Assembly: GCF_006540305.1 (NCBI RefSeq)
Contig: NZ_BJOR01000001.1
Span: forward strand, 4,960,001 to 5,024,000
DNA from: Streptomyces sp. 6-11-2
GTDB taxonomy: Bacteria > Actinomycetota > Actinomycetes > Streptomycetales > Streptomycetaceae
Reading direction: 5' to 3'
Length of the DNA: 64,000 bases
In this document: positions 1 to 64,000 of the stretch, in pieces
Layout: each line of letters begins with the position of its first letter
Position numbering within the stretch: position 1 is the stretch's first letter
Position numbers and translations under genes: made by a program
The notes under the pieces: model-generated
What the model saw: the letters and a program-made list of their open reading frames with translations, nothing else
The model's database searches: none
What the model was told of the DNA's origin: nothing

Positions 1-453
1 GTCGTCGAGGGCGAGCTGACCCACCGCGACTCCACGGGCCATGAGACGGTGGTCCGCCCCGGCGACGTACAGCGCCTGAGCTCGGCGGGCGGCGTCCACC
101 ACGTGGAACGCAACGCGGGCCCCATCCCCCTGACCTTCGTCCAGACCTGGCTGGCCCCCCTGGAACCCGGCGGCACCCCCTGCTACGAACTCGTCCACGG
201 CATCGCCGACTCCACCCCCTACGCCGTCCCGGAGGCCGGCGCCATGCTCCACGTACGCCGCCTCGCCCCGACCGAACGAACGGCGATCCCGGACGCGCCG
301 TATGTGTACGTCCACGTCGTACGCGGCGAAGTACGCCTGGGCGCCGCCCGGCTGGGCCCAGGAGACGCGGCCCGCATCACGTCCGCCAGGGACATGGAGA
401 CGCTGGCACTGACGAACGCGGAACTGCTGATGTGGGAGATGGCGGCCCACTGA
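1..453 (+). CDS. Pirin-family bicupin protein, C-terminal part
   Basis: The frame is open from the first base, so the N-terminus lies outside the window; 150 residues are visible. The stretch EGELTHRDSTGHE followed by VVRPGDVQRLSSAGGVHH is the typical end of the pirin N-terminal cupin, including the metal-site histidines and the 'GDVQRMSAG.GV.H.E.N' signature. A second cupin-like barrel follows (VYVHVVRGEVRLGAARLGPGDAARIT). Pirins are cytoplasmic iron-binding cupins, some with quercetinase activity; no substrate can be inferred here. It converges on a GNAT gene 30 bp downstream. The family call is firm; the function is open. Confidence 0.85.
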   Translation, partial: VVEGELTHRDSTGHETVVRPGDVQRLSSAGGVHHVERNAGPIPLTFVQTWLAPLEPGGTPCYELVHGIADSTPYAVPEAGAMLHVRRLAPTERTAIPDAPYVYVHVVRGEVRLGAARLGPGDAARITSARDMETLALTNAELLMWEMAAH

Positions 454-483
454 CGCCGTGAACGGCGTCGACGCCCGGCCCCG

Positions 484-1041
484 TTACCTCGTCGGCCCTC
501 GGTCGACGGGCTCGTCGTTCCACTGGGGGAGCGTGACTCGGCCGGTCAGCCAGTCGCGGCGCAGGATCGCGTAGCCGACCGTGTCGTGGAGCGTTCCGTC
601 CTGGGACGGCCAGGCGTCCCGGTAGTGGGCTTCCTTGGCGTAGCCGCAGCGCAGGAAGACGCGGCGCATCGGGTGGTTGTCCCGGCGTGTGGTTCCCTCG
701 ATGCGGTGCGCGTGCGGGAACTCCTCGAACAGGTACCGCGTCAGCCAGGTCACGGCTTCACGGCCGATGCCACGACCCCGGTGCCCGGCCCGCAGGCGAA
801 GGTCGAACAGGGGCGTGCCGTCGGCGAGGTCCATGAGCCGGACCACGCCGACGGGTTCCGCACCGATCAGGATCCAGAAGCTCCTGTTCTCCCCGCTCTC
901 GAAGCGTCCCTCGGCGATCCACCGGCGCGCCGTGTCGCCGTCGACCTCGCCGACGCTGTGGAACGGCCAGCTCTCGCCGGTCAGGAAGCGGACCAGGGGC
1001 TCGGTGTCCGAGGGGAGCAGACGCCGGAAATCGATGTCCAT
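484..1041 (-). CDS. GNAT family N-acetyltransferase
   Basis: A 185-aa single-domain acetyltransferase beginning MDIDFRRLLPSD. The acetyl-CoA binding motif A is seen as RAGHRGRGIGREAVTWL (around residues 80-96), followed by the family's usual HRIEGTT..DNHPMRRVFLRCGY motif B region. This resembles RimJ/RimL-type enzymes acting on small molecules or N-termini; the substrate is unknown. The ATG at 1041 is chosen because it starts the family homology and lies 14 bp after the stop of the upstream serine hydrolase, with which it is probably co-transcribed. An open upstream extension of 46 codons overlaps that gene and looks spurious. Confidence 0.85.
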   Translation of the reverse strand: MDIDFRRLLPSDTEPLVRFLTGESWPFHSVGEVDGDTARRWIAEGRFESGENRSFWILIGAEPVGVVRLMDLADGTPLFDLRLRAGHRGRGIGREAVTWLTRYLFEEFPHAHRIEGTTRRDNHPMRRVFLRCGYAKEAHYRDAWPSQDGTLHDTVGYAILRRDWLTGRVTLPQWNDEPVDRGPTR

Positions 1042-1055
1042 TGGTCGGCCTGTTC

Positions 1056-1880
1056 TCAGGCGGCGCGCAGTTCGGCCAGTACCGCGTCCGTGAACGGGGG
1101 CCAGGCCTCGATGGCCCAGGGGCCGAAGGCGCGGTCGGTCAGGGCTGCGCAGGAGACGCCGGCGGCCGGGTCGATCCACAGGAACGTGCCGGACTGGCCG
1201 AAGTGGCCGAAAGTACGGGGGGACGAGGAAGTACCCGTCCAGTGAGGGGACTTGGAGTCGCGGATCTCGAAGCCCAGGCCCCAGTCGTTGGGGTTCTGGT
1301 GGCCGTAGCCCGGCAGGACGCCCTTGGTGCCGGGGTACTGCACCGTCATCGCCTCCGCGACCGTGCGCGGGTCCAGCAGGCGCGGGGCCTGGATCTCGGC
1401 GGCGAAGTGGAGCAGGTCCTCGACCGTGGACACCCCGTCCTTCGCCGGGGAGCCCTCCAGGGTCGTCCGCGTCATGCCCAGCGGGGCCAGGACCGCCTGG
1501 CGCAGGTACTCGGCGAACGGGATGTCCGTGGCCTTGGCCACATGGTCGCCGAGCTGCTCGAAGCCGGCGTTGGAGTAGAGCCGCCGCTCGCCGGGCGGGG
1601 AGGTCACCCGGTGTTCGTCGAAGGCCAGGCCCGAGGTGTGGGCGAGCAGATGGCGGACGGTCGCCCCGGGCGGACCGGCCGGCTCGTCCAGCTCGATCGC
1701 GCCCTCCTCGTAGGCGACGAGCACCGCGTACGCCGCCAGCGGCTTGGTGACCGAGGCCAGCGGGAAGGGCCGCGCGGTCGGGCCGTGGGTGCCCAGGACC
1801 GTGCCGTCCGCGCGGACCACGCCCGCCGCCGCCGTGGGGACCGGCCAGTTCTCGATCGACGCCAGGGAGTTCAAGGACAT
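1056..1880 (-). CDS. Serine hydrolase of the beta-lactamase/DD-peptidase fold
   Basis: A 274-aa protein of the class C beta-lactamase/esterase family (Pfam Beta-lactamase). The SxxK catalytic pair is SVTK (Ser43, Lys46), the second motif is YSN (Tyr102-Ser-Asn104), and the KTG-equivalent is HFGQSGT (about residues 226-232). No signal peptide or membrane segment is visible, so it is probably a cytoplasmic esterase or D-amino-acid peptidase-like hydrolase rather than a secreted beta-lactamase. It is followed at 14 bp by a GNAT gene and preceded at 18 bp by another GNAT gene on the same strand, so a three-gene operon is likely. The substrate is unknown. Confidence 0.85.
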   Translation of the reverse strand: MSLNSLASIENWPVPTAAAGVVRADGTVLGTHGPTARPFPLASVTKPLAAYAVLVAYEEGAIELDEPAGPPGATVRHLLAHTSGLAFDEHRVTSPPGERRLYSNAGFEQLGDHVAKATDIPFAEYLRQAVLAPLGMTRTTLEGSPAKDGVSTVEDLLHFAAEIQAPRLLDPRTVAEAMTVQYPGTKGVLPGYGHQNPNDWGLGFEIRDSKSPHWTGTSSSPRTFGHFGQSGTFLWIDPAAGVSCAALTDRAFGPWAIEAWPPFTDAVLAELRAA

Positions 1881-1898
1881 GACGTCGAGCCTAAGCGC

Positions 1899-2387
1899 TC
1901 ACAGCCACAGCTCCAGCAACGGGTCGGGCTTGGGCCGGAAGCCGAGGGAGGTGTACAGCGGTGCCCCCTCGGTGGACGTGGTGAGCTGTACCCGGCCGGC
2001 ACCGCGCTCGCGGAACCAGTCCAGCAGCGTCTCCATGCACGCGCGCGCGTACCCGCGACGGCGGGCGTCCGGATCCGTCGCGACGCTGAAGACGTAACCG
2101 ACCGAGCCTCCCGGATGGCCCGCCCGGCCGATCCGGTAGTCGATCGTGCCCGCCACCAGCGCGGCCAGCGCCCCCGGTCGTTCCGGATGGTCCACGACAT
2201 ACGCCGCGAAGTCCCCGTCCGGGTCCGCCAGCTTCGCGCGCAGGGTGGGCAGTGACTCCGCGTGCCAGTCGGTGGAAGGATCGGTGCCGTGCACCGAGTC
2301 GATCATCACCTGGCGCAGTCGCAGCACTTCCGCGGCGTCCTCGGGCTCAGCACGTCGTACGAGACTCATGTCCGGCACGCTAGTCAC
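1899..2387 (-). CDS. GNAT family N-acetyltransferase
   Basis: A 162-aa acetyltransferase (156 aa if the internal ATG at 2369, MSLVRRAEPED, is used, which fits the family start better). Acetyl-CoA motif A is VFSVATDPDARRRGYARACM (about residues 99-118), and the C-terminal part TSTEGAPLYTSLGF is the usual motif B. It heads a probable operon with the serine hydrolase and the next GNAT gene. Upstream it is divergent from a MerR gene, sharing an intergenic region of about 87 bp that holds the MerR palindrome. The substrate is unknown. Confidence 0.85.
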   Translation of the reverse strand: MTSVPDMSLVRRAEPEDAAEVLRLRQVMIDSVHGTDPSTDWHAESLPTLRAKLADPDGDFAAYVVDHPERPGALAALVAGTIDYRIGRAGHPGGSVGYVFSVATDPDARRRGYARACMETLLDWFRERGAGRVQLTTSTEGAPLYTSLGFRPKPDPLLELWL

Positions 2388-2437
2388 CGCGCCCGCCCCG
2401 CGTCGCGCGCATTTCTCGCCGCCCTGCCGGGTTCCGC

Positions 2438-2474
2438 TTGCTTGGAGTGCACTCCAAGGTCATAGCGTGGGGCC
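2438..2474 (+). promoter_or_regulatory. MerR-type promoter/operator with 19-bp spacer
   Basis: A perfect 18-bp palindrome, CTTGGAGTGCACTCCAAG, occupies 2441-2458. A -35-like TTGCTT (2438-2443) and a -10-like TAGCGT (2463-2468) flank it at a 19-bp spacing, the overlong spacer that MerR regulators correct by DNA distortion. The predicted start of transcription falls at or next to the ATG at 2475, so the merR mRNA would be leaderless; there is no Shine-Dalgarno sequence before the ATG. Confidence 0.75.
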
Positions 2475-2948
2475 ATGACGGTGACGCAGACCACGGCCGT
2501 GACCATCGAGGAGACCGAGGAAGCCCCCACCGGCGCCGACCTCTGCTCCGCCCCACCCCGGCGGCACCCGCGCCCCGACGGGCAGGACGGCTACACGATC
2601 AGCGAGGTCGTCGCCTTCACCGGGCTGACGGCCCACACCCTGCGCTGGTACGAGCGGATCGGCCTGATGCCCCACGTCGACCGCTCGCACACGGGCCAGC
2701 GCCGGTACACCAACCGCGACCTCGACTGGCTCGACCTGGTCGGCAAGCTCCGGCTGACCGGGATGCCGGTCGCCGACATGGTCCGGTACGCGGAGCTGGT
2801 GCGTGCGGGCGAGGGCACCTACGGCGACCGGCACGCGCTGCTGGAGGCGACCCGCCGGGACGTCCTGGCCCGGATCGCCGAACTGCGGGACACGCTCGCG
2901 GTACTGGACCGCAAGATCAGTTTCTACGCGGACGCCGGACGCCGTTGA
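2475..2948 (+). CDS. MerR family transcriptional regulator
   Basis: A 157-aa regulator. After an unstructured 38-residue N-terminus comes the MerR winged helix-turn-helix (YTISEVVAFTGLTAHTLRWYERIGLM, residues 40-65, then RRYTNRDLDWLDLVGKLR), and the C-terminus is a dimerisation coiled coil (LEATRRDVLARIAELRDTLAVLDRKISFY). There are no cysteines in the effector region, so this is not a mercury or SoxR-type sensor; it resembles the NmlR/AdhR group linked to aldehyde stress. An autoregulatory palindrome sits immediately upstream. The aldo/keto reductase gene 82 bp downstream is the likely target, as is common for this group. Confidence 0.9.
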   Translation: MTVTQTTAVTIEETEEAPTGADLCSAPPRRHPRPDGQDGYTISEVVAFTGLTAHTLRWYERIGLMPHVDRSHTGQRRYTNRDLDWLDLVGKLRLTGMPVADMVRYAELVRAGEGTYGDRHALLEATRRDVLARIAELRDTLAVLDRKISFYADAGRR

Positions 2949-3030
2949 ACCGCGGACGCCACTGAACCGCGGCGCCGCTCAGAAGCCGGACGCCACCGAA
3001 GAAGCGAACGTGAGAAGCGGAGACAACGCG

Positions 3031-4053
3031 ATGACCGAAAGCAGGATCCCGACCGTACGGCTGGGCGAGGACGGACCGGAGGTCGGCGTACAGGGCCTCG
3101 GATGCATGGGCATGAGCTTCGCCTACGGCCCCGCGGACGCGGGGGAGTCCCGCGCCACCCTGGAGCGGGCCCTGGAACTGGGCGTGACCCTCTACGACAC
3201 GGCGGACGCCTACGGGCAGGGCGAGAACGAGCGGTTCCTCGCCCCGTTCCTCAAGGCGCACCGGGACGAGGTCGTGATCGCCACCAAGTTCGCCCTGTCG
3301 ATCCCGCCGGACGAGCCGGCCAAGCGGATCATCCGCAATGACCCGCCCTACATACGGCAGGCCGTCGAGGCGAGCCTGGAGCGCCTGGACGTCGACGTGA
3401 TCGACCTCTACTACATGCACCGCCGTGACGTGAACGTCCCGATCGAGGAGAGCGTCGGGACCATGGCCGACCTGGTGCGCGAGGGCAAGGTGAAGCACCT
3501 GGGCCTGAGCGAAGTCACGGCCGACGAGCTGCGGGCCGCGCGGGACGTGCATCCGATCGCCGCCGTCCAGTCGGAGTGGTCGCTGTTCAGCCGTGACATC
3601 GAGACGCACGTGGTGCCCGCGGCACGCGACCTCGGCGTGGCGCTGGTGCCGTACTCGCCGCTCGGGCGGGGCTTTCTGACCGGCGGGTTCGTCGACGCCG
3701 CGAAGGAGCTGACCGGCGACGACTTCCGCCGCACCATGCCCCGCTTCCAGGGGGAGAACGCGGTGGCCAACGCCGCCCTGCTGGAGCCGATCCGCACGGT
3801 CGCGAAGGCCCACGGAGCCTCGCTCGCGCAGATCGCCCTGGCCTGGGTGCAGCAGCGGTCGTCCGTGCACGGCCTCCCGGTCGTCCAGATCCCCGGCACC
3901 CGCAGGCCGAGCCGGGTGGAGGAGAACGTGGCGGCGACGCGGATCGTGCTGACCGGGGAGGAGCTGGCACTGCTGGAGCCGATCGCCGCGCAGGTGTCGG
4001 GCGCGCGGTACGCCGACATGTCGTTCACGTCGCGGGGCCGGGAACAGCGGTGA
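3031..4053 (+). CDS. Aldo/keto reductase
   Basis: A 340-aa NADPH-dependent reductase of the AKR superfamily. The catalytic tetrad is present: Asp56 (YDTADAYG), Tyr61, Lys86 (ATKFAL) and His130 (YYMHRRD). The C-terminal cofactor loop VVQIPGTRRPSRVEEN is also intact, and the length is normal. The ATG at 3031 follows GGAGAC at a good distance. It lies in tandem with merR, so its transcription is probably controlled by the MerR palindrome at 2441. Aldehydes or other electrophilic carbonyls are plausible substrates, by analogy with MerR-linked AKRs. Confidence 0.92.
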   Translation: MTESRIPTVRLGEDGPEVGVQGLGCMGMSFAYGPADAGESRATLERALELGVTLYDTADAYGQGENERFLAPFLKAHRDEVVIATKFALSIPPDEPAKRIIRNDPPYIRQAVEASLERLDVDVIDLYYMHRRDVNVPIEESVGTMADLVREGKVKHLGLSEVTADELRAARDVHPIAAVQSEWSLFSRDIETHVVPAARDLGVALVPYSPLGRGFLTGGFVDAAKELTGDDFRRTMPRFQGENAVANAALLEPIRTVAKAHGASLAQIALAWVQQRSSVHGLPVVQIPGTRRPSRVEENVAATRIVLTGEELALLEPIAAQVSGARYADMSFTSRGREQR

Positions 4054-4087
4054 CCGCCCGCCGCCGGGTGCGGCCGGACGGAAGCCC

Positions 4088-4113
4088 GCCCGTGCCGCGC
4101 CGGCGGCACGGGC
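4088..4113 (+). terminator. Bidirectional hairpin terminator
   Basis: A perfect 11-bp stem (GCCCGTGCCGC with GCGGCACGGGC) and a 4-nt loop lie between the converging aldo/keto reductase and DUF4429 genes. No U tract follows, as is usual in streptomycetes. Confidence 0.7.
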
Positions 4114-4129
4114 GCTCCTGGCCGGGCCG

Positions 4130-4984
4130 CTACAGCTCGGCCAGGAGTTCCGCCTTCTTCAGCGAGAACTCCTCGTCGGTCACCAGCCCCGCCCGATGCA
4201 GCTCCCCGAGGTGGCGGATCCGCTCCGCGATGTCCGCGGGGTCGCGGCGCGGGGCCGGCACCGGCACCGGCGTCGCCGGGCCCGCCGCCCGCACCGCGGC
4301 CAGTACGGCCGTGGCGAACGGCAGTGACTCGTGCACGGGCCCGTACCCGAGCCCGAACACCACCGCGGCCGGATCCTGATCCGGCTGCCGCGACTGCGCG
4401 GCGGCACCCGGATCGCGCGGCAGCAGCCGCAGATGCCCCTCGAACACCTCGGGCGAGCGCCACTCCACCCCGCCCATGTCGGCGACGGGGAAGCTCTGGT
4501 CGCCGGCCTTCCACTTGGCCGAGGAGGCTCCCGTCCACGACCACCGGAACCGCACCGCCGTACCGTCGAAGGACGCCTTCCCGTCGTAGGCCTTGAACTG
4601 CTGAGGGGCCTGCGGTGCCGCCACCAGGTGGCGGTCGGCCGGCCCGTTCGCGGAAAGGCGGGCGCGCAGTTCCTCGGCGTAGTACTCGGCCAGCGTCTCC
4701 CGCTCGGCGGGCAGCACCAACCGATACGGGTCGCACCCCTCCTTGAGTTGCCCGTCGGCCGCCTCCATCAGCGGATCGGCGCCCGGTCTGGGTTCGGCAC
4801 TCAGGACCACGGTGCCGCGTCGGCCCGCGGTGAGTGTCACACCCGCGAGTGCCGCCAGCGGGATCCGGCGGGCACCGAGAGCCTGGAAGAGCTTGGGTGT
4901 TCGAATCCCCCGTTCGTAACGGATGAGCACGGAATCGGACTCGAACTCCCAGGCAGCGTGAAATCCGGTCAGTACGTCACCCAT
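4130..4984 (-). CDS. DUF4429 protein with C-terminal SHOCT domain
   Basis: A 284-aa protein. The N-terminus (MGDVLTGFHAAWEFESDSVLIRYERG) and the following duplicated beta-rich region (a second copy near FKAYDGKASFDGTAVRFRWSW) match DUF4429, a PH-like domain of Gram-positive bacteria. The last 37 residues (DIAERIRHLGELHRAGLVTDEEFSLKKAELLAEL) are a SHOCT motif, a short two-helix oligomerisation or membrane-targeting element. An ATG three codons upstream (4993) is also possible. No enzymatic residues are evident. It is transcribed after the alpha/beta-hydrolase gene upstream on the same strand (gap about 67 bp). Confidence 0.85.
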   Translation of the reverse strand: MGDVLTGFHAAWEFESDSVLIRYERGIRTPKLFQALGARRIPLAALAGVTLTAGRRGTVVLSAEPRPGADPLMEAADGQLKEGCDPYRLVLPAERETLAEYYAEELRARLSANGPADRHLVAAPQAPQQFKAYDGKASFDGTAVRFRWSWTGASSAKWKAGDQSFPVADMGGVEWRSPEVFEGHLRLLPRDPGAAAQSRQPDQDPAAVVFGLGYGPVHESLPFATAVLAAVRAAGPATPVPVPAPRRDPADIAERIRHLGELHRAGLVTDEEFSLKKAELLAEL

Positions 4985-5051
4985 GCGGCTCATCGTAGGG
5001 GGCGCAAAGCTCCTTCGTCCCTCCCCGGGCAGACCGCAGTTCCTGCTGTCT

Positions 5052-6269
5052 CTACGCGCGTCCGGCCGGTGTCGCGCCGGACAAATCCGCCCGGCATCCG
5101 TCATCGTCATGTGCGCACCGCACCGACCCGTACGAGCCGACCCCGATCTCGGCGAAGTTCGCCAGGCTGTCGGTGCCCGGCTCGAAGTAACCGGCGTGGC
5201 CCTTGGCACCCCGTGCCGACAGCACCCGTGCCCCGAAGTCCGCGGAGACCGGGTCGGCGCCGTGGCCGAGGCCGCCGAGTTCGAGGTAGGGCACGTCCTG
5301 GATCCAGTCGGTGGCGTCCCGCATCGCCCACACCCGGGCGGAGGTGTGCAGTTGGGAGGCGCTCCGCACCCGCATGCCGGGGCTTGCGGCCACCGCTATG
5401 TCGGACACCCGCTGCGGCAGCTCCCGCGCGGCGACGCCGCACACCACCGACCCGTAGCTGTGGCAGAACAGCGAGACGGACGAGTCGCCGGGCAGTCCCC
5501 GCAGCAGCTTGTTCAGCCGCACCGCGCCCTCCTCGGCGCGCATCGCCGTGGCCGCGTCCACGCCGAGCCCGCTGGGCGCGGTGTAGTCGGCCCAGGCGAT
5601 CACGGCCGTACGGGTCGAGGGGGCCGCCCTGCGCTCGGCCGCGTACAGCGACTTCGCCATGCCGTACGGCGCCGAGTACGGGCGGTAGGTCTTCCGGAAG
5701 GTGAACAGGTCGGTGTCGACGCCGGGGACGACGACGGAGACCCGCTCGGCTCTCCCCAGGTTGCCGAAGACCTCGGCGACCCGGCCCGTCCCGTCGGGAT
5801 CGAAGGCCAGGATCTGCCGGTCCTTCGCCATCAGCGAGGTGTAGCGCTGCATGCGGCGGCCCGCGTCCTGCTGCCCGACCGGTGAGAGCCGGCTGTCGTG
5901 CATACGGGCCAGCTCGACCTTGCGTGCCTGGTGGAGCGCGATCCGATTGGCCTGGTAGCGCAGCCGGACCGGGGCGCCGGCCATGTTGCCGACCGCGAGC
6001 GGGTAGCGACGGGCGAGCCGGCCGCGGTCCTGCGCGCCGAGCGAGGCGAAGAAGCGCCGCAGCAGGGTGGGGGAGGCGTCCGCGTCCGGCAGCCGGTGCC
6101 CGTGCAGGCGGCCGTGGTCCCAGGCGGTCAGCGACGCCTGGAGGGCGGTGGTTCCGCGATGGCCGCGCACCGCGGTCCAGCCGGTGGTGGCCAGCATCAC
6201 GAAGACCACGGCCAGCGCGAGCAGTGCGCGCCAGACGTTGAGTTGTGGGGAGGTGTCGAAGGAAGTCAC
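5052..6269 (-). CDS. Membrane-anchored alpha/beta hydrolase (DUF1023 type)
   Basis: A 405-aa protein with an N-terminal membrane segment (WRALLALAVVFVMLATTGW, residues 13-31) and a large extracellular region. The C-terminal two thirds match the actinobacterial DUF1023 alpha/beta hydrolases: VVVPGVDTDL begins the fold, the nucleophile elbow is CHSYGS (Ser271), and GHAGYFEPGTDSLAN near the C-terminus supplies the catalytic His. It is probably a secreted or anchored esterase/lipase of unknown substrate. Cys269 replaces the Gly usually found two residues before the nucleophile (C-H-S-Y-G rather than G-H-S-x-G). Confidence 0.85.
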   Translation of the reverse strand: MTSFDTSPQLNVWRALLALAVVFVMLATTGWTAVRGHRGTTALQASLTAWDHGRLHGHRLPDADASPTLLRRFFASLGAQDRGRLARRYPLAVGNMAGAPVRLRYQANRIALHQARKVELARMHDSRLSPVGQQDAGRRMQRYTSLMAKDRQILAFDPDGTGRVAEVFGNLGRAERVSVVVPGVDTDLFTFRKTYRPYSAPYGMAKSLYAAERRAAPSTRTAVIAWADYTAPSGLGVDAATAMRAEEGAVRLNKLLRGLPGDSSVSLFCHSYGSVVCGVAARELPQRVSDIAVAASPGMRVRSASQLHTSARVWAMRDATDWIQDVPYLELGGLGHGADPVSADFGARVLSARGAKGHAGYFEPGTDSLANFAEIGVGSYGSVRCAHDDDGCRADLSGATPAGRA

Positions 6270-6366
6270 TGGGAGGACACACTAGGAGAACGGGGCGGTC
6301 TCGCGTTAACCGAGTGACAGGTATCACGTTTCGAGCAGTGTGACGGTGACCTCAGCCGGTGAGCGT

Positions 6367-6405
6367 GTTCAAGATCGGTCCTGCGTACGGCAGTTCAAGA
6401 TCGGT
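6367..6405. repeat. Pair of 13-bp direct repeats
   Basis: GTTCAAGATCGGT occurs exactly at 6367-6379 and again at 6393-6405, a 26-bp period. The pair lies between the 3' end of the TetR gene and the divergent start of the alpha/beta-hydrolase gene. It could be two operator sites for the hydrolase promoter or a chance duplication; nothing else supports either. Confidence 0.5.
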
Positions 6406-6418
6406 TGAATGTCCGGGC

Positions 6419-7111
6419 TCAAGGCCGCGGGCTCGTACGCCAGTTCCCGGTGAGCGCGGGGCCCACCTGGTCGAGGTACGCGGCGGTGAGCTCCCGCATG
6501 GCCTCCTGGCCGGCGTCCTCGCGTGTGCTCCACTGACGGCTCGTCACCCGCATCACCGCGCCGAACACGGCCACCGCCAGCCGCGGCCGCGGATCGGCGT
6601 TCACGTCGAGGCCCTCGCGCTCGGCGAGCAGCCGCGCGATCTGCTCCTCGGTCTCCGACGAACGGCGCAGATGTTCGGCGAACAGGGCCGGCGTCGACTC
6701 GATCACCCGGAACATGCGCAGGTACAGCTCCACGGGCACGACGCTCCCCACGGCGTCGCTGATCGTGTCCCAGCCCTCCAGCAGGCCCCGGCGCAGCGCC
6801 TCCAGCGGAGCCTCCCCGGGCGGGCGGGCGCGCAGCGAGTCGACGAAGTGCGCCTCCACGATCTCCTGCACGGCGAAGGCGGCCTCCTCCTTGTTGGGGA
6901 AGTAGCGGAAGAAGGTGCGCTGGGAGACGTCGACGGCCTCGGCGATCTCGTCGACCGTCGTCCGTTCGTACCCCTGGGTGGTGAACAGTTCCAGCGCCGC
7001 CCGCAGCAGTGCGTCGCGGGTGCGCCGCTTCTTGCGTTCCCGCAGCCCCGGCCGTGCCGACGTCCGCGACACCGTCCGTGGCGCCGTCCCGGCGGTCCCC
7101 GCCGTCTCCAT
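6419..7111 (-). CDS. TetR family transcriptional regulator
   Basis: A 230-aa repressor. The N-terminal helix-turn-helix is complete (TRDALLRAALELFTTQGYERTTVDEIAEAVDVSQRTFFRYFPNKEE, about residues 30-75). The C-terminal ligand domain is helical and unassigned. ATG 7111 follows GGAGAGG; a GTG nine codons upstream (7138) is the alternative. The gene is divergent from an EmrB/QacA-type efflux gene across 142 bp, the classical arrangement in which the TetR protein represses its neighbouring pump and itself. Confidence 0.9.
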   Translation of the reverse strand: METAGTAGTAPRTVSRTSARPGLRERKKRRTRDALLRAALELFTTQGYERTTVDEIAEAVDVSQRTFFRYFPNKEEAAFAVQEIVEAHFVDSLRARPPGEAPLEALRRGLLEGWDTISDAVGSVVPVELYLRMFRVIESTPALFAEHLRRSSETEEQIARLLAEREGLDVNADPRPRLAVAVFGAVMRVTSRQWSTREDAGQEAMRELTAAYLDQVGPALTGNWRTSPRP

Positions 7112-7164
7112 GGACCTCTCCGGACTTCTCTTCCGCACCGCTTCCCCGAACGCGAACAGTTTCC

Positions 7165-7253
7165 CCTGATCAGACTATAGAGGAGTGGCATGTCAGTTAC
7201 CGACTTGTGAATTGGTTTGTCGTTTGTCAGTGACTGTCATTAGCCTCGAATGT
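7165..7253. promoter_or_regulatory. Divergent tetR/MFS promoter region with TGTC repeats
   Basis: This AT-richer stretch holds four copies of TGTC[AG][GT/TT] starting at 7191, 7218, 7225 and 7235, which are candidate half-sites for the TetR repressor. A good minus-strand -10 for tetR, TATAGT, lies at 7175-7180. The pump ATG at 7254 has no clear ribosome binding site, so its mRNA may be leaderless or nearly so. Confidence 0.45.
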
Positions 7254-8873
7254 ATGACTAGTCAGACCACCATCGACACGACGGGGCCGGGGGACAAAGC
7301 CCCAGCGGGCCCATCGGACCCCACGCCCGCCAAGGGGCTGCGAGGGCACCCGTGGGTCACCCTGATCACCGTCGCCGTAGGGGTCATGATGGTGGCCCTC
7401 GACGGCACCATCGTGGCCATCGCCAACCCCGTCATCGGCAAGGAACTGCACGCGACCCTCGCCGACGTGCAGTGGATCACCAACGCCTACTTCCTCGCCC
7501 TCGCGGTCTCCCTGATCACCGCGGGCAAGCTCGGTGACCGCTTCGGGCACCGGCAGACCTTCCTCATCGGCGTGACCGGCTTCGCCGCCGCCTCGGGCGC
7601 CATCGGCCTGTCGAACAGCATCGCCATGGTCATCACCTTCCGGGTCTTCCAGGGCCTGTTCGGGGCGCTGCTGATGCCGGCCGCGCTCGGCCTGCTGCGG
7701 GCCACCTTCCCGGCCGAGAAGCTGAACATGGCCATCGGCATCTGGGGCATGGTCATCGGTGCCTCCACCGCCGGCGGCCCGATCCTCGGCGGTGTGCTCG
7801 TCGAGCACGTCAACTGGCAGTCGGTGTTCTTCATCAACGTGCCCGTCGGCGTTCTCGCCCTGGTCCTGGGCCTGCTGATCCTGCTCGACCACCGCGCCGA
7901 GAACGCGCCGCGCTCCTTCGACATCCCCGGCATCGTCCTGCTCTCAGGCGCGATGTTCTGCCTGGTGTGGGCCCTGATCAAGGCTCCGGCCTGGGGCTGG
8001 GGCGACGGCACGACATGGACGTTCATCGCCGCGTCCGTGCTCGGCTTCGCCGCCTTCGCCTTCTGGGAGACGAAGGTGAAGGAGCCGCTGATCCCGCTGG
8101 CGCTGTTCCGTTCGGTCCCGCTGTCCGCCGGCGTGGTGCTCATGGTGCTGATGGCCATCGCGTTCATGGGCGGTCTGTTCTTCGTCACCTTCTACCTCCA
8201 GAACGTGCACGGGATGAGCCCGATCGAGGCGGGTACGCACCTCCTCCCGCTCACCGGCATGATGATCGTCGGCTCCCCGCTCGCGGGCTTCATGATCACC
8301 AAGGTGGGCCCGCGCATCCCGCTGGCGGGCGGCATGGCCGCCACCGCGCTCGCCATGTACGGCATGTCGACGCTCGAGACGGGCACCAGCAGCCTCACCA
8401 TGTCGCTCTGGTTCGCCCTGCTCGGCCTCGGCCTCGCCCCCGTCATGGTCGGTGCCACCGAGGTCATCGTCGGCAACGCGCCCCTGGAGCTGTCCGGTGT
8501 GGCCGGCGGGCTCCAGCAGTCCGCCATGCAGATCGGCGGCAGCCTCGGTACGGCCGTGCTGGGCGCCGTGATGGCCTCCAAGGTCAACAACGACCTGGCC
8601 GGCAACTGGAAGGACGCGGGGCTCCCGCCGCTCACCCCCGCCCAGCTGGACCAGGCCTCCGAGGCGGTCCAGTTCGGCGCGGCGCCGGTGCCGCAGGGCA
8701 CGCCCGAGATGATCGCCACGAAGATCACCACCGTCGCGCACGACACCTTCATCTCCGGCATGAGCCTCGCCTCCCTCGTCGCCGCCGCAATCGCGGCCGT
8801 GGCCGTCCTCGTGGCGCTGCTCACCAAGCGCGGGGAGAACGCGGAGGCGGGCGCGGGCGTCGGCCACATCTGA
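7254..8873 (+). CDS. MFS multidrug efflux transporter, DHA2 (EmrB/QacA) family
   Basis: A 539-aa, 14-TM proton-coupled drug exporter. Motif A is seen as GKLGDRFGHRQTFLIG after TM2, and the antiporter motif C as GGPILGGVLVEHVNWQSVFFINVPVG in TM5-6. The N-terminal 38 residues are cytosolic and Pro/Gly-rich. Length and TM pattern are normal for DHA2 pumps. It is divergent from a TetR gene that probably represses it. An open upstream extension to 7185 would run through the operator region and is rejected in favour of ATG 7254 (MTSQTTID). Confidence 0.92.
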   Translation: MTSQTTIDTTGPGDKAPAGPSDPTPAKGLRGHPWVTLITVAVGVMMVALDGTIVAIANPVIGKELHATLADVQWITNAYFLALAVSLITAGKLGDRFGHRQTFLIGVTGFAAASGAIGLSNSIAMVITFRVFQGLFGALLMPAALGLLRATFPAEKLNMAIGIWGMVIGASTAGGPILGGVLVEHVNWQSVFFINVPVGVLALVLGLLILLDHRAENAPRSFDIPGIVLLSGAMFCLVWALIKAPAWGWGDGTTWTFIAASVLGFAAFAFWETKVKEPLIPLALFRSVPLSAGVVLMVLMAIAFMGGLFFVTFYLQNVHGMSPIEAGTHLLPLTGMMIVGSPLAGFMITKVGPRIPLAGGMAATALAMYGMSTLETGTSSLTMSLWFALLGLGLAPVMVGATEVIVGNAPLELSGVAGGLQQSAMQIGGSLGTAVLGAVMASKVNNDLAGNWKDAGLPPLTPAQLDQASEAVQFGAAPVPQGTPEMIATKITTVAHDTFISGMSLASLVAAAIAAVAVLVALLTKRGENAEAGAGVGHI

Positions 8874-9055
8874 GGACCCCTTCGAGCGGCGGAGTTCGCC
8901 CGTCAGGGTGACTCCGCCGACGATCCCTGGATTTCGGCCCGCTTCGCAGGTGACAGTGGGTCAAGTCCTCCGCAGAGGACGGGGGAGAAGCGGCCGCGGC
9001 GCGCCGCCGGTGGGGAGCGGCGTGCGGGCGGCTTCGGCGGCCGGAACCGGGGTGC

Positions 9056-9250
9056 GCGATCGCCGGCTTCTTCGCGCTGGGCATCGTCCTCGGCCCGGCG
9101 GCGGTCGTCTGCGGCCGGCTCGCGATGGGCCGCACCTGGACGGGCGGCCGCTCGCTCCCGGCGCTGGTCGCCGTGGTCCTGGGCGCCATCGACACGCTCC
9201 TGGCCGTCGTCCGGCTTGCCGGAGCGGCGACCCCGGGCAACGGCCTGTTC
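9056..9250 (+). pseudogene. Remnant of a small DUF4190-like membrane protein
   Basis: In frame 2 the translation AIAGFFALGIVLGPAAVVCGRLAMGR, then SLPALVAVVLGAIDTLLAV, resembles the two transmembrane hairpins of DUF4190 proteins. No credible start codon or upstream half exists in that frame, and the frame runs on through the aceE terminator into nonsense. It is most likely a decayed gene end. The call rests on resemblance only. Confidence 0.35.
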
Positions 9251-9283
9251 CGACACCGGAAAACCTGTTCTGACACCGGAAAA
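9244..9283. repeat. Tandem 20-bp duplication
   Basis: Two adjacent 20-bp units (9244-9263 and 9264-9283, beginning CCTGTTC and ending CACCGGAAAA) differ at one base. The second unit supplies the left foot of the aceE terminator stem, so this looks like a slippage duplication beside the hairpin. Confidence 0.6.
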
Positions 9284-9326
9284 GGGAGGGCAGCGGACCG
9301 ATGGCCCGCCGCCCTCCCTTTTCCGG
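9277..9326 (-). terminator. aceE transcription terminator
   Basis: A long perfect inverted repeat (CCGGAAAAGGGAGGGC at 9277-9292, its complement at 9311-9326) is extended inward by a few pairs. It lies about 28 nt past the aceE stop codon. For the minus-strand transcript the 3' arm ends in a short A/U-containing stretch. Confidence 0.8.
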
Positions 9327-9353
9327 TTTCCGGCTCCAGACGTTTCTCCGGCT

Positions 9354-12101
<2,748 letters not shown>

Positions 12102-12515
12102 GCTGTTCCTTACCTGTCAGAGGGCTGACATGTCTGGGGCGTATCTGGGTTCGTTCTGTTGGTTTCCTGAGTTCCTGTAGGTTTGTCTGCCTGTGCCTGC
12201 ACCGTTCCCCATCGTGTACCTCGCGCAAGCCGCACGTCATCTCTACCGCGAGGTAACCCTGGGGTTTCATCGGGCGTCCCCTGCCCGGACGCGTGCTCCC
12301 GAACACGCGAACCGGACAGAACGGTGTGGTGTGTGTCACCGCTGATCGCGATACCGTGTCAGGAGTTGCGGCGACACAGCCGGGATCGTCACCGTTTCGG
12401 CGGTCTGAACCGCCGGGTACTTGCGCGATCCGGCCCGCCCGTGTGGACTACGGCCAATGCTTCGCGCACGCGCGTGGCTGAAGACCTAAATCGCAACATC
12501 ATCAGGAGGCAACCC
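12102..12515. other. Divergent intergenic region aceE / DUF3052
   Basis: This 414-bp stretch holds no convincing gene. It must carry the promoters of aceE (leftward) and of the DUF3052 gene (rightward). A small perfect hairpin, GGCGGT/ACCGCC with a CTGA loop, is at 12399-12414. The 60 bp before the DUF3052 start are A-rich for this genome. No riboswitch or repressor palindrome was recognised. Confidence 0.6.
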
Positions 12516-12953
12516 GTGAGCGCGACCGCGGACCACGCGGAGGAGCGGACTAACCCGGCCGCCAGGCTGGGATTCCAGCCCGGGCAGGTGGTCCAGGAGA
12601 TCGGCTACGACGACGACGTCGACCAGGACCTCCGCGAGGCCATCGAGGAAACGAGCGGCAGCGAGCTCGTGGACGAGGACTACGACGACGTGGCCGACGC
12701 CGTGGTGCTGTGGTTCCGCGACGACGACGGCGACCTGACGGATGCGCTGGTGGACGCCACCACGTACATCGAAGAGGGTGGCGCGATCCTGCTCCTCACA
12801 CCGAAGACGGGCCGTTCGGGCTACGTGGAGCCGAGCGACATCTCGGAAGCCGCGACCACGGCGGGTCTGTCGGCGAGCAAGAGCGTCAGCGTCGGCAAGG
12901 ACTGGAGCGGCAGCCGCCTCGCGACGCCCAAGGCAGCCAAGTCCAAGAAGTAG
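12516..12953 (+). CDS. DUF3052 family protein
   Basis: A 145-aa acidic protein beginning at GTG 12516, six nt after a consensus AGGAGG. The conserved actinobacterial DUF3052 core is obvious: ARLGFQPGQVVQEIGYDDDVD, VVLWFRDDDGDLTDALVDA and ILLLTPKTGRSGYVEPSDISEAA.TAGL. The C-terminus is Lys-rich (KAAKSKK). No function is established for the family that I can cite. It lies next to aceE and upstream of the peroxiredoxin, an order I recall as conserved in streptomycetes. A terminator follows. Confidence 0.88.
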   Translation: MSATADHAEERTNPAARLGFQPGQVVQEIGYDDDVDQDLREAIEETSGSELVDEDYDDVADAVVLWFRDDDGDLTDALVDATTYIEEGGAILLLTPKTGRSGYVEPSDISEAATTAGLSASKSVSVGKDWSGSRLATPKAAKSKK

Positions 12954-12975
12954 CTCCACCTCGTCCCAGGACCCC

Positions 12976-13003
12976 GGACGGGCCGACTCGTGTCGGCCCG
13001 TCC
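12976..13003 (+). terminator. Hairpin terminator after the DUF3052 gene
   Basis: A perfect 12-bp stem, GGACGGGCCGAC paired with GTCGGCCCGTCC, with loop TCGT, starts 22 nt past the stop codon. It separates this gene from the peroxiredoxin gene. Confidence 0.8.
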
Positions 13004-13071
13004 GTCGGCTTGCGGTGATCACTGCGTAGGGTGGTATCACCCGAACAGTCCCACCGAAGGGAAGCAGGACG

Positions 13072-13530
13072 ATGGCGATCCAGGTCGGCGACAAGGCGCC
13101 CGACTTCGAACTCAAGGACAACCACGGCCGGACCGTGAAGCTGTCCGACTTCCGCGGCGAGAAGAACGTGGTGCTGCTCTTCTACCCGTTCGCCTTCACC
13201 GGTGTGTGCACCGGCGAGCTGTGCGCCCTGCGCGACAACCTGCCGAAGTTCGTCAACGACGACACCCAGCTGCTCGCCGTCTCCAACGACTCCATCCACA
13301 CCCTGCGCGTCTTCGGCGAGCAGGAGGGCCTGGAGTACCCGCTGCTGAGCGATTTCTGGCCGCACGGCAACACTTCGCGCGCCTACGGCGTCTTCGACGA
13401 GGGCAAGGGCTGCGCGGTGCGCGGCACCTTCATCATCGACAAGGAGGGCGTCGTGCGCTGGACCGTGGTCAACGGCCTGCCGGACGCGCGCGACCTCAAC
13501 GACTACGTGAAGGCGCTCGACACCCTGTGA
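13072..13530 (+). CDS. AhpE-like peroxiredoxin
   Basis: A 152-aa thiol peroxidase reducing hydrogen peroxide, peroxynitrite or organic peroxides in the cytosol. The peroxidatic Cys46 lies in [18 protein letters not shown], with the supporting PxxxT/SxxC arrangement and Arg118 region ([17 protein letters not shown]). Length and sequence are closest to mycobacterial AhpE, a 1-Cys enzyme; the extra Cys51 could permit a different resolving chemistry. ATG 13072 follows GGAAGCAGGACG. It is upstream of the Ter locus but has its own intergenic region, so co-regulation with it is only inferred. Confidence 0.9.
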
Positions 13531-13665
13531 CCCGGTGTCCCCGACACCTGTGATTCTTCGGCTCCAGGGCCTGCGTGGCGCGGGAACCCGTCACTAGGAT
13601 CGAGTCGTTGATCCCATATCCGATGCACGACGGGGCTTCCGCCCCCGGACACCAATGGAGGACTC

Positions 13666-14241
13666 GTGGGAGTCAGCCTCAGCAAGGGCGGCAACGTATC
13701 GCTGACGAAGGAGGCCCCGGGCCTGACCGCGGTCCTCGTCGGCCTGGGCTGGGACGCCCGCACCACGACCGGCAGCGACTTCGACCTCGACGCCAGCGCG
13801 CTGCTGCTGAACAACTCCGGCAAGGTGGTCAGCGACCAGCACTTCGTCTTCTTCAACAACCTCAAGAGCCCGGACGGCTCGGTCGAGCACACCGGTGACA
13901 ACCTCACCGGTGAGGGCGAGGGCGACGACGAGACGATCAAGGTCAACCTGGCCGGCGTCCCGGCCGACGTCGACAAGATCGTCTTCCCGGTCTCGATCTA
14001 CGACGCCGAGAACCGCCAGCAGTCCTTCGGACAGGTGCGCAACGCCTACATCCGCGTGGTGAACCAGGCCGGCGGCCAGGAGATCGCACGGTACGACCTC
14101 AGCGAGGACGCCTCCACCGAGACGGCCATGGTCTTCGGCGAGCTGTACCGCCACGGCGCGGAGTGGAAGTTCCGCGCCATCGGCCAGGGCTACGCGTCGG
14201 GCCTGCGCGGTATCGCGCAGGACTTCGGCGTGAACGTCTGA
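13666..14241 (+). CDS. terD: TerD family stress protein
   Basis: A 191-aa calcium-binding cytoplasmic protein of the tellurite-resistance/stress family (TerD/TerE/CABP). Both acidic sites are intact: [11 protein letters not shown] near the N-terminus and [16 protein letters not shown] at about residues 73-88. The terminal [31 protein letters not shown] is the family signature. The GTG start at 13666 follows GGAG. It is the first of two adjacent paralogues, separated from the second by a terminator hairpin, so the downstream genes may depend on a second promoter or on readthrough. Confidence 0.95.
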
Positions 14242-14279
14242 GTCCAGGTCTGCACGGCTTCGCACCAATCCCGACCCGT

Positions 14280-14309
14280 CCGGCGCCGCGCGTTTCAGCG
14301 CGGCGCCGG
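14280..14309 (+). terminator. Hairpin between the two terD genes
   Basis: An 11-bp perfect stem (CCGGCGCCGCG with CGCGGCGCCGG) with an 8-nt loop begins 38 nt after the first terD stop. It could terminate transcription or stabilise the terD mRNA. Confidence 0.7.
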
Positions 14310-14356
14310 ACGCGCAGGACAACCACACAGGCACCACCTCGGGGAGGACCAGCATC

Positions 14357-14935
14357 ATGGGCGTCACGCTCGCCAAGGGAGGCAATGTCTCCCTCTCCAA
14401 AGCCGCACCGAACCTGACCAACGTCATGGTCGGACTCGGCTGGGAGGAGCGCTCCACCACCGGAGCCCCCTTCGACCTCGACGCCAGCGCGTTGCTGTGC
14501 AGCGGCGCCAACCGGGTGCTGGGCGACGACTGGTTCGTGTTCTACAACCAGCTCACGAGCCCGGACGGCTCGGTGGAGCACACCGGTGACAACCTCACCG
14601 GTGAGGGCGAGGGCGACGACGAGACGATCCTGGTGGACCTCACCAGGGTGCCGGCGCAGTGCGAGAAGATCGTCTTCCCGGTCTCCATCCACATGGCCGA
14701 CGAGCGCGGCCAGACTTTCGGCCAGGTCTCCAACGCCTTCATCCGCGTGGTCAACCAGGCGGACGGCGCGGAACTCGCCCGCTACGACCTGAGCGAGGAC
14801 GCCAGCACCGAAACCGCCATGATCTTCGGCGAGCTCTACCGCTACCACGGCGAATGGAAATTCCGTGCCGTGGGCCAGGGGTACGCGTCGGGACTGCGCG
14901 GGATCGCTCTAGACTTCGGGGTCAACGTTTCGTAA
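14357..14935 (+). CDS. terD: TerD family stress protein
   Basis: A 192-aa paralogue of the preceding gene with the same calcium-site motifs ([10 protein letters not shown] and [16 protein letters not shown]) and C-terminal [27 protein letters not shown] 73-nt stretch (14557-14629) differs from the first copy (13866-13938) at a single base, suggesting recent duplication or gene conversion. ATG 14357 follows GGGGAGGACC. The terC gene begins 51 bp downstream, so the two are probably co-transcribed. Known TerD and TerC proteins act together at the inner membrane face. Confidence 0.95.
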
Positions 14936-14986
14936 AGGCATGTGCGGCGCGGGGGAGACCCGTACCGGATACGGATTGGGTAGCCA

Positions 14987-16135
14987 GTGCTTCTGAAAAC
15001 ATTCGGCTGGTCGTTCGCGGTCACCGCGCTCGGCCTGGCCGCGGCGGTCTTGTACGGGGGGTGGACCGCCTTCGGGATCGTGGCGATCCTGTCCATCCTC
15101 GAGATCTCGCTGTCCTTCGACAACGCGGTCGTCAACGCCGGAATCCTGAAGAAGATGAACGCCTTCTGGCAGAAGATCTTCCTCACGGTCGGTGTGCTCA
15201 TCGCGGTCTTCGGCATGCGGCTGGTCTTCCCCGTCGTCATCGTCGCCATCACCGCCAAGATGGGCCCCATCGAGGCCGTCGACCTCGCGCTCAACAACAA
15301 GGACCGCTACCAGCAGCTGGTCACGGACGCCCACCCGGCGATCGCCGCGTTCGGTGGCATGTTCCTGCTGATGATCTTCCTGGACTTCATCTTCGAGGAC
15401 CGGGACATCAAGTGGCTGCACTGGATCGAGCGGCCGCTCGCCAAGCTCGGCAAGATCGACATGCTGTCGGTCTGCATCGCCCTGGCCGTGCTGCTCATCA
15501 CCTCCTTCACCTTCGCCGCCAACGCCCACCAGCACGGCGGCGCGCACATCGACAAGGCGCAGACGGTGCTGATCGCCGGCATCGCCGGTCTGATCACGTA
15601 CATGGTCGTCGGCGGACTGTCCGGCTACTTCGAGGACAAGCTCGAGGAAGAGGAGGAACGCGAGCACGAGGAGGAGGAAGAGGCCGCGCGCACCGGCAAG
15701 AAGCGCTCGGCGGTCGCCCTGGCCGGCAAGGCCGCGTTCTTCATGTTCCTCTACCTCGAGGTGCTCGACGCCTCCTTCTCCTTCGACGGCGTGATCGGCG
15801 CCTTCGCCATCACCAACGACATCGTCCTGATGGCCCTCGGCCTCGGCATCGGCGCCATGTACGTCCGTTCGCTCACGGTCTACCTGGTCCGCCAGGGCAC
15901 CCTCGACGACTACGTCTACCTGGAGCACGGCGCGCACTACGCGATCGGCGCGCTGGCCGTGATCCTCATGGTCACCATCCAGTACGAGATCAACGAGGTG
16001 ATCACCGGCCTGGTCGGCGTGGTCCTCATCGCCTGGTCCTTCTGGTCCTCGGTGCGCCGCAACCGCGCCCTGGCGGCGGCCGAGACGAGCGCCGCGGGGG
16101 CGGACGCGCAGAGCGAGGTCTCCTCAGGGGTGTGA
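14987..16135 (+). CDS. terC: TerC-type integral membrane protein (DUF475 family)
   Basis: A 382-aa polytopic membrane protein with about 8-9 hydrophobic helices. The TerC/YkoY charged motifs occur twice: LEISLSFDNAVVNAG (around residues 38-52) and LEVLDASFSFDGVIGAF (around 258-274). They place acidic residues in the membrane, consistent with a metal-ion role. Between them is a long cytoplasmic acidic segment, EDKLEEEEEREHEEEEEAA, which could bind cations or partner TerD proteins. GTG 14987 is the start. A large hairpin follows the gene. Confidence 0.93.
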   Translation: MLLKTFGWSFAVTALGLAAAVLYGGWTAFGIVAILSILEISLSFDNAVVNAGILKKMNAFWQKIFLTVGVLIAVFGMRLVFPVVIVAITAKMGPIEAVDLALNNKDRYQQLVTDAHPAIAAFGGMFLLMIFLDFIFEDRDIKWLHWIERPLAKLGKIDMLSVCIALAVLLITSFTFAANAHQHGGAHIDKAQTVLIAGIAGLITYMVVGGLSGYFEDKLEEEEEREHEEEEEAARTGKKRSAVALAGKAAFFMFLYLEVLDASFSFDGVIGAFAITNDIVLMALGLGIGAMYVRSLTVYLVRQGTLDDYVYLEHGAHYAIGALAVILMVTIQYEINEVITGLVGVVLIAWSFWSSVRRNRALAAAETSAAGADAQSEVSSGV

Positions 16136-16165
16136 CAGCCCTCCGGGTGAGGGAACGCTCTTGTG

Positions 16166-16215
16166 CGGGGCGGCCGACGAGGACCGGGTCGAACCGGTCC
16201 TTCGGGGCCGCCCCG
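16166..16215 (+). terminator. Compound hairpin terminator after terC
   Basis: An outer 9-bp stem (GGGGCGGCC / GGCCGCCCC) encloses a perfect inner 8-bp stem (AGGACCGG / CCGGTCCT), starting 31 nt past the terC stop. Confidence 0.7.
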
Positions 16216-16258
16216 TCGCATGGGTCCGGTGTGCGGTGAACTGGGGGCGGAAAGGGAC

Positions 16259-16996
16259 ATGGGCTTCTTCGACGGTCTGCTGGGAGGACGCGCGGCCGAC
16301 TTCGACTCGGGCAGCGCCTCGTCCAACGCGATCGAGCTGACCAAGCGGCACCATCAGGTGTCGCTGACCAAGCAGGGCGCGGCCACCGGGCATCTGCGCG
16401 TCAACCTGACCTGGCGGATGCGCACCTCGGACTTCGACGGTCCGGCCCGGCAGAGCCTGCTGCGGCACCCGTTCAAGGCGCTCAAGCCGCCGGAGGTGCA
16501 AGGGCACAGCCAGAGCATGGTCAACGTCGACCTCGACCTCGGCTGCATGTACGAGCTGTCCGACGGCACCAAGGGCGTCGTGCAGCCCCTCGGCGGCTTC
16601 CTCGGCGACGTGAACGCACCGCCGTACGTCAAGCTCAGCGGCGACGACCGGTTCGGGTCCGCGTCCGGCGAGACCATGTACATCAACCTCGACCACCGGG
16701 ACGAGATCAAACGGCTGCTGGTCTTCGTCTACATCTACGACCAGACACCCGCCTTCGACCGCACCCACGCGATCGTCACGATGTATCCGAGCAACGGCCC
16801 GCGCATCGAGATCGGCCTCGACGAACGCCACCCGCAGGCACGCTCGTGCGCGGTGGTCCTGATCGAGAACGTCAAGGGCGAACTGGTCGTCCGCCGCGAG
16901 GTCAAGTTCGTCTACGGCTTCCAGTCGGAACTGGACCGCCTGTACGGCTGGGGCCTCCAGTGGGGGCGGGGCTACAAGTCCAAGGCGGACCGGTAG
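16259..16996 (+). CDS. TerD-superfamily protein (TerA-like)
   Basis: A 245-aa protein starting MGFFDGLLGGRAADFDSGSASSNAIELTKRHHQVSLTKQG, the pattern of tellurium-resistance TerA-like members of the TerD superfamily. The core NVDLDLGCMYELSDG..GVVQPLGG and the C-terminal RREVKFVYGFQSELDRLYGWGLQWGRGYKSK are consistent. It lacks the [13 protein letters not shown] calcium loop of the true TerD paralogues. ATG 16259 follows GGAAAGGG. It converges at 30 bp on another TerD-like gene. Confidence 0.85.
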   Translation: MGFFDGLLGGRAADFDSGSASSNAIELTKRHHQVSLTKQGAATGHLRVNLTWRMRTSDFDGPARQSLLRHPFKALKPPEVQGHSQSMVNVDLDLGCMYELSDGTKGVVQPLGGFLGDVNAPPYVKLSGDDRFGSASGETMYINLDHRDEIKRLLVFVYIYDQTPAFDRTHAIVTMYPSNGPRIEIGLDERHPQARSCAVVLIENVKGELVVRREVKFVYGFQSELDRLYGWGLQWGRGYKSKADR

Positions 16997-17026
16997 CGCG
17001 AGCCGGGCTACCCCCGGCCGTACCGC

Positions 17027-17818
17027 CTACCGTCCGATGAACTGCGGCCCCTGCGGCGGCAGCCGGAACTCCGGGTCGGGCGCGGCCGCCACCGGCGGGG
17101 GATACCCGTACCCGGACGGGGCCGTGGCCGCCACCGGCTGCTGCGGGTAGCTGTACACCGGCTGCGGATACCCGTAGGCCGGCTGAGCCGCCGAGGGCAC
17201 CTGCACGGGCTGCTCCGGCGGCAGCGGCTGCGCGGCCGGAGCGGCGCCCGCGCCCTGCGAGCCCTGCGCCTCCTCCGACTCGTCCACCGAGATGCCGAAG
17301 TCCGTGGCGAGGCCCTTCAGGCCGTTCGAGTAGCCCTCGCCGAGCGCGCGGAACTTCCAACCGTCGCCCCGCCGGTACAGCTCACCGCAGATCAGCGCGG
17401 TCTCCTGGCCGGTCTCCGGTTTGATGTCGAAGTAGGCCAGCGGCTCCTCATCGGCGGCCGTCGCGTCGTACAGCAGGATGCGCAGTCCCTGTACGACGTC
17501 GAAGGCGACGCCGTCCGCCGAGGCGACCAGCAGGATCCGGAGCACGTCCGGGTCCAGCCCGGCGAGATCCGTCTGGACCGTGTCCGTCAGGCCGTCGGCG
17601 ACCCGCTTCTTGCCCAGCCGCCAGACCTTCCCGGACGGATGCCGCGGCTGGTTGTAGAAGACGAAGTCCTCGTCGGAGCGCACACGGCCGCCGGGACCCA
17701 GGACCAGCGCGGAGGCGTCGACGTCCGGGATGCCCTGCCCGGGCGTCCAGCGCACCACGGCCCGTACCGTGGTGACGTCCAGCGGGACGTTCGACCCTTT
17801 CAGCATCGCGTGCGTCAT
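17027..17818 (-). CDS. TerD-domain protein with Pro/Tyr/Gln-rich tail
   Basis: A 263-aa protein. Residues 1-175 are a TerD domain (MLKGSNVPLDV, VDASALVLGPGGRVRSDEDFVFYNQ, GELYRRGDGWKFRALGEGYSNGLKGLATDFGISV). The second calcium loop of TerD is replaced by VWRLGKKRVADGLTDTV, so at least one metal site is lost. Residues 176-263 form a low-complexity tail with repeated AYGYPQP / YSYPQQ / GYGYPPP motifs, a likely protein-interaction region. It faces the opposite way from the rest of the Ter locus and is divergent from the CitE-like gene. Confidence 0.9.
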   Translation of the reverse strand: MTHAMLKGSNVPLDVTTVRAVVRWTPGQGIPDVDASALVLGPGGRVRSDEDFVFYNQPRHPSGKVWRLGKKRVADGLTDTVQTDLAGLDPDVLRILLVASADGVAFDVVQGLRILLYDATAADEEPLAYFDIKPETGQETALICGELYRRGDGWKFRALGEGYSNGLKGLATDFGISVDESEEAQGSQGAGAAPAAQPLPPEQPVQVPSAAQPAYGYPQPVYSYPQQPVAATAPSGYGYPPPVAAAPDPEFRLPPQGPQFIGR

Positions 17819-17857
17819 GCGGTCATCCTGCCTTCTCCGTCCTGGTCACGACAACGC

Positions 17858-17897
17858 GGGGCATGGACACGGCCGGGTTACCTGAAATTCATGCCCC
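17858..17897. promoter_or_regulatory. Inverted repeat in the divergent TerD/CitE promoter region
   Basis: GGGGCATG (17858-17865) and its complement CATGCCCC (17890-17897) are separated by 24 bp. They lie between the divergent TerD-like and CitE-like genes. They could be a spaced operator shared by the two halves of the Ter locus; a weak hairpin is the alternative. Confidence 0.4.
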
Positions 17898-17989
17898 ACG
17901 GGAACCTCGGACATGGATTCGTACGTACTATTACCGGCCACCTTTTGACAGTCTTCGCAGGCCGCTCGATGCGCCACGGGGGGAGCTTC

Positions 17990-19168
17990 ATGCGTCATTT
18001 CGGGCACCTCGCCACCGAGGTGCGGCAGCGCCTGTTCCATCAGGAGCCGTGCGAGTTCACCGCTGGCTCCCCGGCGCGGACGCTCTCCGCGGCCCTGGGC
18101 GCCACGCTCTACAGTCCGGCCACCCGGCCGCGGCTCGCCGACGACATCGTCAAGCAGGCGGGGCGTGGTGTGGTCTCGATGGTGCTGTGCCTGGAGGACT
18201 CGATCGACGACGCCGAGGTGGAACACGGCGAGGAGAACCTGGTCCGGCAGTTCGCCGAACTGGCCGCGCTCGAGCGGGCGTCCGGCTCCGTGGAGCTCCC
18301 GCTGCTGTTCATCCGGGTCCGCGTCCCCGAGCAGATCCCCGACCTGGTGCGGCGCCTCGGGCCCGCGGTGCGGCTGCTGTCCGGGTTCGTGCTGCCGAAG
18401 TTCACCGCGGAGCGGGGCATTCCGTTCCTGGAGGCGGTGCAGGCCGCCGAGGCGGGGAGCGGACGACGGCTGTTCGCCATGCCGGTCCTCGAATCGCCCG
18501 AGCTGCTCTACCGGGAGTCGCGGGTGGAGACCCTGGAGGGGATCTTCCGCGCGGTCGACAAGTACCGCGACCGGGTGCTCGCGCTGCGCCTCGGCGTGAC
18601 GGACTTCTGCTCCTCGTACGGGCTGCGCAGGGCCCCCGACATGACCGCCTACGACCTCCAGGTCGTCGCCTCCGTGATCGCCGACGTGGTGAACATGCTG
18701 GGGCGCGCCGACGGCACCGGGTTCACGGTGACCGGGCCGGTGTGGGAGTACTTCCGGGTGCAGGAGCGCATGTTCAAGCCACAGTTGCGGCAGAGCCCCT
18801 TCATGGAGGTGCAGGCCGTCGAGCTTCGCGAGAAGCTGATCGAGCACGCGATGGACGGGCTGCTGCGGGAGATCTCCCTGGACCAGGCCAACGGGCTGCT
18901 CGGCAAGACCTGCATCCACCCCTCCCACGTCCTGCCCGTGCACGCGCTGTCGGTGGTCAGCCACGAGGAGTTCAGCGACGCGGCGGACATCCTGCGGCCC
19001 GAGCGCGGCGGCGGGGGCGTCCTGAGGTCGGCGTACACGAACAAGATGAACGAGGTGAAGCCGCACCGCGCCTGGGCCGAGCGGACCCTGCTGCGCGCCG
19101 AGGTCTTCGGTGTCGCGCGGGAGGACGTCGGTTTCGTGGAACTGCTGGCCGCCGCGGTCTCCGACTGA
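17990..19168 (+). CDS. HpcH/HpaI aldolase/citrate lyase (CitE-like) family protein of the Ter module
   Basis: A 392-aa TIM-barrel protein related to citrate lyase beta subunit and HpcH aldolases. The barrel motifs are visible: GATLYSPATRP, GVVSMVLCLEDSIDDAEVE (metal-binding acidic residues), LLFIRVRVPEQIPDLV, GFVLPKFTAERG, LFAMPVLESPELLYRE, LRLGVTDFCSSYGLRRAPDMTAYDL and LLGKTCIHPSHV. It probably makes or cleaves a C-C bond in a CoA or keto-acid-like substrate. It is the first gene of a three-gene run with the phosphoribosyltransferase fusion and HAD phosphatase, the set described in comparative genomics as the biosynthetic arm of Ter stress systems. ATG 17990 is preferred over 17969 because of the GGGGGGAGC just upstream. 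Confidence 0.88.
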   Translation: MRHFGHLATEVRQRLFHQEPCEFTAGSPARTLSAALGATLYSPATRPRLADDIVKQAGRGVVSMVLCLEDSIDDAEVEHGEENLVRQFAELAALERASGSVELPLLFIRVRVPEQIPDLVRRLGPAVRLLSGFVLPKFTAERGIPFLEAVQAAEAGSGRRLFAMPVLESPELLYRESRVETLEGIFRAVDKYRDRVLALRLGVTDFCSSYGLRRAPDMTAYDLQVVASVIADVVNMLGRADGTGFTVTGPVWEYFRVQERMFKPQLRQSPFMEVQAVELREKLIEHAMDGLLREISLDQANGLLGKTCIHPSHVLPVHALSVVSHEEFSDAADILRPERGGGGVLRSAYTNKMNEVKPHRAWAERTLLRAEVFGVAREDVGFVELLAAAVSD

Positions 19169-19205
19169 CCGCACCGCATCACCGCCGAGGGCACACAAGG
19201 AAGGC

Positions 19206-21782
19206 ATGAACAAGCCAGTGAACGACGGGCTCTGGTCCGGCACCTGGGTCGCCGAGCGACTCGGGGTCGAACTCGTGGGCGACGACCGGCTGACGGGCCT
19301 GCTGGGTCTCGCGCTGCGCCGCAACCCCAAGCGGGCGCACCTGCTCGTGTCCAACGTGCTCGGCAAGCACGTGCCGCAGTCGCCCTCGGTCGTGTACGGC
19401 CACGGGTTCGCCCTGGGCCGCCGGGTCCGCGACCTGCTGGGCGCCGACCAGTGCGGCCGGGCGGTCGTCCTGGGCTACGCGGAGACCGCGACGGGCCTCG
19501 GCCACGCGGTCGCGGACGGCCTCGGCACCGCGCCGTACCTGCACTCCACGCGCCGCCCGGTCCCCGGTGTCGCCCCGGCCGGCGGCTTCGAGGAGTCCCA
19601 CTCGCACGCCACCTCCCACCTCCTGCTGCCCGAGAACCCCGCCCTGCTGGCCTCCGACGGCCCGCTGGTCCTGGTGGACGACGAGTTCTCCACCGGCAAC
19701 ACGGTCCTGAACACCATCCGCGACCTGCACGCCCGCTATCCGCGCAAGCGGTACGTCGTGGTCGCGCTGGTCGACATGCGGACCCCGTCCGACGCGGACC
19801 GCCTGCGGCAGTTCGCCGACCGGATCGACGCCCAGGTGTCCCTGGTGACCACCGCCTCCGGCACGGTCCGCCTCCCCGCGGACGTCCTGGAGAGGGGCCA
19901 GGACCTCGTCGCACACCACGAGGCAGCCCAACCGGCCGCGTTCCGCACGGAGCAGGTACCACCCCCGGCCGGTGCTTCGGCGGGGGCGGAGGGCACTGCC
20001 GTGTGTGAGGCGTCCGTCGTTCCGGGGCAGCGGGGGGCCGGGCGGGTCCGGCGGGTCGAGTTGCGCTGGCCCCGGGGGGTGCCGGACGGGGGGCGGCACG
20101 GGTTCACGCCGGTGCACCGGGACCGGCTGGAGTGGGCGCTGCCCGCCATGGCCGCCCGGATCGCCGAGGCGTTGCCCCGGGACGCGCGGCAGGTGCTGGT
20201 GCTCGGCTGCGAGGAGCTGATGTACGCGCCGCTGCGGCTGGCGCGGGAGGTGGAGCAGGTCGTGGAGGCCGAGGTGCGGTACTCCACCACCACCCGCTCG
20301 CCCGTGCTGGCCGTGGACGACCCCGGTTACGCGATCCGCACCCGGCTGGTCTTCCCGGCGCACGACGACCCGGCCGACGGCCCCGGCGAGCGCTACGCCT
20401 ACAACGTCGCCGGCGGCGGCTTCGACGCCGTGGTCGCCGTCGTCGACTCCGCCGCCGACACCCCCGAACTGCACGCGCCCACCGGCCTGCTGGCCCGGCT
20501 CGCCGCGCACACCCCGCACGTCCTGCTCGCGGTCGTGCCCTCGTACCACCCCGTGCCCCCGCACGCCCCCGAAAGGTCCCCGATGCTGCCCGAGCCCCTC
20601 CGCGGCCCCGCCTTCTCCTCGTACGCGCCCGACGAGGTCGGCTGGCTGCTCCAGGACCTCTCGGACGCGACGCTGGAGGCGCCGACGGAGGAGCGCGAGG
20701 AGGCGATCCAGAGCGGCGGCGCCCACTACGCCGAGTCGCTGCCGGTGGAGTACCAGCCCAGCGAGCAGTACCAGGAGCTGTTCCACACGGCTTTGGCGGC
20801 CTCCGCCGCGCGGATCGCCCGGGCCGTGGGCGTGGTCACCGAGACGATCCTCGCCGAACTTTCCCTGCGCCGGAGGAACCCGGCCGGGACGGAGGAGACC
20901 TCGGGCGCCGGCCCCGTGCTCGTCTCGCTGGCCCGCGCCGGGACACCCGTCGGCGTACTGATGCGGCGCTGGGCCCGGTTCCGGCACGGCCGGGACCTGC
21001 CGCACTACGCGGTGTCGATCGTGCGCGGCCGCGGCATCGACACCAACGCGCTGCGCTGGCTGGCCGCTCACCACGACCCCCGCGACGTCGTCTTCGTCGA
21101 CGGCTGGACCGGCAAGGGCGCCATCACCCGCGAACTGGCGCGGGCGGTCAGGGAGTTCGAGGATAGCGAAGGGATCACCGGGTTCGACCCGGAGATCGCG
21201 GTGCTGGCCGACCCCGGTTCGTGCGTGCGGACGTACGGCACCCGGGAGGACTTCCTCATACCCTCCGCCTGCCTCAACTCCACCGTGTCCGGCCTGATCT
21301 CGCGGACCGTGCTGCGCGCGGACCTGGTCGGCCCGCACGACTTCCACGGCGCGAAGTTCTACCGCGAACTGGCCGGCGCCGACGTGTCGAACGTCTTCCT
21401 CGGCGCCGTCTCCCAGTGCTTCCCCGAGGTCGCCGACAGCGTCGACACCGCCGCCAAGGAACTGCTGTCCACCGACCGCACCCCCACCTGGGAGGGCTGG
21501 GCGGCGGTCGAGCGCATCAGCGAGGAGTACGGCATCCACGACGTGAACCTGGTCAAGCCCGGCGTCGGCGAGACCACCCGCGTGCTGCTGCGCCGGGTGC
21601 CGTGGAAGATCCTGGCGCGGGCCGGCGCCGGCGCCGACCTGGACCACGTACGGCTGCTGGCCGCGCAGCGCGGGGTCCCGGTCGAGGAGGTGGACGAACT
21701 GCCTTACAGCTGCGTGGGGTTGATCCACCCCCGGTACACGCGCGGGGCGACCGGGGCCGACGGCAGGGCGGTGACCCTCTGA
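19206..21782 (+). CDS. Phosphoribosyltransferase-TRSP-StiP-PELOTA fusion protein of the Ter module
   Basis: An 858-aa multidomain protein. Residues 1-240 are an orotate-PRTase-like domain with the PRPP loop LVLVDDEFSTGNT (154-166) and a conserved SHSHATSH. Residues 250-490 are the TRSP domain, with the eponymous motif STTTRSP near residue 363 and LGCEELMYAPLRLA before it. Residues 500-760 match the StiP/second PRTase-like domain, with a P-loop-like VFVDGWTGKGAI near 627 and DPGSCVRTYGTREDFLIPSACLNSTVSGL. The last 90 residues (LVKPGVGETTRVLLRRVPWKILA to IHPRYTRG) are a PELOTA-type RNA-binding domain. The family is predicted, not proved, to make a nucleoside-like metabolite. In many bacteria these modules are separate genes. 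ATG 19206 follows AAGGAAGGC; the stop overlaps the HAD start as TGATG. Confidence 0.85.
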   Translation: MNKPVNDGLWSGTWVAERLGVELVGDDRLTGLLGLALRRNPKRAHLLVSNVLGKHVPQSPSVVYGHGFALGRRVRDLLGADQCGRAVVLGYAETATGLGHAVADGLGTAPYLHSTRRPVPGVAPAGGFEESHSHATSHLLLPENPALLASDGPLVLVDDEFSTGNTVLNTIRDLHARYPRKRYVVVALVDMRTPSDADRLRQFADRIDAQVSLVTTASGTVRLPADVLERGQDLVAHHEAAQPAAFRTEQVPPPAGASAGAEGTAVCEASVVPGQRGAGRVRRVELRWPRGVPDGGRHGFTPVHRDRLEWALPAMAARIAEALPRDARQVLVLGCEELMYAPLRLAREVEQVVEAEVRYSTTTRSPVLAVDDPGYAIRTRLVFPAHDDPADGPGERYAYNVAGGGFDAVVAVVDSAADTPELHAPTGLLARLAAHTPHVLLAVVPSYHPVPPHAPERSPMLPEPLRGPAFSSYAPDEVGWLLQDLSDATLEAPTEEREEAIQSGGAHYAESLPVEYQPSEQYQELFHTALAASAARIARAVGVVTETILAELSLRRRNPAGTEETSGAGPVLVSLARAGTPVGVLMRRWARFRHGRDLPHYAVSIVRGRGIDTNALRWLAAHHDPRDVVFVDGWTGKGAITRELARAVREFEDSEGITGFDPEIAVLADPGSCVRTYGTREDFLIPSACLNSTVSGLISRTVLRADLVGPHDFHGAKFYRELAGADVSNVFLGAVSQCFPEVADSVDTAAKELLSTDRTPTWEGWAAVERISEEYGIHDVNLVKPGVGETTRVLLRRVPWKILARAGAGADLDHVRLLAAQRGVPVEEVDELPYSCVGLIHPRYTRGATGADGRAVTL

Positions 21783-22594
21783 TGCCGGTCCTGGTGGCGA
21801 GCGATCTCGACCGTACGCTCATCTACTCCTCCGCCGCCCTGGCGCTGACCATGCCGGACGCGCGGGCACCCAGGCTGCTGTGCGTGGAGGTGCACGAGAG
21901 CAGGCCGCTGTCGTACCTGACCGAGACGGCGGCCCAGCTGCTCACCGATCTCGCCGACACGGCGGTGTTCGTGCCCGCCACGACCCGCACCCGCAAGCAG
22001 TACCTGCGCATCAACCTGCCGGGCCCGGCCCCGACGTACGCCGTCTGCGCCAACGGCGGCCATCTGCTGGTGGACGGCGTGTCGGACGGCGACTGGCACC
22101 GGCGGGTCCTCGCGCGGCTGGCCGACGAGTGCGCGTCGCTCGCGGAGGTCCAGGAGCACCTGCTGCGCACCGCCGACCCGGCCTGGGTGCGCAAGCACCG
22201 CGTCGCCGAGGATCTGTTCGCCTACCTCGTGGTGGAGCGCGAGCTGCTGCCCGAGGAGTGGGTGAAGGAGCTGGCCGCGTGGGCGGCCGGCCGGGGCTGG
22301 ACGGTCTCGTTGCAGGGCCGCAAGCTCTACGCCGTCCCCAAGCCGCTGACCAAGAGCGCCGCCGTGCGCGAGGTGGCCCGCCGCACCGGCGCCGACCTCG
22401 TCCTCGGCGCCGGCGACTCGCTGCTGGACGCCGACCTGCTGCACGCCGTGGACCGCGGCTGGCGGCCCGGACACGGCGAACTGGCCGACACCGGCTGGAC
22501 GGCACCCGGCATCGCCGCCCTGCCCGAGCGCGGGGTGCTCGCCGGCGAGCGGATCGTGCGGGAGTTCCTCAGGGCGGCCCGGGCGCCCCGGTAG
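21782..22594 (+). CDS. HAD family phosphatase of the Ter module
   Basis: A 270-aa HAD hydrolase translationally coupled to the PRTase fusion (TGATG overlap). Motif I is DLDRTLI (nucleophile Asp8, general acid Asp10), motif II is ATTRT, motif III is supplied by Lys in PLTKSAAVREV, and motif IV is LGAGDSLLDADLL. The cap is of the C2 type seen in sucrose-6-phosphate or mannosyl-3-phosphoglycerate phosphatases, so a phosphorylated sugar or ribosyl product of the upstream enzymes is the probable substrate. The last codons overlap a 25-bp tandem duplication. Confidence 0.88.
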   Translation: MPVLVASDLDRTLIYSSAALALTMPDARAPRLLCVEVHESRPLSYLTETAAQLLTDLADTAVFVPATTRTRKQYLRINLPGPAPTYAVCANGGHLLVDGVSDGDWHRRVLARLADECASLAEVQEHLLRTADPAWVRKHRVAEDLFAYLVVERELLPEEWVKELAAWAAGRGWTVSLQGRKLYAVPKPLTKSAAVREVARRTGADLVLGAGDSLLDADLLHAVDRGWRPGHGELADTGWTAPGIAALPERGVLAGERIVREFLRAARAPR

Positions 22595-22639
22595 GAGCGT
22601 CAGCCGCGGCAGCCGGTAGGAGCGTCAGCCGCAGCAGCC
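22590..22639. repeat. Tandem 25-bp duplication at a convergent gene junction
   Basis: Units 22590-22614 and 22615-22639 differ at one position. The duplication spans the stop codon of the HAD gene and the 3' end of the FmdB-like gene, each unit containing TAGGAGCGTCA, so a stop for both strands is present in both copies. Confidence 0.7.
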
Positions 22640-22846
22640 TCCGCCGCAGCACCCGCCGCCGCCCGAGCCGGACCGCGGCGCGGGTGCCGGTGCGGCCGCC
22701 GAGCCGCCCACCGCGACCGTGGACAGCAGCTTGACCGTGTCGTCGTGCCCGGCGGGGCAGCTCGCCGGGGCGGACGACTCCGCCATGGGACGACTCAGTT
22801 CGAAGGTGTCGCCGCAGCTCCGGCAGCGGTACTCGTAGCGAGGCAT
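22625..22846 (-). CDS. FmdB-type zinc ribbon protein
   Basis: A 73-aa protein. The N-terminal 45 residues are the FmdB/regulatory-protein zinc ribbon MPRYEYRCRSCGDTFELSRPM, with Cys8 and Cys11. The second half of the site is CPAGH (Cys30, His34) instead of the usual CPxC. An Ala/Pro/Ser linker leads to a C-terminal GGGGCCGGGCCG, a vicinal-cysteine tail typical of actinobacterial members that could hold extra metal. It converges on the Ter-module HAD gene. Role unknown. Confidence 0.85.
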   Translation of the reverse strand: MPRYEYRCRSCGDTFELSRPMAESSAPASCPAGHDDTVKLLSTVAVGGSAAAPAPAPRSGSGGGGCCGGGCCG

Positions 22847-23066
22847 GTGCCCAGATTAACGGGCGTGACCGGACGCACAGCCCTTCGTGTTTCTTATGTC
22901 TTGGTTTCTGTCCAGTTCTTGTGCGGAGAAATTGAAAAGACGGCTGATAATTTTGTAGCGCCGCGAGGGCCGCGTGGCGGCTGCGAACAAGGGGGAGGGC
23001 AGCCGCAGTTGCGGTGACTGTGTCGACCCGCGCGAGCAAGACGAAAGTGCGGAGGAGGACGCAGTA

Positions 23067-25394
23067 GTGACGGAGGCAGGGCGGGGGGACGGCCTTCCGG
23101 AGGAGGACCGCCGGACCGGCGGGAGCCGCGCCGAGGACGGACCACCGGACCCGTCGCGGACCGACCGGTCGGTGCGTGCGGAGGAAACGATCCAGCTCAA
23201 GGTCGACGCGCTGCGCCGAGCGGACGAGACCATGCAGCTGAAGGTCGACGCCCTCCGCGGCCGGCACGCGAGCGCGCAGCCGCACGAGACGATGCAGTTA
23301 CGCGCCTTACAGACGCAGCCCGAACCGCCCGAACCGCCCGACCCGTCCGACGGTCCGTCCCGGCGGCGCGCCGACCGCCGCAAGCCGCGCACCGGCCCCA
23401 CGCTCCCCCCGGCCCTGACCCGGCGCCTCGCCCCTCTCGTCGCGGTGGCCGCGCCGTACGCACGGAAACTGAAACCGGTCTACCCGCGCCCCGGCCGCAC
23501 CGGCTGGCGGCGCTGGCTGCCCTCCTGGAAGCAGTGGCTCGGCGCCACCCTCTCGGCCCTGGGCCTGAGCACCGTCCTCCTGACCATCGCCTACGCCGCG
23601 ACCGACATTCCGCGGAACCTGAACACCTACGCCACCCAGCAGGACAACGTCTACTTCTGGTCCGACGGCACCCCCATGGCCCGTACCGGCTGGGTGCAGC
23701 GCCAGGCGATGCCGCTGAAGGACATACCCGAGGACGTCCGCTGGGCGGTCCTCGCGGCCGAGAACGAGAGCTTCTACAGCGACCCCGGCATCTCCTTCAC
23801 GGGCATCGGCCGGGCCCTGTGGCGCACCGTCGGCAAGGGCGACACCCAGGGCGGCTCCACCATCACCCAGCAGTACGTCAAGAACGTCTACCTCTCCCAG
23901 GACCAGTCCGTCAGCCGCAAGTTCACCGAGGCGATGATCGCGCTCAAGCTGGACAACCGGATGAGCAAGGACAAGATCCTCGAGGGCTACCTCAACACCA
24001 GCTGGTTCGGCCGCGGCACCTACGGCATCCAGCGCGCCGCCCAGGCCTACTACGGCAAGGACGTCGGCGACCTCGACGCCAGTGAGGCCGCCTTCCTCGC
24101 CTCCCTGCTCAAGGGCGCCGGGCTCTACGACCCCACCCTGAGCCCGGCCAACCACAGCCGGGCCGTGGAGCGCTGGACCTGGACGCTCGACCGCATGGTC
24201 AAGATCGGCAAGCTGTCGCGGGCCGAACGCGCCAAGTTCCGCACGTTCCCCGAGCCGTTCAAGCGCAACCCGCTCTACGACACCGGTCAGCAGAGCGACT
24301 ACCTGGTCGAACTGGCCTCGCAGTACGCCAGGAAGACCGCGCACATCACCGACCAGCAGTTCGACCTGGGCGGCTACCAGATCTACACCACCTTCGACCG
24401 CAAGCGGGAGAGCACACTGACCGACGAGGTCACCAAGGCCCGCAAGAAGGCGCGGAAGACCAGCCCCGGCCCGGCCGGGACCGTGCACTACGGCGCCGCC
24501 TCCGTGGCCGCCGACGGCCGCATCCTCGCCGTCTACGGCGGTCCCGACCACCGCACCCAGGGCTACAACGAGTCCAACGCCTCCACCGTCCCCGCCGGTT
24601 CGGCCTTCCTGCCGTTCGTCTACGCGGCCGGACTCGAGCACGGCGTCACCAAGCGGCGTGACGTCCCCAGGGAGCAGGTCACCCCCCAGACCCTCTACGA
24701 CGGCGACGACGACGTGCCCGTCACCACCCCCGAGGGCCCCTACTGGGACCGCAGCGGGAAGAAGGTGTCCGCCCACAACGACGACAAGAAGTCCTGGGGG
24801 CGGATCAGCCTGCACCAGGCGCTCGCGAACTCCGTGAACACGCCGTTCATGCAACTCGGCATGGACACCGGGCTGGACCGGGTCAAGCAGACCGCCCAGG
24901 CGGCCGGACTGCTGCCCTCCAGCATGGGCCCGCAGGTGCCCGCGCTGTCCCTGGGCAGCTCCACCCCGAGCGCGATCCGGATGGCCAGCGGCTACGCCAC
25001 CTTCGCCGCCAAGGGCACGCACACCGAGCCGTACTCGGTGCGGCGCATCACCCGCAACGGCTCCTCCGTCCGGCTGGACACCCCGGCCACACGGCGCGCG
25101 TTCGGCCGGGGCGTGGCCGAGGCGGTCACCGAGGCGCTCGGCGACTCCTTCCGCACCGCCCACCCGGGCGCGGCGTCCGGCACGGCACCGGTCGCGGGCA
25201 AGGCCGGCACCACCGAGGACGACACCGCCGCCTGGTACGCGGGCACGGTTGAGTCGGTGTCCACGGCGGTCGTCGTCTACCGCATGGACCTGGCCAAGAG
25301 CCTCGAACCGCTGCCGCTGGAAGGAGTCGCCGGCACCCCGGCCGACAGCGTTCCCTACGGGATCTGGGCCGGTGCCATGAACCCACTCGGCTGA
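23067..25394 (+). CDS. Class A penicillin-binding protein with degenerate transpeptidase motifs
   Basis: A 775-aa bifunctional-type PBP: disordered N-terminus, a TM helix (LGATLSALGLSTVLLTIAYAA, about residues 155-175), GT51 glycosyltransferase, then transpeptidase. The GT51 motifs are present (catalytic Glu232 in AAENESFY, GGSTITQQYVKN, SRKFTEAMIALKLD). In the transpeptidase the SxxK motif reads S512-A-F-L515, so the general-base lysine is missing; SxN is intact (S589-V-N) and KTG reads K712-A-G-T. The N-terminus has three repeats ET[IM]QL (Thr41, Thr55, Thr75). Leu78 and Leu81 are TTA codons (23298, 23307). GTG 23067 is chosen for its GGAGGAGG at 23051; GTG 22974 lacks one. An AT-rich promoter-like region with GATAAT at 22946 precedes it. 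Confidence 0.88.
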   Translation: MTEAGRGDGLPEEDRRTGGSRAEDGPPDPSRTDRSVRAEETIQLKVDALRRADETMQLKVDALRGRHASAQPHETMQLRALQTQPEPPEPPDPSDGPSRRRADRRKPRTGPTLPPALTRRLAPLVAVAAPYARKLKPVYPRPGRTGWRRWLPSWKQWLGATLSALGLSTVLLTIAYAATDIPRNLNTYATQQDNVYFWSDGTPMARTGWVQRQAMPLKDIPEDVRWAVLAAENESFYSDPGISFTGIGRALWRTVGKGDTQGGSTITQQYVKNVYLSQDQSVSRKFTEAMIALKLDNRMSKDKILEGYLNTSWFGRGTYGIQRAAQAYYGKDVGDLDASEAAFLASLLKGAGLYDPTLSPANHSRAVERWTWTLDRMVKIGKLSRAERAKFRTFPEPFKRNPLYDTGQQSDYLVELASQYARKTAHITDQQFDLGGYQIYTTFDRKRESTLTDEVTKARKKARKTSPGPAGTVHYGAASVAADGRILAVYGGPDHRTQGYNESNASTVPAGSAFLPFVYAAGLEHGVTKRRDVPREQVTPQTLYDGDDDVPVTTPEGPYWDRSGKKVSAHNDDKKSWGRISLHQALANSVNTPFMQLGMDTGLDRVKQTAQAAGLLPSSMGPQVPALSLGSSTPSAIRMASGYATFAAKGTHTEPYSVRRITRNGSSVRLDTPATRRAFGRGVAEAVTEALGDSFRTAHPGAASGTAPVAGKAGTTEDDTAAWYAGTVESVSTAVVVYRMDLAKSLEPLPLEGVAGTPADSVPYGIWAGAMNPLG

Positions 25395-25452
25395 ACCCGG
25401 CGGCCCGGCCGCACCCACCCCCCACCACCCCCCTCGCAGATTGAGCCCCCCC

Positions 25453-26781
25453 ATGAAGTCAACCGGCCGTCGGCGCAAGGCCCGTGCGCCCCGCCGCGCC
25501 ACCCGCCCCGAGTTCCTGACCCTGGCCGCCCTGCTGGTCGTCGCCTCCGTGGTGGCGGGGTTCCTGACGCTGACCCGTGCCGACTCGACCACGCCGACCG
25601 CGTCCGCCGGATCCAAGAAAGCGGACGCCAAGGCCGGCCCCGAGGAAGGCCCCAAGGACGGCCCCAAGGACGCCGGTTCCCCGTCCGGGGCGGCCGAGGA
25701 GCCCGAGTGGGACGGGAAGGTCCGGGTGCTCGGCGACGGCTCCACCTCCTACACCGGTCCGCAGAAGGCCGAGTGGAAGCCGAAGCCGCTCAAACCCGGC
25801 GAGAAACCGCCGCAGTTCGTGGTCTTCTCCTGGGACGGCGCCCTGGAGGGCGACGACCGCCTGTTCTCGCACTACCGCGAGCTGGCCAAGGAGTACGACG
25901 CCCACATGACCTTCTTCCTCACGGGCATCTACCTGCTGCCCAAGGCCAAGAAGGACCTCTACCACCCGCCGCAGCACTCGGCGGGCGCCGCCGCCATCGA
26001 CTACGCCACCGTGGACCACATCCGCACCACCCTGGAGCAGCTCGGCGCGGCGTACGAGGACGGCAACGAGATCGGCACCCACTTCAACGGCCACTTCTGC
26101 GGCGCCAAGGGCGGCGGCGACTGGAGCGTCAAGGAGTGGAAGAGCGAGATCGACCAGTTCTACTCCTTCGCGGAGAAGTGGAAGACCAACAGCGGCCTCA
26201 CCGACGTCCCGCCGCTGCCCTTCGACTTCAGGAAGGAGATCACCGGCGGACGCGCGCCCTGCCTGGAGGGGCAGCCCAACCTGCTGAAGGCCATCAAGGA
26301 CTACGGCTGGCGCTACGACGCCAGTTCGCCCGGCGACTTCCAGATCTGGCCGTCGAAGAAGGAGGGCATCTGGGACTTCCCGCTCCAGATGCTCCCCTAC
26401 GAGGACGGCAAGTACCAGGGCCTGTCGATGGACTTCAACTTCCTCTACAACCAGTCCAACGGTGAGACCCAGGGCGATCCGGCCAACTTCCCGCAGTGGG
26501 AGCAGCAGACCGTCGACTCCTACATGGCCGGATTCAACCGCGTCTACTACGGCAGCCGGGCGCCCCTGTTCGTCGGCAACCACTTCGAGGACTGGAACGG
26601 CGGCATCTACATGAAGGCCATCGACCAGGTCGTCAAGAACATCTGCACCAAGAAGGACGTCAAGTGCGTCTCGTTCCGGGAGCTCGCCGACTGGCTGGAC
26701 GTCCAGAAGCCGGAGACGCTGCAACGGTTGCGCGCCCTGGACCCGGCTCAGTCCCCCGACTGGTCGTCGGTGGTCAACTGA
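25453..26781 (+). CDS. Membrane-anchored polysaccharide deacetylase-like protein
   Basis: A 442-aa exported protein. A basic N-terminus and hydrophobic segment (FLTLAALLVVASVVAGFLTL, residues 21-40) serve as signal anchor, followed by a Pro/Lys/Gly linker. The domain begins QFVVFSWDGAL, where NodB-type deacetylases have TFDDG, so one of the two aspartates is replaced by Trp-Asp. The metal-site histidines may be in EIGTHFNGHFC. Later features are GWRYDASSPG and PLFVGNHFEDWNGG. The fold is probably NodB-like but activity is uncertain. It lies 58 bp after the PBP and upstream of the secreted amidase, all in one direction. A TTG at 25441 is the alternative start. Confidence 0.8.
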   Translation: MKSTGRRRKARAPRRATRPEFLTLAALLVVASVVAGFLTLTRADSTTPTASAGSKKADAKAGPEEGPKDGPKDAGSPSGAAEEPEWDGKVRVLGDGSTSYTGPQKAEWKPKPLKPGEKPPQFVVFSWDGALEGDDRLFSHYRELAKEYDAHMTFFLTGIYLLPKAKKDLYHPPQHSAGAAAIDYATVDHIRTTLEQLGAAYEDGNEIGTHFNGHFCGAKGGGDWSVKEWKSEIDQFYSFAEKWKTNSGLTDVPPLPFDFRKEITGGRAPCLEGQPNLLKAIKDYGWRYDASSPGDFQIWPSKKEGIWDFPLQMLPYEDGKYQGLSMDFNFLYNQSNGETQGDPANFPQWEQQTVDSYMAGFNRVYYGSRAPLFVGNHFEDWNGGIYMKAIDQVVKNICTKKDVKCVSFRELADWLDVQKPETLQRLRALDPAQSPDWSSVVN

Positions 26782-26889
26782 CGTGCAGGACGGGCGAGTT
26801 CCACTTGTGGCCCCCGCTCCACAGCAGCTCCACACCGCATGCGAAGATGCCGTCGCCCGGTAGGTCTACCGGCGTAGAGGGGAACACCA

Positions 26890-28209
26890 TTGAAATCAAG
26901 AAAATTAAGCCGTAAACGGCGTCGCGCCACCATAGTCTCGGCGGCGGCCGCCTCGGTCGTCGCCGGCGTGGCGCTGGCGCCCAACTGGAGCGCGGGCGCG
27001 GCGGTCACCGACGACCCGACGGTGGACGCGGCCACCAGGGCCACCTTCCAGAAGCTGGCCGACGCGGTCTTCACCGACCGCACCCAGGCCCTGGTGGACG
27101 ACGCCCCGGGAAGCAGGGGACGCCACCACCGGCTGACGTCCGGCTTCTCCGGCAAGGTCCGCCTGTCCGGCACGCAGTCGCGCGAGGAGACCTCCGCCCT
27201 GGACCAACTGCGCGGCCGCAAGGCGCGGCTCGCGAAGCTGGGTGAGAAGTACAGCGCCGCCAAGACCAGCGTGTCGCTGGACGCCACCCAGGTGAAGGGC
27301 CGCGACGCCAAGGTCGCCGTCACCGAGACCACGACCCTGACGTACCGGAGGGTCCGCGGCAACGAGCCGAAGACCACCGGCTTCCAGGCCCACCACGAGC
27401 TGACGTTCAGGGCCGACCAGCAGGGCAACTGGCAGCTGACGCGCATCCGCGACACGGACGACGGCGTCGCCGTCAACCAGATCGCCGCACCGCCCGTGGT
27501 CACGCCGCCGACCGCGAAGCCGTCGACCACGGCACCGACCGCGAAGGCCTCGACCAAGGCGCCCACCCCGGCTCCGACCACCCCGGCTCCGACCACCGCG
27601 GCTCCGACCACCGCGGCCCCGGCTGCCTCCAGCACGGCCCCCAGCGTCGCCGCCGACGGCAACCCGCCGTCGGCCCCCCGCGCGGCCATCACCACGAAGC
27701 CGCCCGCCGCGCCGAAGAACCTCTCCGGCGGCGCCTACGACTACAAGGCCATGGCGGCGTACGCGACGAAGTACTGGAACAACTACAACCCCGACTACCC
27801 CGACTTCAACGGGGCGGGAGCCGGCGGCGACTGCACCAACTTCGTCAGCCAGTCCCTCAAGGCGGGCGGCTGGAAGCACGAACCCGGCTACACGTACGAC
27901 TTCCACAAGTGGTTCGGGAACTCCGAGATCCAGTCGGACTCGTTCGTCGGCGTCAACGAGTTCTCCTGGTTCGCCCTGTCCTCCAAGCGGGTCACCAGCC
28001 TCGCCAACGTCTACCAGATGGACATCGGCGACGTGCTCCAGGTGGACTTCAACCGGGACGGGTCCAAGGACCACTCCATGATCGTCACGTCCCGCACCGC
28101 GCAGGGCGTGCCGTACCTGTCGTACCACTCCACCAACACCTACAACAGGTCGGTGGCGAGCATCATCGCCTCCTACCCGGACGCGTACTACTACGCCTAC
28201 CGGACCTGA
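26890..28209 (+). CDS. Secreted amidase_6-domain protein with early TTA codon
   Basis: A 439-aa exported protein starting at TTG 26890 (AGAGGGG upstream). The signal peptide is MKSRKLSRKRRRATIVSAAAASVVAGVALAPNWSAGA. A mixed N-terminal domain (40-200) leads to a Thr/Pro/Ala linker (APTTPAPTTAAPTTAAP). The C-terminal 150 residues are a putative amidase domain (amidase_6): YDYKAMAAYATKYWNNYNPDYPDF..GGDCTNFVSQSL with catalytic Cys, DHSMIVT with His, and YLSYHSTNTYNR. It probably cleaves a cell-wall peptide amide. Codon 6 is TTA (26905-26907), and the first ten codons are unusually A-rich. Translation therefore likely needs the bldA tRNA. Confidence 0.85.
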   Translation: MKSRKLSRKRRRATIVSAAAASVVAGVALAPNWSAGAAVTDDPTVDAATRATFQKLADAVFTDRTQALVDDAPGSRGRHHRLTSGFSGKVRLSGTQSREETSALDQLRGRKARLAKLGEKYSAAKTSVSLDATQVKGRDAKVAVTETTTLTYRRVRGNEPKTTGFQAHHELTFRADQQGNWQLTRIRDTDDGVAVNQIAAPPVVTPPTAKPSTTAPTAKASTKAPTPAPTTPAPTTAAPTTAAPAASSTAPSVAADGNPPSAPRAAITTKPPAAPKNLSGGAYDYKAMAAYATKYWNNYNPDYPDFNGAGAGGDCTNFVSQSLKAGGWKHEPGYTYDFHKWFGNSEIQSDSFVGVNEFSWFALSSKRVTSLANVYQMDIGDVLQVDFNRDGSKDHSMIVTSRTAQGVPYLSYHSTNTYNRSVASIIASYPDAYYYAYRT

Positions 28210-28223
28210 GCGGTGCCTTCCGG

Positions 28224-28261
28224 GAGCGGGGAGCGGGCCGTCAGTGGCCGGCTCCCCGCTC
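28224..28261. terminator. Bidirectional terminator of converging genes
   Basis: An 11-bp perfect stem, GAGCGGGGAGC with GCTCCCCGCTC, encloses a smaller GGCC/GGCC pairing. It starts 15 nt after the amidase stop and overlaps the last codons of the minus-strand coiled-coil gene. Confidence 0.75.
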
Positions 28262-29659
28262 CTCGCGGATCCGGGACACCACCGCGGCCACCGTCTGCCG
28301 GACCGCCTCGGTCTCCGTCAGGAAGTGCCAGTAGTCGGGATGGCGGCCCTCCAGCGTGGCCACCGCCCGCTCCAGCCGGCCCACCGAGTCGTCCAGCGGG
28401 CGGGCGTGCCGCGGATCCGGCGTCGTACGGCCCGACATGGCCAGCCGCTGCGCGTCCCGGATCGCGAACCGGGTCCGCTCGACCTCCGCCTGCGGATCCT
28501 TCTGCACCGAATTCAGCCGCCGCAGCCGGTCCCCGGCGGCCGACACCGCCTCGTCGGTGGTGTTCAGCAGCGCCCGTACCGTCGACAGCAGCGCCGTCGC
28601 GTCCGGCCAGCGCTGGGCGTCCCGCGCGGACTGCGCCTCCCGCAGCTTCGCCTCCGCCTCCCGCACACTCCCGGCGGCCTGCTCCGGCACCTGTTGCAGG
28701 TCCTGCCAGCAGGCGACCGTGAACCGTCGCCGCAGCTCGCTGAGCACCGGCTCCACCTGCCCGGCGCGCGTACTCAGCGCCTGCGCCCGGGTGCGCAGCG
28801 ACACCAGCCGGTGATCGATCTCGGCGGCCTGCTCCGGCAGCCGCACCGCGTCCGCCCGGATCGCCTCCGCCTCCCGCGCCACCCGCTCGGCGCGCTCCAG
28901 CGTCGGCTGCACGCCGTGCTGCCCCGCGCCCTGGTTGAGCCTGGTCAGCTCGGGGGAGAGAGCGGCGAGCCGGGCGGCCAGGTCGTCCGCCCTCAGCCCG
29001 GAGCCGCGGACGTCGTCGAGTGCGCCGGCGGCGGCGCTCAGGGCCTGCCGGGCCCGCTCCACGGAGGGCGCCACCCGCGCCAGTTGGGTCTCCGCCTTGC
29101 CGAGCAGCGGACCGAGGCCACTGCCGAAACGGTCCAGCTCCCTTTTGACGCCCAGCAGTTCGTCCTTGGCGGCGGTCAGGTCGACGCGCGCCCGGGAGGC
29201 CACGGAGGCCTCCAGGTCGTCACGGTCCAGGTCCTGGGCGTCGACGGCCTGGATGTAACGCTGACTGACCTCGTCGATGCGCCGTCCCAGCGCCTCGAAG
29301 GCGGCGACCGCGCGGCGGGCGTCCGGGGAGTCGTCGACGGCCGTGATCGTCTCGATCGAGATCCGCAGGTCGCGCTGGGCGCTGTCCAGCTCGTAGAAGG
29401 CGGCCGCGGCGGCGTCCTTGGCGGCCTGCGCCTCGGCCCGCTGGGTCTCGGCCCGCCCGCCGAACCAGCGCCGGGTGCCGCCGCCCGCGAAGGCAGCCGG
29501 CAGCGCGAGCAGGGCGAGCACCGGCAGGCCCATCAGTACGAGGACGTCACGGACGTCACGGGCGGCCGAGGTGCGCGCCGGGCTCGGACAGGCGCTCCGA
29601 GGCCGGGGCCGTGCATACGGCGAGTGCGGCTGTGCGGGGGTCGCCGGTGTCGCCGTCAC
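28241..29659 (-). CDS. Membrane-anchored coiled-coil protein
   Basis: A 472-aa protein of no recognised family. It has one N-terminal TM segment (VRDVLVLMGLPVLALLALPAAFAG, about residues 36-59), a basic patch, then about 400 residues of Ala/Glu/Arg/Leu-rich helix with heptad-like spacing, typical of a long coiled coil. A less repetitive end follows (LEGRHPDYWHFLTETEAVRQTVAAVVSRIREE). The GTG start is at 29659. It is transcribed after the DUF4097 lipoprotein gene upstream with a 74-bp gap. It may scaffold at the membrane; no enzymatic motif is seen. Confidence 0.75.
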   Translation of the reverse strand: MTATPATPAQPHSPYARPRPRSACPSPARTSAARDVRDVLVLMGLPVLALLALPAAFAGGGTRRWFGGRAETQRAEAQAAKDAAAAAFYELDSAQRDLRISIETITAVDDSPDARRAVAAFEALGRRIDEVSQRYIQAVDAQDLDRDDLEASVASRARVDLTAAKDELLGVKRELDRFGSGLGPLLGKAETQLARVAPSVERARQALSAAAGALDDVRGSGLRADDLAARLAALSPELTRLNQGAGQHGVQPTLERAERVAREAEAIRADAVRLPEQAAEIDHRLVSLRTRAQALSTRAGQVEPVLSELRRRFTVACWQDLQQVPEQAAGSVREAEAKLREAQSARDAQRWPDATALLSTVRALLNTTDEAVSAAGDRLRRLNSVQKDPQAEVERTRFAIRDAQRLAMSGRTTPDPRHARPLDDSVGRLERAVATLEGRHPDYWHFLTETEAVRQTVAAVVSRIREERGAGH

Positions 29660-29733
29660 ATCCCTCTCCCGTGCTGTGGTCCGCCATGCGTGCGGTCATT
29701 CTCCCATTCGCGGCGGACGAACACACGGGCCGG

Positions 29734-30504
29734 TCAGTCAGCCGTACGAACTGTGATCCTTCCGTCGCCGGTGGTCGCGGACACCACGTGGGAGCTGGCG
29801 TCGTTCCGGGGCACGGAGACGTCCACCGAGCCGTCGCCGGTCTTCGTCGTCACCCGGTACGCGGCGTGCGGCAGCACCACGCTGATGGAGCCGTCCCCGG
29901 AATGCGTCTCCACCCGGTCCGGCACGATGGCCAGTTCGAGGCGGACCGAGCCGTCGCCGGTGGTGGCCCGCACCCGGCGGGAGGAGACCTCCGCCCGTAC
30001 GGTCCCGTCGCCGGAGCGCAGCTCCAGGGGCCCGGTGGAGTCGGTGACGTGCACGGATCCGTCGCCGGTACGGATGCTCAGCGCGTCCTTGAAACCGCGC
30101 GCCCGTACGCTGCCGTCGCCGTCCTCGACCTTCACGGCGACCCCGTGCGGAACCTCGATCCGGTGCTTGGCCGAGCAGTCGGCGACGAACCCCGAGCACT
30201 TCATCCGCAGTACCAGCCGGTCGTCCCTCATGGACCAGGTCACCCTCGGATCGTTCCCGACCAGCACGGACCCGCGGAACCAGCGGGTGACCTCCACGGT
30301 CCCCGGCTTCGCCGAACCGGCGGCGACGATCTCCAGAGCCGAGTCGTCCGAGTCCACGGTCAGGGTGTCTCCGCGCAGGGCGAAGGAGTGCCGCTCGGGG
30401 CTGGTGTCGTCCTCGGCGGAGCCCCCGCAGGCCGTGGCCGTGGCGACCAGGACCACGAGGACACCGGCGACGGCGGCGACACGAGCGGGCACGGAACGGG
30501 ACAT
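29734..30504 (-). CDS. DUF4097-type lipoprotein with GDGS repeats
   Basis: A 256-aa exported lipoprotein. The signal peptide ends in the lipobox ATATAC|GGS (Cys26). The mature part is a right-handed beta-helix-like DUF4097 (putative adhesin) domain in which each rung carries a GDGS[VI] turn: EDGDGSV, RTGDGSV, RSGDGTV, TTGDGSV, HSGDGSI, KTGDGSV and TTGDGRI, seven rungs spaced 19-22 residues. Two cysteines (CSGFVADC) may form a disulfide. ATG 30504 follows GGGGGAGATCGTC. Function unknown. Confidence 0.88.
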   Translation of the reverse strand: MSRSVPARVAAVAGVLVVLVATATACGGSAEDDTSPERHSFALRGDTLTVDSDDSALEIVAAGSAKPGTVEVTRWFRGSVLVGNDPRVTWSMRDDRLVLRMKCSGFVADCSAKHRIEVPHGVAVKVEDGDGSVRARGFKDALSIRTGDGSVHVTDSTGPLELRSGDGTVRAEVSSRRVRATTGDGSVRLELAIVPDRVETHSGDGSISVVLPHAAYRVTTKTGDGSVDVSVPRNDASSHVVSATTGDGRITVRTAD

Positions 30505-30645
30505 GACGATCTCCCCCTGACGACGGACGACGAGCCCCCACGGCTCTGTGAAGACCGTAGAAAGAACCTCCGCCACGGAGAATCCGGCGGGCTACCGGAC
30601 GGAGGGTGGGGTAAACCCCCGCAGCGCCGATCCGTTGACACGACG

Positions 30646-30687
30646 AAGGCCCAGGTCTCCGGGGTGTCACCCGTGGACCTGGGCCTT
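30646..30687 (-). terminator. Terminator downstream of tRNA-Val
   Basis: A perfect 12-bp stem, AAGGCCCAGGTC with GACCTGGGCCTT, begins 18 nt past the 3' end of the minus-strand tRNA gene and probably ends its transcript. Confidence 0.7.
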
Positions 30688-30704
30688 GGCCGTGCTGCAA
30701 CCGG

Positions 30705-30776
<72 letters not shown>

Positions 30777-30872
30777 GGACGAGTGGACAGCCTACCTTGC
30801 CGGGGGAGCTGTCCCGCAAACTCGTTGCCCGGCCCTCGGCGTCCCGTGGCGCTGCCAGGAGCGAGGCGTGGG

Positions 30873-31235
30873 TCAGGCGGTCGAGGGCGGGCTCCCGTCC
30901 TCGACCCCCGGGGGCTCGTGGGTGTGTTTCAGGTGGCTGCGGGCGCTGACGCCGTCCGGGCCGGGCAGTTCCGACCAGTAGCGGTGGGTGCTGACGAACA
31001 CCGCGAGTTCGTGCTCGCGGCGGCGGAGCTTTTCGACCGCGGCCTGCTCGTCCGGTGTCCAGCCCGGTGAGGCCGGCCGCTCCACCTTGCGCCAGCCGCC
31101 GTCGTCGCTGAACCCGTCCAGCGGCTCGACCGACCAGGGCAGCCGCTTGAGCAGGGCCGACAGCTCGGCCCGTACCTGGTGCAGCTCCTCCTGACCGGCG
31201 AGGAGGTCACTCGGGAAGTCATAGCGCGTAGCCAC
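30873..31235 (-). CDS. Small hydrophilic conserved-looking protein
   Basis: A 120-aa protein starting VATRYDFPSDLLAGQEELHQVRAELSALLKRLPWSVEPLDGF at GTG 31235. It is mostly helical and charged, with a Trp-rich middle (GGWRKVERPASPGWTPDEQAAVEKLRRREHELAVFVSTHRYWSEL) and an unstructured His/Pro tail. Similar small proteins are common in streptomycetes but I cannot name a family. Codon use has the strong third-position G/C bias of a real gene. It could be 14 codons longer, without support. Confidence 0.65.
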   Translation of the reverse strand: MATRYDFPSDLLAGQEELHQVRAELSALLKRLPWSVEPLDGFSDDGGWRKVERPASPGWTPDEQAAVEKLRRREHELAVFVSTHRYWSELPGPDGVSARSHLKHTHEPPGVEDGSPPSTA

Positions 31236-31543
31236 GCCGCAATGGTACGCCTGTTCGAATTTGGCCCGCGACCGCAATGCGGGGGGTTCATGTGTTCGAC
31301 TTCGCTCCGGGTGGCGGGAGCGGCTTTCGCGCAGGGGCTCTCACGTAGCAACGCGGATGTCGGGGCCGGGGCACGGCCCGTACCGTCCCGGCCGTGGAGA
31401 ACACCGTGAACACCCGCGCGCCGACCGCAGGCGCTGCTGGGCGTGCCGCACTGAGTGATGCCGGCCCTCGGCCAGGTCGCCGCCCGAGGACGGTGCGGCG
31501 GGGCGCTTGCGCGGTGGGCGCGGGGCGTGCTGACACTGGGGGC
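31236..31543. other. Intergenic region without recognised genes
   Basis: This 308-bp stretch between the small hydrophilic protein (minus) and the DUF2277 gene (plus) shows no gene or structured RNA that I recognise. It must hold the two divergent promoters. The open frames crossing it lack a plausible start and domain similarity. Confidence 0.5.
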
Positions 31544-31774
31544 ATGTGCCGGAGCATCAAGACACTGCGCCCGCCCGTGTTGCCCGAGCAGGCGACCGAG
31601 GAGGAGATCCGTGCGGCCGCGTTGCAGTACGTGCGGAAGGTCTCGGGGTTCCGGGCGCCTGCCGCGCACAACCAGGAGGTCTTCGACCGGGCGGTCGACG
31701 TGATCGCGCAGGCCACGCAGGAGCTGCTGTCGGGGCTGGAAGTGCGGCGGCGGGCGGCGTCCAGGGCCGGGTGA
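31544..31774 (+). CDS. DUF2277 family protein
   Basis: A 76-aa protein that matches DUF2277 from its first residue: MCRSIKTLRPPVLPEQATEEEIRAAALQYVRKVSGFRAPAAHNQEVFDRAVDVIAQATQELL. The conserved MCR.I.TL start fixes ATG 31544, eight nt after GGGGG. These small helical proteins are widespread in actinobacteria and some proteobacteria; their role is not known to me. It converges on the DedA gene 67 bp away. Confidence 0.9.
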   Translation: MCRSIKTLRPPVLPEQATEEEIRAAALQYVRKVSGFRAPAAHNQEVFDRAVDVIAQATQELLSGLEVRRRAASRAG

Positions 31775-31841
31775 CGGCCGGGCGGGGCCGAGTGGCGGGT
31801 GATGGGGAGCGCCGGGTGCGGCGTCCGTCGCCGGACTTGTC

Positions 31842-32480
31842 CTACGACGCCTCGGCCGGCTTCAGCGGGCGTCGCATCAGGTACGCCGCTCCCGCGCCCG
31901 CCGCGAAGAGCGCCGCCACCGACACGCAGGTCGCCAGCCAGGCGGCGCCCAGCCAGCGGGTGCCGAAGTAGCCGAGGGCCACGCTGTAGGTGGCCCAGGA
32001 CAGGCCCGCCAGCGCGGACCAGGGCAGGAACTCCCGGACCCGGCGGTGTGCCGCGCCGGCGCTGAAGGAGACCACCGAGCGGCCGGCCGGGGCGAAGCGG
32101 GCGAGGACCACCAGCGCGCCGCCGCCGCCCCGGGACAGGGCCGCGCCGAGCCGTTCCTGCGCCCTGCTCAGCCGCCGGGAGCGGGAGATCGCGCGGTCCA
32201 GGCGCTCGCCGCCGCGCCGGGCCAGACGGTAGGCGACGAGGTCACCCAGCACGGACGCCGTCGCCGCGCAGAGGGTCAGGGCCAGGATGTCGGGCACGTT
32301 CTGCGGGACGTGACCGGTCGCCGCGCCGGTGCCCGCGGCCGCCGCCGTGGCGGCCGTCACTATCAGCACGCCGCTGGGCAGGACCGGCAGGAACACATCC
32401 AGCAGTACGGACGCGGCCACCATGACGTAGATCCATGGAGTGCCGATGAGTGACCCCACCCTCGCCACACTCTCCAGCAC
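31842..32480 (-). CDS. DedA family membrane protein
   Basis: A 212-aa protein of the DedA (SNARE-associated/VTT) superfamily. Hydrophobic segments alternate with the amphipathic core ILALTLCAATASVLGDLVAYRLARRGG, where DedA proteins carry G..LGD...Y..GR, and FAPAGRSVVSFSAGAAHRRVREFLPWSALAGLSWA, corresponding to the F.R.F.PG.R motif, here with Ala-Gly-Arg. Members are linked to lipid-carrier flipping and membrane homeostasis. The GTG start at 32480 gives MLESVARVGSL. Confidence 0.85.
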   Translation of the reverse strand: MLESVARVGSLIGTPWIYVMVAASVLLDVFLPVLPSGVLIVTAATAAAAGTGAATGHVPQNVPDILALTLCAATASVLGDLVAYRLARRGGERLDRAISRSRRLSRAQERLGAALSRGGGGALVVLARFAPAGRSVVSFSAGAAHRRVREFLPWSALAGLSWATYSVALGYFGTRWLGAAWLATCVSVAALFAAGAGAAYLMRRPLKPAEAS

Positions 32481-32710
32481 CGAGAACTCCCCCCGTCACC
32501 CCCGTGAACCGCGGACCGTGCCGCGGTGTCGCGCGGGAGCGGCAGGGGCGGCCTTGAACAGCCATACAGCGTACGCCGAAGTGTGACAGAAGTTTCATTG
32601 GGGGTTGATGTGATTACCGAGGCCTCGGCGTCCGTCCGGCCGGCCTTCGTCGCCCCGTACGGCACGGCGGCGGTACGGGGCGACGGAGGCGGGTGAGGAG
32701 GGCCGGGGGA

Positions 32711-33364
32711 TCAGCAGGCGGCGAGGTAGTTCTGGAGCGCGCTCTTCTCAGCCGTGTCGACGGAGAGGTTGTAGTAGTACTTCACCTGCACCCAGGCGCG
32801 GACGTAGGTGCAGTGGTAGGACGTCTGGGTCGGCATCCACTGCGCCGGGTCCTTGTCGCCCTTCGAGCGGTTGGAGCTGGCCGACACGGCGATCAGCTGG
32901 GGGCGGGTCAGGTCGTTGGCGAACGCCTGGCGCTGGGCGGTGGTCCACTTGCTCGCGCCGGAGTCCCAGGCCTCGGAGAGCGGAACGACGTGGTCGATGT
33001 CGAGGCTGGAGGAGACGGTGAAGGTGACGCCGTCGTACGCCGACTTCCAGCTGCCGCTGACGGCCGCGCAGTTGGCGTCGGTGACGACGTTCGAGCCGTC
33101 CCGCTGGAGGACCGTCTCGCGGGTGTCGCACTTGCCGCTGATGGTGATCCAGTGCGGGAAGAGGGCGCGGTCGTAGCCGGTGTGGTTCGGCGTCGCGACG
33201 GTGAGCGAGGCGAGGTAGGTGCGGGCGGTGGCCGCGCTGACGGGGGTGGGGAGGGCGGCGGAGGCGGTCGGGCCGTTCAACAGGCCTATGGAGGCTATGA
33301 GTCCGGTGATCGCCGCGACTATGCTGAGTCGTTGACGCGCGTAGAGCTTGAACCTGCGGGACAT
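32711..33364 (-). CDS. Secreted HNH nuclease (DUF1524/GmrSD C-terminal type)
   Basis: A 217-aa exported protein. The signal peptide MSRRFKLYARQRLSIVAAITGLIASIGLLNGPTASA is followed by an HNH-type domain with DIDHVVPLSEAWDSGASKW (the catalytic DHxxP/S-type metal motif) and ANDLTRPQLIAVSASSNRSKGDKDPAQWMP, ending in a Cys at residue 217. This is the DUF1524 family of extracellular nucleases common in Streptomyces, probably non-specific DNases for nutrient release. Four cysteines may form disulfides. ATG 33364 follows GGGAG; the longer open frame has no signal peptide. Confidence 0.9.
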   Translation of the reverse strand: MSRRFKLYARQRLSIVAAITGLIASIGLLNGPTASAALPTPVSAATARTYLASLTVATPNHTGYDRALFPHWITISGKCDTRETVLQRDGSNVVTDANCAAVSGSWKSAYDGVTFTVSSSLDIDHVVPLSEAWDSGASKWTTAQRQAFANDLTRPQLIAVSASSNRSKGDKDPAQWMPTQTSYHCTYVRAWVQVKYYYNLSVDTAEKSALQNYLAAC

Positions 33365-33570
33365 GCGAACTCCCTTGGGGGTGAGGGGCGTTGGGTGCGA
33401 GCAGGGGGGCGAGGGAATGCTCGCCGCGCAGTGTTGCGGGCGGGTGAGCGTGCGGTGAGAAGTTAGTGACGTGTGCATGACACGGCAAGGGGTGCGACTG
33501 GACTCGCTGTTCGCTGTGATGTGGATCTCGGTGCCGGGCGGGTCGCGCGGGCGGTCGCGTACGATGGGGG

Positions 33571-33680
33571 CGCGGAAGGGGAGTAGCTCTTCGCCGGACC
33601 GTCGACATACTGCTCAGCTCGGCTGAGCCGGCGCCCGGAGGCGGACCTCGTGAGTGAGGTCGGCCAGCGAGACCTTCGGT
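33571..33680 (+). ncRNA. yybP-ykoY manganese riboswitch aptamer
   Basis: The sequence contains the characteristic GAAGGGGAGTAGC loop (33575-33587), the GACATAC segment (33604-33610) and GCCAGCGAGACCTTC (33663-33677), the three conserved blocks of the yybP-ykoY Mn2+-sensing aptamer. GAAGG and CCTTC close the basal stem. A -10-like TACGAT at 33560 suggests transcription starts close to 33571. The downstream gene encodes a GDT1/UPF0016 transporter, a classic target of this riboswitch. Binding of Mn2+ is expected to switch expression on. Confidence 0.92.
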
Positions 33681-33703
33681 AAGCAGTGCACGCCCGTGCC
33701 GTA

Positions 33704-33734
33704 CGGCAGGGGTGAACCGTGTGCTGCCCTGCCG
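33704..33734 (+). promoter_or_regulatory. Expression-platform hairpin of the Mn riboswitch
   Basis: CGGCAGGG (33704-33711) pairs perfectly with CCCTGCCG (33727-33734), 24 nt past the aptamer and 62 nt before the GTG. It is the probable terminator or anti-sequestering element that responds to aptamer folding. Confidence 0.55.
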
Positions 33735-33796
33735 AGGCGTCTTGTCGCACCAGTCGCAGCACTCTCGGCGGGGTGGCCCCGACCGATTGAGGAACA

Positions 33797-34375
33797 GTGA
33801 TCACCTTCAGCGTCCTGGCGCTCGTCTTCGGCGTCGTCTTCCTCGCGGAGTTGCCGGACAAGACGGCACTCGCGGGGCTCGTCCTCGGTACGCGCTACCG
33901 GGCCTCGTACGTCTTCGCCGGCGTCGCCGCCGCGTTTCTGCTGCACGTGGTGCTGGCCGTGGCGGCCGGCAGCGTGCTGACGCTTCTGCCGCAGCGGATC
34001 GTGCACGCGCTGACGGGCGTGCTGTTCCTCGGTGGCGCGGCCATGCTGCTGCTGAAGAAGGACGACGGTGAGGAGGACGTCCGGCGGCCCGAGGACCAGT
34101 CCTTCTGGAAGGTCGCGGGGACGGGTTTCATGCTCATCCTGGTCGCGGAGTTCGGTGACCTCACGCAGATCATGACGGCGAACCTAGCCGCTCGTTACGA
34201 CGATCCGCTGTCGGTGGGGCTGGGGGCGGTGCTGGCGCTGTGGGCGGTGGCGGGGCTGGGCATCGTGGGCGGCAAGGCGCTGATGCGGCGGGTGCCGCTG
34301 GCGTTGATCACGAAGGTCGCGGCGTTGCTGATGGCGGGGCTGGGGGTGTGGAGCCTGTGGGAGGCGGTGGCGTGA
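33797..34375 (+). CDS. TMEM165/GDT1 (UPF0016) family Mn2+ exporter
   Basis: A 192-aa six-TM membrane protein. Both halves carry the family's cation motif: ELPDKTALAGLVLGTRY at residues 14-30 and EFGDLTQIMTANLAARY at about 117-133. A cytosolic loop (LLKKDDGEEDVRRPEDQ) separates the repeats. Bacterial and eukaryotic members exchange Mn2+ or Ca2+ for protons, so export of excess Mn2+ is the likely job. GTG 33797 follows TTGAGGAACA. Control by the riboswitch upstream supports the assignment. Confidence 0.93.
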   Translation: MITFSVLALVFGVVFLAELPDKTALAGLVLGTRYRASYVFAGVAAAFLLHVVLAVAAGSVLTLLPQRIVHALTGVLFLGGAAMLLLKKDDGEEDVRRPEDQSFWKVAGTGFMLILVAEFGDLTQIMTANLAARYDDPLSVGLGAVLALWAVAGLGIVGGKALMRRVPLALITKVAALLMAGLGVWSLWEAVA

Positions 34376-34582
34376 CGGGGGTTTTGGTCAGGAGGTCCTG
34401 CCTTGGGGCTCCGCCCCGGATCCCGCGGCGGGGCTCTGCCCCTGCGCCCCGCTTTGCCCGGCCGCTTCGGCCCCGGCTCCGGGGGTGTGGTGGCCAGATG
34501 CCCGGATGTTTTGTACCGTGGAGAAACAAAGTGGCTCCCGTCCGCTTTCCCTGACCGGTGGACGGGGCCGCCTTGTTTCTTC

Positions 34583-34604
34583 GGGGGCGTGCTCCCACGC
34601 CCCC
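34583..34604 (+). terminator. Strong hairpin in the leader of the HAD gene
   Basis: A 9-bp perfect stem, GGGGGCGTG with CACGCCCCC and loop CTCC, ends 24 nt before the ATG of the HAD gene. It could terminate GDT1 readthrough or act as an attenuator; no sensor domain was recognised. Confidence 0.5.
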
Positions 34605-34628
34605 CTTCGCTGTGTCTTGGAGTTGCCG

Positions 34629-35288
34629 ATGACGGCCACCGCCGTGTTCACCGCCCGCGCCCTCCTGCTGGACATGGACGGCACCCTCGTCAATTCCGAC
34701 GCCGTCGTCGAGCGGATCTGGCGCCGTTGGGCCGACAGCCACGGGCTGGACGGTGACGAGGTGATGAAGGTCGTCCACGGTCGGCAGGGGCACGCCTCGA
34801 TGGCCCTGCTGCTGCCGGACCGGCCCGTGGAGCGGAACCTCGCCGAGAACGCGCGCATGCTCGCCGAGGAGACTTCGGACATGGACGGCGTGATCCCGAT
34901 CCCGGGGGCGGCGGAGTTCCTCGCGGGGCTGCGCGAGGTGCCGCACGCCCTCGTGACCTCGGCCGACGTGGCCCTGTCCACGGCCCGGATGGCCGCCGCC
35001 GGCCTGTCCCTGCCCGACGTGCGCGTCACCGCCGAGTCCGTCGGGGCGAGCAAGCCCGATCCCGAGGGCTTCCTCAAGGGCGCCGCCGAACTGGGTGTCG
35101 CGCCCGCCGACTGCGTCGTCTTCGAGGACTCCGGGGCGGGCATTGCGGCGGGCCGCGCCGCGGGCATGCGGGTGATCGGTGTCGGTCCGCGTGCCGGGTT
35201 CCACCGGCCGGACGCGGTCGTGCGGGACCTGACAGAGGTGCGGGTCGAGGCCGTGGGCGACGGGAGCGTCCGGTTGCACGTGGCCTAG
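34629..35288 (+). CDS. HAD superfamily sugar-phosphatase-like hydrolase
   Basis: A 219-aa HAD hydrolase of the beta-phosphoglucomutase/glycerol-3-phosphatase subfamily. Motif I is LLLDMDGTLVNSD (Asp nucleophile and Asp general acid two residues on), motif II is LVTSAD, the Lys of motif III lies in GASKPDPEGF, and motif IV is VVFEDSGAGIAAGRAAGM. A helical cap follows motif I. It resembles YfbT/YfcU sugar phosphatases acting on hexitol phosphates or glycerol phosphate. ATG 34629 follows TTGGAG. It is preceded by a hairpin and has its own AT-rich promoter-like region around 34510. Confidence 0.9.
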   Translation: MTATAVFTARALLLDMDGTLVNSDAVVERIWRRWADSHGLDGDEVMKVVHGRQGHASMALLLPDRPVERNLAENARMLAEETSDMDGVIPIPGAAEFLAGLREVPHALVTSADVALSTARMAAAGLSLPDVRVTAESVGASKPDPEGFLKGAAELGVAPADCVVFEDSGAGIAAGRAAGMRVIGVGPRAGFHRPDAVVRDLTEVRVEAVGDGSVRLHVA

Positions 35289-35301
35289 CTGGTGCTGCGG
35301 A

Positions 35302-35409
35302 AGGCAACGTTTGCCCCGTCGCGACGCCCGGCACGCTCCCCCCGGCTCTTCGAGCAGGGGTCCCCGGAGCACGCACCGGACGCCGCTCCTTCACGGGCAA
35401 ACGTTGCCT
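35302..35409. repeat. 108-bp imperfect palindrome
   Basis: A perfect 15-bp inverted repeat (AGGCAACGTTTGCCC at 35302-35316, complement at 35395-35409) encloses imperfectly complementary arms that meet near 35355. It resembles a small palindromic mobile element or REP-like sequence. It lies between converging genes. Confidence 0.6.
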
Positions 35410-35421
35410 GCCGCGGCACTG

Positions 35422-35470
35422 GGGGTCTTTCGTTCGGGATCAGCCCGGCACGGTCCGAACGAGAGACCCC
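35422..35470. terminator. Bidirectional terminator
   Basis: A 16-bp stem with one G-U pair, GGGGTCTTTCGTTCGG against CCGAACGAGAGACCCC, lies between the converging HAD and TlpA-like genes, 26 nt from the latter's stop. Confidence 0.75.
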
Positions 35471-35496
35471 AGGTGCGCTGTTCCGGCCGCGTGCCC

Positions 35497-36078
35497 TCAG
35501 GAAGGGTGCCCCGTGGCGGCCAGCAGCGGGGCGATGACCTTCTCGATCTGAGGCTCCGTCACCGGTCCCGTGCGAGTGGCCGCCACCTTTCCCGCCGGGT
35601 CGATGACGATCGTGAACGGGAGCGTCTGCGTGTTCACCAGGCCGTGCGGCAGCCTCAGGGCCTGCTTGCCCGCCGGATCGTGCAGGGACGGGTAGCCCGG
35701 ACGGAACTCCCTCTGGAAGGCGAGTCCGTCGGCTCGGCTGCCGTCGTTGTCGAGCCCCAGTACCTGGACGCCGCGGCCGCCCCACTTCTCCTGGATCCTC
35801 TTCAACTCGGGCGCCTCCGCCCGGCAGGGACCGCACCAGGAGGCCCAGGCATTGACCAGCACGACCTTGCCTCGGTAGTCGGACAGGTGGATCTCGTCGC
35901 CCTCCAGCGAGGTGCCGGAGAAGTCGGGAGCGGCGGGGCGCTCGCCCTCCTTCGGAGTCCTGGTGAGTTGCTCCCCTGGTGTGGTGTCGCCGATCGGGTC
36001 CGGGGTCGAGCAGCCGACGAGGATCGCACAGGTGGCGACGACCACCACGGCCGCGTACGGGCGTCGGGTCGTCGTCAT
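35497..36078 (-). CDS. TlpA/ResA-like thioredoxin-fold lipoprotein
   Basis: A 193-aa exported thiol-disulfide protein. The signal peptide ends in the lipobox AILVGC (Cys23). The AhpC/TSA-thioredoxin domain has the active site WCGPC (Cys82, Cys85) after VVLVNAWAS and the cis-Pro region TQTLPFTIVID. It probably reduces or exchanges disulfides outside the membrane, for example in cytochrome c maturation or copper handling. Its ATG overlaps the stop of the upstream membrane-protein gene by 4 bp (ATGA), so translation is coupled. The N-terminal extension of the open frame belongs to that other gene. Confidence 0.92.
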   Translation of the reverse strand: MTTTRRPYAAVVVVATCAILVGCSTPDPIGDTTPGEQLTRTPKEGERPAAPDFSGTSLEGDEIHLSDYRGKVVLVNAWASWCGPCRAEAPELKRIQEKWGGRGVQVLGLDNDGSRADGLAFQREFRPGYPSLHDPAGKQALRLPHGLVNTQTLPFTIVIDPAGKVAATRTGPVTEPQIEKVIAPLLAATGHPS

Positions 36079-36581
36079 CGCCCGGTCGCGTCCCGCTGGT
36101 CGTCCCCGTGGTCCATGTGGTTCTTGTGGCCGCTGTGCGTCCCGTTCCGTCCGGCCCGGCTGAGAACGACCTCCAGGTGCCCCGTCCGCCACACGCACAG
36201 CAGCCACGCCGCGGGGAGTTGCAGCGTGAACAGCGCGTAGACCGCCATCATGGACGCGGTGTCCGCAGGGGCGTCGTCGCCGGCGGCCCACGCCGACAGC
36301 CCCGAGCAGGCCAGCAGCATCACCAGGTAGACGAACCCGTCGACCAGGACCACGCGCCAGCGCGGCAGCGCGGCCAGCAGACCCCTGGCCAGAGTCAGGG
36401 ACGCGGTGGCAGCCACGACGAAGACCGCATTCCACGGGTCCCTCACCCAAAGGGAGGCCCACCCCCCGAGGCCGCTGCCGGAAGCGGCCGTCCACGCCAG
36501 GTCCACGGCCGCCCCGGTCAGCCAGGACAGGGCTACGACGGTGAGCGCGTAGGACACGGCGCTGCGCCAGGTGACAGTCAC
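36075..36581 (-). CDS. Four-TM membrane protein coupled to the TlpA-like gene
   Basis: A 168-aa protein with about four hydrophobic segments (AVSYALTVVALSWLTGAAVDLAW, AVFVVAATASLTLARGLLAAL, VVLVDGFVYLVMLLACSGLSAW, MMAVYALFTLQLPAAWLLCVW) and a His/Asp-rich cytosolic tail (GTHSGHKNHMDHGDDQRD) that could bind metal. GTG 36581 is chosen for the AAGGGGGA upstream. No family is recognised. The ATGA overlap with the thioredoxin-like lipoprotein suggests a joint redox or metal-related role; this is inference from context. Confidence 0.75.
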   Translation of the reverse strand: MTVTWRSAVSYALTVVALSWLTGAAVDLAWTAASGSGLGGWASLWVRDPWNAVFVVAATASLTLARGLLAALPRWRVVLVDGFVYLVMLLACSGLSAWAAGDDAPADTASMMAVYALFTLQLPAAWLLCVWRTGHLEVVLSRAGRNGTHSGHKNHMDHGDDQRDATGR

Positions 36582-36597
36582 GTCATTCCCCCTTTGG

Positions 36598-36951
36598 TCA
36601 CGGGCCGCCCGCGCGGCGGCGGCCCGCTTCACCGATCATTGTCCTCCCCGTGCCCCGGCGACCGGGGCAGGGGCAGGGGCAGGGGCAGGGGCCCCGGTCA
36701 CGGGCCCCGGGGTCGGAGGCGGGGTCAGTAGCCGCGCGTGTTGTCGGCTCCGGCCCAGGCCGCGCCACCGTGCGCTCCGCGATCCCCAGCTCCCGGGCCA
36801 ACTCCCGATTGCCCAGGCCCGTTCCGAGCGGCAGAAGCACTTCCCGCTCTCGCCCGGTCAGGCTCTCCAGCCTCCACACCCCGCACCCCGGGTTGTGTCC
36901 CGTGCGCCGGTACGAACAGGCTGGATTCACCACATCGGACCGTTTGGTCAT
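36598..36951 (-). pseudogene. LuxR-type helix-turn-helix remnant
   Basis: An open frame of 117 codons contains SLTGREREVLLPLGTGLGNRELARELGIAERTVA, which is the first three helices of a LuxR/NarL DNA-binding domain. It then breaks off into low-complexity Arg/Pro/Cys sequence instead of the expected 'TVK.HV..IL..L' helix. No receiver or sensor domain precedes it. It is best read as the decayed end of a response regulator gene, with a GGGGCA tandem repeat in its downstream part. Confidence 0.6.
36664..36693. repeat. GGGGCA hexanucleotide repeat
   Basis: Four perfect GGGGCA units (36664-36687) and a partial fifth lie inside the LuxR remnant, coding for the spurious Pro-Cys repeat of that frame. 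Confidence 0.8.
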
Positions 36952-37312
36952 GGCGGCCCTCCCTGACCCGGCTTCTCCCAGTAGACCCCCGTGGCCTGGT
37001 TGCGGCCGGGACCGATCCCGACCTACCCATCGGTCACCTCGTGAGCACGCCATTACGAAGGCCCCAACCTTCCATTGGGCAAAGGGAGTTGCTCCTGGAA
37101 TGGGCCCCTTGTGGCGGTGCCTGAACAGCGGCGTTGACGGGCGGAGTGTCCAGTGTCACCACCCGACCGGCCGACCGCGTCCGCCGGGGCGAAGGCGCCG
37201 CAGATCACACGCCGTCACCTCGGCAGGCAGGTGTGACGTGTCAGCCCGGCAGCAGCCCGACCCAGCCGGATCGCCGGGTCGAGAATCACAGTCCGTCGAC
37301 CGCACCCCAGGC

Positions 37313-39106
37313 TCAGGGTGCCGTCGTCTCCGACTCCAGGCGGGCCCTCGTCGCCGGTCCGTAGACCCCGAGTTCGTCGTCGGTGATACCGCGGGACCAC
37401 TGGTACGCGCGCACGGACTTCTCCAGCCGGCGGCCGAAGACGCCGTCCGCCTTCCCCGGGTAGAGGAACAACTGGGCGAGCCGCGTCTGCAGTTCCGTCA
37501 CCTCCGAGCCCTGGTCGCCGCGGCGCAGTACCGGGGCGGGGGCCGCCGGGGCGCTGGCGCGCATCGTCGTCGCGGTCTGCGTCGGCCCGTCCGGCTCCGA
37601 CCCCGTGCCGGGAGCGTTCCCCTCCTGGGATCCGGACGGCGACGGCTCCGCCGTCCCCGTCCCCGACTCCGAGGCCGACGCGGACGGCGAGGCGTTCGCG
37701 CCGGGCGACGGCGGCTCGCTCGCCGTCGTCGGCGCCGACGACGCGTACGACGGCGCGGCGGCCGTCGGCGCGGATGCCGTGGGTGTCTCCACCCACACGT
37801 CCGGCACGCTCTCCCGCACCTGACGGGAGGCATGGTCCCGCTCCGGCGACTCGTAGGAGAACAGCCCGCTCGCGAACCCGGCCCCCGCCACGATCGTGGC
37901 CACGACCGCGCACGCGGCGAGTACGACGACGGGGCGGGTCCGCCGGCCGCCGCGGTGGCTGCCCGCCCGGCCCTTGGGGCTCTCGGTGCCGGCGGTCGGC
38001 TCCGGGGCGGTCGCCGGGTCCGCCTCCGTCGCCGGGTCGAACAGGCTCACGTCGGCCGCGCTCGGTGCGCCCGGTGGCGGTGCGAACAGGCCGGGTGGGG
38101 TGGTGCGGGTCGGCGGCTGCGCGGGGATGGCCCGCAGAGCCATCGTGGCCTCGGCGGGGGCGCCCTCTTGTGTCGTCGAGGGTTGGGTGGGGGCGCCCAG
38201 CTGTGTCGTCGACGGCTGGGTGGAGGTGTCCTGCTGTGACGGTGAGGACTCGGTGGGGATGCCCTGCTGCCCTGTCGGCGCATCAGCGGGTGCGGCCTGC
38301 CGTGCCGACACGGCCTCCGCTGGGATGGCCCGCAGGGCCATCGTGGCCTCCGCGGGGGAGGGGGGCCGTGGCTGCTCACCGGTGGCTCCGGCGGCCCCGG
38401 CGGTTCCAGGGGTGGCCCCAGCGGCTCCCGTGACTCCGGAAGCCCCGGTGGCTTGGGCGGCCCTGGCATCTCCGGTGGCTCCAGCAACCCGGGCGTCTCC
38501 GACGGATCCGGCGCCCCCGGTGGTCCTGGCGTCTCCAGTGACTCCGGCGGTTCCGGTGGCCCTACCGACCTCGGCGGGTCCAGCGGCCACAGCGGCTCCG
38601 GCGGCCCCGATCGCCCCGGAAGCCTCGGTGACTCCGGTGGCTCCAGAGCTCTGAGCGTCTCCGACGGGTCCAGCGACCCCAGCGACCCCGGTGGCCCCGG
38701 CGGCTCCTGGGACCCCAACGACCCCGGCGGCTCCAGCGACTCCCATCGCCTCAGCGACCCCGTCGGCCCCTGCGGCCGCGCCGCCCCCAGCCGGGGCGCC
38801 CCCCGGCATGGCGGTGCCCCCTGCCGGGGTGCTCCCCGCCAAGGTGCCCCCTGCCGGCGTGCTCCCCGCCGGGGTGCGTCCCGTCGGAACGCCCCCAGTC
38901 AGCGCGCCGCTCTCCGTCGGCGTCTCCCCGATGTCCACGTACGGCCGAATCCGCAGCGGATTGAAGTCCTCCGCTGCCGCGGCTTCGGCCGTTCGGGCGT
39001 CGCGGAGAGCGTCGGACGCCCGGCTTCCGCAGGCGCAGGACGGGGTGTTGTCCGTGCCCCGGGGCACCCCGCATTCGGGGCAGGCATGCCCCTTCCGCTC
39101 TTCCAC
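37313..39106 (-). CDS. Membrane protein with zinc ribbon, low-complexity region and peptidoglycan-binding domain
   Basis: A 597-aa protein. Residues 9-27 form a zinc ribbon (CPECG and CACG). Residues about 60-250 are an Ala/Gly/Thr/Val-rich low-complexity region of short GATG/GVAG units. It then has two copies of EATMALRAIPA, a Gln/Thr/Pro segment, a TM helix (PVVVLAACAVVATIVAGAGFASG), a Ser/Thr/Pro linker, and a C-terminal PG_binding_1 domain (LRRGDQGSEVTELQTRLAQLFLYPGKADGVFGRRLEKSVRAYQWSRGI...YGPATRARL). The PG-binding domain is therefore outside, and the ribbon and Thr-rich part inside. GTG 39106 follows GAGGGGA. It may sense or tether cell wall; the TMALR motifs could be kinase sites. Confidence 0.8.
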   Translation of the reverse strand: MEERKGHACPECGVPRGTDNTPSCACGSRASDALRDARTAEAAAAEDFNPLRIRPYVDIGETPTESGALTGGVPTGRTPAGSTPAGGTLAGSTPAGGTAMPGGAPAGGGAAAGADGVAEAMGVAGAAGVVGVPGAAGATGVAGVAGPVGDAQSSGATGVTEASGAIGAAGAAVAAGPAEVGRATGTAGVTGDARTTGGAGSVGDARVAGATGDARAAQATGASGVTGAAGATPGTAGAAGATGEQPRPPSPAEATMALRAIPAEAVSARQAAPADAPTGQQGIPTESSPSQQDTSTQPSTTQLGAPTQPSTTQEGAPAEATMALRAIPAQPPTRTTPPGLFAPPPGAPSAADVSLFDPATEADPATAPEPTAGTESPKGRAGSHRGGRRTRPVVVLAACAVVATIVAGAGFASGLFSYESPERDHASRQVRESVPDVWVETPTASAPTAAAPSYASSAPTTASEPPSPGANASPSASASESGTGTAEPSPSGSQEGNAPGTGSEPDGPTQTATTMRASAPAAPAPVLRRGDQGSEVTELQTRLAQLFLYPGKADGVFGRRLEKSVRAYQWSRGITDDELGVYGPATRARLESETTAP

Positions 39107-39268
39107 GCGTCGGTCCCCTCCCGTGCGAACTCCAAGGATTATGCAGATCGTCCACACACCTTCTCCCCGAAGGGCCCCCGGAATGGCGGCTTCCGGCAGG
39201 ACTCAACAGGCCATAACAGGACACTCCGATGACGATGGAAGATGTCACGAGAGCGTCGGGAGGACTCC

Positions 39269-41473
39269 ATGGCCGGCGATGGGCACGGCAGGACCGGCAT
39301 GACGGGGACGACGGGCGACGTCCCCGACGGCGACCGGCCGTCGTCGGCCATGCCCGCGTCGCCGAATTCGCCGAAGTTGCCGCAGTCGCCGCCGCCCCCA
39401 CAAGCCCCCCAGCCCCCGCCCGGCGACCCCGCGGCCCCGCCCGAGCAGGTGTCGGGCAACGTCCTCGTCTCGATCGGCGCGCTGCTCCTCGGCATGCTCC
39501 TGGCCGCGCTCGACCAGACCATCGTGTCGACCGCGCTGCCCACCATCGTCAGCGACCTCGGCGGCCTGGAGCATCTGTCCTGGGTGGTCACGGCGTATCT
39601 GCTGGCGTCGACCGCCGCGACTCCGCTGTGGGGCAAGCTCGGTGACCAGTACGGGCGCAAGAAGCTCTTCCAGGCCGCGATCGTGATCTTCCTGATCGGT
39701 TCCGCGCTGTGCGGCATGGCGCGGAACATGCCCGAGCTGATCGGGTTCCGGGCCTTGCAGGGCCTGGGCGGCGGCGGGCTGATCGTGCTGTCGATGGCGA
39801 TCGTCGGCGATGTCGTCTCACCCCGCGAACGGGGCCGCTACCAGGGCCTGTTCGGTGCGGTGTTCGGCACGACCAGTGTGCTCGGGCCGCTGCTCGGCGG
39901 GCTGTTCACCCAGCACCTGAGCTGGCGCTGGGTGTTCTACGTCAACCTGCCCGTCGGCATGGTCGCCCTCGCCGTGATCGCGGCCGCCCTGCGCATCCCG
40001 CACCGGTCGCAGCGGCACGTCATCGACTACCGCGGCACCTTCCTCATCGCCTCGGTCGCCACCTGCCTGGTGCTGGTCGCCTCGCTCGGCGGCACCACCT
40101 GGGGCTGGGGTTCGCCGCAGATCATCGGACTGGCGGTGGTGGGCGTCGCACTCGTCCTCGCGTTCCTGGCCGTGGAGGGGAGGGCGGCCGAGCCGGTGCT
40201 GCCGCTCAAGCTGTTCCGCATCCGCACGTTCTCCCTCTCCGCGGTCATCAGCTTCATCGTCGGCTTCGCCATGTTCGGCGCGATGACCTACCTGCCGACG
40301 TTCCTCCAGGTCGTGCGGGGCATCTCGCCGACGCTGTCCGGTGTGCACATGCTCCCCATGGTGGTGGGCATGCTGTCGGCCTCCACCGGTTCCGGGCAGA
40401 TCGTCAGCCGCACCGGCCGCTGGAAGGTGTTCCCCGTCGTGGGCACCGCCGTCACCGCGATCGGCCTGCTCCTGCTGCACCAGCTCGACGAGCACAGTTC
40501 GACGGCCGTGATGAGTGCCTGCTTCTTCGTCTTCGGCGTGGGCCTCGGTCTGGTCATGCAGGTGCTCGTCCTCATCGTGCAGAACGCCGTCAGCTACGAG
40601 GACCTCGGCGTCGCCACCTCCGGCGCCACCTTCTTCCGCTCCATCGGTGCCTCCTTCGGCGTGGCCATCTTCGGCACGGTCTTCGCCAGTCGGCTCGGCG
40701 AGAAACTGACCGCCGCCTTCACCGGCGTGCCGCTGCCGCCGGGGGGGTCGGCGAACGCCCTGGAGTCCGATCCGCGCGGCATCGCCGCCCTGCCGGCCAC
40801 GCTGCGTCCGGCGGCCCTGCACGCGTACGCGTCCGCGATCACCGACGTCTTCCTCTACGCCGCCCCGGTCGCCCTCCTCGGCTTCGTGCTGGCCTGGTTC
40901 CTGAAGGAGGACCGGCTGCGCGGCTCGGTCACGGCCCCCGATGTGACGGAGACGTACGCGACCAACCCGGTCGAGCGGTCCTCGTACGACGAGGTGTGCC
41001 GGGCGCTGTCCGTGCTGGGCACCCGCGAGGGGCGGCGCGAGGTCTACCGGGAGATCACCGTGCGGGCGGGCTACGACCTCGACCCCGCGGCGAGCTGGCT
41101 GCTGCTGCGGATGAAGAAGTACGGCTGGGTGGAGCCCGCCCTGCTGGCCGAGCGCACCACCATCCCACTGGGCGTGATCATCGGGGCCACCCGCCAGGTC
41201 GAGGAGCGGCATCTGGGTGAGCGTCGCGGCGTGGACCTCGTACTGACCGAGGGGGGCCTGGAGGCCGCCGAGCGTCTGGCGCACGCCCGGGAGGAGTCGC
41301 TCGCCGGGCTGCTCGGCGACTGGTGGGGGCCGGAACGGCCCACCGACCTGGTGCAGCTGGTGAAGGAGCTGACGGGCGAGTTGTGCGGGTCGGACCGGGA
41401 GCGGCCGGACCGGGAGCGCCCGGACCGGGAGTGGCCGCACGACGGCCGGATGCCGGCTCCCCGCCCGATGTGA
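39269..41473 (+). CDS. 14-TM MFS drug transporter fused to a C-terminal winged-helix domain
   Basis: A 734-aa protein. After a Pro-rich cytosolic N-terminus comes a DHA2 MFS core (ALDQTIVSTALPTIVSDLGG, motif A WGKLGDQYGRKKLFQAA, motif C LGPLLGGLFTQHLSWRWVFYVNLPVG). After the last TM, about residues 560-715 (SSYDEVCRALSVLGTREGRREVYREITVRAGYDLDPAASWLLLRMKKYGWV...EERHLGERRGVDLVLTEGGLEAAERL) resemble a MarR-like winged helix with dimerisation helices. The tail has RERPD repeats. A fusion of this kind is known in actinobacterial MDR pumps; whether it binds DNA while membrane-bound is open. ATG 39269 follows GGGAGG. Confidence 0.88.
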   Translation: MAGDGHGRTGMTGTTGDVPDGDRPSSAMPASPNSPKLPQSPPPPQAPQPPPGDPAAPPEQVSGNVLVSIGALLLGMLLAALDQTIVSTALPTIVSDLGGLEHLSWVVTAYLLASTAATPLWGKLGDQYGRKKLFQAAIVIFLIGSALCGMARNMPELIGFRALQGLGGGGLIVLSMAIVGDVVSPRERGRYQGLFGAVFGTTSVLGPLLGGLFTQHLSWRWVFYVNLPVGMVALAVIAAALRIPHRSQRHVIDYRGTFLIASVATCLVLVASLGGTTWGWGSPQIIGLAVVGVALVLAFLAVEGRAAEPVLPLKLFRIRTFSLSAVISFIVGFAMFGAMTYLPTFLQVVRGISPTLSGVHMLPMVVGMLSASTGSGQIVSRTGRWKVFPVVGTAVTAIGLLLLHQLDEHSSTAVMSACFFVFGVGLGLVMQVLVLIVQNAVSYEDLGVATSGATFFRSIGASFGVAIFGTVFASRLGEKLTAAFTGVPLPPGGSANALESDPRGIAALPATLRPAALHAYASAITDVFLYAAPVALLGFVLAWFLKEDRLRGSVTAPDVTETYATNPVERSSYDEVCRALSVLGTREGRREVYREITVRAGYDLDPAASWLLLRMKKYGWVEPALLAERTTIPLGVIIGATRQVEERHLGERRGVDLVLTEGGLEAAERLAHAREESLAGLLGDWWGPERPTDLVQLVKELTGELCGSDRERPDRERPDREWPHDGRMPAPRPM

Positions 41474-41477
41474 GTCG

Positions 41478-41700
41478 GCGGCCGGTGACCGCCGGCCCCC
41501 TCCGGGGCCGGCAGCCACCGGCCGGGGGTTCTCGGCCGCCGGCCCGGGTGCTCAGTCACTCGGCCTGGGCGCGCGGTCACCGGCCGATGGCGGCAGCCAC
41601 CGGCCGAGGCTGGCGGCCACCGGCCGGGGGTTCTCGGCTGCCGGCCTGGGCGCACTGCCACCGGCCGAAGCCGGCTGCCACCGGCCGAAGCCGGTGGGGG
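41478..41700. repeat. GC-rich array of CACCGGCCG repeats
   Basis: Between the converging MFS and GNAT genes, CCACCGGCCG occurs five times and TCACCGGCCG once, within partly repeated 30-60 bp units (CACCGGCCGGGGGTTCTCGG occurs twice, GCCACCGGCCGAAGCCGG twice). No coding potential or single stable hairpin stands out. It probably arose by slippage. Confidence 0.7.
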
Positions 41701-41708
41701 ATGGAGGC

Positions 41709-42209
41709 TCAGCGCAGCGGTTTGCCGAACCAGTGCTCGGCGTACGGGTCGTCGTTGTGTCGTCCGTTCTCCGTGTAGCCGAGCCGGGCGTACAGGGCGC
41801 GGGCCTCCACGAGGTCGCTGCGGGTGTCCAGGATCATCCGCCGGGCGCCGAGCACGCGGGCGGCGTCCTCGGCCGCGGCGACCAGGAGGGCGGCGCCGCC
41901 CCTGCCCCGCATCTCCTCGCGCAGGAACACCCGGGTGAGTTCGGCTCGTTCCGCGTCCAGCAGTCGTACGCCCGCGGTGCCGGCCGGGGTGCCGTCGTAC
42001 CGGGCGATGAGCAACTGCCCGGTGGGTGGGGCGAGTTCGGCGCCCGCGTTGGCGGCGATCTCCCGCTCCAGCTCGGCGGGATCCGTGCGGCGCCCCTCGT
42101 GCAGCAGGTACCAGCGGTCGCTGACCTCCGTGTAGTACGCGCGCCACAGTGCCGCGGCCGCGGGGGAGTTGACGGGCTCGGGGGCGATGGTCCAGGTCAC
42201 GACCGACAT
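41709..42209 (-). CDS. GNAT family N-acetyltransferase
   Basis: A 166-aa acetyltransferase. The acetyl-CoA loop is EMRGRGGAALLVAAAEDAAR following LTRVFLREEMRG (beta4-alpha3, about residues 90-112). The motif B region is ILDTRSDLVEARALYARLGYTE, and the C-terminus DDPYAEHWFGKPL is typical of GNATs annotated in streptomycetes. Substrate unknown. It stands alone, 97 bp upstream of the DUF1992 gene on the same strand. Confidence 0.88.
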   Translation of the reverse strand: MSVVTWTIAPEPVNSPAAAALWRAYYTEVSDRWYLLHEGRRTDPAELEREIAANAGAELAPPTGQLLIARYDGTPAGTAGVRLLDAERAELTRVFLREEMRGRGGAALLVAAAEDAARVLGARRMILDTRSDLVEARALYARLGYTENGRHNDDPYAEHWFGKPLR

Positions 42210-42306
42210 TGTGGGGACGCGGAGGGCGACGGGCGCAACCCGTTAAAGCGACTGCCGGACGTCCCGCGGGTCCACGGGACCGGGAGGCCTGCTCGGACGC
42301 CAGGAC

Positions 42307-42711
42307 CTACCCGGCCGTCTCCCGCCGCCTCCGCCACTCCTGGACGACCTCCTCGACGTCGTACCGCTTCAGGCCGAGCGGTGGGCCCGGCGGCGGCTTC
42401 AGCATCATGTCGAGGATCTTGGTGTTGATGTCCGCGATGACGGCGCGGACGATCCGTTCCGAGGGGGCCGCGAGGGCCGCCGCGAGCGCGTCCTCGGCGT
42501 GCTTGCGCAGTGCGAGCGACGGCGGCAGGTAGGACAGGCCCTCACGGGCCATCTTCCGTTTGACCCACCACAGCTCGTCGTACGTCATGTCGTCCGGCAG
42601 CGGCTTTCCCGCGCCCGGCAGGCGGTCGAACTCTCCGCGTCCCTGCGCGTCGCGGATCTGCTTGTCGACCCAGGAGCCGAACGCGACACCAGGTGGCTTT
42701 CGCTCGGTCAT
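42307..42711 (-). CDS. DUF1992 (DnaJ-homologue subfamily C member 28-like) protein
   Basis: A 134-aa protein matching DUF1992 along its whole length: GVAFGSWVDKQIRDAQGRGEFDRLPGAGKPLPDD..YDELWWVKRKMAREGLSYLPPSLALRK. It ends with an amphipathic helix (RYDVEEVVQEWRRRRE). Members occur alone in bacteria and as a domain in eukaryotic DNAJC28; no biochemical role is firm. ATG 42711 (MTERKPPGVAFG) is the only reasonable start. Confidence 0.92.
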   Translation of the reverse strand: MTERKPPGVAFGSWVDKQIRDAQGRGEFDRLPGAGKPLPDDMTYDELWWVKRKMAREGLSYLPPSLALRKHAEDALAAALAAPSERIVRAVIADINTKILDMMLKPPPGPPLGLKRYDVEEVVQEWRRRRETAG

Positions 42712-42811
42712 GGGTCCATTGTGCCGGACACGGCAGGGCCGGGCGTTTTATCATGCGGCGGCGGCCAGGCAATCCGGCCACCGCGCGAAGGACGTCTCAG
42801 GGGGAACCCAC

Positions 42812-43204
42812 GTGCTCGAACTGACCATGGCCTCCGTCTCCGGGACGGACGCGGGCGCCACGGCCGGGATGCTCATGGCCGACGCTCCCAGCGAGCCGGG
42901 TGCCGCGCTGCGGGTGGGCCGGGACCCGGCCGTGTGCCGCCTGGTGACGCCCGACGACTGGCTGTTCGTATCCCGGGTCCACCTGGACTTCCAGTGCGCG
43001 GCCGACGGCACCTGGCAGGTCACCTGGCTGCGCGGCTCCCAGCCGGAGCCGTCGTCCGAGGTCCGGCTGACCACGGGTGAGTACGTTCAGCCGCTCGCCT
43101 ACGGCGGGACCGTCGCGCTGCCCCGGGGCGGATCCGGCGAGATCGTGGTGCAGGACCGTACGAGTCCGCGCAGCGTCAACGTCGGGTTCTTCCACGAGGC
43201 ATGA
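42812..43204 (+). CDS. FHA-domain-like protein
   Basis: A 130-aa protein started at GTG 42812, behind CAGGGGGA. It reads as a stand-alone forkhead-associated fold: ALRVGRDPAVCRLVTPDDWLFVSRVHLDFQCAADGTWQVTWLRGSQP, with the GR and SRxHL motifs that contact phosphothreonine. Further beta strands follow (EVRLTTGEYVQPLAYGGTVALPRG), and the end is conserved-looking (VNVGFFHEA). It may bind Ser/Thr-kinase-phosphorylated partners. No kinase gene is in the window. The FHA call is by motif only. Confidence 0.7.
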   Translation: MLELTMASVSGTDAGATAGMLMADAPSEPGAALRVGRDPAVCRLVTPDDWLFVSRVHLDFQCAADGTWQVTWLRGSQPEPSSEVRLTTGEYVQPLAYGGTVALPRGGSGEIVVQDRTSPRSVNVGFFHEA

Positions 43205-43286
43205 GCACCGCGCGGGTGCCGGACGGGCGGCCGGTCACTGCGGCCGGCCATTTCGGCCGCTCACTCCGCCCGGTCATTTCGGCCGC

Positions 43287-43958
43287 TCACTCCAGCACCC
43301 GCGCCAGCGCGAAGCCGTCGTGGCCCTTGGTGCCGACCGTCTGGATCGCCGTGCCGTCCAGCCTGGGGTGCTCGGCGATGAGTTCGAGGGCGGCACGGGT
43401 GCCGAGCACGCTCGGGTCGGTGCTGGTGGGGTCGGTGACATGGCCGCCGCGTACGACGTTGTCCAGGACGATCAGGCTGCCGGTGCGGGTCAGGCGCAGC
43501 GCCCACTCCACATAGTGGTGGTTGTTGGCCTTGTCGGCGTCGATGAAGACCAGGTCGAAGGGCGGCGGGTTCTCGTCGGCGAGCTGGGGCAGCGACTCCA
43601 GGGCCGGGCCCACCCGCACCTCGGCAACCCGGTCCAGGCCGGCGCGCGCGATGTTGCGGCGGGCCACGTCGGCGTGGCGCGGGTCGTACTCGAGGGAGAC
43701 CAGCCGTCCGTCGGCGGGCAGCGCGCGGGCCAGCCAGATGGTGCTGTAGCCGCCGAGCGTGCCGATCTCCAGGATGGCGTGGGAGCCTTGGACCTGGGCG
43801 AGGAGGTGCAGCAGCTTGCCCTGGTTCGCGGTGACGTTGATGCGCGGCAGCCCCTCCGCGTCGCTGTCGCGCAGCGCGGCCTGAAGGGGTTCGTCCTCCG
43901 GGGAGAGCAGAGTGGAGAAGTAGGCGTCCACGTCGTCCCACAGCTGCGAGTCGCTCAT
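43287..43958 (-). CDS. O-methyltransferase, catechol-OMT (family 3) type
   Basis: A 223-aa SAM-dependent methyltransferase. Motif I is ILEIGTLGGYSTIWLARALP (residues 62-81), the SAM acidic residue is in LVSLEYDPRHADVA, and the metal-dependent active-site elements are FDLVFIDADKANNHHYVEWA (Asp of the catechol OMT metal site) and IVLDNVVRGGHV (Asp-Asn metal ligands). The length is typical of bacterial family-3 OMTs that methylate catechols or similar aromatics. A MarR-type palindrome lies 21 bp upstream of the start, suggesting induction by a phenolic or aromatic ligand. Confidence 0.93.
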   Translation of the reverse strand: MSDSQLWDDVDAYFSTLLSPEDEPLQAALRDSDAEGLPRINVTANQGKLLHLLAQVQGSHAILEIGTLGGYSTIWLARALPADGRLVSLEYDPRHADVARRNIARAGLDRVAEVRVGPALESLPQLADENPPPFDLVFIDADKANNHHYVEWALRLTRTGSLIVLDNVVRGGHVTDPTSTDPSVLGTRAALELIAEHPRLDGTAIQTVGTKGHDGFALARVLE

Positions 43959-43978
43959 GCACCAGGCCTTTCGTATGT

Positions 43979-43999
43979 CTAGTTAGATTCTCTAACTAG
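43979..43999. promoter_or_regulatory. MarR-type palindromic operator
   Basis: CTAGTTAGA and its exact complement TCTAACTAG are separated by TTC. This 9-3-9 perfect palindrome is very AT-rich for the genome. It sits 21 bp before the O-methyltransferase ATG, where it would overlap its promoter. The shape fits MarR-family operators; no MarR gene is adjacent. Confidence 0.7.
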
Positions 44000-44233
44000 C
44001 CGGGCTAACGAATATAGCCGGGTGCGGTGGTGCTGTCAGGCAATGTCAGTCGTTCGGGGGCGGCCCGTGGGTCCGGGCGTCCGAGGGCCGTGACGGCCGC
44101 GGCCTTCGGAGTGCGACGGCAGCCGCCGGACGCGACAGCGGCCGTCTTCGGGCCGCGACGGCACCGCCGCCCCCCGCAGGAGCCGGGGACGGCGGTGGGA
44201 AGTCAGGTGGGCCGGGCGGCCGGAACAGGGGGC

Positions 44234-45598
44234 TCAAGCCTCCACCGACGGCGCCGAGCCCGGCAGCGGCCGGCCCGCGGACTCCGCCATGAACCAGACC
44301 GCCGCGCCGCCGATCAGCGAGGCCGCCATCATGTAGTAGGCGGGCATCATCAGGTTGCCGGTCGCGCCGATCAGGGCGGTGATCACCAGCGGGGTCGTCC
44401 CGCCGAACAGCGAGACGGAGATGTTGAAGCCGATCGACAGCGAGCCGTAGCGGACCCGGGTCGGGAACAGCGCGGGCAGCGCGGACGGCATCGCGGCCGT
44501 GAAGCAGACCAGGAGCAGGCCCAGGGCGGCCATGCCCAGGCCCACCGCCGCCAGGCTGCCCTGGCGGATCAGGAGCAGTGCCGGGATCGACAGGAACAGG
44601 AAGCCCGCACAGCCGGCGGCGATCACCGGACGGCGTCCGACACGGTCGGTCAGCGCGCCCGCGAACGGTTGGACGATCATCATCAGGGCCATCACGCCGA
44701 GGACGACGACCAGGCCGTGCGTCTCGTCGTACTTGAGCACGCTGGTCAGATAGCTCGGCATGTACGACAGCAGCATGTAGTCGGTGACGTTGAAGACCAG
44801 GACCAGGCCCACGCACAGCAGCAGCGCCTTCCACTGGCCGGCGATCATCTCGCGCAACGGCACCTTCGGGCGGTTCGACTCGCAGGCGGCGGCCTCGGCG
44901 GCGAACGCCGGGGTCTCCTCCAGGCGCATCCGCAGGTAGAGGCCGATGATGCCCATGGGGCCCGCGATCAGGAACGGGATCCGCCAGCCCCAGGAGGTCA
45001 TCTGGTCCGAGGACAGCAGGGCCGTCATCAGGGTGACCAGGCCCGCGCCGCCGATGTAACCGGCCAGGGTGCCGAACTCCAGCCAGCTGCCGAGGAAGCC
45101 GCGCCGCTTGTCCGGGGCGAACTCGGCGATGAAGGTGGACGCCCCCGCGTACTCGCCGCCGGTGGAGAATCCCTGCACCAGCCGGGCCGCGAGCAGCAGC
45201 AGTGGCGCTCCGACGCCGATCGTCGCGTAGGACGGGATGAGGCCGATCGCGAAGGTGCCCACGGCCATCATGATCATGGTGAAGGCCAGCACCTTCTGGC
45301 GGCCGACGCGGTCGCCCAGCGGGCCGAAGACCATGCCGCCGAGCGGGCGGACCAGGAAGGCCGCGGCGAAGGCGCCGAACGTGGAGAGCAACTGCGCCGT
45401 AGGGTTGCCCGAGGGGAAGAAGACCTTGCCCAGCGTCACCGCGATGTAGCTGTAGACACCGAAGTCGAACCACTCCATGGCGTTGCCCAGCGCGGCGGCC
45501 TTCACGGCGCGCCGGACGAGCGCCGGGTCGGTGACGGTGGTGTGGCGGCTCTTGGTGAGGGAGACGGCCCGGGGCGCGGTGACGGTGACAGCTGACAA
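44234..45598 (-). CDS. MHS-family MFS symporter (ProP/ShiA-like)
   Basis: A 454-aa, 12-TM metabolite:H+ symporter. The family start ALVRRAVKAAALGNAMEWFDFGVYSYIAVTLGKVFFP and the following motif A, GPLGDRVGRQKVLAFTMIMMAVGTFAIGLIPSYATIG, are diagnostic, as are ARLVQGFSTGGEYAGASTFIAEFAPDKRRGF and the second-half TDRVGRRPVIAAG. Transported solutes in this family include proline/betaine, shikimate, citrate and alpha-ketoglutarate; the substrate here is not evident. The TTG start at 45598 (LSAVTVTAPRAV) fits the family; the open frame extends to 45754 and the true start is uncertain. Confidence 0.88.
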   Translation of the reverse strand: MSAVTVTAPRAVSLTKSRHTTVTDPALVRRAVKAAALGNAMEWFDFGVYSYIAVTLGKVFFPSGNPTAQLLSTFGAFAAAFLVRPLGGMVFGPLGDRVGRQKVLAFTMIMMAVGTFAIGLIPSYATIGVGAPLLLLAARLVQGFSTGGEYAGASTFIAEFAPDKRRGFLGSWLEFGTLAGYIGGAGLVTLMTALLSSDQMTSWGWRIPFLIAGPMGIIGLYLRMRLEETPAFAAEAAACESNRPKVPLREMIAGQWKALLLCVGLVLVFNVTDYMLLSYMPSYLTSVLKYDETHGLVVVLGVMALMMIVQPFAGALTDRVGRRPVIAAGCAGFLFLSIPALLLIRQGSLAAVGLGMAALGLLLVCFTAAMPSALPALFPTRVRYGSLSIGFNISVSLFGGTTPLVITALIGATGNLMMPAYYMMAASLIGGAAVWFMAESAGRPLPGSAPSVEA

Positions 45599-45956
45599 GG
45601 CTTCGCTCGCCTGCCTTTCGACGGGGACAGGGACCCGACCCGTGCGGCAGCGCTGACGCGGGGGCCGAAAGCAGCCCACCGGGGCAGGCCGAAAATCGAC
45701 CATACGGTTGCCTGTGTCCGTTACGCACCGTACGCGGCTCAATGCATACTGCACCTAAATGTTCTCTGTACAGGCATTTAGTCCCTGCACGGACCGTGAT
45801 TCCCGGCACCGCACTGTGATCCTTCTCGCGCCCCGGCCGGGGAACCGAACCGTCCGCGCACTATCGTCATCCTGACAAAAGGCGAGCGGACGCCAGGTGA
45901 ATCGGGGGTGGCCGCGTCCTTCTCCGGGGGAGGTGCGAGCCTCCCGGGAATGGTGA

Positions 45957-48044
45957 ATGGGTTCCCGGCGCGGGAGCGCGCGGGACATAGGGGCGGGAGG
46001 CCGAGGGGGCGTGGCGGATGCGGAGCGCGGTGGGGGGCCGACGGCGGTGTTCGGAACGGCGGCGGACCCGGCCACGGCCCGCCTGCACGCGACCCGCCTG
46101 GGCCTGTGGCTGATCGCCGGGATCCTCGCGATACGGCAGGTGGCCGTCGTCCTCAGCACCCCGCGCGGCAGCCGGCTCACCGACCTGGAGACCTGGGTCG
46201 GACCGGACGGCGTCCTGCACGTCAAGGGGTCGCTGTACGAGTCGACGCAGTTCACCGGCACCCCGTTCGGCGGCCTTGTGCTCAAGCCGCTGACCAGGGC
46301 CGCCGAGCAGGCGCTCGGTTGGGGATGGACCTTCGGCACGCTGCTGCTGGTGGTCGCCCTGGGCCTGATCACCGCCCGCGCCCTGCCCGATCCGGTCGGC
46401 CGCCGCACCTCACTGCTGGCCGCGCCCGTCGCGATCAGCCTGCTCATGCTGTCGCTGCCGGTGCGCAACGCGCTCTGGCTCGGCCAGACCAGCATCATCC
46501 CGGTCCTGCTCGTGCTGCTCGGCTGCTTCGTCGTGCGCGGGCAGCGGGCCGGCGGCGCGCTGATCGGCCTCGCGGCCGCGCTGCAGCCCACGGTGCTCCT
46601 CTTCGCCCCCCTGCTGTGGTTCACCCGGCGCCGGCAGGCCGCCGTCTCCACCGCCGTCACGTTCGCCGCGTGCACCGCGCTCGCCTGGGCCGCGATGCCG
46701 CGCGACTCCTTCACCTACTGGGTGCACCACATGGCGGGCGTGGGCCTCGGCGGGCGCGCCGACGCCCTCGCCAACCAGTCCCTGCACGGCGCCCTGCTGC
46801 GGCTCGGCCTGACGGGCCCGCTGGAGATAGGCCTGTTCCTGCTGCTGGGCGCGGCGGTCGCGGTGCTCGGCCTGCGCCGGGCCGTGCGCTACGCCCGCGA
46901 CGGCCAGCTCCTGCTCGCCGTCGCGATCACCGGCTGCGCCGCGATAGCGGTGTCGCCCACCACCTGGCAGCACCAGCTGCTGTGGGTGCTCCTCGCGGTC
47001 GTCGGCCGGGTCGGCCGCCGCGCCTCCGACCGGTACGTCTGGCCGGTCGCCGTCATCCTCGTCATGACCCTGTCGGCGAACATGATGCTGCCGCACATCG
47101 CGGCCCTGAACCCGCTGCGGGACAACATCGTCCTGCTGGCCGCCCTCGCCGCCGCGACGGCCGTGCCGTTCCTGTCCCGCACCTCGGAGCACTACGCCTC
47201 ACGCGTCCCGACGGAGTACGCGCCCCCGGTCCCGGCCCGCTTCCGACGGGTCCCCCCGCTCCCCTTCCTGCGCCGGGTGCTCACCCGCCCGAACCTGTTC
47301 CTCGAACTGCTCCTCATACGCGTGACCTACGCCGCCTACCAGCAGGTCCGCCTCGCGGCGACGGGCGGCAGCATCTCCGGCGGCCGGGCCCGTGCCGAGC
47401 AGCACGGTCACGAGATCCTCTCCCTCGAGCGCTTCCTGCACCTCGACATCGAGCACGCCGTCAACCACGCCGTGGTGAAGATCGGCTGGCTGCGGAACTT
47501 CTTCGACTTCTACTACGAGTCCTTCCACTTCGTGGTCCCGCTGACCGTCCTCGGCGTCCTGTGCTGGCGCCGCCCGGTGGACTACCGCTGGGCCCGCACG
47601 GCCCTCGGCTTCGCCACCGTCCTGGCCCTGGTCGGCTTCTGGCTGTACCCCCTGGCCCCGCCCCGCCTGATGCCGACCCTCGGCATCATCGACACGGTCC
47701 ACGGCGTCCAGGACTTCTCCCAGCCGGACTACGGCACCCTGACGTCCCTGACCAACCAGTACGCCGCGATGCCGTCCCTGCACTTCGGCTGGTCGCTGTG
47801 GTGCGGCGTGGCCATCGCGGTCGTCGCCCCGAAGTGGTGGATGAAGGCCCTGGGCCTCCTCCACCCCCTCTTCACGGTCTCGGCCATCGTCGCCACCGGC
47901 AACCACTGGGTGCTGGACGCGGTGGGCGGCGCGATCGTCGTCGGCGCGGGCTTCGGGCTGACCTACCTGCTGTCCGGCCCGCGCGCGGTCGCCGCGCCCG
48001 CCGCACCGGAGAGGCAACCGACAGCCGAACCCGCCCTCCGCTGA
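45957..48044 (+). CDS. Bifunctional GT87 mannosyltransferase / PAP2 phosphatase membrane protein
   Basis: A 695-aa polytopic fusion. The N-terminal 400 residues are a GT87 (DUF2029) polyprenol-phosphate-mannose-dependent glycosyltransferase-like domain, with about ten TM helices and the loop LYESTQFTGTPFGGLVLKPLTRAAEQALGWGW. The C-terminal 270 residues are a PAP2-type phosphatase: RHARAEQHG..., then AMPSLHFGWSLWCGVAIA and IVATGNHWVLDAVGGAIVVG, with the catalytic SLH and GNHWxxD histidines. Such fusions are usual in actinobacteria and may assemble periplasmic mannolipids. ATG 45957 is the furthest start; a GTG at 46011 is possible. Confidence 0.88.
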   Translation: MGSRRGSARDIGAGGRGGVADAERGGGPTAVFGTAADPATARLHATRLGLWLIAGILAIRQVAVVLSTPRGSRLTDLETWVGPDGVLHVKGSLYESTQFTGTPFGGLVLKPLTRAAEQALGWGWTFGTLLLVVALGLITARALPDPVGRRTSLLAAPVAISLLMLSLPVRNALWLGQTSIIPVLLVLLGCFVVRGQRAGGALIGLAAALQPTVLLFAPLLWFTRRRQAAVSTAVTFAACTALAWAAMPRDSFTYWVHHMAGVGLGGRADALANQSLHGALLRLGLTGPLEIGLFLLLGAAVAVLGLRRAVRYARDGQLLLAVAITGCAAIAVSPTTWQHQLLWVLLAVVGRVGRRASDRYVWPVAVILVMTLSANMMLPHIAALNPLRDNIVLLAALAAATAVPFLSRTSEHYASRVPTEYAPPVPARFRRVPPLPFLRRVLTRPNLFLELLLIRVTYAAYQQVRLAATGGSISGGRARAEQHGHEILSLERFLHLDIEHAVNHAVVKIGWLRNFFDFYYESFHFVVPLTVLGVLCWRRPVDYRWARTALGFATVLALVGFWLYPLAPPRLMPTLGIIDTVHGVQDFSQPDYGTLTSLTNQYAAMPSLHFGWSLWCGVAIAVVAPKWWMKALGLLHPLFTVSAIVATGNHWVLDAVGGAIVVGAGFGLTYLLSGPRAVAAPAAPERQPTAEPALR

Positions 48045-48131
48045 CGAGCCGCACAACAAGGGGCCCCGTTGCAACGCATCCGGGCCGCCGACCGGATCGT
48101 CGCGCCGGCCGATCCGTCCGGCCGGCCGCTC

Positions 48132-48379
48132 GACCCCTTCCTAGTGCTGTGACCGGAAAGGTTCACCGGCTCGCGGCGCCCGGCACGGCACTCCCCCAGC
48201 CTTCGGCCGGGGGTACCCCCACGCCGCGTTGTCGCATCACCCGAGTACATCCGGTATGCGGGCAATGCTCCGCCTTGCGATGCTCCCCCACTGCCTGAAC
48301 GGCGTGGGAGGTGCCCCCGGCACCGGACGCCGCGAGCTTCCCGGCAAATCTTCCCGGCCACAGCACTAGGGGAAGGGGT
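48132..48379. mobile_element. Palindromic MITE-like element
   Basis: Terminal inverted repeats read GACCCCTTCCTAGTGCTGTG at the left (from 48132) and, on the other strand, the same sequence with a CC insertion at the right (to 48379). Complementarity continues inward with CCGG, GCTCGCGGCG and CCGG blocks for about 50 bp. TA dinucleotides at 48142 and 48367 could mark IS630/Tc1-type ends. There is no transposase; the interior has GGGGGTACCCCC and CTCCC-rich hairpins. It sits between the GT87-PAP2 and GH5 genes. Confidence 0.65.
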
Positions 48380-48538
48380 CGGGAGGAACCGCGGCGGCAC
48401 TTCGAGGTCTGCGAGTGCACCCGGGTCCGCCGCGCGCACGTGATCGCCTGCGCCCGCGTGGGGCACTGCGCGCGATGACCTCGGGTTCGACGGCCAGGTC
48501 TGGACTGGCGCCCCACCGTCCACCATGCTGACGCATCC

Positions 48539-50491
48539 ATGACATCCACGTCACTCGGGACGGTCACCGTGCGCGGATTCTCCGTCAGGGCCACACTGGC
48601 CGCCGTACTCCTGCTGGCGCCCCTGGCGCCCGCCCCCGCGGCCGCCGCGGCGCAGCAGCCCGGCGGCGAGGCCGCGGCGTCCTCCGGAACCGCCGCGGAC
48701 TGGACGCCGCCGCTCAGCACCCGCGGCCGCTGGATCGTCGACGCGAACGGGAACCGGTTCAAGCTGCGGTCGGGCAACTGGCACGGGGCCAGCGGCACCT
48801 GGAACGGCTCGGGGAGCACCGAGGACGACGCCAACCACCACGCGGGGGAGAACTCCGGCCGTGTCCCGCTGGGCCTTGACCGGGCTCCCATGGCCGAGAT
48901 CGTCTCCGGCTTCCAGGAGATCGGGATCAACAGCATCCGGCTGCCCTTCTCCAACGAGATGATCCACGACGACCGCCCCGTCACGGACCGCGCCGTCGCC
49001 GCCAATCCTTCCCTGCGCGGCAGGACACCGCTCCAGGTGTACGACGCGGTGGTGCGCGGGCTCACCGACGCCGGCCTCGCCGTGATCCTCAACAACCACA
49101 CCAACACGACGCGTTGGTGCTGCGCAGTGGACGGCAACGAGCGCTGGAACGCCGGCCGGTCCACCGAGACCTGGGAGAACGACTGGCTCTTCATGGCCCG
49201 CCGCTACCAGGACAACAAGCGCGTCGTCGGCGCCGACCTCTACAACGAGGTGCGCCGCAGCGTCTGGGACGACCCCAACTGGGGCCTCGGCGACGGCCAC
49301 GACTGGTTCGCCGCCTCGCAGCACGTCGCCGACCGCATCCTCACGGAGGCCGATCCCGACCTCCTGATCGTCGTCGAGGGCATCAACTGGACCGGCATCC
49401 CGGTCGACGGCTTCGCGCACGGGCGCCCCACCCTGGAACCCGTACGCCGCCTCTCCCACACGCTCGTCGACTCCGGCAAGCTCGTCTACTCGGCGCACTT
49501 CTACGACTACACGGGCCCGAACCACAGCGGCGCCACCGGACTCGGCGAGACCAGCGACCCCCGCTACCGCGACCTCAGCCCCGCCGAACTGACCGACGTG
49601 GTCAACCGCCAGGCGCTCTACGTGGCCGCCGAGCAGGACCAGCACTTCACCGCCCCGGTCTGGATCAGCGAGTTCGGCGTCGGCGGCCGCGAGGAGACCG
49701 GCGCCGCGCCGCGTGCCTGGTTCGAGAACTTCGTCGACAACCTCGTCCGGGCCGACGCCGACTTCGCGTACTGGCCGCTCGTCGGCTGGCACGAGGACCG
49801 CAAGGGCAACGGCTGGGCCCTGCTGCACTGGGACGCGGCCGGTCACCGCATGGGCGTCTACGACGGCGACGACTGGCGGGCCGCCGCCTGGACCCGGCTT
49901 GTCCGGGCCCCGGGGCGCACCGGCCCGGTCGCTCCCGTGGCGAGCTGGTCGATGCTCAGCCCCGACCACGGCGACTTCGTCGCCTCACGGCGGATGCGCG
50001 CCCTGCCCGACTGGAACCCCGGTGCCCGCAAGGCCGTCTGCCCCGACGGACAGCGCCTCCTCGGCCTCAGCCACACCGGCAACCGCGGTCTGTGCACGGA
50101 CGTGTCCACCGGCTCCCTGGCGAATCCCTCCGGCACCCACGAGGTGGTCACCGACGAGCGACATGTCGCCCCGGGCCAGGACTGGGCCAGTGGGTACACC
50201 AAACTCCAGTGCCCGGAGGGCCAGTTCCTCACCGGTTACAGCGTCCGCGGCTCCGCCGTCTCCGCCGCCCTGTGCACCGCCGCCCCGGCCGGAGCACTCG
50301 GCACGAGCGGCCGGACCGTCTGGTTCGACCGGAGCGACAACAGGGGCCCGGCCCCCCGGGGCGGCGACTTCGCCTACGGCCACTACAAGGGCCAGTGCGC
50401 GAACGACGAGTACCTGGCCGCAGTCGCCTACACCGGCCGGCTGGGCTCCAGCCGGACCCCGGACGCCCTCTACTGCCGGAAGCTGGGCTGA
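48539..50491 (+). CDS. Secreted GH5-type glycoside hydrolase
   Basis: A 650-aa exported enzyme. The signal peptide region MTSTSLGTVTVRGFSVRATLAAVLLLAPLAPAPAAAAA is followed by a GH5 (beta/alpha)8 barrel: NSIRLPFSNEMI, VILNNHTNTTRWCCAVDGNERWN, acid/base Glu237 in GADLYNEVR, LIVVEGINW, YSAHFYDYTGPN and nucleophile Glu378 in VWISEFGVGG. The C-terminal 170 residues hold three Cys-containing repeats (CPDGQRLLGLSHTGNRGLC; CPEGQFLTGYSVRG...LC; CANDEYLAAVAYTG...YC), an unassigned accessory domain. It probably attacks beta-1,4-glucan or a related glycan. ATG 48539 has no clear ribosome binding site. Confidence 0.9.
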   Translation: MTSTSLGTVTVRGFSVRATLAAVLLLAPLAPAPAAAAAQQPGGEAAASSGTAADWTPPLSTRGRWIVDANGNRFKLRSGNWHGASGTWNGSGSTEDDANHHAGENSGRVPLGLDRAPMAEIVSGFQEIGINSIRLPFSNEMIHDDRPVTDRAVAANPSLRGRTPLQVYDAVVRGLTDAGLAVILNNHTNTTRWCCAVDGNERWNAGRSTETWENDWLFMARRYQDNKRVVGADLYNEVRRSVWDDPNWGLGDGHDWFAASQHVADRILTEADPDLLIVVEGINWTGIPVDGFAHGRPTLEPVRRLSHTLVDSGKLVYSAHFYDYTGPNHSGATGLGETSDPRYRDLSPAELTDVVNRQALYVAAEQDQHFTAPVWISEFGVGGREETGAAPRAWFENFVDNLVRADADFAYWPLVGWHEDRKGNGWALLHWDAAGHRMGVYDGDDWRAAAWTRLVRAPGRTGPVAPVASWSMLSPDHGDFVASRRMRALPDWNPGARKAVCPDGQRLLGLSHTGNRGLCTDVSTGSLANPSGTHEVVTDERHVAPGQDWASGYTKLQCPEGQFLTGYSVRGSAVSAALCTAAPAGALGTSGRTVWFDRSDNRGPAPRGGDFAYGHYKGQCANDEYLAAVAYTGRLGSSRTPDALYCRKLG

Positions 50492-50652
50492 GAGGGAGGC
50501 TCCGGCGCCTTTGTCCGTGAGGCGCCGGAGCACTCGAACCACGCGGTCTTTCCGGCCCCTTCACGCGGTTCGACGCCCCACTTGTCGGTCACGGCGTCGA
50601 CCAGCAGCAGTCCCCGTCCGCCCTCCGCCTCCGCCAATCCGGGCACGGTCAC
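50470..50652 (-). pseudogene. C-terminal remnant of an RsbW-like ATP-binding protein
   Basis: Sixty codons read MTVPGLAEAEGGRGLLLVDAVTDKWGVEPREGAGKTAWFECS, the G2 box and last strands of the HATPase_c anti-sigma-type proteins found beside DUF397 genes in Streptomyces. The N-terminal ATP-binding part is absent, with an in-frame stop 18 nt upstream of the first GTG. It is a truncated relic, overlapping the end of the GH5 gene. Confidence 0.75.
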
Positions 50653-50744
50653 GGACTGTTCGCTCCGTTACGATCACCTTCGGCCCGCCGCGCTTTCGCT
50701 CAGGGATTCGGCGGAGTTGATCCGGCCCTTGACGGAGGAGCGTT

Positions 50745-51023
50745 GTGGGGAACAACGTGGTGCCGACGAAGATCCAGTGGCGTAAGTCCAGCTACAGCGG
50801 AGACCAGGGCGGTTCCTGCGTCGAGTGTGCGTCCCTCGGCGCCCTGGCCTGGCGCAAGTCGTCGTACAGCGGCGACCAGGGGGGCAACTGCCTTGAGATC
50901 GCCGAAACGCCGGAGGCCACCGTGGCCGTACGCGACTCCAAGACCCCCGCCGGCCCGGTGCTCACCCTCGCGTCCGCCGCCTTCACCGAGTTCGTGTCGT
51001 GGGCGGCTGCCGACGCCGGTTGA
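50745..51023 (+). CDS. DUF397 protein with duplicated motif
   Basis: A 92-aa protein. DUF397 proteins normally have one WRKSSYS..GG.CVEVA motif; here it appears twice, QWRKSSYSGDQGGSCVECASLGALA then WRKSSYSGDQGGNCLEIAET, followed by the normal VAVRDSKTPAGPVLTLASAAFTEFVSWA. The duplicated unit is about 25 residues and nearly identical. GTG 50745 follows GGAGGAG. DUF397 genes usually accompany an XRE regulator and an RsbW-like kinase in developmental loci such as whiJ and abaA; only a kinase relic is left here. Confidence 0.92.
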   Translation: MGNNVVPTKIQWRKSSYSGDQGGSCVECASLGALAWRKSSYSGDQGGNCLEIAETPEATVAVRDSKTPAGPVLTLASAAFTEFVSWAAADAG

Positions 51024-51026
51024 TCG

Positions 51027-51560
51027 TCAGCCGGCGACCGGCGGCACCTGCCCGCCCCACTGGTGGTTGCGCTGCTCGTTCTCGACGGCCTCGTAGATCA
51101 GGCCCTGGAGCCCCTCCGGGTCCGAGACGTGCTTCAGTTCGAGCATTCCGTGCTCCGAGGCCGACTGGACGGTCAGCGTCCCCTCGCGCAGGATGCGCTC
51201 CCACAGCGTGGCGCGGAACTCGACGTCGTTGACGCGGGTCAGCGGGATGCTGTGCCCGGTCTTCGTCAGGAAGCCGGTGCGCACGGAGACCCGCTTCGTC
51301 GTGACGATGTAGACGGTGCTGCGCCAGATCAGCAGCGGCCGCAGCCAGAACCAGACGGAGATGACCACCGCCACGCCCAGCACCACGTACCGGGCGACGG
51401 TGCCCCAGTCCTTGCCGGACGGGATCACCCACGCCAGCGCGCCCGCCACGGCCCAGACGAGGACGAGCACGACGAACTCGCCCACCATCTGGGTCCAGTG
51501 CTGGCGGGTCGCATGTATCAGTTCCTCGTCATCGGCCAGATGACGGTGCACGTTCACCAT
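51027..51560 (-). CDS. Bacterial PH-domain (bPH2/YdbS-like) membrane protein
   Basis: A 177-aa protein. Two adjacent TM helices (GEFVVLVLVWAVAGALAWVIP and VARYVVLGVAVVISVWFWLRPLLIW) precede a bPH2 domain (STVYIVTTKRVSVRTGFLTKTGHSIPLTRVNDVEFRATLWERILREGTLTVQSASEHGMLELKHVSDPEGL). This is the standard layout of YdbS/YdbT-type proteins, whose cellular role is uncertain. ATG 51560 follows AGGA at 8 nt; ATG 51569 is the alternative. The stop lies 3 bp from that of the converging DUF397 gene. Confidence 0.9.
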   Translation of the reverse strand: MVNVHRHLADDEELIHATRQHWTQMVGEFVVLVLVWAVAGALAWVIPSGKDWGTVARYVVLGVAVVISVWFWLRPLLIWRSTVYIVTTKRVSVRTGFLTKTGHSIPLTRVNDVEFRATLWERILREGTLTVQSASEHGMLELKHVSDPEGLQGLIYEAVENEQRNHQWGGQVPPVAG

Positions 51561-51622
51561 GGGCGGCATCCTGGCACATCAAGTGCCGTACGAGCACGGC
51601 CCCTCCCACCCGGGGGGAGGCG

Positions 51623-52306
51623 TCATTCGCGTCCGGACGCCACCACGGCCAGGACGCCCGACAGCACCGCCGCGATCAGCAGGGGGATACCCAGGCCCTG
51701 ATGGATCACCAGCCAGGCACCGAGGACGGCGCCTGCCAGCATCGCGATCACGGAGGCCGTGCGGCGCGGGGAGCGGCGGCCGGTGCCGCCGCCGGCCCTG
51801 GAGTCGGCGGCGAGACCCGTCAGGGTCCTGGTCAGGACGGTGGTCGTCAGGTCGGGCACGTCCAGCTTGATGACCGTCGCGTTGCGCAGTCCCATCGCGA
51901 AGGCGGTCAGGGCGATGACGGAGTACACCATGGCCTCCGTGTCCGGCGAGGCGAAGGCCACCGCCGCGGACGCCGCGACCAGTACGGCCTCGGCGGCGAA
52001 GGTCACCCTGGCCCAGGTGCGGCGCGAGCCGGTGCCGTAGCGCAGGGCGACCCGGCCGCCCACCGTCGCGCCCAGCAGGAAGCACGCCAGGGAGGTGGCG
52101 GTGTGCGGTACGGAGAAGCCCGGTGCCCCGGCGGCGGCGAAGCCGAGCACGACCACGTTGCCGGTCATGTTGGCGGTGAAGACGTGTCCGAGCCCGAGGT
52201 AGCTGACAGCGTCGATCAATCCGCTGACCACGGTCAGCCCCAGGAGCACCGCCACCAGGCGCAGTCCGCGCGCCTCGGGGTCCTTCGGTGGTGGGTCCGT
52301 CGTCAT
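51623..52306 (-). CDS. YoaK family (DUF1275) membrane protein
   Basis: A 227-aa protein with about six TM segments. The family pattern is clear: LTVVSGLIDAVSYLGLGHVFTANMTGNVVVLGFA at the N-terminus, FLLGATVGGR, and MGLRNATVIKLDVPDLTTTVLTRTLTGLAAD before the last helices. DUF1275 proteins are putative small-molecule permeases without a proved substrate. A plain ATG start at 52306. It stands alone between the PH-domain gene and the ECF operon. Confidence 0.92.
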   Translation of the reverse strand: MTTDPPPKDPEARGLRLVAVLLGLTVVSGLIDAVSYLGLGHVFTANMTGNVVVLGFAAAGAPGFSVPHTATSLACFLLGATVGGRVALRYGTGSRRTWARVTFAAEAVLVAASAAVAFASPDTEAMVYSVIALTAFAMGLRNATVIKLDVPDLTTTVLTRTLTGLAADSRAGGGTGRRSPRRTASVIAMLAGAVLGAWLVIHQGLGIPLLIAAVLSGVLAVVASGRE

Positions 52307-52453
52307 GGGGCCAGGAAAGCATCAACCACAGGGCCGTGGCAGCCGGACACGGCGAAGGCGGCGGCCCAGGGGATCGGGGGCCGCCGCCTCCACGAGTGCC
52401 GTGAGGTGGCTCGGGCCGGGGGCACCGGCGCGTGAGGACGGCTCACCGACCGG

Positions 52454-53320
52454 TCACGGCGGCGGCACGTCGAAGGTGACCGGGGCCTCGAAGGCGGCCC
52501 GGCGGGTGGCCCGGCGCAGCGCCCGCAGCACGGCGTGGCCGAGGACGAGGGTCAGGACCACCGTGACGGCGGCTCGACCCAGGTCCCAGCCGAGCGAGGT
52601 GGCCAGGCAGTACGCCACGAACCGGGCCAGGTTGGCGGGGACGCCCGCGTGCGGGTCGAAGGCGATGGAGGAGGCGAGGGTGCCCATGAAGGGCCAGCCC
52701 GCGAGGTTCATGACGGTGCCGTAGGCGAAGGCGGCCAGGAAGCCGTAGAGCGCGAGCAGCAGCAGTTCCGCGCGGCCGCGCAGCCGCTCGGGGCCCGGCA
52801 GCAGACCCGCGCCCATGGTGAACCAGCCCATGGCCAGCATCTGGAACGGCATCCATGGCCCCACCCCGCCGGTGAGCAGCGCGGAGGCGAACATCGTCAC
52901 CGAGCCGAGGACGAACCCGAAGCCCGGCCCGAGCACCCGCCCGCTCAGCACCATCAGGAAGAACATGGGCTCGATGCCGGCCGTCCCGGCCCCGATCGGG
53001 CGCAGCGCGGCCCCGGTCGCGGCCAGCACACCGAGCATGGCGACGGCCTTCGGGCCGAGGCCGGACTCGGAGATCGTCGCGGTGACGACGGCGACGAGCA
53101 GGACGAGCAGGCCCGCGAACAGCCAGGGCGCGTCCTGCGCGTGCGCGCTGAGCGACGAGGCGGGCGGGGCGAGGAACGGCCAGCCGAACGCGGCCACGCC
53201 GACCGCGCTGACCAGGGCGAGCGCGGCGAGGGACCGGGGGCCGAGGTGGACGGCCCGCACCCGGGGGTGGGGTATCGCGCCGGCCCGGCTCCCCTTCTCC
53301 TCGGCAGGACGAGCCGTCAT
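52454..53320 (-). CDS. ECF transporter substrate-binding (S) component
   Basis: A 288-aa membrane protein with six or more TM helices, last gene of a five-gene overlapping operon. Hydrophobic helices with small-residue motifs (ATGAALRPIGAGTAGIEPMFFLMVLSGRVLGPGFGFVLGSVTMFASALLTGGVGPWMPFQMLAMGWFTMGAGLLPG) match the S components of energy-coupling-factor importers, the class that includes cobalamin-specific CbrT. The ATG overlaps the EcfA stop by 4 bp. The riboswitch at the head of the operon suggests cobalamin or a precursor as cargo; sequence alone does not prove it. Confidence 0.85.
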   Translation of the reverse strand: MTARPAEEKGSRAGAIPHPRVRAVHLGPRSLAALALVSAVGVAAFGWPFLAPPASSLSAHAQDAPWLFAGLLVLLVAVVTATISESGLGPKAVAMLGVLAATGAALRPIGAGTAGIEPMFFLMVLSGRVLGPGFGFVLGSVTMFASALLTGGVGPWMPFQMLAMGWFTMGAGLLPGPERLRGRAELLLLALYGFLAAFAYGTVMNLAGWPFMGTLASSIAFDPHAGVPANLARFVAYCLATSLGWDLGRAAVTVVLTLVLGHAVLRALRRATRRAAFEAPVTFDVPPP

Positions 53321-55014
53321 GCCAGCGCCTCGCGGACCTGGGCGGCGGTGAGCCACCGCTGCGGGGCCAGGATCTTGGTGACCTGCGGGGCGAAGGAGGG
53401 GGAGGACACCACCACTTCGGCCGTCGGACCGTCGGCGATCACCTCGCCCTCGGCGAGCAGCACGACCCGGTGGGCGAGTTCGGCGGTCAGTTCGACGTCG
53501 TGCGTGGCGAGCACGATGGCGTGCCCCTCGGCGGCGAGCGCGCGCAGCAGGGCGACCAGGCGGGTCTTGGCGCCGTAGTCGAGGCCGCGGGTCGGCTCGT
53601 CGAGCAGCAGCAGGGGCGGGCGGGCCGCGAGCACGACGGCGAGCGCGAGCGCGAGGCGCTGGCCCTCCGACAGGTCACGGGGGTGGGTGTCGTCGCCGAC
53701 GCCGGGCAGCAGCTCGCGGACCAGGTCCCGGCAGGTGCCGGGTGCGGCCTGCGCGTCCTGGTCGGCGGCCGCGCACTCGGCGGCGACCGTGTCGGCGTAC
53801 AGCAGGTCGCGCGGCTCCTGCGGGACGAGCCCGACCCGGCGCACCAGTTCGCGGGGCGTCGTGCGGTGCGGGACCGCGCCGCCCACCCGGACCCGCCCGG
53901 CGGACGGCTGGACCAGCCCGACGAGCGAGCCGAGCAGCGTGGACTTCCCGGCGCCGTTGCGGCCCATGAGGGCGACGGTCTCGCCGGGGGCGACGGACAG
54001 GTCGACGTTCCGCAGGGCCTGGACGCCGGCGCGCCGGACACCGAGGGAGTGGACCTCGGCCACGGGCGCGCCCGCCGGGACGGGCTCGGGGGCGGGGCCG
54101 CGGCGCAGCCGCCACCGGGATGCCGGACGGGGCGCCGGACGGGGCGCGGGGACCGGGAGTGCCGTGGCCGGTGCCGTCCCGGAGCGCACGGGCTCCCGTC
54201 CGTCCAGCCGTTGCCGCAGACCGGCGGCCCGGCGGCGGGCGTCCCGTACGGTCAGGGGCAGCGGGGACCAACCCGCCAGCCGGCCCAGGTCCACCACCGG
54301 CGGGTACACCGGGGAGACGGCCATGACGTCCGCCGGGGGCCCCAGCAGCGGGGCGGCGCCCGGGGCGGGCAGCAGGACGACCTGGTCGGCGTACTGGACG
54401 ACCCGTTCCAGGCGGTGTTCGGCCATGAGGACCGTCGTGCCGAGGTCGTGCACGAGCCGCTGGAGGACGGCGAGGACCTCCTCGGCGGCGGCCGGGTCGA
54501 GCGCCGAGGTCGGCTCGTCCAGGACGAGGACCTTCGGGTGCGGGGTGAGGACCGAGCCGATCGCGACCCGCTGCTGCTGGCCGCCGGACAGGGTGGCGAT
54601 GGGCCGGTCGCGCAGGTCGGCCAGGCCCAGCAGGTCCAGGGTCTCCTCCACGCGCCGCCGCATCACGTCCGGGGCCAGGCCCAGCGACTCCATGCCGTAG
54701 GCGAGTTCGTCCTCCACGGTGTCCGTGACGAAGTGCGACAGCGGATCCTGGCCGACGGTGCCGACGACGTCGGCGAGTTCACGCGGCTTGTGGGTGCGGG
54801 TGTCCCGGCCGGCCACGGTGACCCGGCCGCGCAGGGTGCCGCCGGTGAAGTGCGGCACCAGCCCGCTGACCGCGCCGAGCACGGTGGACTTGCCGACGCC
54901 GGACGGCCCGACGAGCAGGACGAGTTCACCCTCGGGCACCTCGAAGTCGACGCCGTGGACGGTGGGTTCCACCGCTCCGTCGTAGGTGACGGAGACATCC
55001 TCGAAGCGGATCAC
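53317..55014 (-). CDS. ECF transporter ATPase, fused double EcfA
   Basis: A 565-aa protein with two complete ABC ATPase domains in tandem, equivalent to EcfA1 plus EcfA2. The first has Walker A GPSGVGKST, signature LSGGQQQR and Walker B VLVLDEPTSALD with MAEHRLE. The second has GRNGAGKST, LSEGQRLALAL and LLLLDEPTRGLD with ATHDVE. A Pro/Arg/Ala linker of about 70 residues joins them. It drives import by the EcfT-EcfS pair. The GTG start overlaps the EcfT stop (GTGA), and its stop overlaps the EcfS start (ATGA). The long N-terminal extension of the open frame is spurious. Confidence 0.93.
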   Translation of the reverse strand: MIRFEDVSVTYDGAVEPTVHGVDFEVPEGELVLLVGPSGVGKSTVLGAVSGLVPHFTGGTLRGRVTVAGRDTRTHKPRELADVVGTVGQDPLSHFVTDTVEDELAYGMESLGLAPDVMRRRVEETLDLLGLADLRDRPIATLSGGQQQRVAIGSVLTPHPKVLVLDEPTSALDPAAAEEVLAVLQRLVHDLGTTVLMAEHRLERVVQYADQVVLLPAPGAAPLLGPPADVMAVSPVYPPVVDLGRLAGWSPLPLTVRDARRRAAGLRQRLDGREPVRSGTAPATALPVPAPRPAPRPASRWRLRRGPAPEPVPAGAPVAEVHSLGVRRAGVQALRNVDLSVAPGETVALMGRNGAGKSTLLGSLVGLVQPSAGRVRVGGAVPHRTTPRELVRRVGLVPQEPRDLLYADTVAAECAAADQDAQAAPGTCRDLVRELLPGVGDDTHPRDLSEGQRLALALAVVLAARPPLLLLDEPTRGLDYGAKTRLVALLRALAAEGHAIVLATHDVELTAELAHRVVLLAEGEVIADGPTAEVVVSSPSFAPQVTKILAPQRWLTAAQVREALA

Positions 55015-56147
55015 GACGGCTCCTTGGGGGCGGGACTGGCGGGTACGGCGAACGCGGGGGCCAGGCCGAGGAGTACGGCGGCGGCGGGCCACAGGGGAAG
55101 AGTGGGCGGGACGAGCGGGACCACGCCCGGGTGCAGGGCCTGGGGATCGCGGGCGGCGGCGAGCGCCAGCAGGGCCGCGACCAGCATGCCCGACCCGGCG
55201 ACCAGACAGGAGCGGAGGTTCCAGGAGTCCGGTCGGTAGCGGGTGCGCGGGGAGCGGTGCCCGCCGAGCCACAGTCCGGCCAGGGCGGCGGCGACCCCGG
55301 CGAGCAGCACCGGCAGGCCGTAGGTGCCGCCCTCGGCGGTGAGCAGCCCGTACGTCCCGGCGCAGACGCCCAGCAGACCGCCGAGCGTGAGCACGGCGGT
55401 GGTCCGGCGGACGGCGGGCGCGACCTCGGCGGTACGGCCGTAGCCGCGGGCGTCCATCGCGGCGGCGAGGGCGACGGAACGCTCCAGCGCGCCCTCCAGG
55501 ACCGGCAGTCCGACCTGCACCAGGCCGCGGACACCCCGGTCGGGGCGGCCCCGCAGCCGGCGGGCGGCCCGCAGGCGACGCCCGTCGGCGACCAGGTGCG
55601 GGGCGAAGGTGAGCGCGACGACGACGGCGACCCCGGTCTCGTACAGGGCGCCGGGCAGGGACTTCAGCAGCCGGGCGGGCGCGGCGAGGGCGTTCGCGGC
55701 GCCGACGCAGACCAGCAGCGTGGCCAGCTTCAGCCCGTCGTACAGGGCGAAGACGACCGCCTCGGCCGTGACCCGGCCGCCCAGGCGGATGCCCTGCGCC
55801 CAGTGCGGCAGGGGGACTTCGGGAAGGGAGACGATCACGTGCGAGCCGGGAATGGGCGAGCCGAGCACGACGGCGAAGACGAGGCGGATGACGAGGACGG
55901 CGAGGGCGAGCCGGACGAAGGCGGTGTAGGACCGGGCGGACGGCGTGTTGGGGCGGCAGCTCACCACGACGTAGCCGGAGACCGCCAGCAGCAGGCCGAG
56001 CAGCAGGGGATTGGTGGTGCGGGTGGCCGCGGTGCCCAGGGCCAGCGCCCACAGCCACCAGGCGCCCGCGTGGACACCGGCGGAGCCGCGGGCGGGTGCG
56101 CCGCCGGAGCGGCCCGCCCGCCCGCGGTCCCGCACGGCGTCACGCAT
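55011..56147 (-). CDS. ECF transporter transmembrane component EcfT
   Basis: A 378-aa membrane protein. The CbiQ/EcfT features are present: hydrophobic N-terminal helices (WWLWALALGTAATRTTNPLLLGLLLAVSGYVVVS), the coupling-helix motif ALAAAMDARGYGR with its Ala-Arg-Gly core, and extra C-terminal TM helices. It couples EcfA hydrolysis to toppling of EcfS. The first motif, with LLKSLP and ALERSVALAAAMDARG, is intact. ATG 56147 overlaps the end of the SCO2322-type gene by 8 bp. Confidence 0.92.
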   Translation of the reverse strand: MRDAVRDRGRAGRSGGAPARGSAGVHAGAWWLWALALGTAATRTTNPLLLGLLLAVSGYVVVSCRPNTPSARSYTAFVRLALAVLVIRLVFAVVLGSPIPGSHVIVSLPEVPLPHWAQGIRLGGRVTAEAVVFALYDGLKLATLLVCVGAANALAAPARLLKSLPGALYETGVAVVVALTFAPHLVADGRRLRAARRLRGRPDRGVRGLVQVGLPVLEGALERSVALAAAMDARGYGRTAEVAPAVRRTTAVLTLGGLLGVCAGTYGLLTAEGGTYGLPVLLAGVAAALAGLWLGGHRSPRTRYRPDSWNLRSCLVAGSGMLVAALLALAAARDPQALHPGVVPLVPPTLPLWPAAAVLLGLAPAFAVPASPAPKEPS

Positions 56148-56784
56148 CCCTGCGCCGCCGCGCCTGCCAGACCGCCGCCGCGCCCAGTACGACCACCGCG
56201 GCACCACCGGCGAGGAGACCCACCGAGGGGCCCTCCTCGCGCGGCTCGTCCGCGGCGGGCTGCTCGCTCCCGCCCGCCGTCACCTGCTCGCCGCAGCCCT
56301 TCCGCGGATAGCCGGAGATCGCGCACAGCAGGGCGTTGGCGTCGTACCGCAGCGGTTTCGCGACGGCCGCCAGGGCCTCGGCCGTGGTCGCGTCGGACGG
56401 CACCCGGGCGCACGCCGTGCGCGGCGCCGGCGGGGTCTCGCCGGCCGGGGCGTCCGCCTGGACGCCGAAGTCGAGGACGAGCGCCACCCGCTTGCTGCCC
56501 TTCTCGGCGGGCGTCTTCGCGCAGATGGCCTCGAAGTCGGCCGTCCCGCGCGGCTTGCTCGCGTCCTGGGAGTCCTCACTCACCGCGAAGCGGAGGCCCT
56601 GGACGTCGCCGTCGGAGGGACGCGCGGTCGACGGGCCCTCGGTGGCGTACGTCCACTTCCCGCCGTCGCGGTCCCAGAAGGACCAGTACCGGTAGCCGGT
56701 GGCCTGCGCCTGACCGGCACCGGCCACCAGCAGGAGCGCGGCCGCGAGCAGCGGTGCGCACAGCGCCAGGAGCCGGCGGGTCAC
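56140..56784 (-). CDS. SCO2322-family exported membrane-anchored protein
   Basis: A 214-aa protein with signal peptide (RRLLALCAPLLAAALLLVAGAGQAQA), an extracellular beta-rich domain beginning GYRYWSFWDRDGGKWTYATEGPSTARPSDGDVQGLRFAVS, a Cys-paired region (CAKTP..CARVPS..CAISGYPRKGC), and a C-terminal TM anchor (VGLLAGGAAVVVLGAAAVWQARRRR). The YWSFWD...GKW.Y...GP....P.DGDV.G pattern recalls the beta domain of transcobalamin (DUF4430-like), but this is my inference. Its GTG overlaps the stop of the alpha/alpha-barrel gene by 4 bp and its end overlaps ecfT, so the three are tightly co-expressed. Confidence 0.85.
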   Translation of the reverse strand: MTRRLLALCAPLLAAALLLVAGAGQAQATGYRYWSFWDRDGGKWTYATEGPSTARPSDGDVQGLRFAVSEDSQDASKPRGTADFEAICAKTPAEKGSKRVALVLDFGVQADAPAGETPPAPRTACARVPSDATTAEALAAVAKPLRYDANALLCAISGYPRKGCGEQVTAGGSEQPAADEPREEGPSVGLLAGGAAVVVLGAAAVWQARRRRDA

Positions 56785-57974
56785 GACTGGCCCTGCTTCT
56801 TCCGGCCGCTCAGCAGGAACCCGATGCCGACGCCCGCGACGAGGAAGACGCCGACGGTCCACCAGACGCCGAAGGGGGAGTCGCTCTTCGCGGCCTGCGG
56901 GGCCGGTCCGGTCGCGTTGAGCCGCTCGACCAGGTCGACACCGCCGAAGTCACGCGGGTCGGCGCCGGCCGCGCGGGCCGCGAAGACGAGCTGGGCGTAG
57001 GCGGCGGGACCGCTCTGCTTGGCCCATGCCTCGGAGTTCTTCTCCAGCCACTTCAGCGGCTTCTGCGCCTGCGCGGGCCCGCTCTGCGCGGCCAGGGCGA
57101 CGACCGTGTCGGCGGTGTTGCCGAAGTCGGGCTGGTCGGTGGAACCGGGGAGGGAGGAGGTGAGGTGACCGTCCTTGGCGACGGCCTGCGCGAGGTACGA
57201 GGCGCCGTTGGCCGCGGCCCGGTCCGGGCTGGGCTTGCCCGAGTCCTCGCAACGGGACTCGGCGCCCTTGGCGTTGCCCTTGGGGGCCATGCCCTGCCCG
57301 AGCGCGGCGACGACGGCGGCCGCCGTGGCGTCCGCGTTGGCGGCGAGCTCGCCCTTCTTGTCCGGCTGGTAGGCGAAGGCGCCGGCCCCGTCGCCGGAGC
57401 ACGGCAGGGCGAAGGTCAGCAGGGCGTCGTAGGGGGACTTGCCGTCCTTGACCACACTCTCCGGCTTCTGCCCGACGGCGGCGAGCGCGCCGATCACGAC
57501 CGAGGTCGAGTTGGTGTCGCTGGGCCCGCCGGGCGTGTACCCCCAGCCGCCGTCCTTGTTCTGCACGGACTTCAGCCAGGACACCGCCTTGCCGGTGACC
57601 GTGTCGTGGCCGCCGAGCGCGGCGAGGGCCTGCACGGCGGCGGCGGTGCTGTTGGTGTCGACCATCAGCTTGGCGTCGCAGGCCTTGCCCGGCTCGGCGC
57701 GGAAGGGCGCGAAGGAGCCGTCGGCGCACTGCTGTCCGGTCAGCCAGTCCACGGCCTTGGCGGCGGGCCGCACCTCCACGGTGTGCTGCGCGAGCAGCGC
57801 CAGGGACTGGCGCCAGACGCCGTCGTACTGGGGGTCGGTCGTGCCGTAGAGCCCGGCCGGAAGAGCCGGCGACGACGGGGACGGGCCGGCGGACGTGTCT
57901 GCGACGGCGGGGGCCGCGCTGCCGATCACGGAGACGGCGGCGGCCAGGGCCGCGGCGCTGCGGCGGAAGTTCAT
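56781..57974 (-). CDS. Exported alpha/alpha-toroid (prenyltransferase/squalene-oxidase repeat) protein, transcobalamin-like
   Basis: A 397-aa protein with signal peptide (MNFRRSAAALAAAVSVIGSAAPAVA), an extracellular repeat domain and a C-terminal TM anchor (WWTVGVFLVAGVGIGFLLSGRKK). The repeats have the terpenoid-cyclase-like toroid signature: AVDWLTGQQCADGSF..., DTNSTAAAVQALAAL, AVSWLKSVQNKDGGWGYTPGG..., DTNSTSVVIGALAAVG, NADATAAAVVAALGQG, and YLAQAVAKDGHL...GNTADTVVALAA. It lacks the DxDD of a real cyclase. The same fold forms the alpha domain of transcobalamin and intrinsic factor. It is the first gene after a cobalamin riboswitch. ATG 57974; the longer frame runs into the riboswitch. Confidence 0.85.
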   Translation of the reverse strand: MNFRRSAAALAAAVSVIGSAAPAVADTSAGPSPSSPALPAGLYGTTDPQYDGVWRQSLALLAQHTVEVRPAAKAVDWLTGQQCADGSFAPFRAEPGKACDAKLMVDTNSTAAAVQALAALGGHDTVTGKAVSWLKSVQNKDGGWGYTPGGPSDTNSTSVVIGALAAVGQKPESVVKDGKSPYDALLTFALPCSGDGAGAFAYQPDKKGELAANADATAAAVVAALGQGMAPKGNAKGAESRCEDSGKPSPDRAAANGASYLAQAVAKDGHLTSSLPGSTDQPDFGNTADTVVALAAQSGPAQAQKPLKWLEKNSEAWAKQSGPAAYAQLVFAARAAGADPRDFGGVDLVERLNATGPAPQAAKSDSPFGVWWTVGVFLVAGVGIGFLLSGRKKQGQS

Positions 57975-58085
57975 GATCGGCGGGTGCCTCTCCCTGCGGG
58001 GAGCCGGACAGCACGGGACACCCCGGCGGCTCGGCTCCGTATACCTCGACGGTGCGATGCGCCGGCGGACTGCCGACACGCATGA

Positions 58086-58216
58086 GCCGGTCACGTCCCG
58101 TCCCGGGCATTCCGGCTCGCCGCCCTCGCGGGACGGCTCACGGCTGCGGGTCAGCGCCGGATTTCCACCGGCTTCCCCCCGAACGGGTGTGATGACGACC
58201 CGGTCACTCTACCGGC
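58086..58216 (-). ncRNA. Cobalamin riboswitch
   Basis: On the minus strand the core GGGGAAGCCGGTGGAAATCC, then GGCGCTGACCCGCAGCCGTGA, is the conserved J3/4-P4-P5-J6/3 block of B12 riboswitches. GAGCCGGAATGCCCGG further on is a B12-box variant. GCCGGT (58216-58211) and ACCGGC (58091-58086) close P1. The leader continues 111 nt to the start codon and contains CTCCC/GGGAG (57990-58003), which would pair away the purine-rich ribosome binding site. It is expected to switch the ECF operon off when cobalamin is plentiful. Confidence 0.88.
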
Positions 58217-58378
58217 CTACCGGAAAGGCCCCGAGGGGTGGCCGATGCCCGTCTCGTCCGGCGCGGGAGAAACCGAAAAAATCTTCGGATTGGGGGGTTC
58301 CATCCGGTACGGGTGGATTTATTCTGTAAGTGGCCTACGAGGCGAGTGAGGGAGTTCGACCGGAGTAGCCGACTTTGG

Positions 58379-58506
58379 CGAGACGCTACGGCATCCGCTG
58401 GGGCCGACGTCGACGGTCGGGCTGAGAGGCCGGAAGGTAGCAGTCGGACCTGAAGGCGACCCCCATTACCTGATCCGGGTAATACCGGCGAAGGGAACCC
58501 GTCTCG
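58379..58506 (+). ncRNA. TPP riboswitch without an evident downstream gene
   Basis: CTGAGA (58422-58427) and ACCTGATCCGGGTAATACCG through GCGAAGGGA (58468-58496) are the invariant blocks of the thiamine-pyrophosphate (THI-box) aptamer. CGAGACG (58379-58385) and CGTCTCG (58500-58506) form P1, and CCGAC/GTCGG a P3-like stem. It is on the plus strand. The next 800 bp hold only the minus-strand tetR gene, whose stop is 6 bp away, so no thiamine gene follows. Sequence quality is consistent with a functional aptamer. Confidence 0.88.
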
Positions 58507-58512
58507 TAGGTC

Positions 58513-59136
58513 CTATTCGTGCGCCACGGCGGGCATGGTCAGGTCGATCAGACGGCACGCCGTCCCTATGTCGGCCTTCGCCTGGGCGAGGGAGGCACGG
58601 CCCGAGAGCCAGGTGATCAGGGCCGAGAGCCAGGTGTGCTCGATCACGCGGACCACGGAGAGCTGCTCGGCGGTGGGCTCCTCCAGGCCCATGGCGTCCA
58701 GGATGATCGCGGTGGTCTGGCGGGAGACCTGGTCGACCTCCGGGCTCACGCTGCGGTCCGCGAAGGTCAGCGCGCGGACCATCGCGTCCGCGAGGTGGGG
58801 GTCGCGCTGGAGGGCGCCGAAGGCGCGCATCAGGGTCTCCGCCACCCGCTCGGCGGCGCTCTCGCCGGCCGGCGGGTTCTTGCGCAGCGTGCCGTGCAGG
58901 CGCTCCAACTGGTCCTGCATCGTGGCGACGAGCAGGTGCACCTTGGACGGGAAGTACCGGTAGAGCGTGCCCAGCGCCACCTGCGAGGACTCCGCGACCT
59001 CCCGCATCTGCACGGCGTCGAAGCCGCCCCGGGCGGCCAGTTGCGCGCTCGCGCGCAGGATGCGGCGGCGACGGGCCTCCTGCCGCTCGGTGAGAGGCGG
59101 TGAGGCCGGCCGGGAGGTACTGGCTCGCGCAGGCAT
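58513..59136 (-). CDS. KstR-like TetR family regulator
   Basis: A 207-aa repressor. The HTH (RRRRILRASAQLAARGGFDAVQMREVAESSQVALGTLYRYFPSKVHLLVATMQDQLERL, residues 20-77) is closely similar to the KstR group of actinobacteria, which control sterol and lipid genes and bind acyl-CoA-type ligands. ATG 59136 (MPARASTSRP) is taken as start; 49 more codons are open upstream but look non-coding. The gene is divergent from the GT4 operon, and a KstR-type box lies in the shared region. The window shows no other steroid genes, so the ligand may differ. Confidence 0.88.
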   Translation of the reverse strand: MPARASTSRPASPPLTERQEARRRRILRASAQLAARGGFDAVQMREVAESSQVALGTLYRYFPSKVHLLVATMQDQLERLHGTLRKNPPAGESAAERVAETLMRAFGALQRDPHLADAMVRALTFADRSVSPEVDQVSRQTTAIILDAMGLEEPTAEQLSVVRVIEHTWLSALITWLSGRASLAQAKADIGTACRLIDLTMPAVAHE

Positions 59137-59286
59137 GGATCCCGTTCCGTGACAGTCGGTGAGGCAGAGGCCGGCAGGGGGACCGGACCGCGGGCGGTGG
59201 CGCGGGCCGTGGTGCGAATCACCCGATCCGCTGCTCACAGCGTGGCTACCTGCCGGTAGATTCGGAGCCTCCTGAACGATCAAGTC

Positions 59287-59300
59287 TGAAACTTGTTCTA
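59287..59300. promoter_or_regulatory. KstR-type operator
   Basis: TGAAACTTGTTCTA fits the KstR consensus TnnAACnnGTTnnA at every fixed position on both strands. It lies 151 bp upstream of the tetR ATG and 55 bp upstream of the GT4 start. It is the expected binding site of the adjacent KstR-like protein and would control both directions. Confidence 0.75.
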
Positions 59301-59354
59301 GATTAGCGTCCCGACGTAATCTCGCGGGACAGTGCAGTCAGAAGGGGGGCCGGA

Positions 59355-60800
59355 GTGACCGCTGAGCCCAGTCAGGCGGGGTCCCCGGCGGACCTGGCGG
59401 CGGACGGCGAGCGACCGCTCGGCATAGCGCTCCTCACCTACAAGGGGAACCCGTTCTGCGGCGGCCAGGGTGTCTACGTCCGCCACCTCTCGCGCGAACT
59501 GGCCCGCCTCGGTCACCGGGTCGAGGTGATCGCCGCCCAGCCCTACCCCGTCCTCGACACCCCCGACACCCTCGGTGGGATCGCCGGCGACGGCCACGAC
59601 GGCCGGCTGCGCCTGACCGAGCTGCCGAGCCTGGACCTCTACCGGCAGCCGGACCCCTTCCGCACCCCGAAGCGCGACGAGTACCGCGACTGGATCGACG
59701 CGCTGGAGGTCGCCACCATGTGGGCCGGCGGCTTCCCCGAGCCGCTGACCTTCTCGCTGCGCGCCCGCCGCCATCTGCGCGCCCGGCGCGGGGAGTTCGA
59801 CATCGTCCACGACAACCAGACCCTGGGATACGGGCTGCTGGGGGACGTCGGCGCGCCACTGGTCACCACCATCCACCACCCCATCACCGTGGACCGGAAG
59901 CTGGAGCTGGACGCCGCCGAGGGATGGCAGCGGCGCTGGTCCGTACGCCGCTGGTACGCCTTCACCCGCATGCAGAAGCGCGTCGCGCGCCGGCTGCCCT
60001 CCGTGCTCACCGTCTCCGGCACCTCCCGCCAGGAGATCGTCGACCATCTCGGCGTGCGCGGGGACCGCGTCCAGGTCGTGCACATCGGCGCCGACACCGA
60101 CCTGTTCTCACCCGACCCGGCCGTGCGGCAGGTGCCCGGCCGGATCGTGACCACCTCCAGCGCGGACGTGCCGCTCAAGGGGCTGGTGTTCCTCGTCGAG
60201 GCGCTGGCGAAGGTGCGTGCCGAGCACCCCGCCGCGCACCTCGTCGTCGTCGGCAAGCGGCCCGAGCAGGGCCCGGTCGCGCAGGCGGTCGAACGCTACG
60301 GCCTCGAAGGCGCCGTCGAGTTCGTCAAGGGGATCTCGGACGCCGAACTGGTCGGCCTGGTCCGCTCGGCCGAGGTCGCCTGCGTGCCGTCGCTGTACGA
60401 GGGCTTCTCCCTGCCGGCGGCCGAGGCCATGGCCACGCGCACTCCGCTGGTCGCCACGACCGGGGGCGCCGTCCCCGAGGTCGCCGGACGCGACGGCGAG
60501 ACGTGCCTGGCCGTGCCGCCGGGCGACGCCGGGGCGCTGGCCACGGCGCTCGGCCGGCTGCTGGGAGACCCGGAGCTGCGCCTCCGGCTGGGCCGGGCCG
60601 GGCGCGAGCGGGTCCTGCGGCACTTCACCTGGGCCCGCGCCGCCGAGGGAACCGTGGCCCAGTACCGCGAGGCCCTCGACCGCTCCCGTGCGGGCACCTC
60701 CGTCGGCCGGAGCGCGGGCACCCCGGGCGCCGGCCCCGCGCGGACCGGCACCACCACGACCGACGCCGACCTCAACCGAGAAAGCAGGGCCACGTGCTGA
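59355..60800 (+). CDS. GT4 family glycosyltransferase
   Basis: A 481-aa retaining GT-B glycosyltransferase. The N-terminal acceptor half begins GIALLTYKGNPFCGGQGVYVRHLSRELARLGHRVEVI (the glycine-rich loop); the donor half shows RIVTTSSADVPLKGLVFLVEALAKV, VVGKRPEQGP and the E-x7-E nucleotide-sugar motif in VPSLYEGFSLPAAEAMATRTPLVAT (first Glu in YEGF, second in AAEA). It has a 50-residue disordered C-terminus. GTG 59355 follows GGGGG. It is the first gene of a coupled GT-methyltransferase-cyclase operon under the KstR box. Donor and acceptor are unknown. Confidence 0.92.
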   Translation: MTAEPSQAGSPADLAADGERPLGIALLTYKGNPFCGGQGVYVRHLSRELARLGHRVEVIAAQPYPVLDTPDTLGGIAGDGHDGRLRLTELPSLDLYRQPDPFRTPKRDEYRDWIDALEVATMWAGGFPEPLTFSLRARRHLRARRGEFDIVHDNQTLGYGLLGDVGAPLVTTIHHPITVDRKLELDAAEGWQRRWSVRRWYAFTRMQKRVARRLPSVLTVSGTSRQEIVDHLGVRGDRVQVVHIGADTDLFSPDPAVRQVPGRIVTTSSADVPLKGLVFLVEALAKVRAEHPAAHLVVVGKRPEQGPVAQAVERYGLEGAVEFVKGISDAELVGLVRSAEVACVPSLYEGFSLPAAEAMATRTPLVATTGGAVPEVAGRDGETCLAVPPGDAGALATALGRLLGDPELRLRLGRAGRERVLRHFTWARAAEGTVAQYREALDRSRAGTSVGRSAGTPGAGPARTGTTTTDADLNRESRATC

Positions 60801-61537
60801 CCGTCGACTTCTCCCGGTTCCCGCTCGCCCCGGGCGACCGCGTGCTGGACCTCGGATGCGGTGCCGGCCGGCACGCGTTCGAGTGCTACCGGCGTGGGGC
60901 CCGGGTCGTGGCGCTGGACCGCAACGGCGAGGAGATCCGCGAGGTCGCCAAGTGGTTCGCGGCGATGAAGGAGGCCGGGGAGGCGCCGCAAGGGGCGACC
61001 GCGACGGCCATGGAGGGCGACGCGCTGGCGCTGCCCTTCCCCGACGACTCCTTCGACGTCGTCATCATCTCTGAGGTGATGGAGCACATCCCCGACGACA
61101 AGGGCGTCCTCGCCGAGATGGTCCGGGTGCTCCGGCCGGGCGGGCGGATCGCGGTCACCGTGCCGCGCTACGGTCCCGAGAAGGTCTGCTGGGCCCTGTC
61201 CGACGCCTACCACGAGGTGGAGGGCGGCCACATCCGCATCTACAAGGCCGACGAACTCCTCGCCAGAATGCGCGAGGCGGGCCTGAAGCCCTACGGCACC
61301 CATCACGCGCACGCGCTGCACTCGCCGTACTGGTGGCTGAAGTGCGCGTTCGGCGTCGACAACGACCAGGTGCTGCCGGTGCGGGCGTACCACAAGCTGC
61401 TGGTCTGGGACATCATGAAGAAACCGCTGGCCACCCGGGTGGCCGAGCAGGCGCTGAACCCGCTGATCGGCAAGAGCTTCGTGGCGTACGCGACCAAGCC
61501 GCGGCTGCCCGCCACGGCCGGGGGCGCCGAAGCGTGA
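60794..61537 (+). CDS. Class I SAM-dependent methyltransferase
   Basis: A 247-aa enzyme. SAM motif I is VLDLGCGAGRHAFECYRRG (residues 18-36), the acidic motif II VVALDRNGEEI, then EGDALALPFPDDSFDVVIISEVMEHIPDD (motif IV) and RVLRPGGRIAVTVP (motif VI). It is a UbiE/type-11 fold; C-terminal helices (WWLKCAFGVDNDQVLPVRAYHKLLVWDIMKKP) probably hold a hydrophobic acceptor. GTG 60794 lies inside the end of the glycosyltransferase gene (7-bp overlap), and its stop overlaps the next start as GTGA. Confidence 0.92.
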   Translation: MLTVDFSRFPLAPGDRVLDLGCGAGRHAFECYRRGARVVALDRNGEEIREVAKWFAAMKEAGEAPQGATATAMEGDALALPFPDDSFDVVIISEVMEHIPDDKGVLAEMVRVLRPGGRIAVTVPRYGPEKVCWALSDAYHEVEGGHIRIYKADELLARMREAGLKPYGTHHAHALHSPYWWLKCAFGVDNDQVLPVRAYHKLLVWDIMKKPLATRVAEQALNPLIGKSFVAYATKPRLPATAGGAEA

Positions 61538-62607
61538 CGACTCCCCGGACAGAACACCTCGTCCTGCCCGGGGTCCTCACCGCCGGGCAGGCCGCCGCGA
61601 CCGTACGCGGCATACTCGCCGTCCAGCGGGAGGACGGGGCGATCCCGTGGTTCCGCGGTCACCACCTCGACCCGTGGGACCACGTCGAGGCGGCGATGGC
61701 GCTGGACGCGGCCGGCGAGCACGAGGCCGCCGAGCGCGCCTACGCGTGGCTGGCCCGCCATCAGCTCCAGGACGGCTCCTGGTACGCGGCCTACGCCGAC
61801 GGGGCGCACGACGACGTCACCGACCGCCGCCGGGAGACCAACTTCGTCGCCTACACGGCCGTAGGGGTCTGGCACCACTACCTCTCGACGGGCGACGACG
61901 CCTTCCTGGACCGCATGTGGCCCGTCGTGTACGCGGCGATCGAGTTCGTGCTGCGGCTCCAGCAGCCCGGCGGGCAGATCGGCTGGAAGCGGGAGGACGA
62001 CGGCACGGACACCGCGGACGCGCTGCTGACCGGGTGCTCCTCGGTCCACCACGCCCTGTGCTGTGCGCTGGCCATCGCGGAGCAGCGTGAAGAGCCGCAA
62101 CCGGACTGGGAGTTGGCGGTCGGCACGCTCCGGCACGCGATCCGCGCGCACCCGGAGCGGTTCCTGGACAAGGACCGCTACTCCATGGACTGGTACTACC
62201 CGGTGCTGGGCGGCGCGCTGACCGGCGCGGAGGCGAAGGCGCGCATAACGGAGGGCTGGGACCGCTTCGTGGTGCCCGGACTCGGGGTGCGCTGCGTCGT
62301 CCCCAACCCGTGGGTGACGGGCGGGGAGTCGGCCGAACTCGCCCTGACCCTGTGGGCGGTGGGCGAATCCGACCACGCCCTGGCCGTGCTCCAGTCCATC
62401 CAGCACCTGCGCGACCCGGACACCGGCCTGTACTGGACGGGCTACGTCTTCGAGGACGACGCCGTGTGGCCCCGCGAACTGACCACGTGGACCGCCGGAT
62501 CCCTCCTCCTCGCGGTGGCCGCGCTCGGCGGCCACGAGGCCACCTGCACGGTCTTCGCGGCGGGCGACCGCCTGCCGCGGGGCCTCGACACGGACTGCTG
62601 CGGCTGA
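61534..62607 (+). CDS. Prenyltransferase/cyclase-fold alpha/alpha-toroid protein
   Basis: A 357-aa cytoplasmic protein, started at GTG 61534 (GTGA overlap with the methyltransferase). It is a terpenoid-cyclase/prenyltransferase-like helical toroid: ILAVQREDGAIPWFRGHHLDPWDHVEAAMALDAAG, AYAWLARHQLQDGSWYAAYADG, RETNFVAYTAVGVWHHYLSTG and IQHLRDPDTGLYWTGYVFEDD. The QxxDGxW pattern recurs as in squalene-hopene cyclases, yet there is no DxDD acid motif, so true cyclase activity is doubtful. Glycoside-hydrolase-like (alpha/alpha)6 barrels are an alternative reading. It acts with the GT and methyltransferase in one transcript. Confidence 0.8.
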   Translation: MTTPRTEHLVLPGVLTAGQAAATVRGILAVQREDGAIPWFRGHHLDPWDHVEAAMALDAAGEHEAAERAYAWLARHQLQDGSWYAAYADGAHDDVTDRRRETNFVAYTAVGVWHHYLSTGDDAFLDRMWPVVYAAIEFVLRLQQPGGQIGWKREDDGTDTADALLTGCSSVHHALCCALAIAEQREEPQPDWELAVGTLRHAIRAHPERFLDKDRYSMDWYYPVLGGALTGAEAKARITEGWDRFVVPGLGVRCVVPNPWVTGGESAELALTLWAVGESDHALAVLQSIQHLRDPDTGLYWTGYVFEDDAVWPRELTTWTAGSLLLAVAALGGHEATCTVFAAGDRLPRGLDTDCCG

Positions 62608-62660
62608 CGCCGTTCGTCAGCCCGCGCCCGCCCGGCCCGGTCCGGAACGGTCCGCCGTCG

Positions 62661-62954
62661 TCAGTGCCGGTGCATCCGGTTGGCGACGGCATGGCCGACG
62701 AAGAGGTACACCACGGCGGCCAGACCGTAGCCGGCGATCACGCGGGCCCAGGGCCTGTCGAAGGTGAAGAGATCCCGGGACCAGCCGGCCAGCCAGTCGG
62801 CAGCGCCGTGGACGAACCGGACCAGTTCGTTGGCCCGGTTGGCGTCCAGCAGGTACATCAGGATCCACAGTCCGAGGATGAGGGCCATGACGTCCGCGAC
62901 CACCGCGATGACCGTACCGGCGGAGTTGGGACCCGTGCGATATCGAGGGGACAT
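62661..62954 (-). CDS. Small two-TM membrane protein
   Basis: A 97-aa protein with two hydrophobic helices (VIAVVADVMALILGLWILMYLL, residues 15-36, and WARVIAGYGLAAVVYLFVGHAV, about 69-90) joined by an amphipathic loop with NRANELVRFVHGAADWLAGWSRDLF. ATG 62954 starts MSPRYRTGPNSAG. It matches a common type of actinobacterial small integral membrane protein, but I cannot name a family. It converges on the GT operon (53-bp gap). Confidence 0.7.
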   Translation of the reverse strand: MSPRYRTGPNSAGTVIAVVADVMALILGLWILMYLLDANRANELVRFVHGAADWLAGWSRDLFTFDRPWARVIAGYGLAAVVYLFVGHAVANRMHRH

Positions 62955-63105
62955 GCCCTTGCGTCTGCCCCGGAATCCCGCCGGAAACCCGGTCCGCGCA
63001 CGGGGAGTGACCCGGAGGGTACCTCCAGTGCACTGTTTCGGCGCGGCCACCCCGGATCACACGGATCTTCTCAACACCCGCAGCAACATGTACCGGGAGG
63101 ACACC

Positions 63106-63672
63106 GTGCCCGTACCGATACGGCGCCTCGCCCTGGCGCTGACGCTCTGCTGCGCCCTGCTCGCCGGTTCCACCGGGTGGGCCGTGGGCGCCCAGAGCAC
63201 TCCGCAACACAGTCCGACGGTCGCCGTGCCGGCGGCCACGCCAAGGCCCACCACGCCCGCGGAGAGGCAGCACTTCGCCAAGACCCGGTTCGTGGCGAAC
63301 GCGGCGCTCGCGGCCGGGGCCACCTACGAGTGGATCGTGAAACCGTACAAGCAGGGCAAGTTCAAGAAGGGCGCTCCCCACCGCAGGGGCACCCTCATCA
63401 AGGCGGCCCTCGCGGGCGCCTTCACGTACAACAGGCTCAAGGCCGCCGTGCGCAACGCCCACGGCGACCCCCTGCTGTCGAAGGCACTCGCCCCCCTCAA
63501 CAGGGCCATCAACGACCTGAAGGCCCTGCCCTCCAAGCTGCGCCACGGCGACACCTCGGCGGTCGGTGACTACAACAACGTCATCAACAAGGTGAAGGGC
63601 GCCGGGAGCAGCGCGGGCGCGCCGGTCCACAACAAGGTGCCGACCCACTCGCAGCTCATCCACGGCTCCTAG
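63106..63672 (+). CDS. Secreted protein of unknown function
   Basis: A 188-aa exported protein from GTG 63106, eight nt after GGGAGG. The signal peptide MPVPIRRLALALTLCCALLAGSTGWAVGA is followed by a basic, Lys/Ala-rich mature part (AKTRFVANAALAAGATYEWIVKPYKQGKFKKGAPHRRGTLIKAALAGAFTYNRLKAAVRNAHGDPLLSKALAPLNRAINDL). It is predicted mostly helical, with no catalytic motif and no cysteines in the mature part. It may bind anionic surface polymers. The family is unknown to me. An ATG at 63088 is the alternative start. Confidence 0.75.
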   Translation: MPVPIRRLALALTLCCALLAGSTGWAVGAQSTPQHSPTVAVPAATPRPTTPAERQHFAKTRFVANAALAAGATYEWIVKPYKQGKFKKGAPHRRGTLIKAALAGAFTYNRLKAAVRNAHGDPLLSKALAPLNRAINDLKALPSKLRHGDTSAVGDYNNVINKVKGAGSSAGAPVHNKVPTHSQLIHGS

Positions 63673-63734
63673 GAGCCGTTCCGGGCCGTTCACCGACGGC
63701 CTGCCGGGTCCAGGCCCCGCGTGCGGCACGGCAA

Positions 63735-63764
63735 CGGCCCCCCGCCCGCGAGGGCGAGGGGCCG
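63735..63764. terminator. Bidirectional terminator of converging genes
   Basis: CGGCCCC-C-CGCCC pairs with GGGCG-A-GGGGCCG around the loop GCGA (one C-A mismatch). It is placed between the secreted protein gene and the converging partial gene. Confidence 0.7.
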
Positions 63765-63787
63765 CAGGGCCGGTCCGGCGGACCGGA

Positions 63788-64000
63788 TCAGCCGCGCTGG
63801 ATGTTGGACGCGTCCTGGAGGACACCGCGGCGGCCGTCCTGCATCTCGGTCAGCAGGCCCTGACCGCGCTGCTCCACGGCCAGGTACCACACGCCCGGCG
63901 CCAGCTCGGCGATCGGCGCGGGGGAGCCGTCCTCCGCGAACAGCGGACGCGGCGCCGGCACGGCGAACCAGAACGGCGAGAAGCCGGCCGCGGGCTGCTG
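63788..64000 (-). CDS. C-terminal end of an unidentified protein (partial)
   Basis: Seventy residues on the minus strand run off the window edge and end at TGA 63788: QQPAAGFSPFWFAVPAPRPLFAEDG, then SPAPIAELAPGVWYLAVEQRGQGLLTEMQDGRRGVLQDASNIQRG. The frame has strong third-position G/C bias and no stops. The beta-rich end (GVWYLAVEQRG, DGRRGVLQD) looks like a conserved Streptomyces tail domain, but I cannot assign it. The terminator hairpin follows 24 nt after the stop. Confidence 0.75.
   Translation of the reverse strand, partial: QQPAAGFSPFWFAVPAPRPLFAEDGSPAPIAELAPGVWYLAVEQRGQGLLTEMQDGRRGVLQDASNIQRG

Follow-up and report, generated by a model that had tools for sequence, protein, structure and literature searches.

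The mammalian carriers of vitamin B12, i.e. transcobalamin, haptocorrin and intrinsic factor, are single, soluble and unpermuted chains, and ECF importers are usually described as operating with no binding protein of their own. Burroughs et al. (2007; PMC1796856) have reported surface proteins of bacteria in which an alpha/alpha toroid is combined with an SLBB domain of the transcobalamin type and whose genes accompany CbiO/CbiQ, and the sections of that work considered here place the clade in Low-GC Gram-positives, planctomycetes and euryarchaea and propose a role in B12 scavenging. Import of B12 by an ECF-type transporter is known for ECF-CbrT (Santos et al., 2018; PMC5997447), and an ECF module preceded by a riboswitch was predicted to be the cobalamin transporter of B12-auxotrophic acI (Kang et al., 2017; PMC5301498).

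A related operon was found in the window, i.e. the whole analyzed stretch of 64,000 nucleotides from the 8.73 Mb genome of Streptomyces sp. 6-11-2, where a cobalamin riboswitch is followed on the minus strand by the genes of two exported proteins (alpha and beta), EcfT, a double EcfA and EcfS (the start codons of the five genes are the analyst's choice):

58105..58178, minus strand: cobalamin riboswitch aptamer (RF00174, 41.0 bits, gathering score 31.5; compact form, model positions 45–169)
57975..58104, minus strand: leader, from the aptamer to the alpha start
57974–56781, minus strand: alpha, 397 aa (NF053823, SCO2321 family, 602 bits, cut-off 300)
56784–56140, minus strand: beta, 214 aa (NF040672, SCO2322 family, 238 bits, cut-off 85)
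56147–55011, minus strand: EcfT transmembrane coupling subunit, CbiQ family (PF02361, 27.7 bits, cut-off 25)
55014–53317, minus strand: double ATPase EcfA-EcfA', single chain (PF00005 ABC_tran, two stretches)
53320–52454, minus strand: EcfS substrate-specificity subunit (PF12822, 32.3 bits, cut-off 30.7)

The successive genes overlap by 4 (GTGA), 8 (ATGCGTGA), 4 (GTGA) and 4 (ATGA) bp. The RF00174 and family matches thus bore out the original prediction of a cobalamin riboswitch before five minus-strand genes with overlaps of 4–8 bp, its riboswitch span of 58086–58216 enclosing the RF00174 match at 58178–58105. As in the systems of Burroughs et al. (PMC1796856), insofar as they are covered by the sections considered, toroid and beta-grasp surface proteins are combined with genes for an ECF-type ATPase and CbiQ; in contrast to them, the present system is actinobacterial and without a match to Pfam DUF4430, and the two chains in the window are permuted and separately encoded. 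The proposed bacterial analogue of transcobalamin was supported in part, and its general concept had been put forward in 2007 for other bacteria. With the B12 idea already in print, the surprise lies in the circular permutation of both chains as a pair.

By its family matches, all exceeding the Pfam cut-offs, the operon is a complete predicted ECF transporter with CbiQ-like T, A, A' and a PF12822-type S component, in agreement, together with the RF00174 match, with the claim of a riboswitch-controlled ECF importer. EcfA also exceeded the cut-off of TIGR01166 (cbiO) and fell below those of two ECF ATPase equivalog models. The EcfS was 40–77% identical to 18 other EcfS rows and matched PF12822 alone at E up to 1; the CbiM-type S component of the cobalt ECF system CbiMNQO was absent. 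The operon would be an ECF-type B12 importer like ECF-CbrT (PMC5997447, as far as described in the part considered), with an EcfS lacking a significant match among the PDB chains in sequence search.

The aptamer core was kept in an alignment of the window leader with eight leaders of the same genus. Inspection by eye revealed CCGGCUC in the leader, complementary to GAGCCGG on the 3' side of the aptamer and present as CCGGCTC in seven of the nine aligned leaders, and a CUCCCC ahead of the Shine-Dalgarno-like GGGAGAGG. Since the leader folded no more stably than its shuffles (z 0.21) and the motifs were picked by eye, a translational switch involving the CCGGCUC/GAGCCGG pairing and the CUCCCC is what we infer as possible. 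The window genome contained five further RF00174 matches, preceding ribonucleotide reductase genes, cbiB-cobQ, CbtA (the single match below the gathering score), a NikA-like SBP/ABC system with a permease gene and a small, unassigned gene. Synthesis and cobalt uptake have separate loci, as the matches before cbiB-cobQ and CbtA indicate, and the operon was the only candidate for an intact corrinoid seen among the riboswitch-linked loci of this genome. Because CobQ and CbiB adjoin another cobalamin riboswitch, the organism probably makes B12 itself; this, and the compatibility of riboswitch control with any B12-related substrate, would also suit an importer of a precursor or component of B12 (cobalt, cobinamide or dimethylbenzimidazole) with the surface proteins as mere helpers. 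Such a substrate is nevertheless unlikely: cobalt would be served by CbtA at its own, weaker riboswitch match, a clamp of toroid and beta-grasp fits a large ligand, and among the 40 beta-bearing genomes tested, CobQ exceeded the cut-off in 16, while the other 24 (four of them less than 90% complete) kept beta without it; G050, a 41st genome, had no beta. Cobinamide may still be the cargo.

Alpha has two hydrophobic segments, one N-terminal and one C-terminal, and, according to its profile matches, is an exported alpha/alpha-toroid protein with a C-terminal hydrophobic segment. It also exceeded the cut-offs of Pfam SQHop_cyclase_C and Prenyltrans. A membrane enzyme similar to terpene cyclases or prenyltransferases, with a purely regulatory link to the ECF genes, is very improbable, since among 35 alpha sequences only 7 contained DxDD, the conserved acid motif of class II terpene cyclases, and a single one DxDDT, alpha has a signal-like segment, several alpha-beta fusions exist and alpha is missing beside many beta genes. 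Beta, 97% identical to Streptomyces proteins, likewise has one hydrophobic segment at each terminus, and its match to GPS-CTERM (32.9, cut-off 28) identifies it as a predicted exported protein with a C-terminal anchor. In most loci, the beta C-terminus consists of a hydrophobic segment and a basic tail; the hydrophobic segment was absent from beta in five small-genome loci (L097–L101).

Direct recognition of the beta fold was limited. The AF2 model of the window beta, computed from 70 rows of close homologues, was poor (pLDDT 56.9), with no PDB match below E 2, and the sequence search with canonical beta against PDB chains produced no significant match. No Pfam family was common to more than one of the 32 canonical beta domains, and DUF4430 (PF14478) was absent among their families; it also did not match the window beta at E up to 1 or anything in the window genome, two of 14 control genomes being positive. 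A protein database listing assigns Pfam PF28005 to SCO2322 proteins and to the Euzebya fusion.

The connection to transcobalamin came from natural fusions with alpha and beta in one polypeptide, where alpha comes first in P0241 and P0253 and beta, as read by eye, in P0260; three fusion genes lie within riboswitch-ECF operons (L041, L042 and L052). The AF2 model of P0253 (pLDDT 89.2) is a 12-helix toroid followed by b-b-a-[hairpin]-b-b-b. In Foldseek, ranks 1–11 were matches to cell-wall-binding domains, and ranks 12–20 were occupied by transcobalamin (for 2bb6, E 3.7e-10) and haptocorrin (for 4kki, E 3.0e-8). For 5np4, a beta domain of transcobalamin on its own, the match had TMt 0.67, rmsd 3.6 and E 3.2e-3. 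Among the 50 VIA matches listed, both toroid and beta domain were spanned exclusively by intrinsic factor/transcobalamin (2pmv, 3kq4, 7qbf and 8ixt; residues 37–40 to 448), and the cyclases stopped at residue 322. Thus, the original prediction, in which the exported proteins are counterparts of the two halves of transcobalamin, toroid and beta, was supported through the one-chain relatives, with the P0253 model matching both domains, but the circular permutation of both chains had been overlooked. According to the structural match of the fusion, the toroid and the small beta domain would be common to the mammalian carriers and the present system, which in the window differs in having two anchored chains and a permuted order.

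In the window beta, the block YRYWSFW..LRFA comes first and KRVALVLDFG..GYPRKGC second, while the order in distant relatives is [VxVVVDFG..C..helix..VCxIxGxP..C][YWSYW..W.Y..G..DGDxEGWRF], i.e. in SCO2322 the second block is leading. Without rotation, hhalign aligned the two profiles in two blocks of swapped order (scores 78.4 and 57.4); with the halves exchanged, a single block was obtained (129.7, 99 columns, E 2e-24), the maximum among 20 column shuffles being 14.0. It is this alignment after the exchange of halves that ties the window beta to the beta-grasp domain of the fusion. Because the canonical relatives were first collected with the SCO2322 model, their homology to beta is not independent of that search; the altered order of the blocks does not depend on it. 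The window beta is, as read from these profiles, a circular permutant of a transcobalamin-type beta-grasp domain and would be a derivative rather than a standard member of the transcobalamin-type SLBB group, the expected S1-S2-helix start being absent from the permuted protein. A four-cysteine pattern, drawn up with the sequences already in view, is present in 26 of the 32 canonical beta domains and in 18 of the 21 permuted ones. A precedent for permutation within the beta-grasp fold, but in another of its branches, is the UFD of eukaryotic E1, whose first strand has moved to the C-terminal end according to the part of the source considered (PMC1949818).

The same applied to alpha, in which the block PDRAAANGASYL..VERLNATG is the last in the window protein and the first in canonical relatives. 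In a comparison of the profiles of 23 canonical rows and 12 Streptomyces alpha rows, the unrotated alignment scored 222.1 over 178 columns, with a leftover block (96.3) in swapped order; placing the C-terminal block in front raised the score to 307.4 over 275 columns, and a rotation scan in 20-column steps had its maximum at 200–220. Secondary alignments were weaker, up to 86, due to the repetitive nature of the toroid. A register shift of the toroid in place of a permutation was judged unlikely, since one rotation yields a single block of 275 columns and the DPRDFGGVDLV-type motifs stay in place. The window alpha is, by the same profile evidence, also a circular permutant of its canonical relatives.

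At E 0.001, the SCO2322 model had matches in 54 of the 396 genomes sampled from the phylum, 13 of them over the cut-off, and it matched 162 of 394 in the class of the window (135 over the cut-off). The order riboswitch-alpha-beta-EcfT-EcfA-EcfS recurred far beyond the genus, with many loci lacking alpha; the loci listed from the named-genome scan (80 of 549) included Streptomyces, Kitasatospora, Nocardioides, Terrabacter, Phytoactinopolyspora and others. A search near beta, accepting matches with E up to 0.001 per genome, detected RF00174 on the same strand, at most 4 kb upstream, in 46 of the 56 phylum-sample loci (missing in 10; one row per gene, with G322:C89 and G258:C109:82517-82699 excluded) and in 36 of the 40 chosen from the class sample (missing in 4), a regularity which argues against a chance linkage of riboswitch and beta. 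The gathering score was reached by only 25 of these 46 upstream matches in the phylum sample and by 14 of those 36 in the class sample, so that the constant position bears much of the weight.

Domain orders were compared in 79 neighbourhoods (L037–L076 and L097–L136 without L133; L076 is the window). For alpha, the order could be assigned in 52 loci, 26 canonical (L054 weakly) and 26 permuted, and for beta in 77, of which 47 were permuted. Beta was permuted in 25 of the 26 permuted-alpha loci, the exception being L075 with a canonical beta, and the script called it canonical in 24 of the 26 canonical-alpha loci; in L041 and L053 the best beta half-matches were in different copies, and the sequences read as canonical. 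The permutations of alpha and beta thus appear to go together, with the permuted-alpha loci not being independent, as 15 of the 26 came from the window's genus. Genome G171 has one operon of each order (L056 and L057), and both orders are also present in G592 (L126 and L127), with no ECF genes near the L127 pair. On a quick EcfS tree of 67 rows, beta permutation corresponded to 5 changes compared to a mean of 22.2 after shuffling; the starred branches force only one, which is compatible with a single origin as well as with several. In CC-licensed PMC literature, none of the matches listed concerned circular permutation of SCO2321/SCO2322 proteins, SCO2322 was not found by name and SCO2321 was named in one match listed, which deals with a skin-penetrating peptide in the part considered (PMC9237094); both families go unnamed in the considered sections of PMC1796856 and PMC5301498. 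What is new is the phylum-wide riboswitch-beta-ECF arrangement, the one-chain relatives, both permutations and the dispensability of alpha.

The latter was indicated by a search with the canonical alpha profile, in which alpha was absent genome-wide from all 16 tested genomes with a permuted beta and no adjoining alpha; the single positive control, the permuted G370, scored 126 bits, and a more divergent alpha could escape this search. Alpha therefore seems dispensable and beta the probable core, and the original prediction of a two-piece alpha-beta clamp would describe just one variant, since many operons are without alpha. Six small genomes of 1.3–1.6 Mb (G417, G432, G447, G471, G636 and G691) had exactly one RF00174 match, located directly before beta and exceeding the gathering score in three, and CobQ was below the cut-off in all six. 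These genomes are presumably of the acI type, and the single riboswitch before beta agrees with the B12 auxotrophy of acI in the considered part of Kang et al. (2017; PMC5301498). They differ from the acI module presented there in having a permuted beta between the riboswitch and EcfT, which that part does not mention for acI.

Gene order, riboswitch, family memberships, conservation, sequence-level permutations, the two-domain match of the fusion and the alpha-less operons were established directly. The operon quite probably encodes an ECF importer of a corrinoid (cobalamin or another one) together with a dedicated receptor at the cell surface, a clamp of permuted beta and alpha; we infer the ligand, the formation of an alpha-beta complex, the hand-over to EcfS and the direction and mode of regulation as follows. 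When corrinoid is scarce in the cell, the riboswitch would be open and the operon expressed, with regulation possibly at the level of translation. Alpha and beta would be exported and then held in the membrane by their C-terminal anchors, where beta, the permuted transcobalamin-type beta-grasp, would bind the corrinoid and alpha, the permuted alpha6-alpha6 toroid, would close over it as in transcobalamin. EcfS would then receive the corrinoid, whose import would be powered by EcfT and the double ATPase. Heme or another tetrapyrrole as the ligand of alpha and beta would be in line with a heme ECF importer reported in the considered part of PMC7299338, but this option is highly doubtful given the regularly adjoining cobalamin riboswitch match and the similarity of the fusion to B12 carriers. 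A more specific version of the corrinoid importer, which we regard as tentative, is a two-chain transcobalamin whose halves were permuted in step, perhaps to let each of them be anchored to the membrane on the correct side. It would serve a dedicated EcfS as an extracytoplasmic substrate-binding receptor, and in streamlined B12 auxotrophs the permuted beta would suffice as a minimal version.

A function is hereby proposed for two families so far named only after SCO2321 and SCO2322. If true, the ECF importers in question do have a binding protein, and one that is kin to the mammalian B12 carriers. With the paired permutation, two partner proteins would have been rearranged jointly, which is unusual, and a likely entry route of B12 into small auxotrophic actinobacteria can be named.

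Canonical and permuted types of both the alpha/alpha-toroid protein (alpha) and its SCO2322-family companion (beta) were present together in two genomes of the window's genus, G171 (loci L056 and L057) and G592 (loci L126 and L127). The chain order of alpha matched that of beta with a sole exception, L075 in genome G370 (positions 1929-3116 and 3542-3967), where a canonical beta lies next to a permuted alpha, possibly representing an intermediate or a separate permutation event.

Two further features were located upstream of the cobalamin riboswitch of the window:

58390-58513, plus strand: match along the full length of RF00059, the TPP riboswitch, that stays below the gathering threshold (40.5 against 54.3 bits, E 1.1e-6)
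58513-59283, minus strand: KstR-related TetR regulator (200.7 bits, below the cut-off of 280)

The TetR gene shares the strand of the cobalamin riboswitch, while the RF00059 match, sited between them on the opposite strand, is possibly an orphan or decayed thiamine switch. At L218:646-3215, another cobalamin riboswitch of the window's genome is followed by a permease gene and one for a solute-binding protein resembling NikA, possibly a nickel or cobalt importer.

The LPxTG-like C-termini of alpha (LPFTG and LPLTG, read by eye) in the natural beta-first fusion protein P0260 and at L056 suggest sortase anchoring in some lineages. Neither EcfT nor EcfS matches were found in the stretches fetched around beta at eight loci (L074, L113, L114, L115, L118, L120, L127 and L132), six of which included alpha; an ECF module encoded elsewhere may serve such pairs as a partner.
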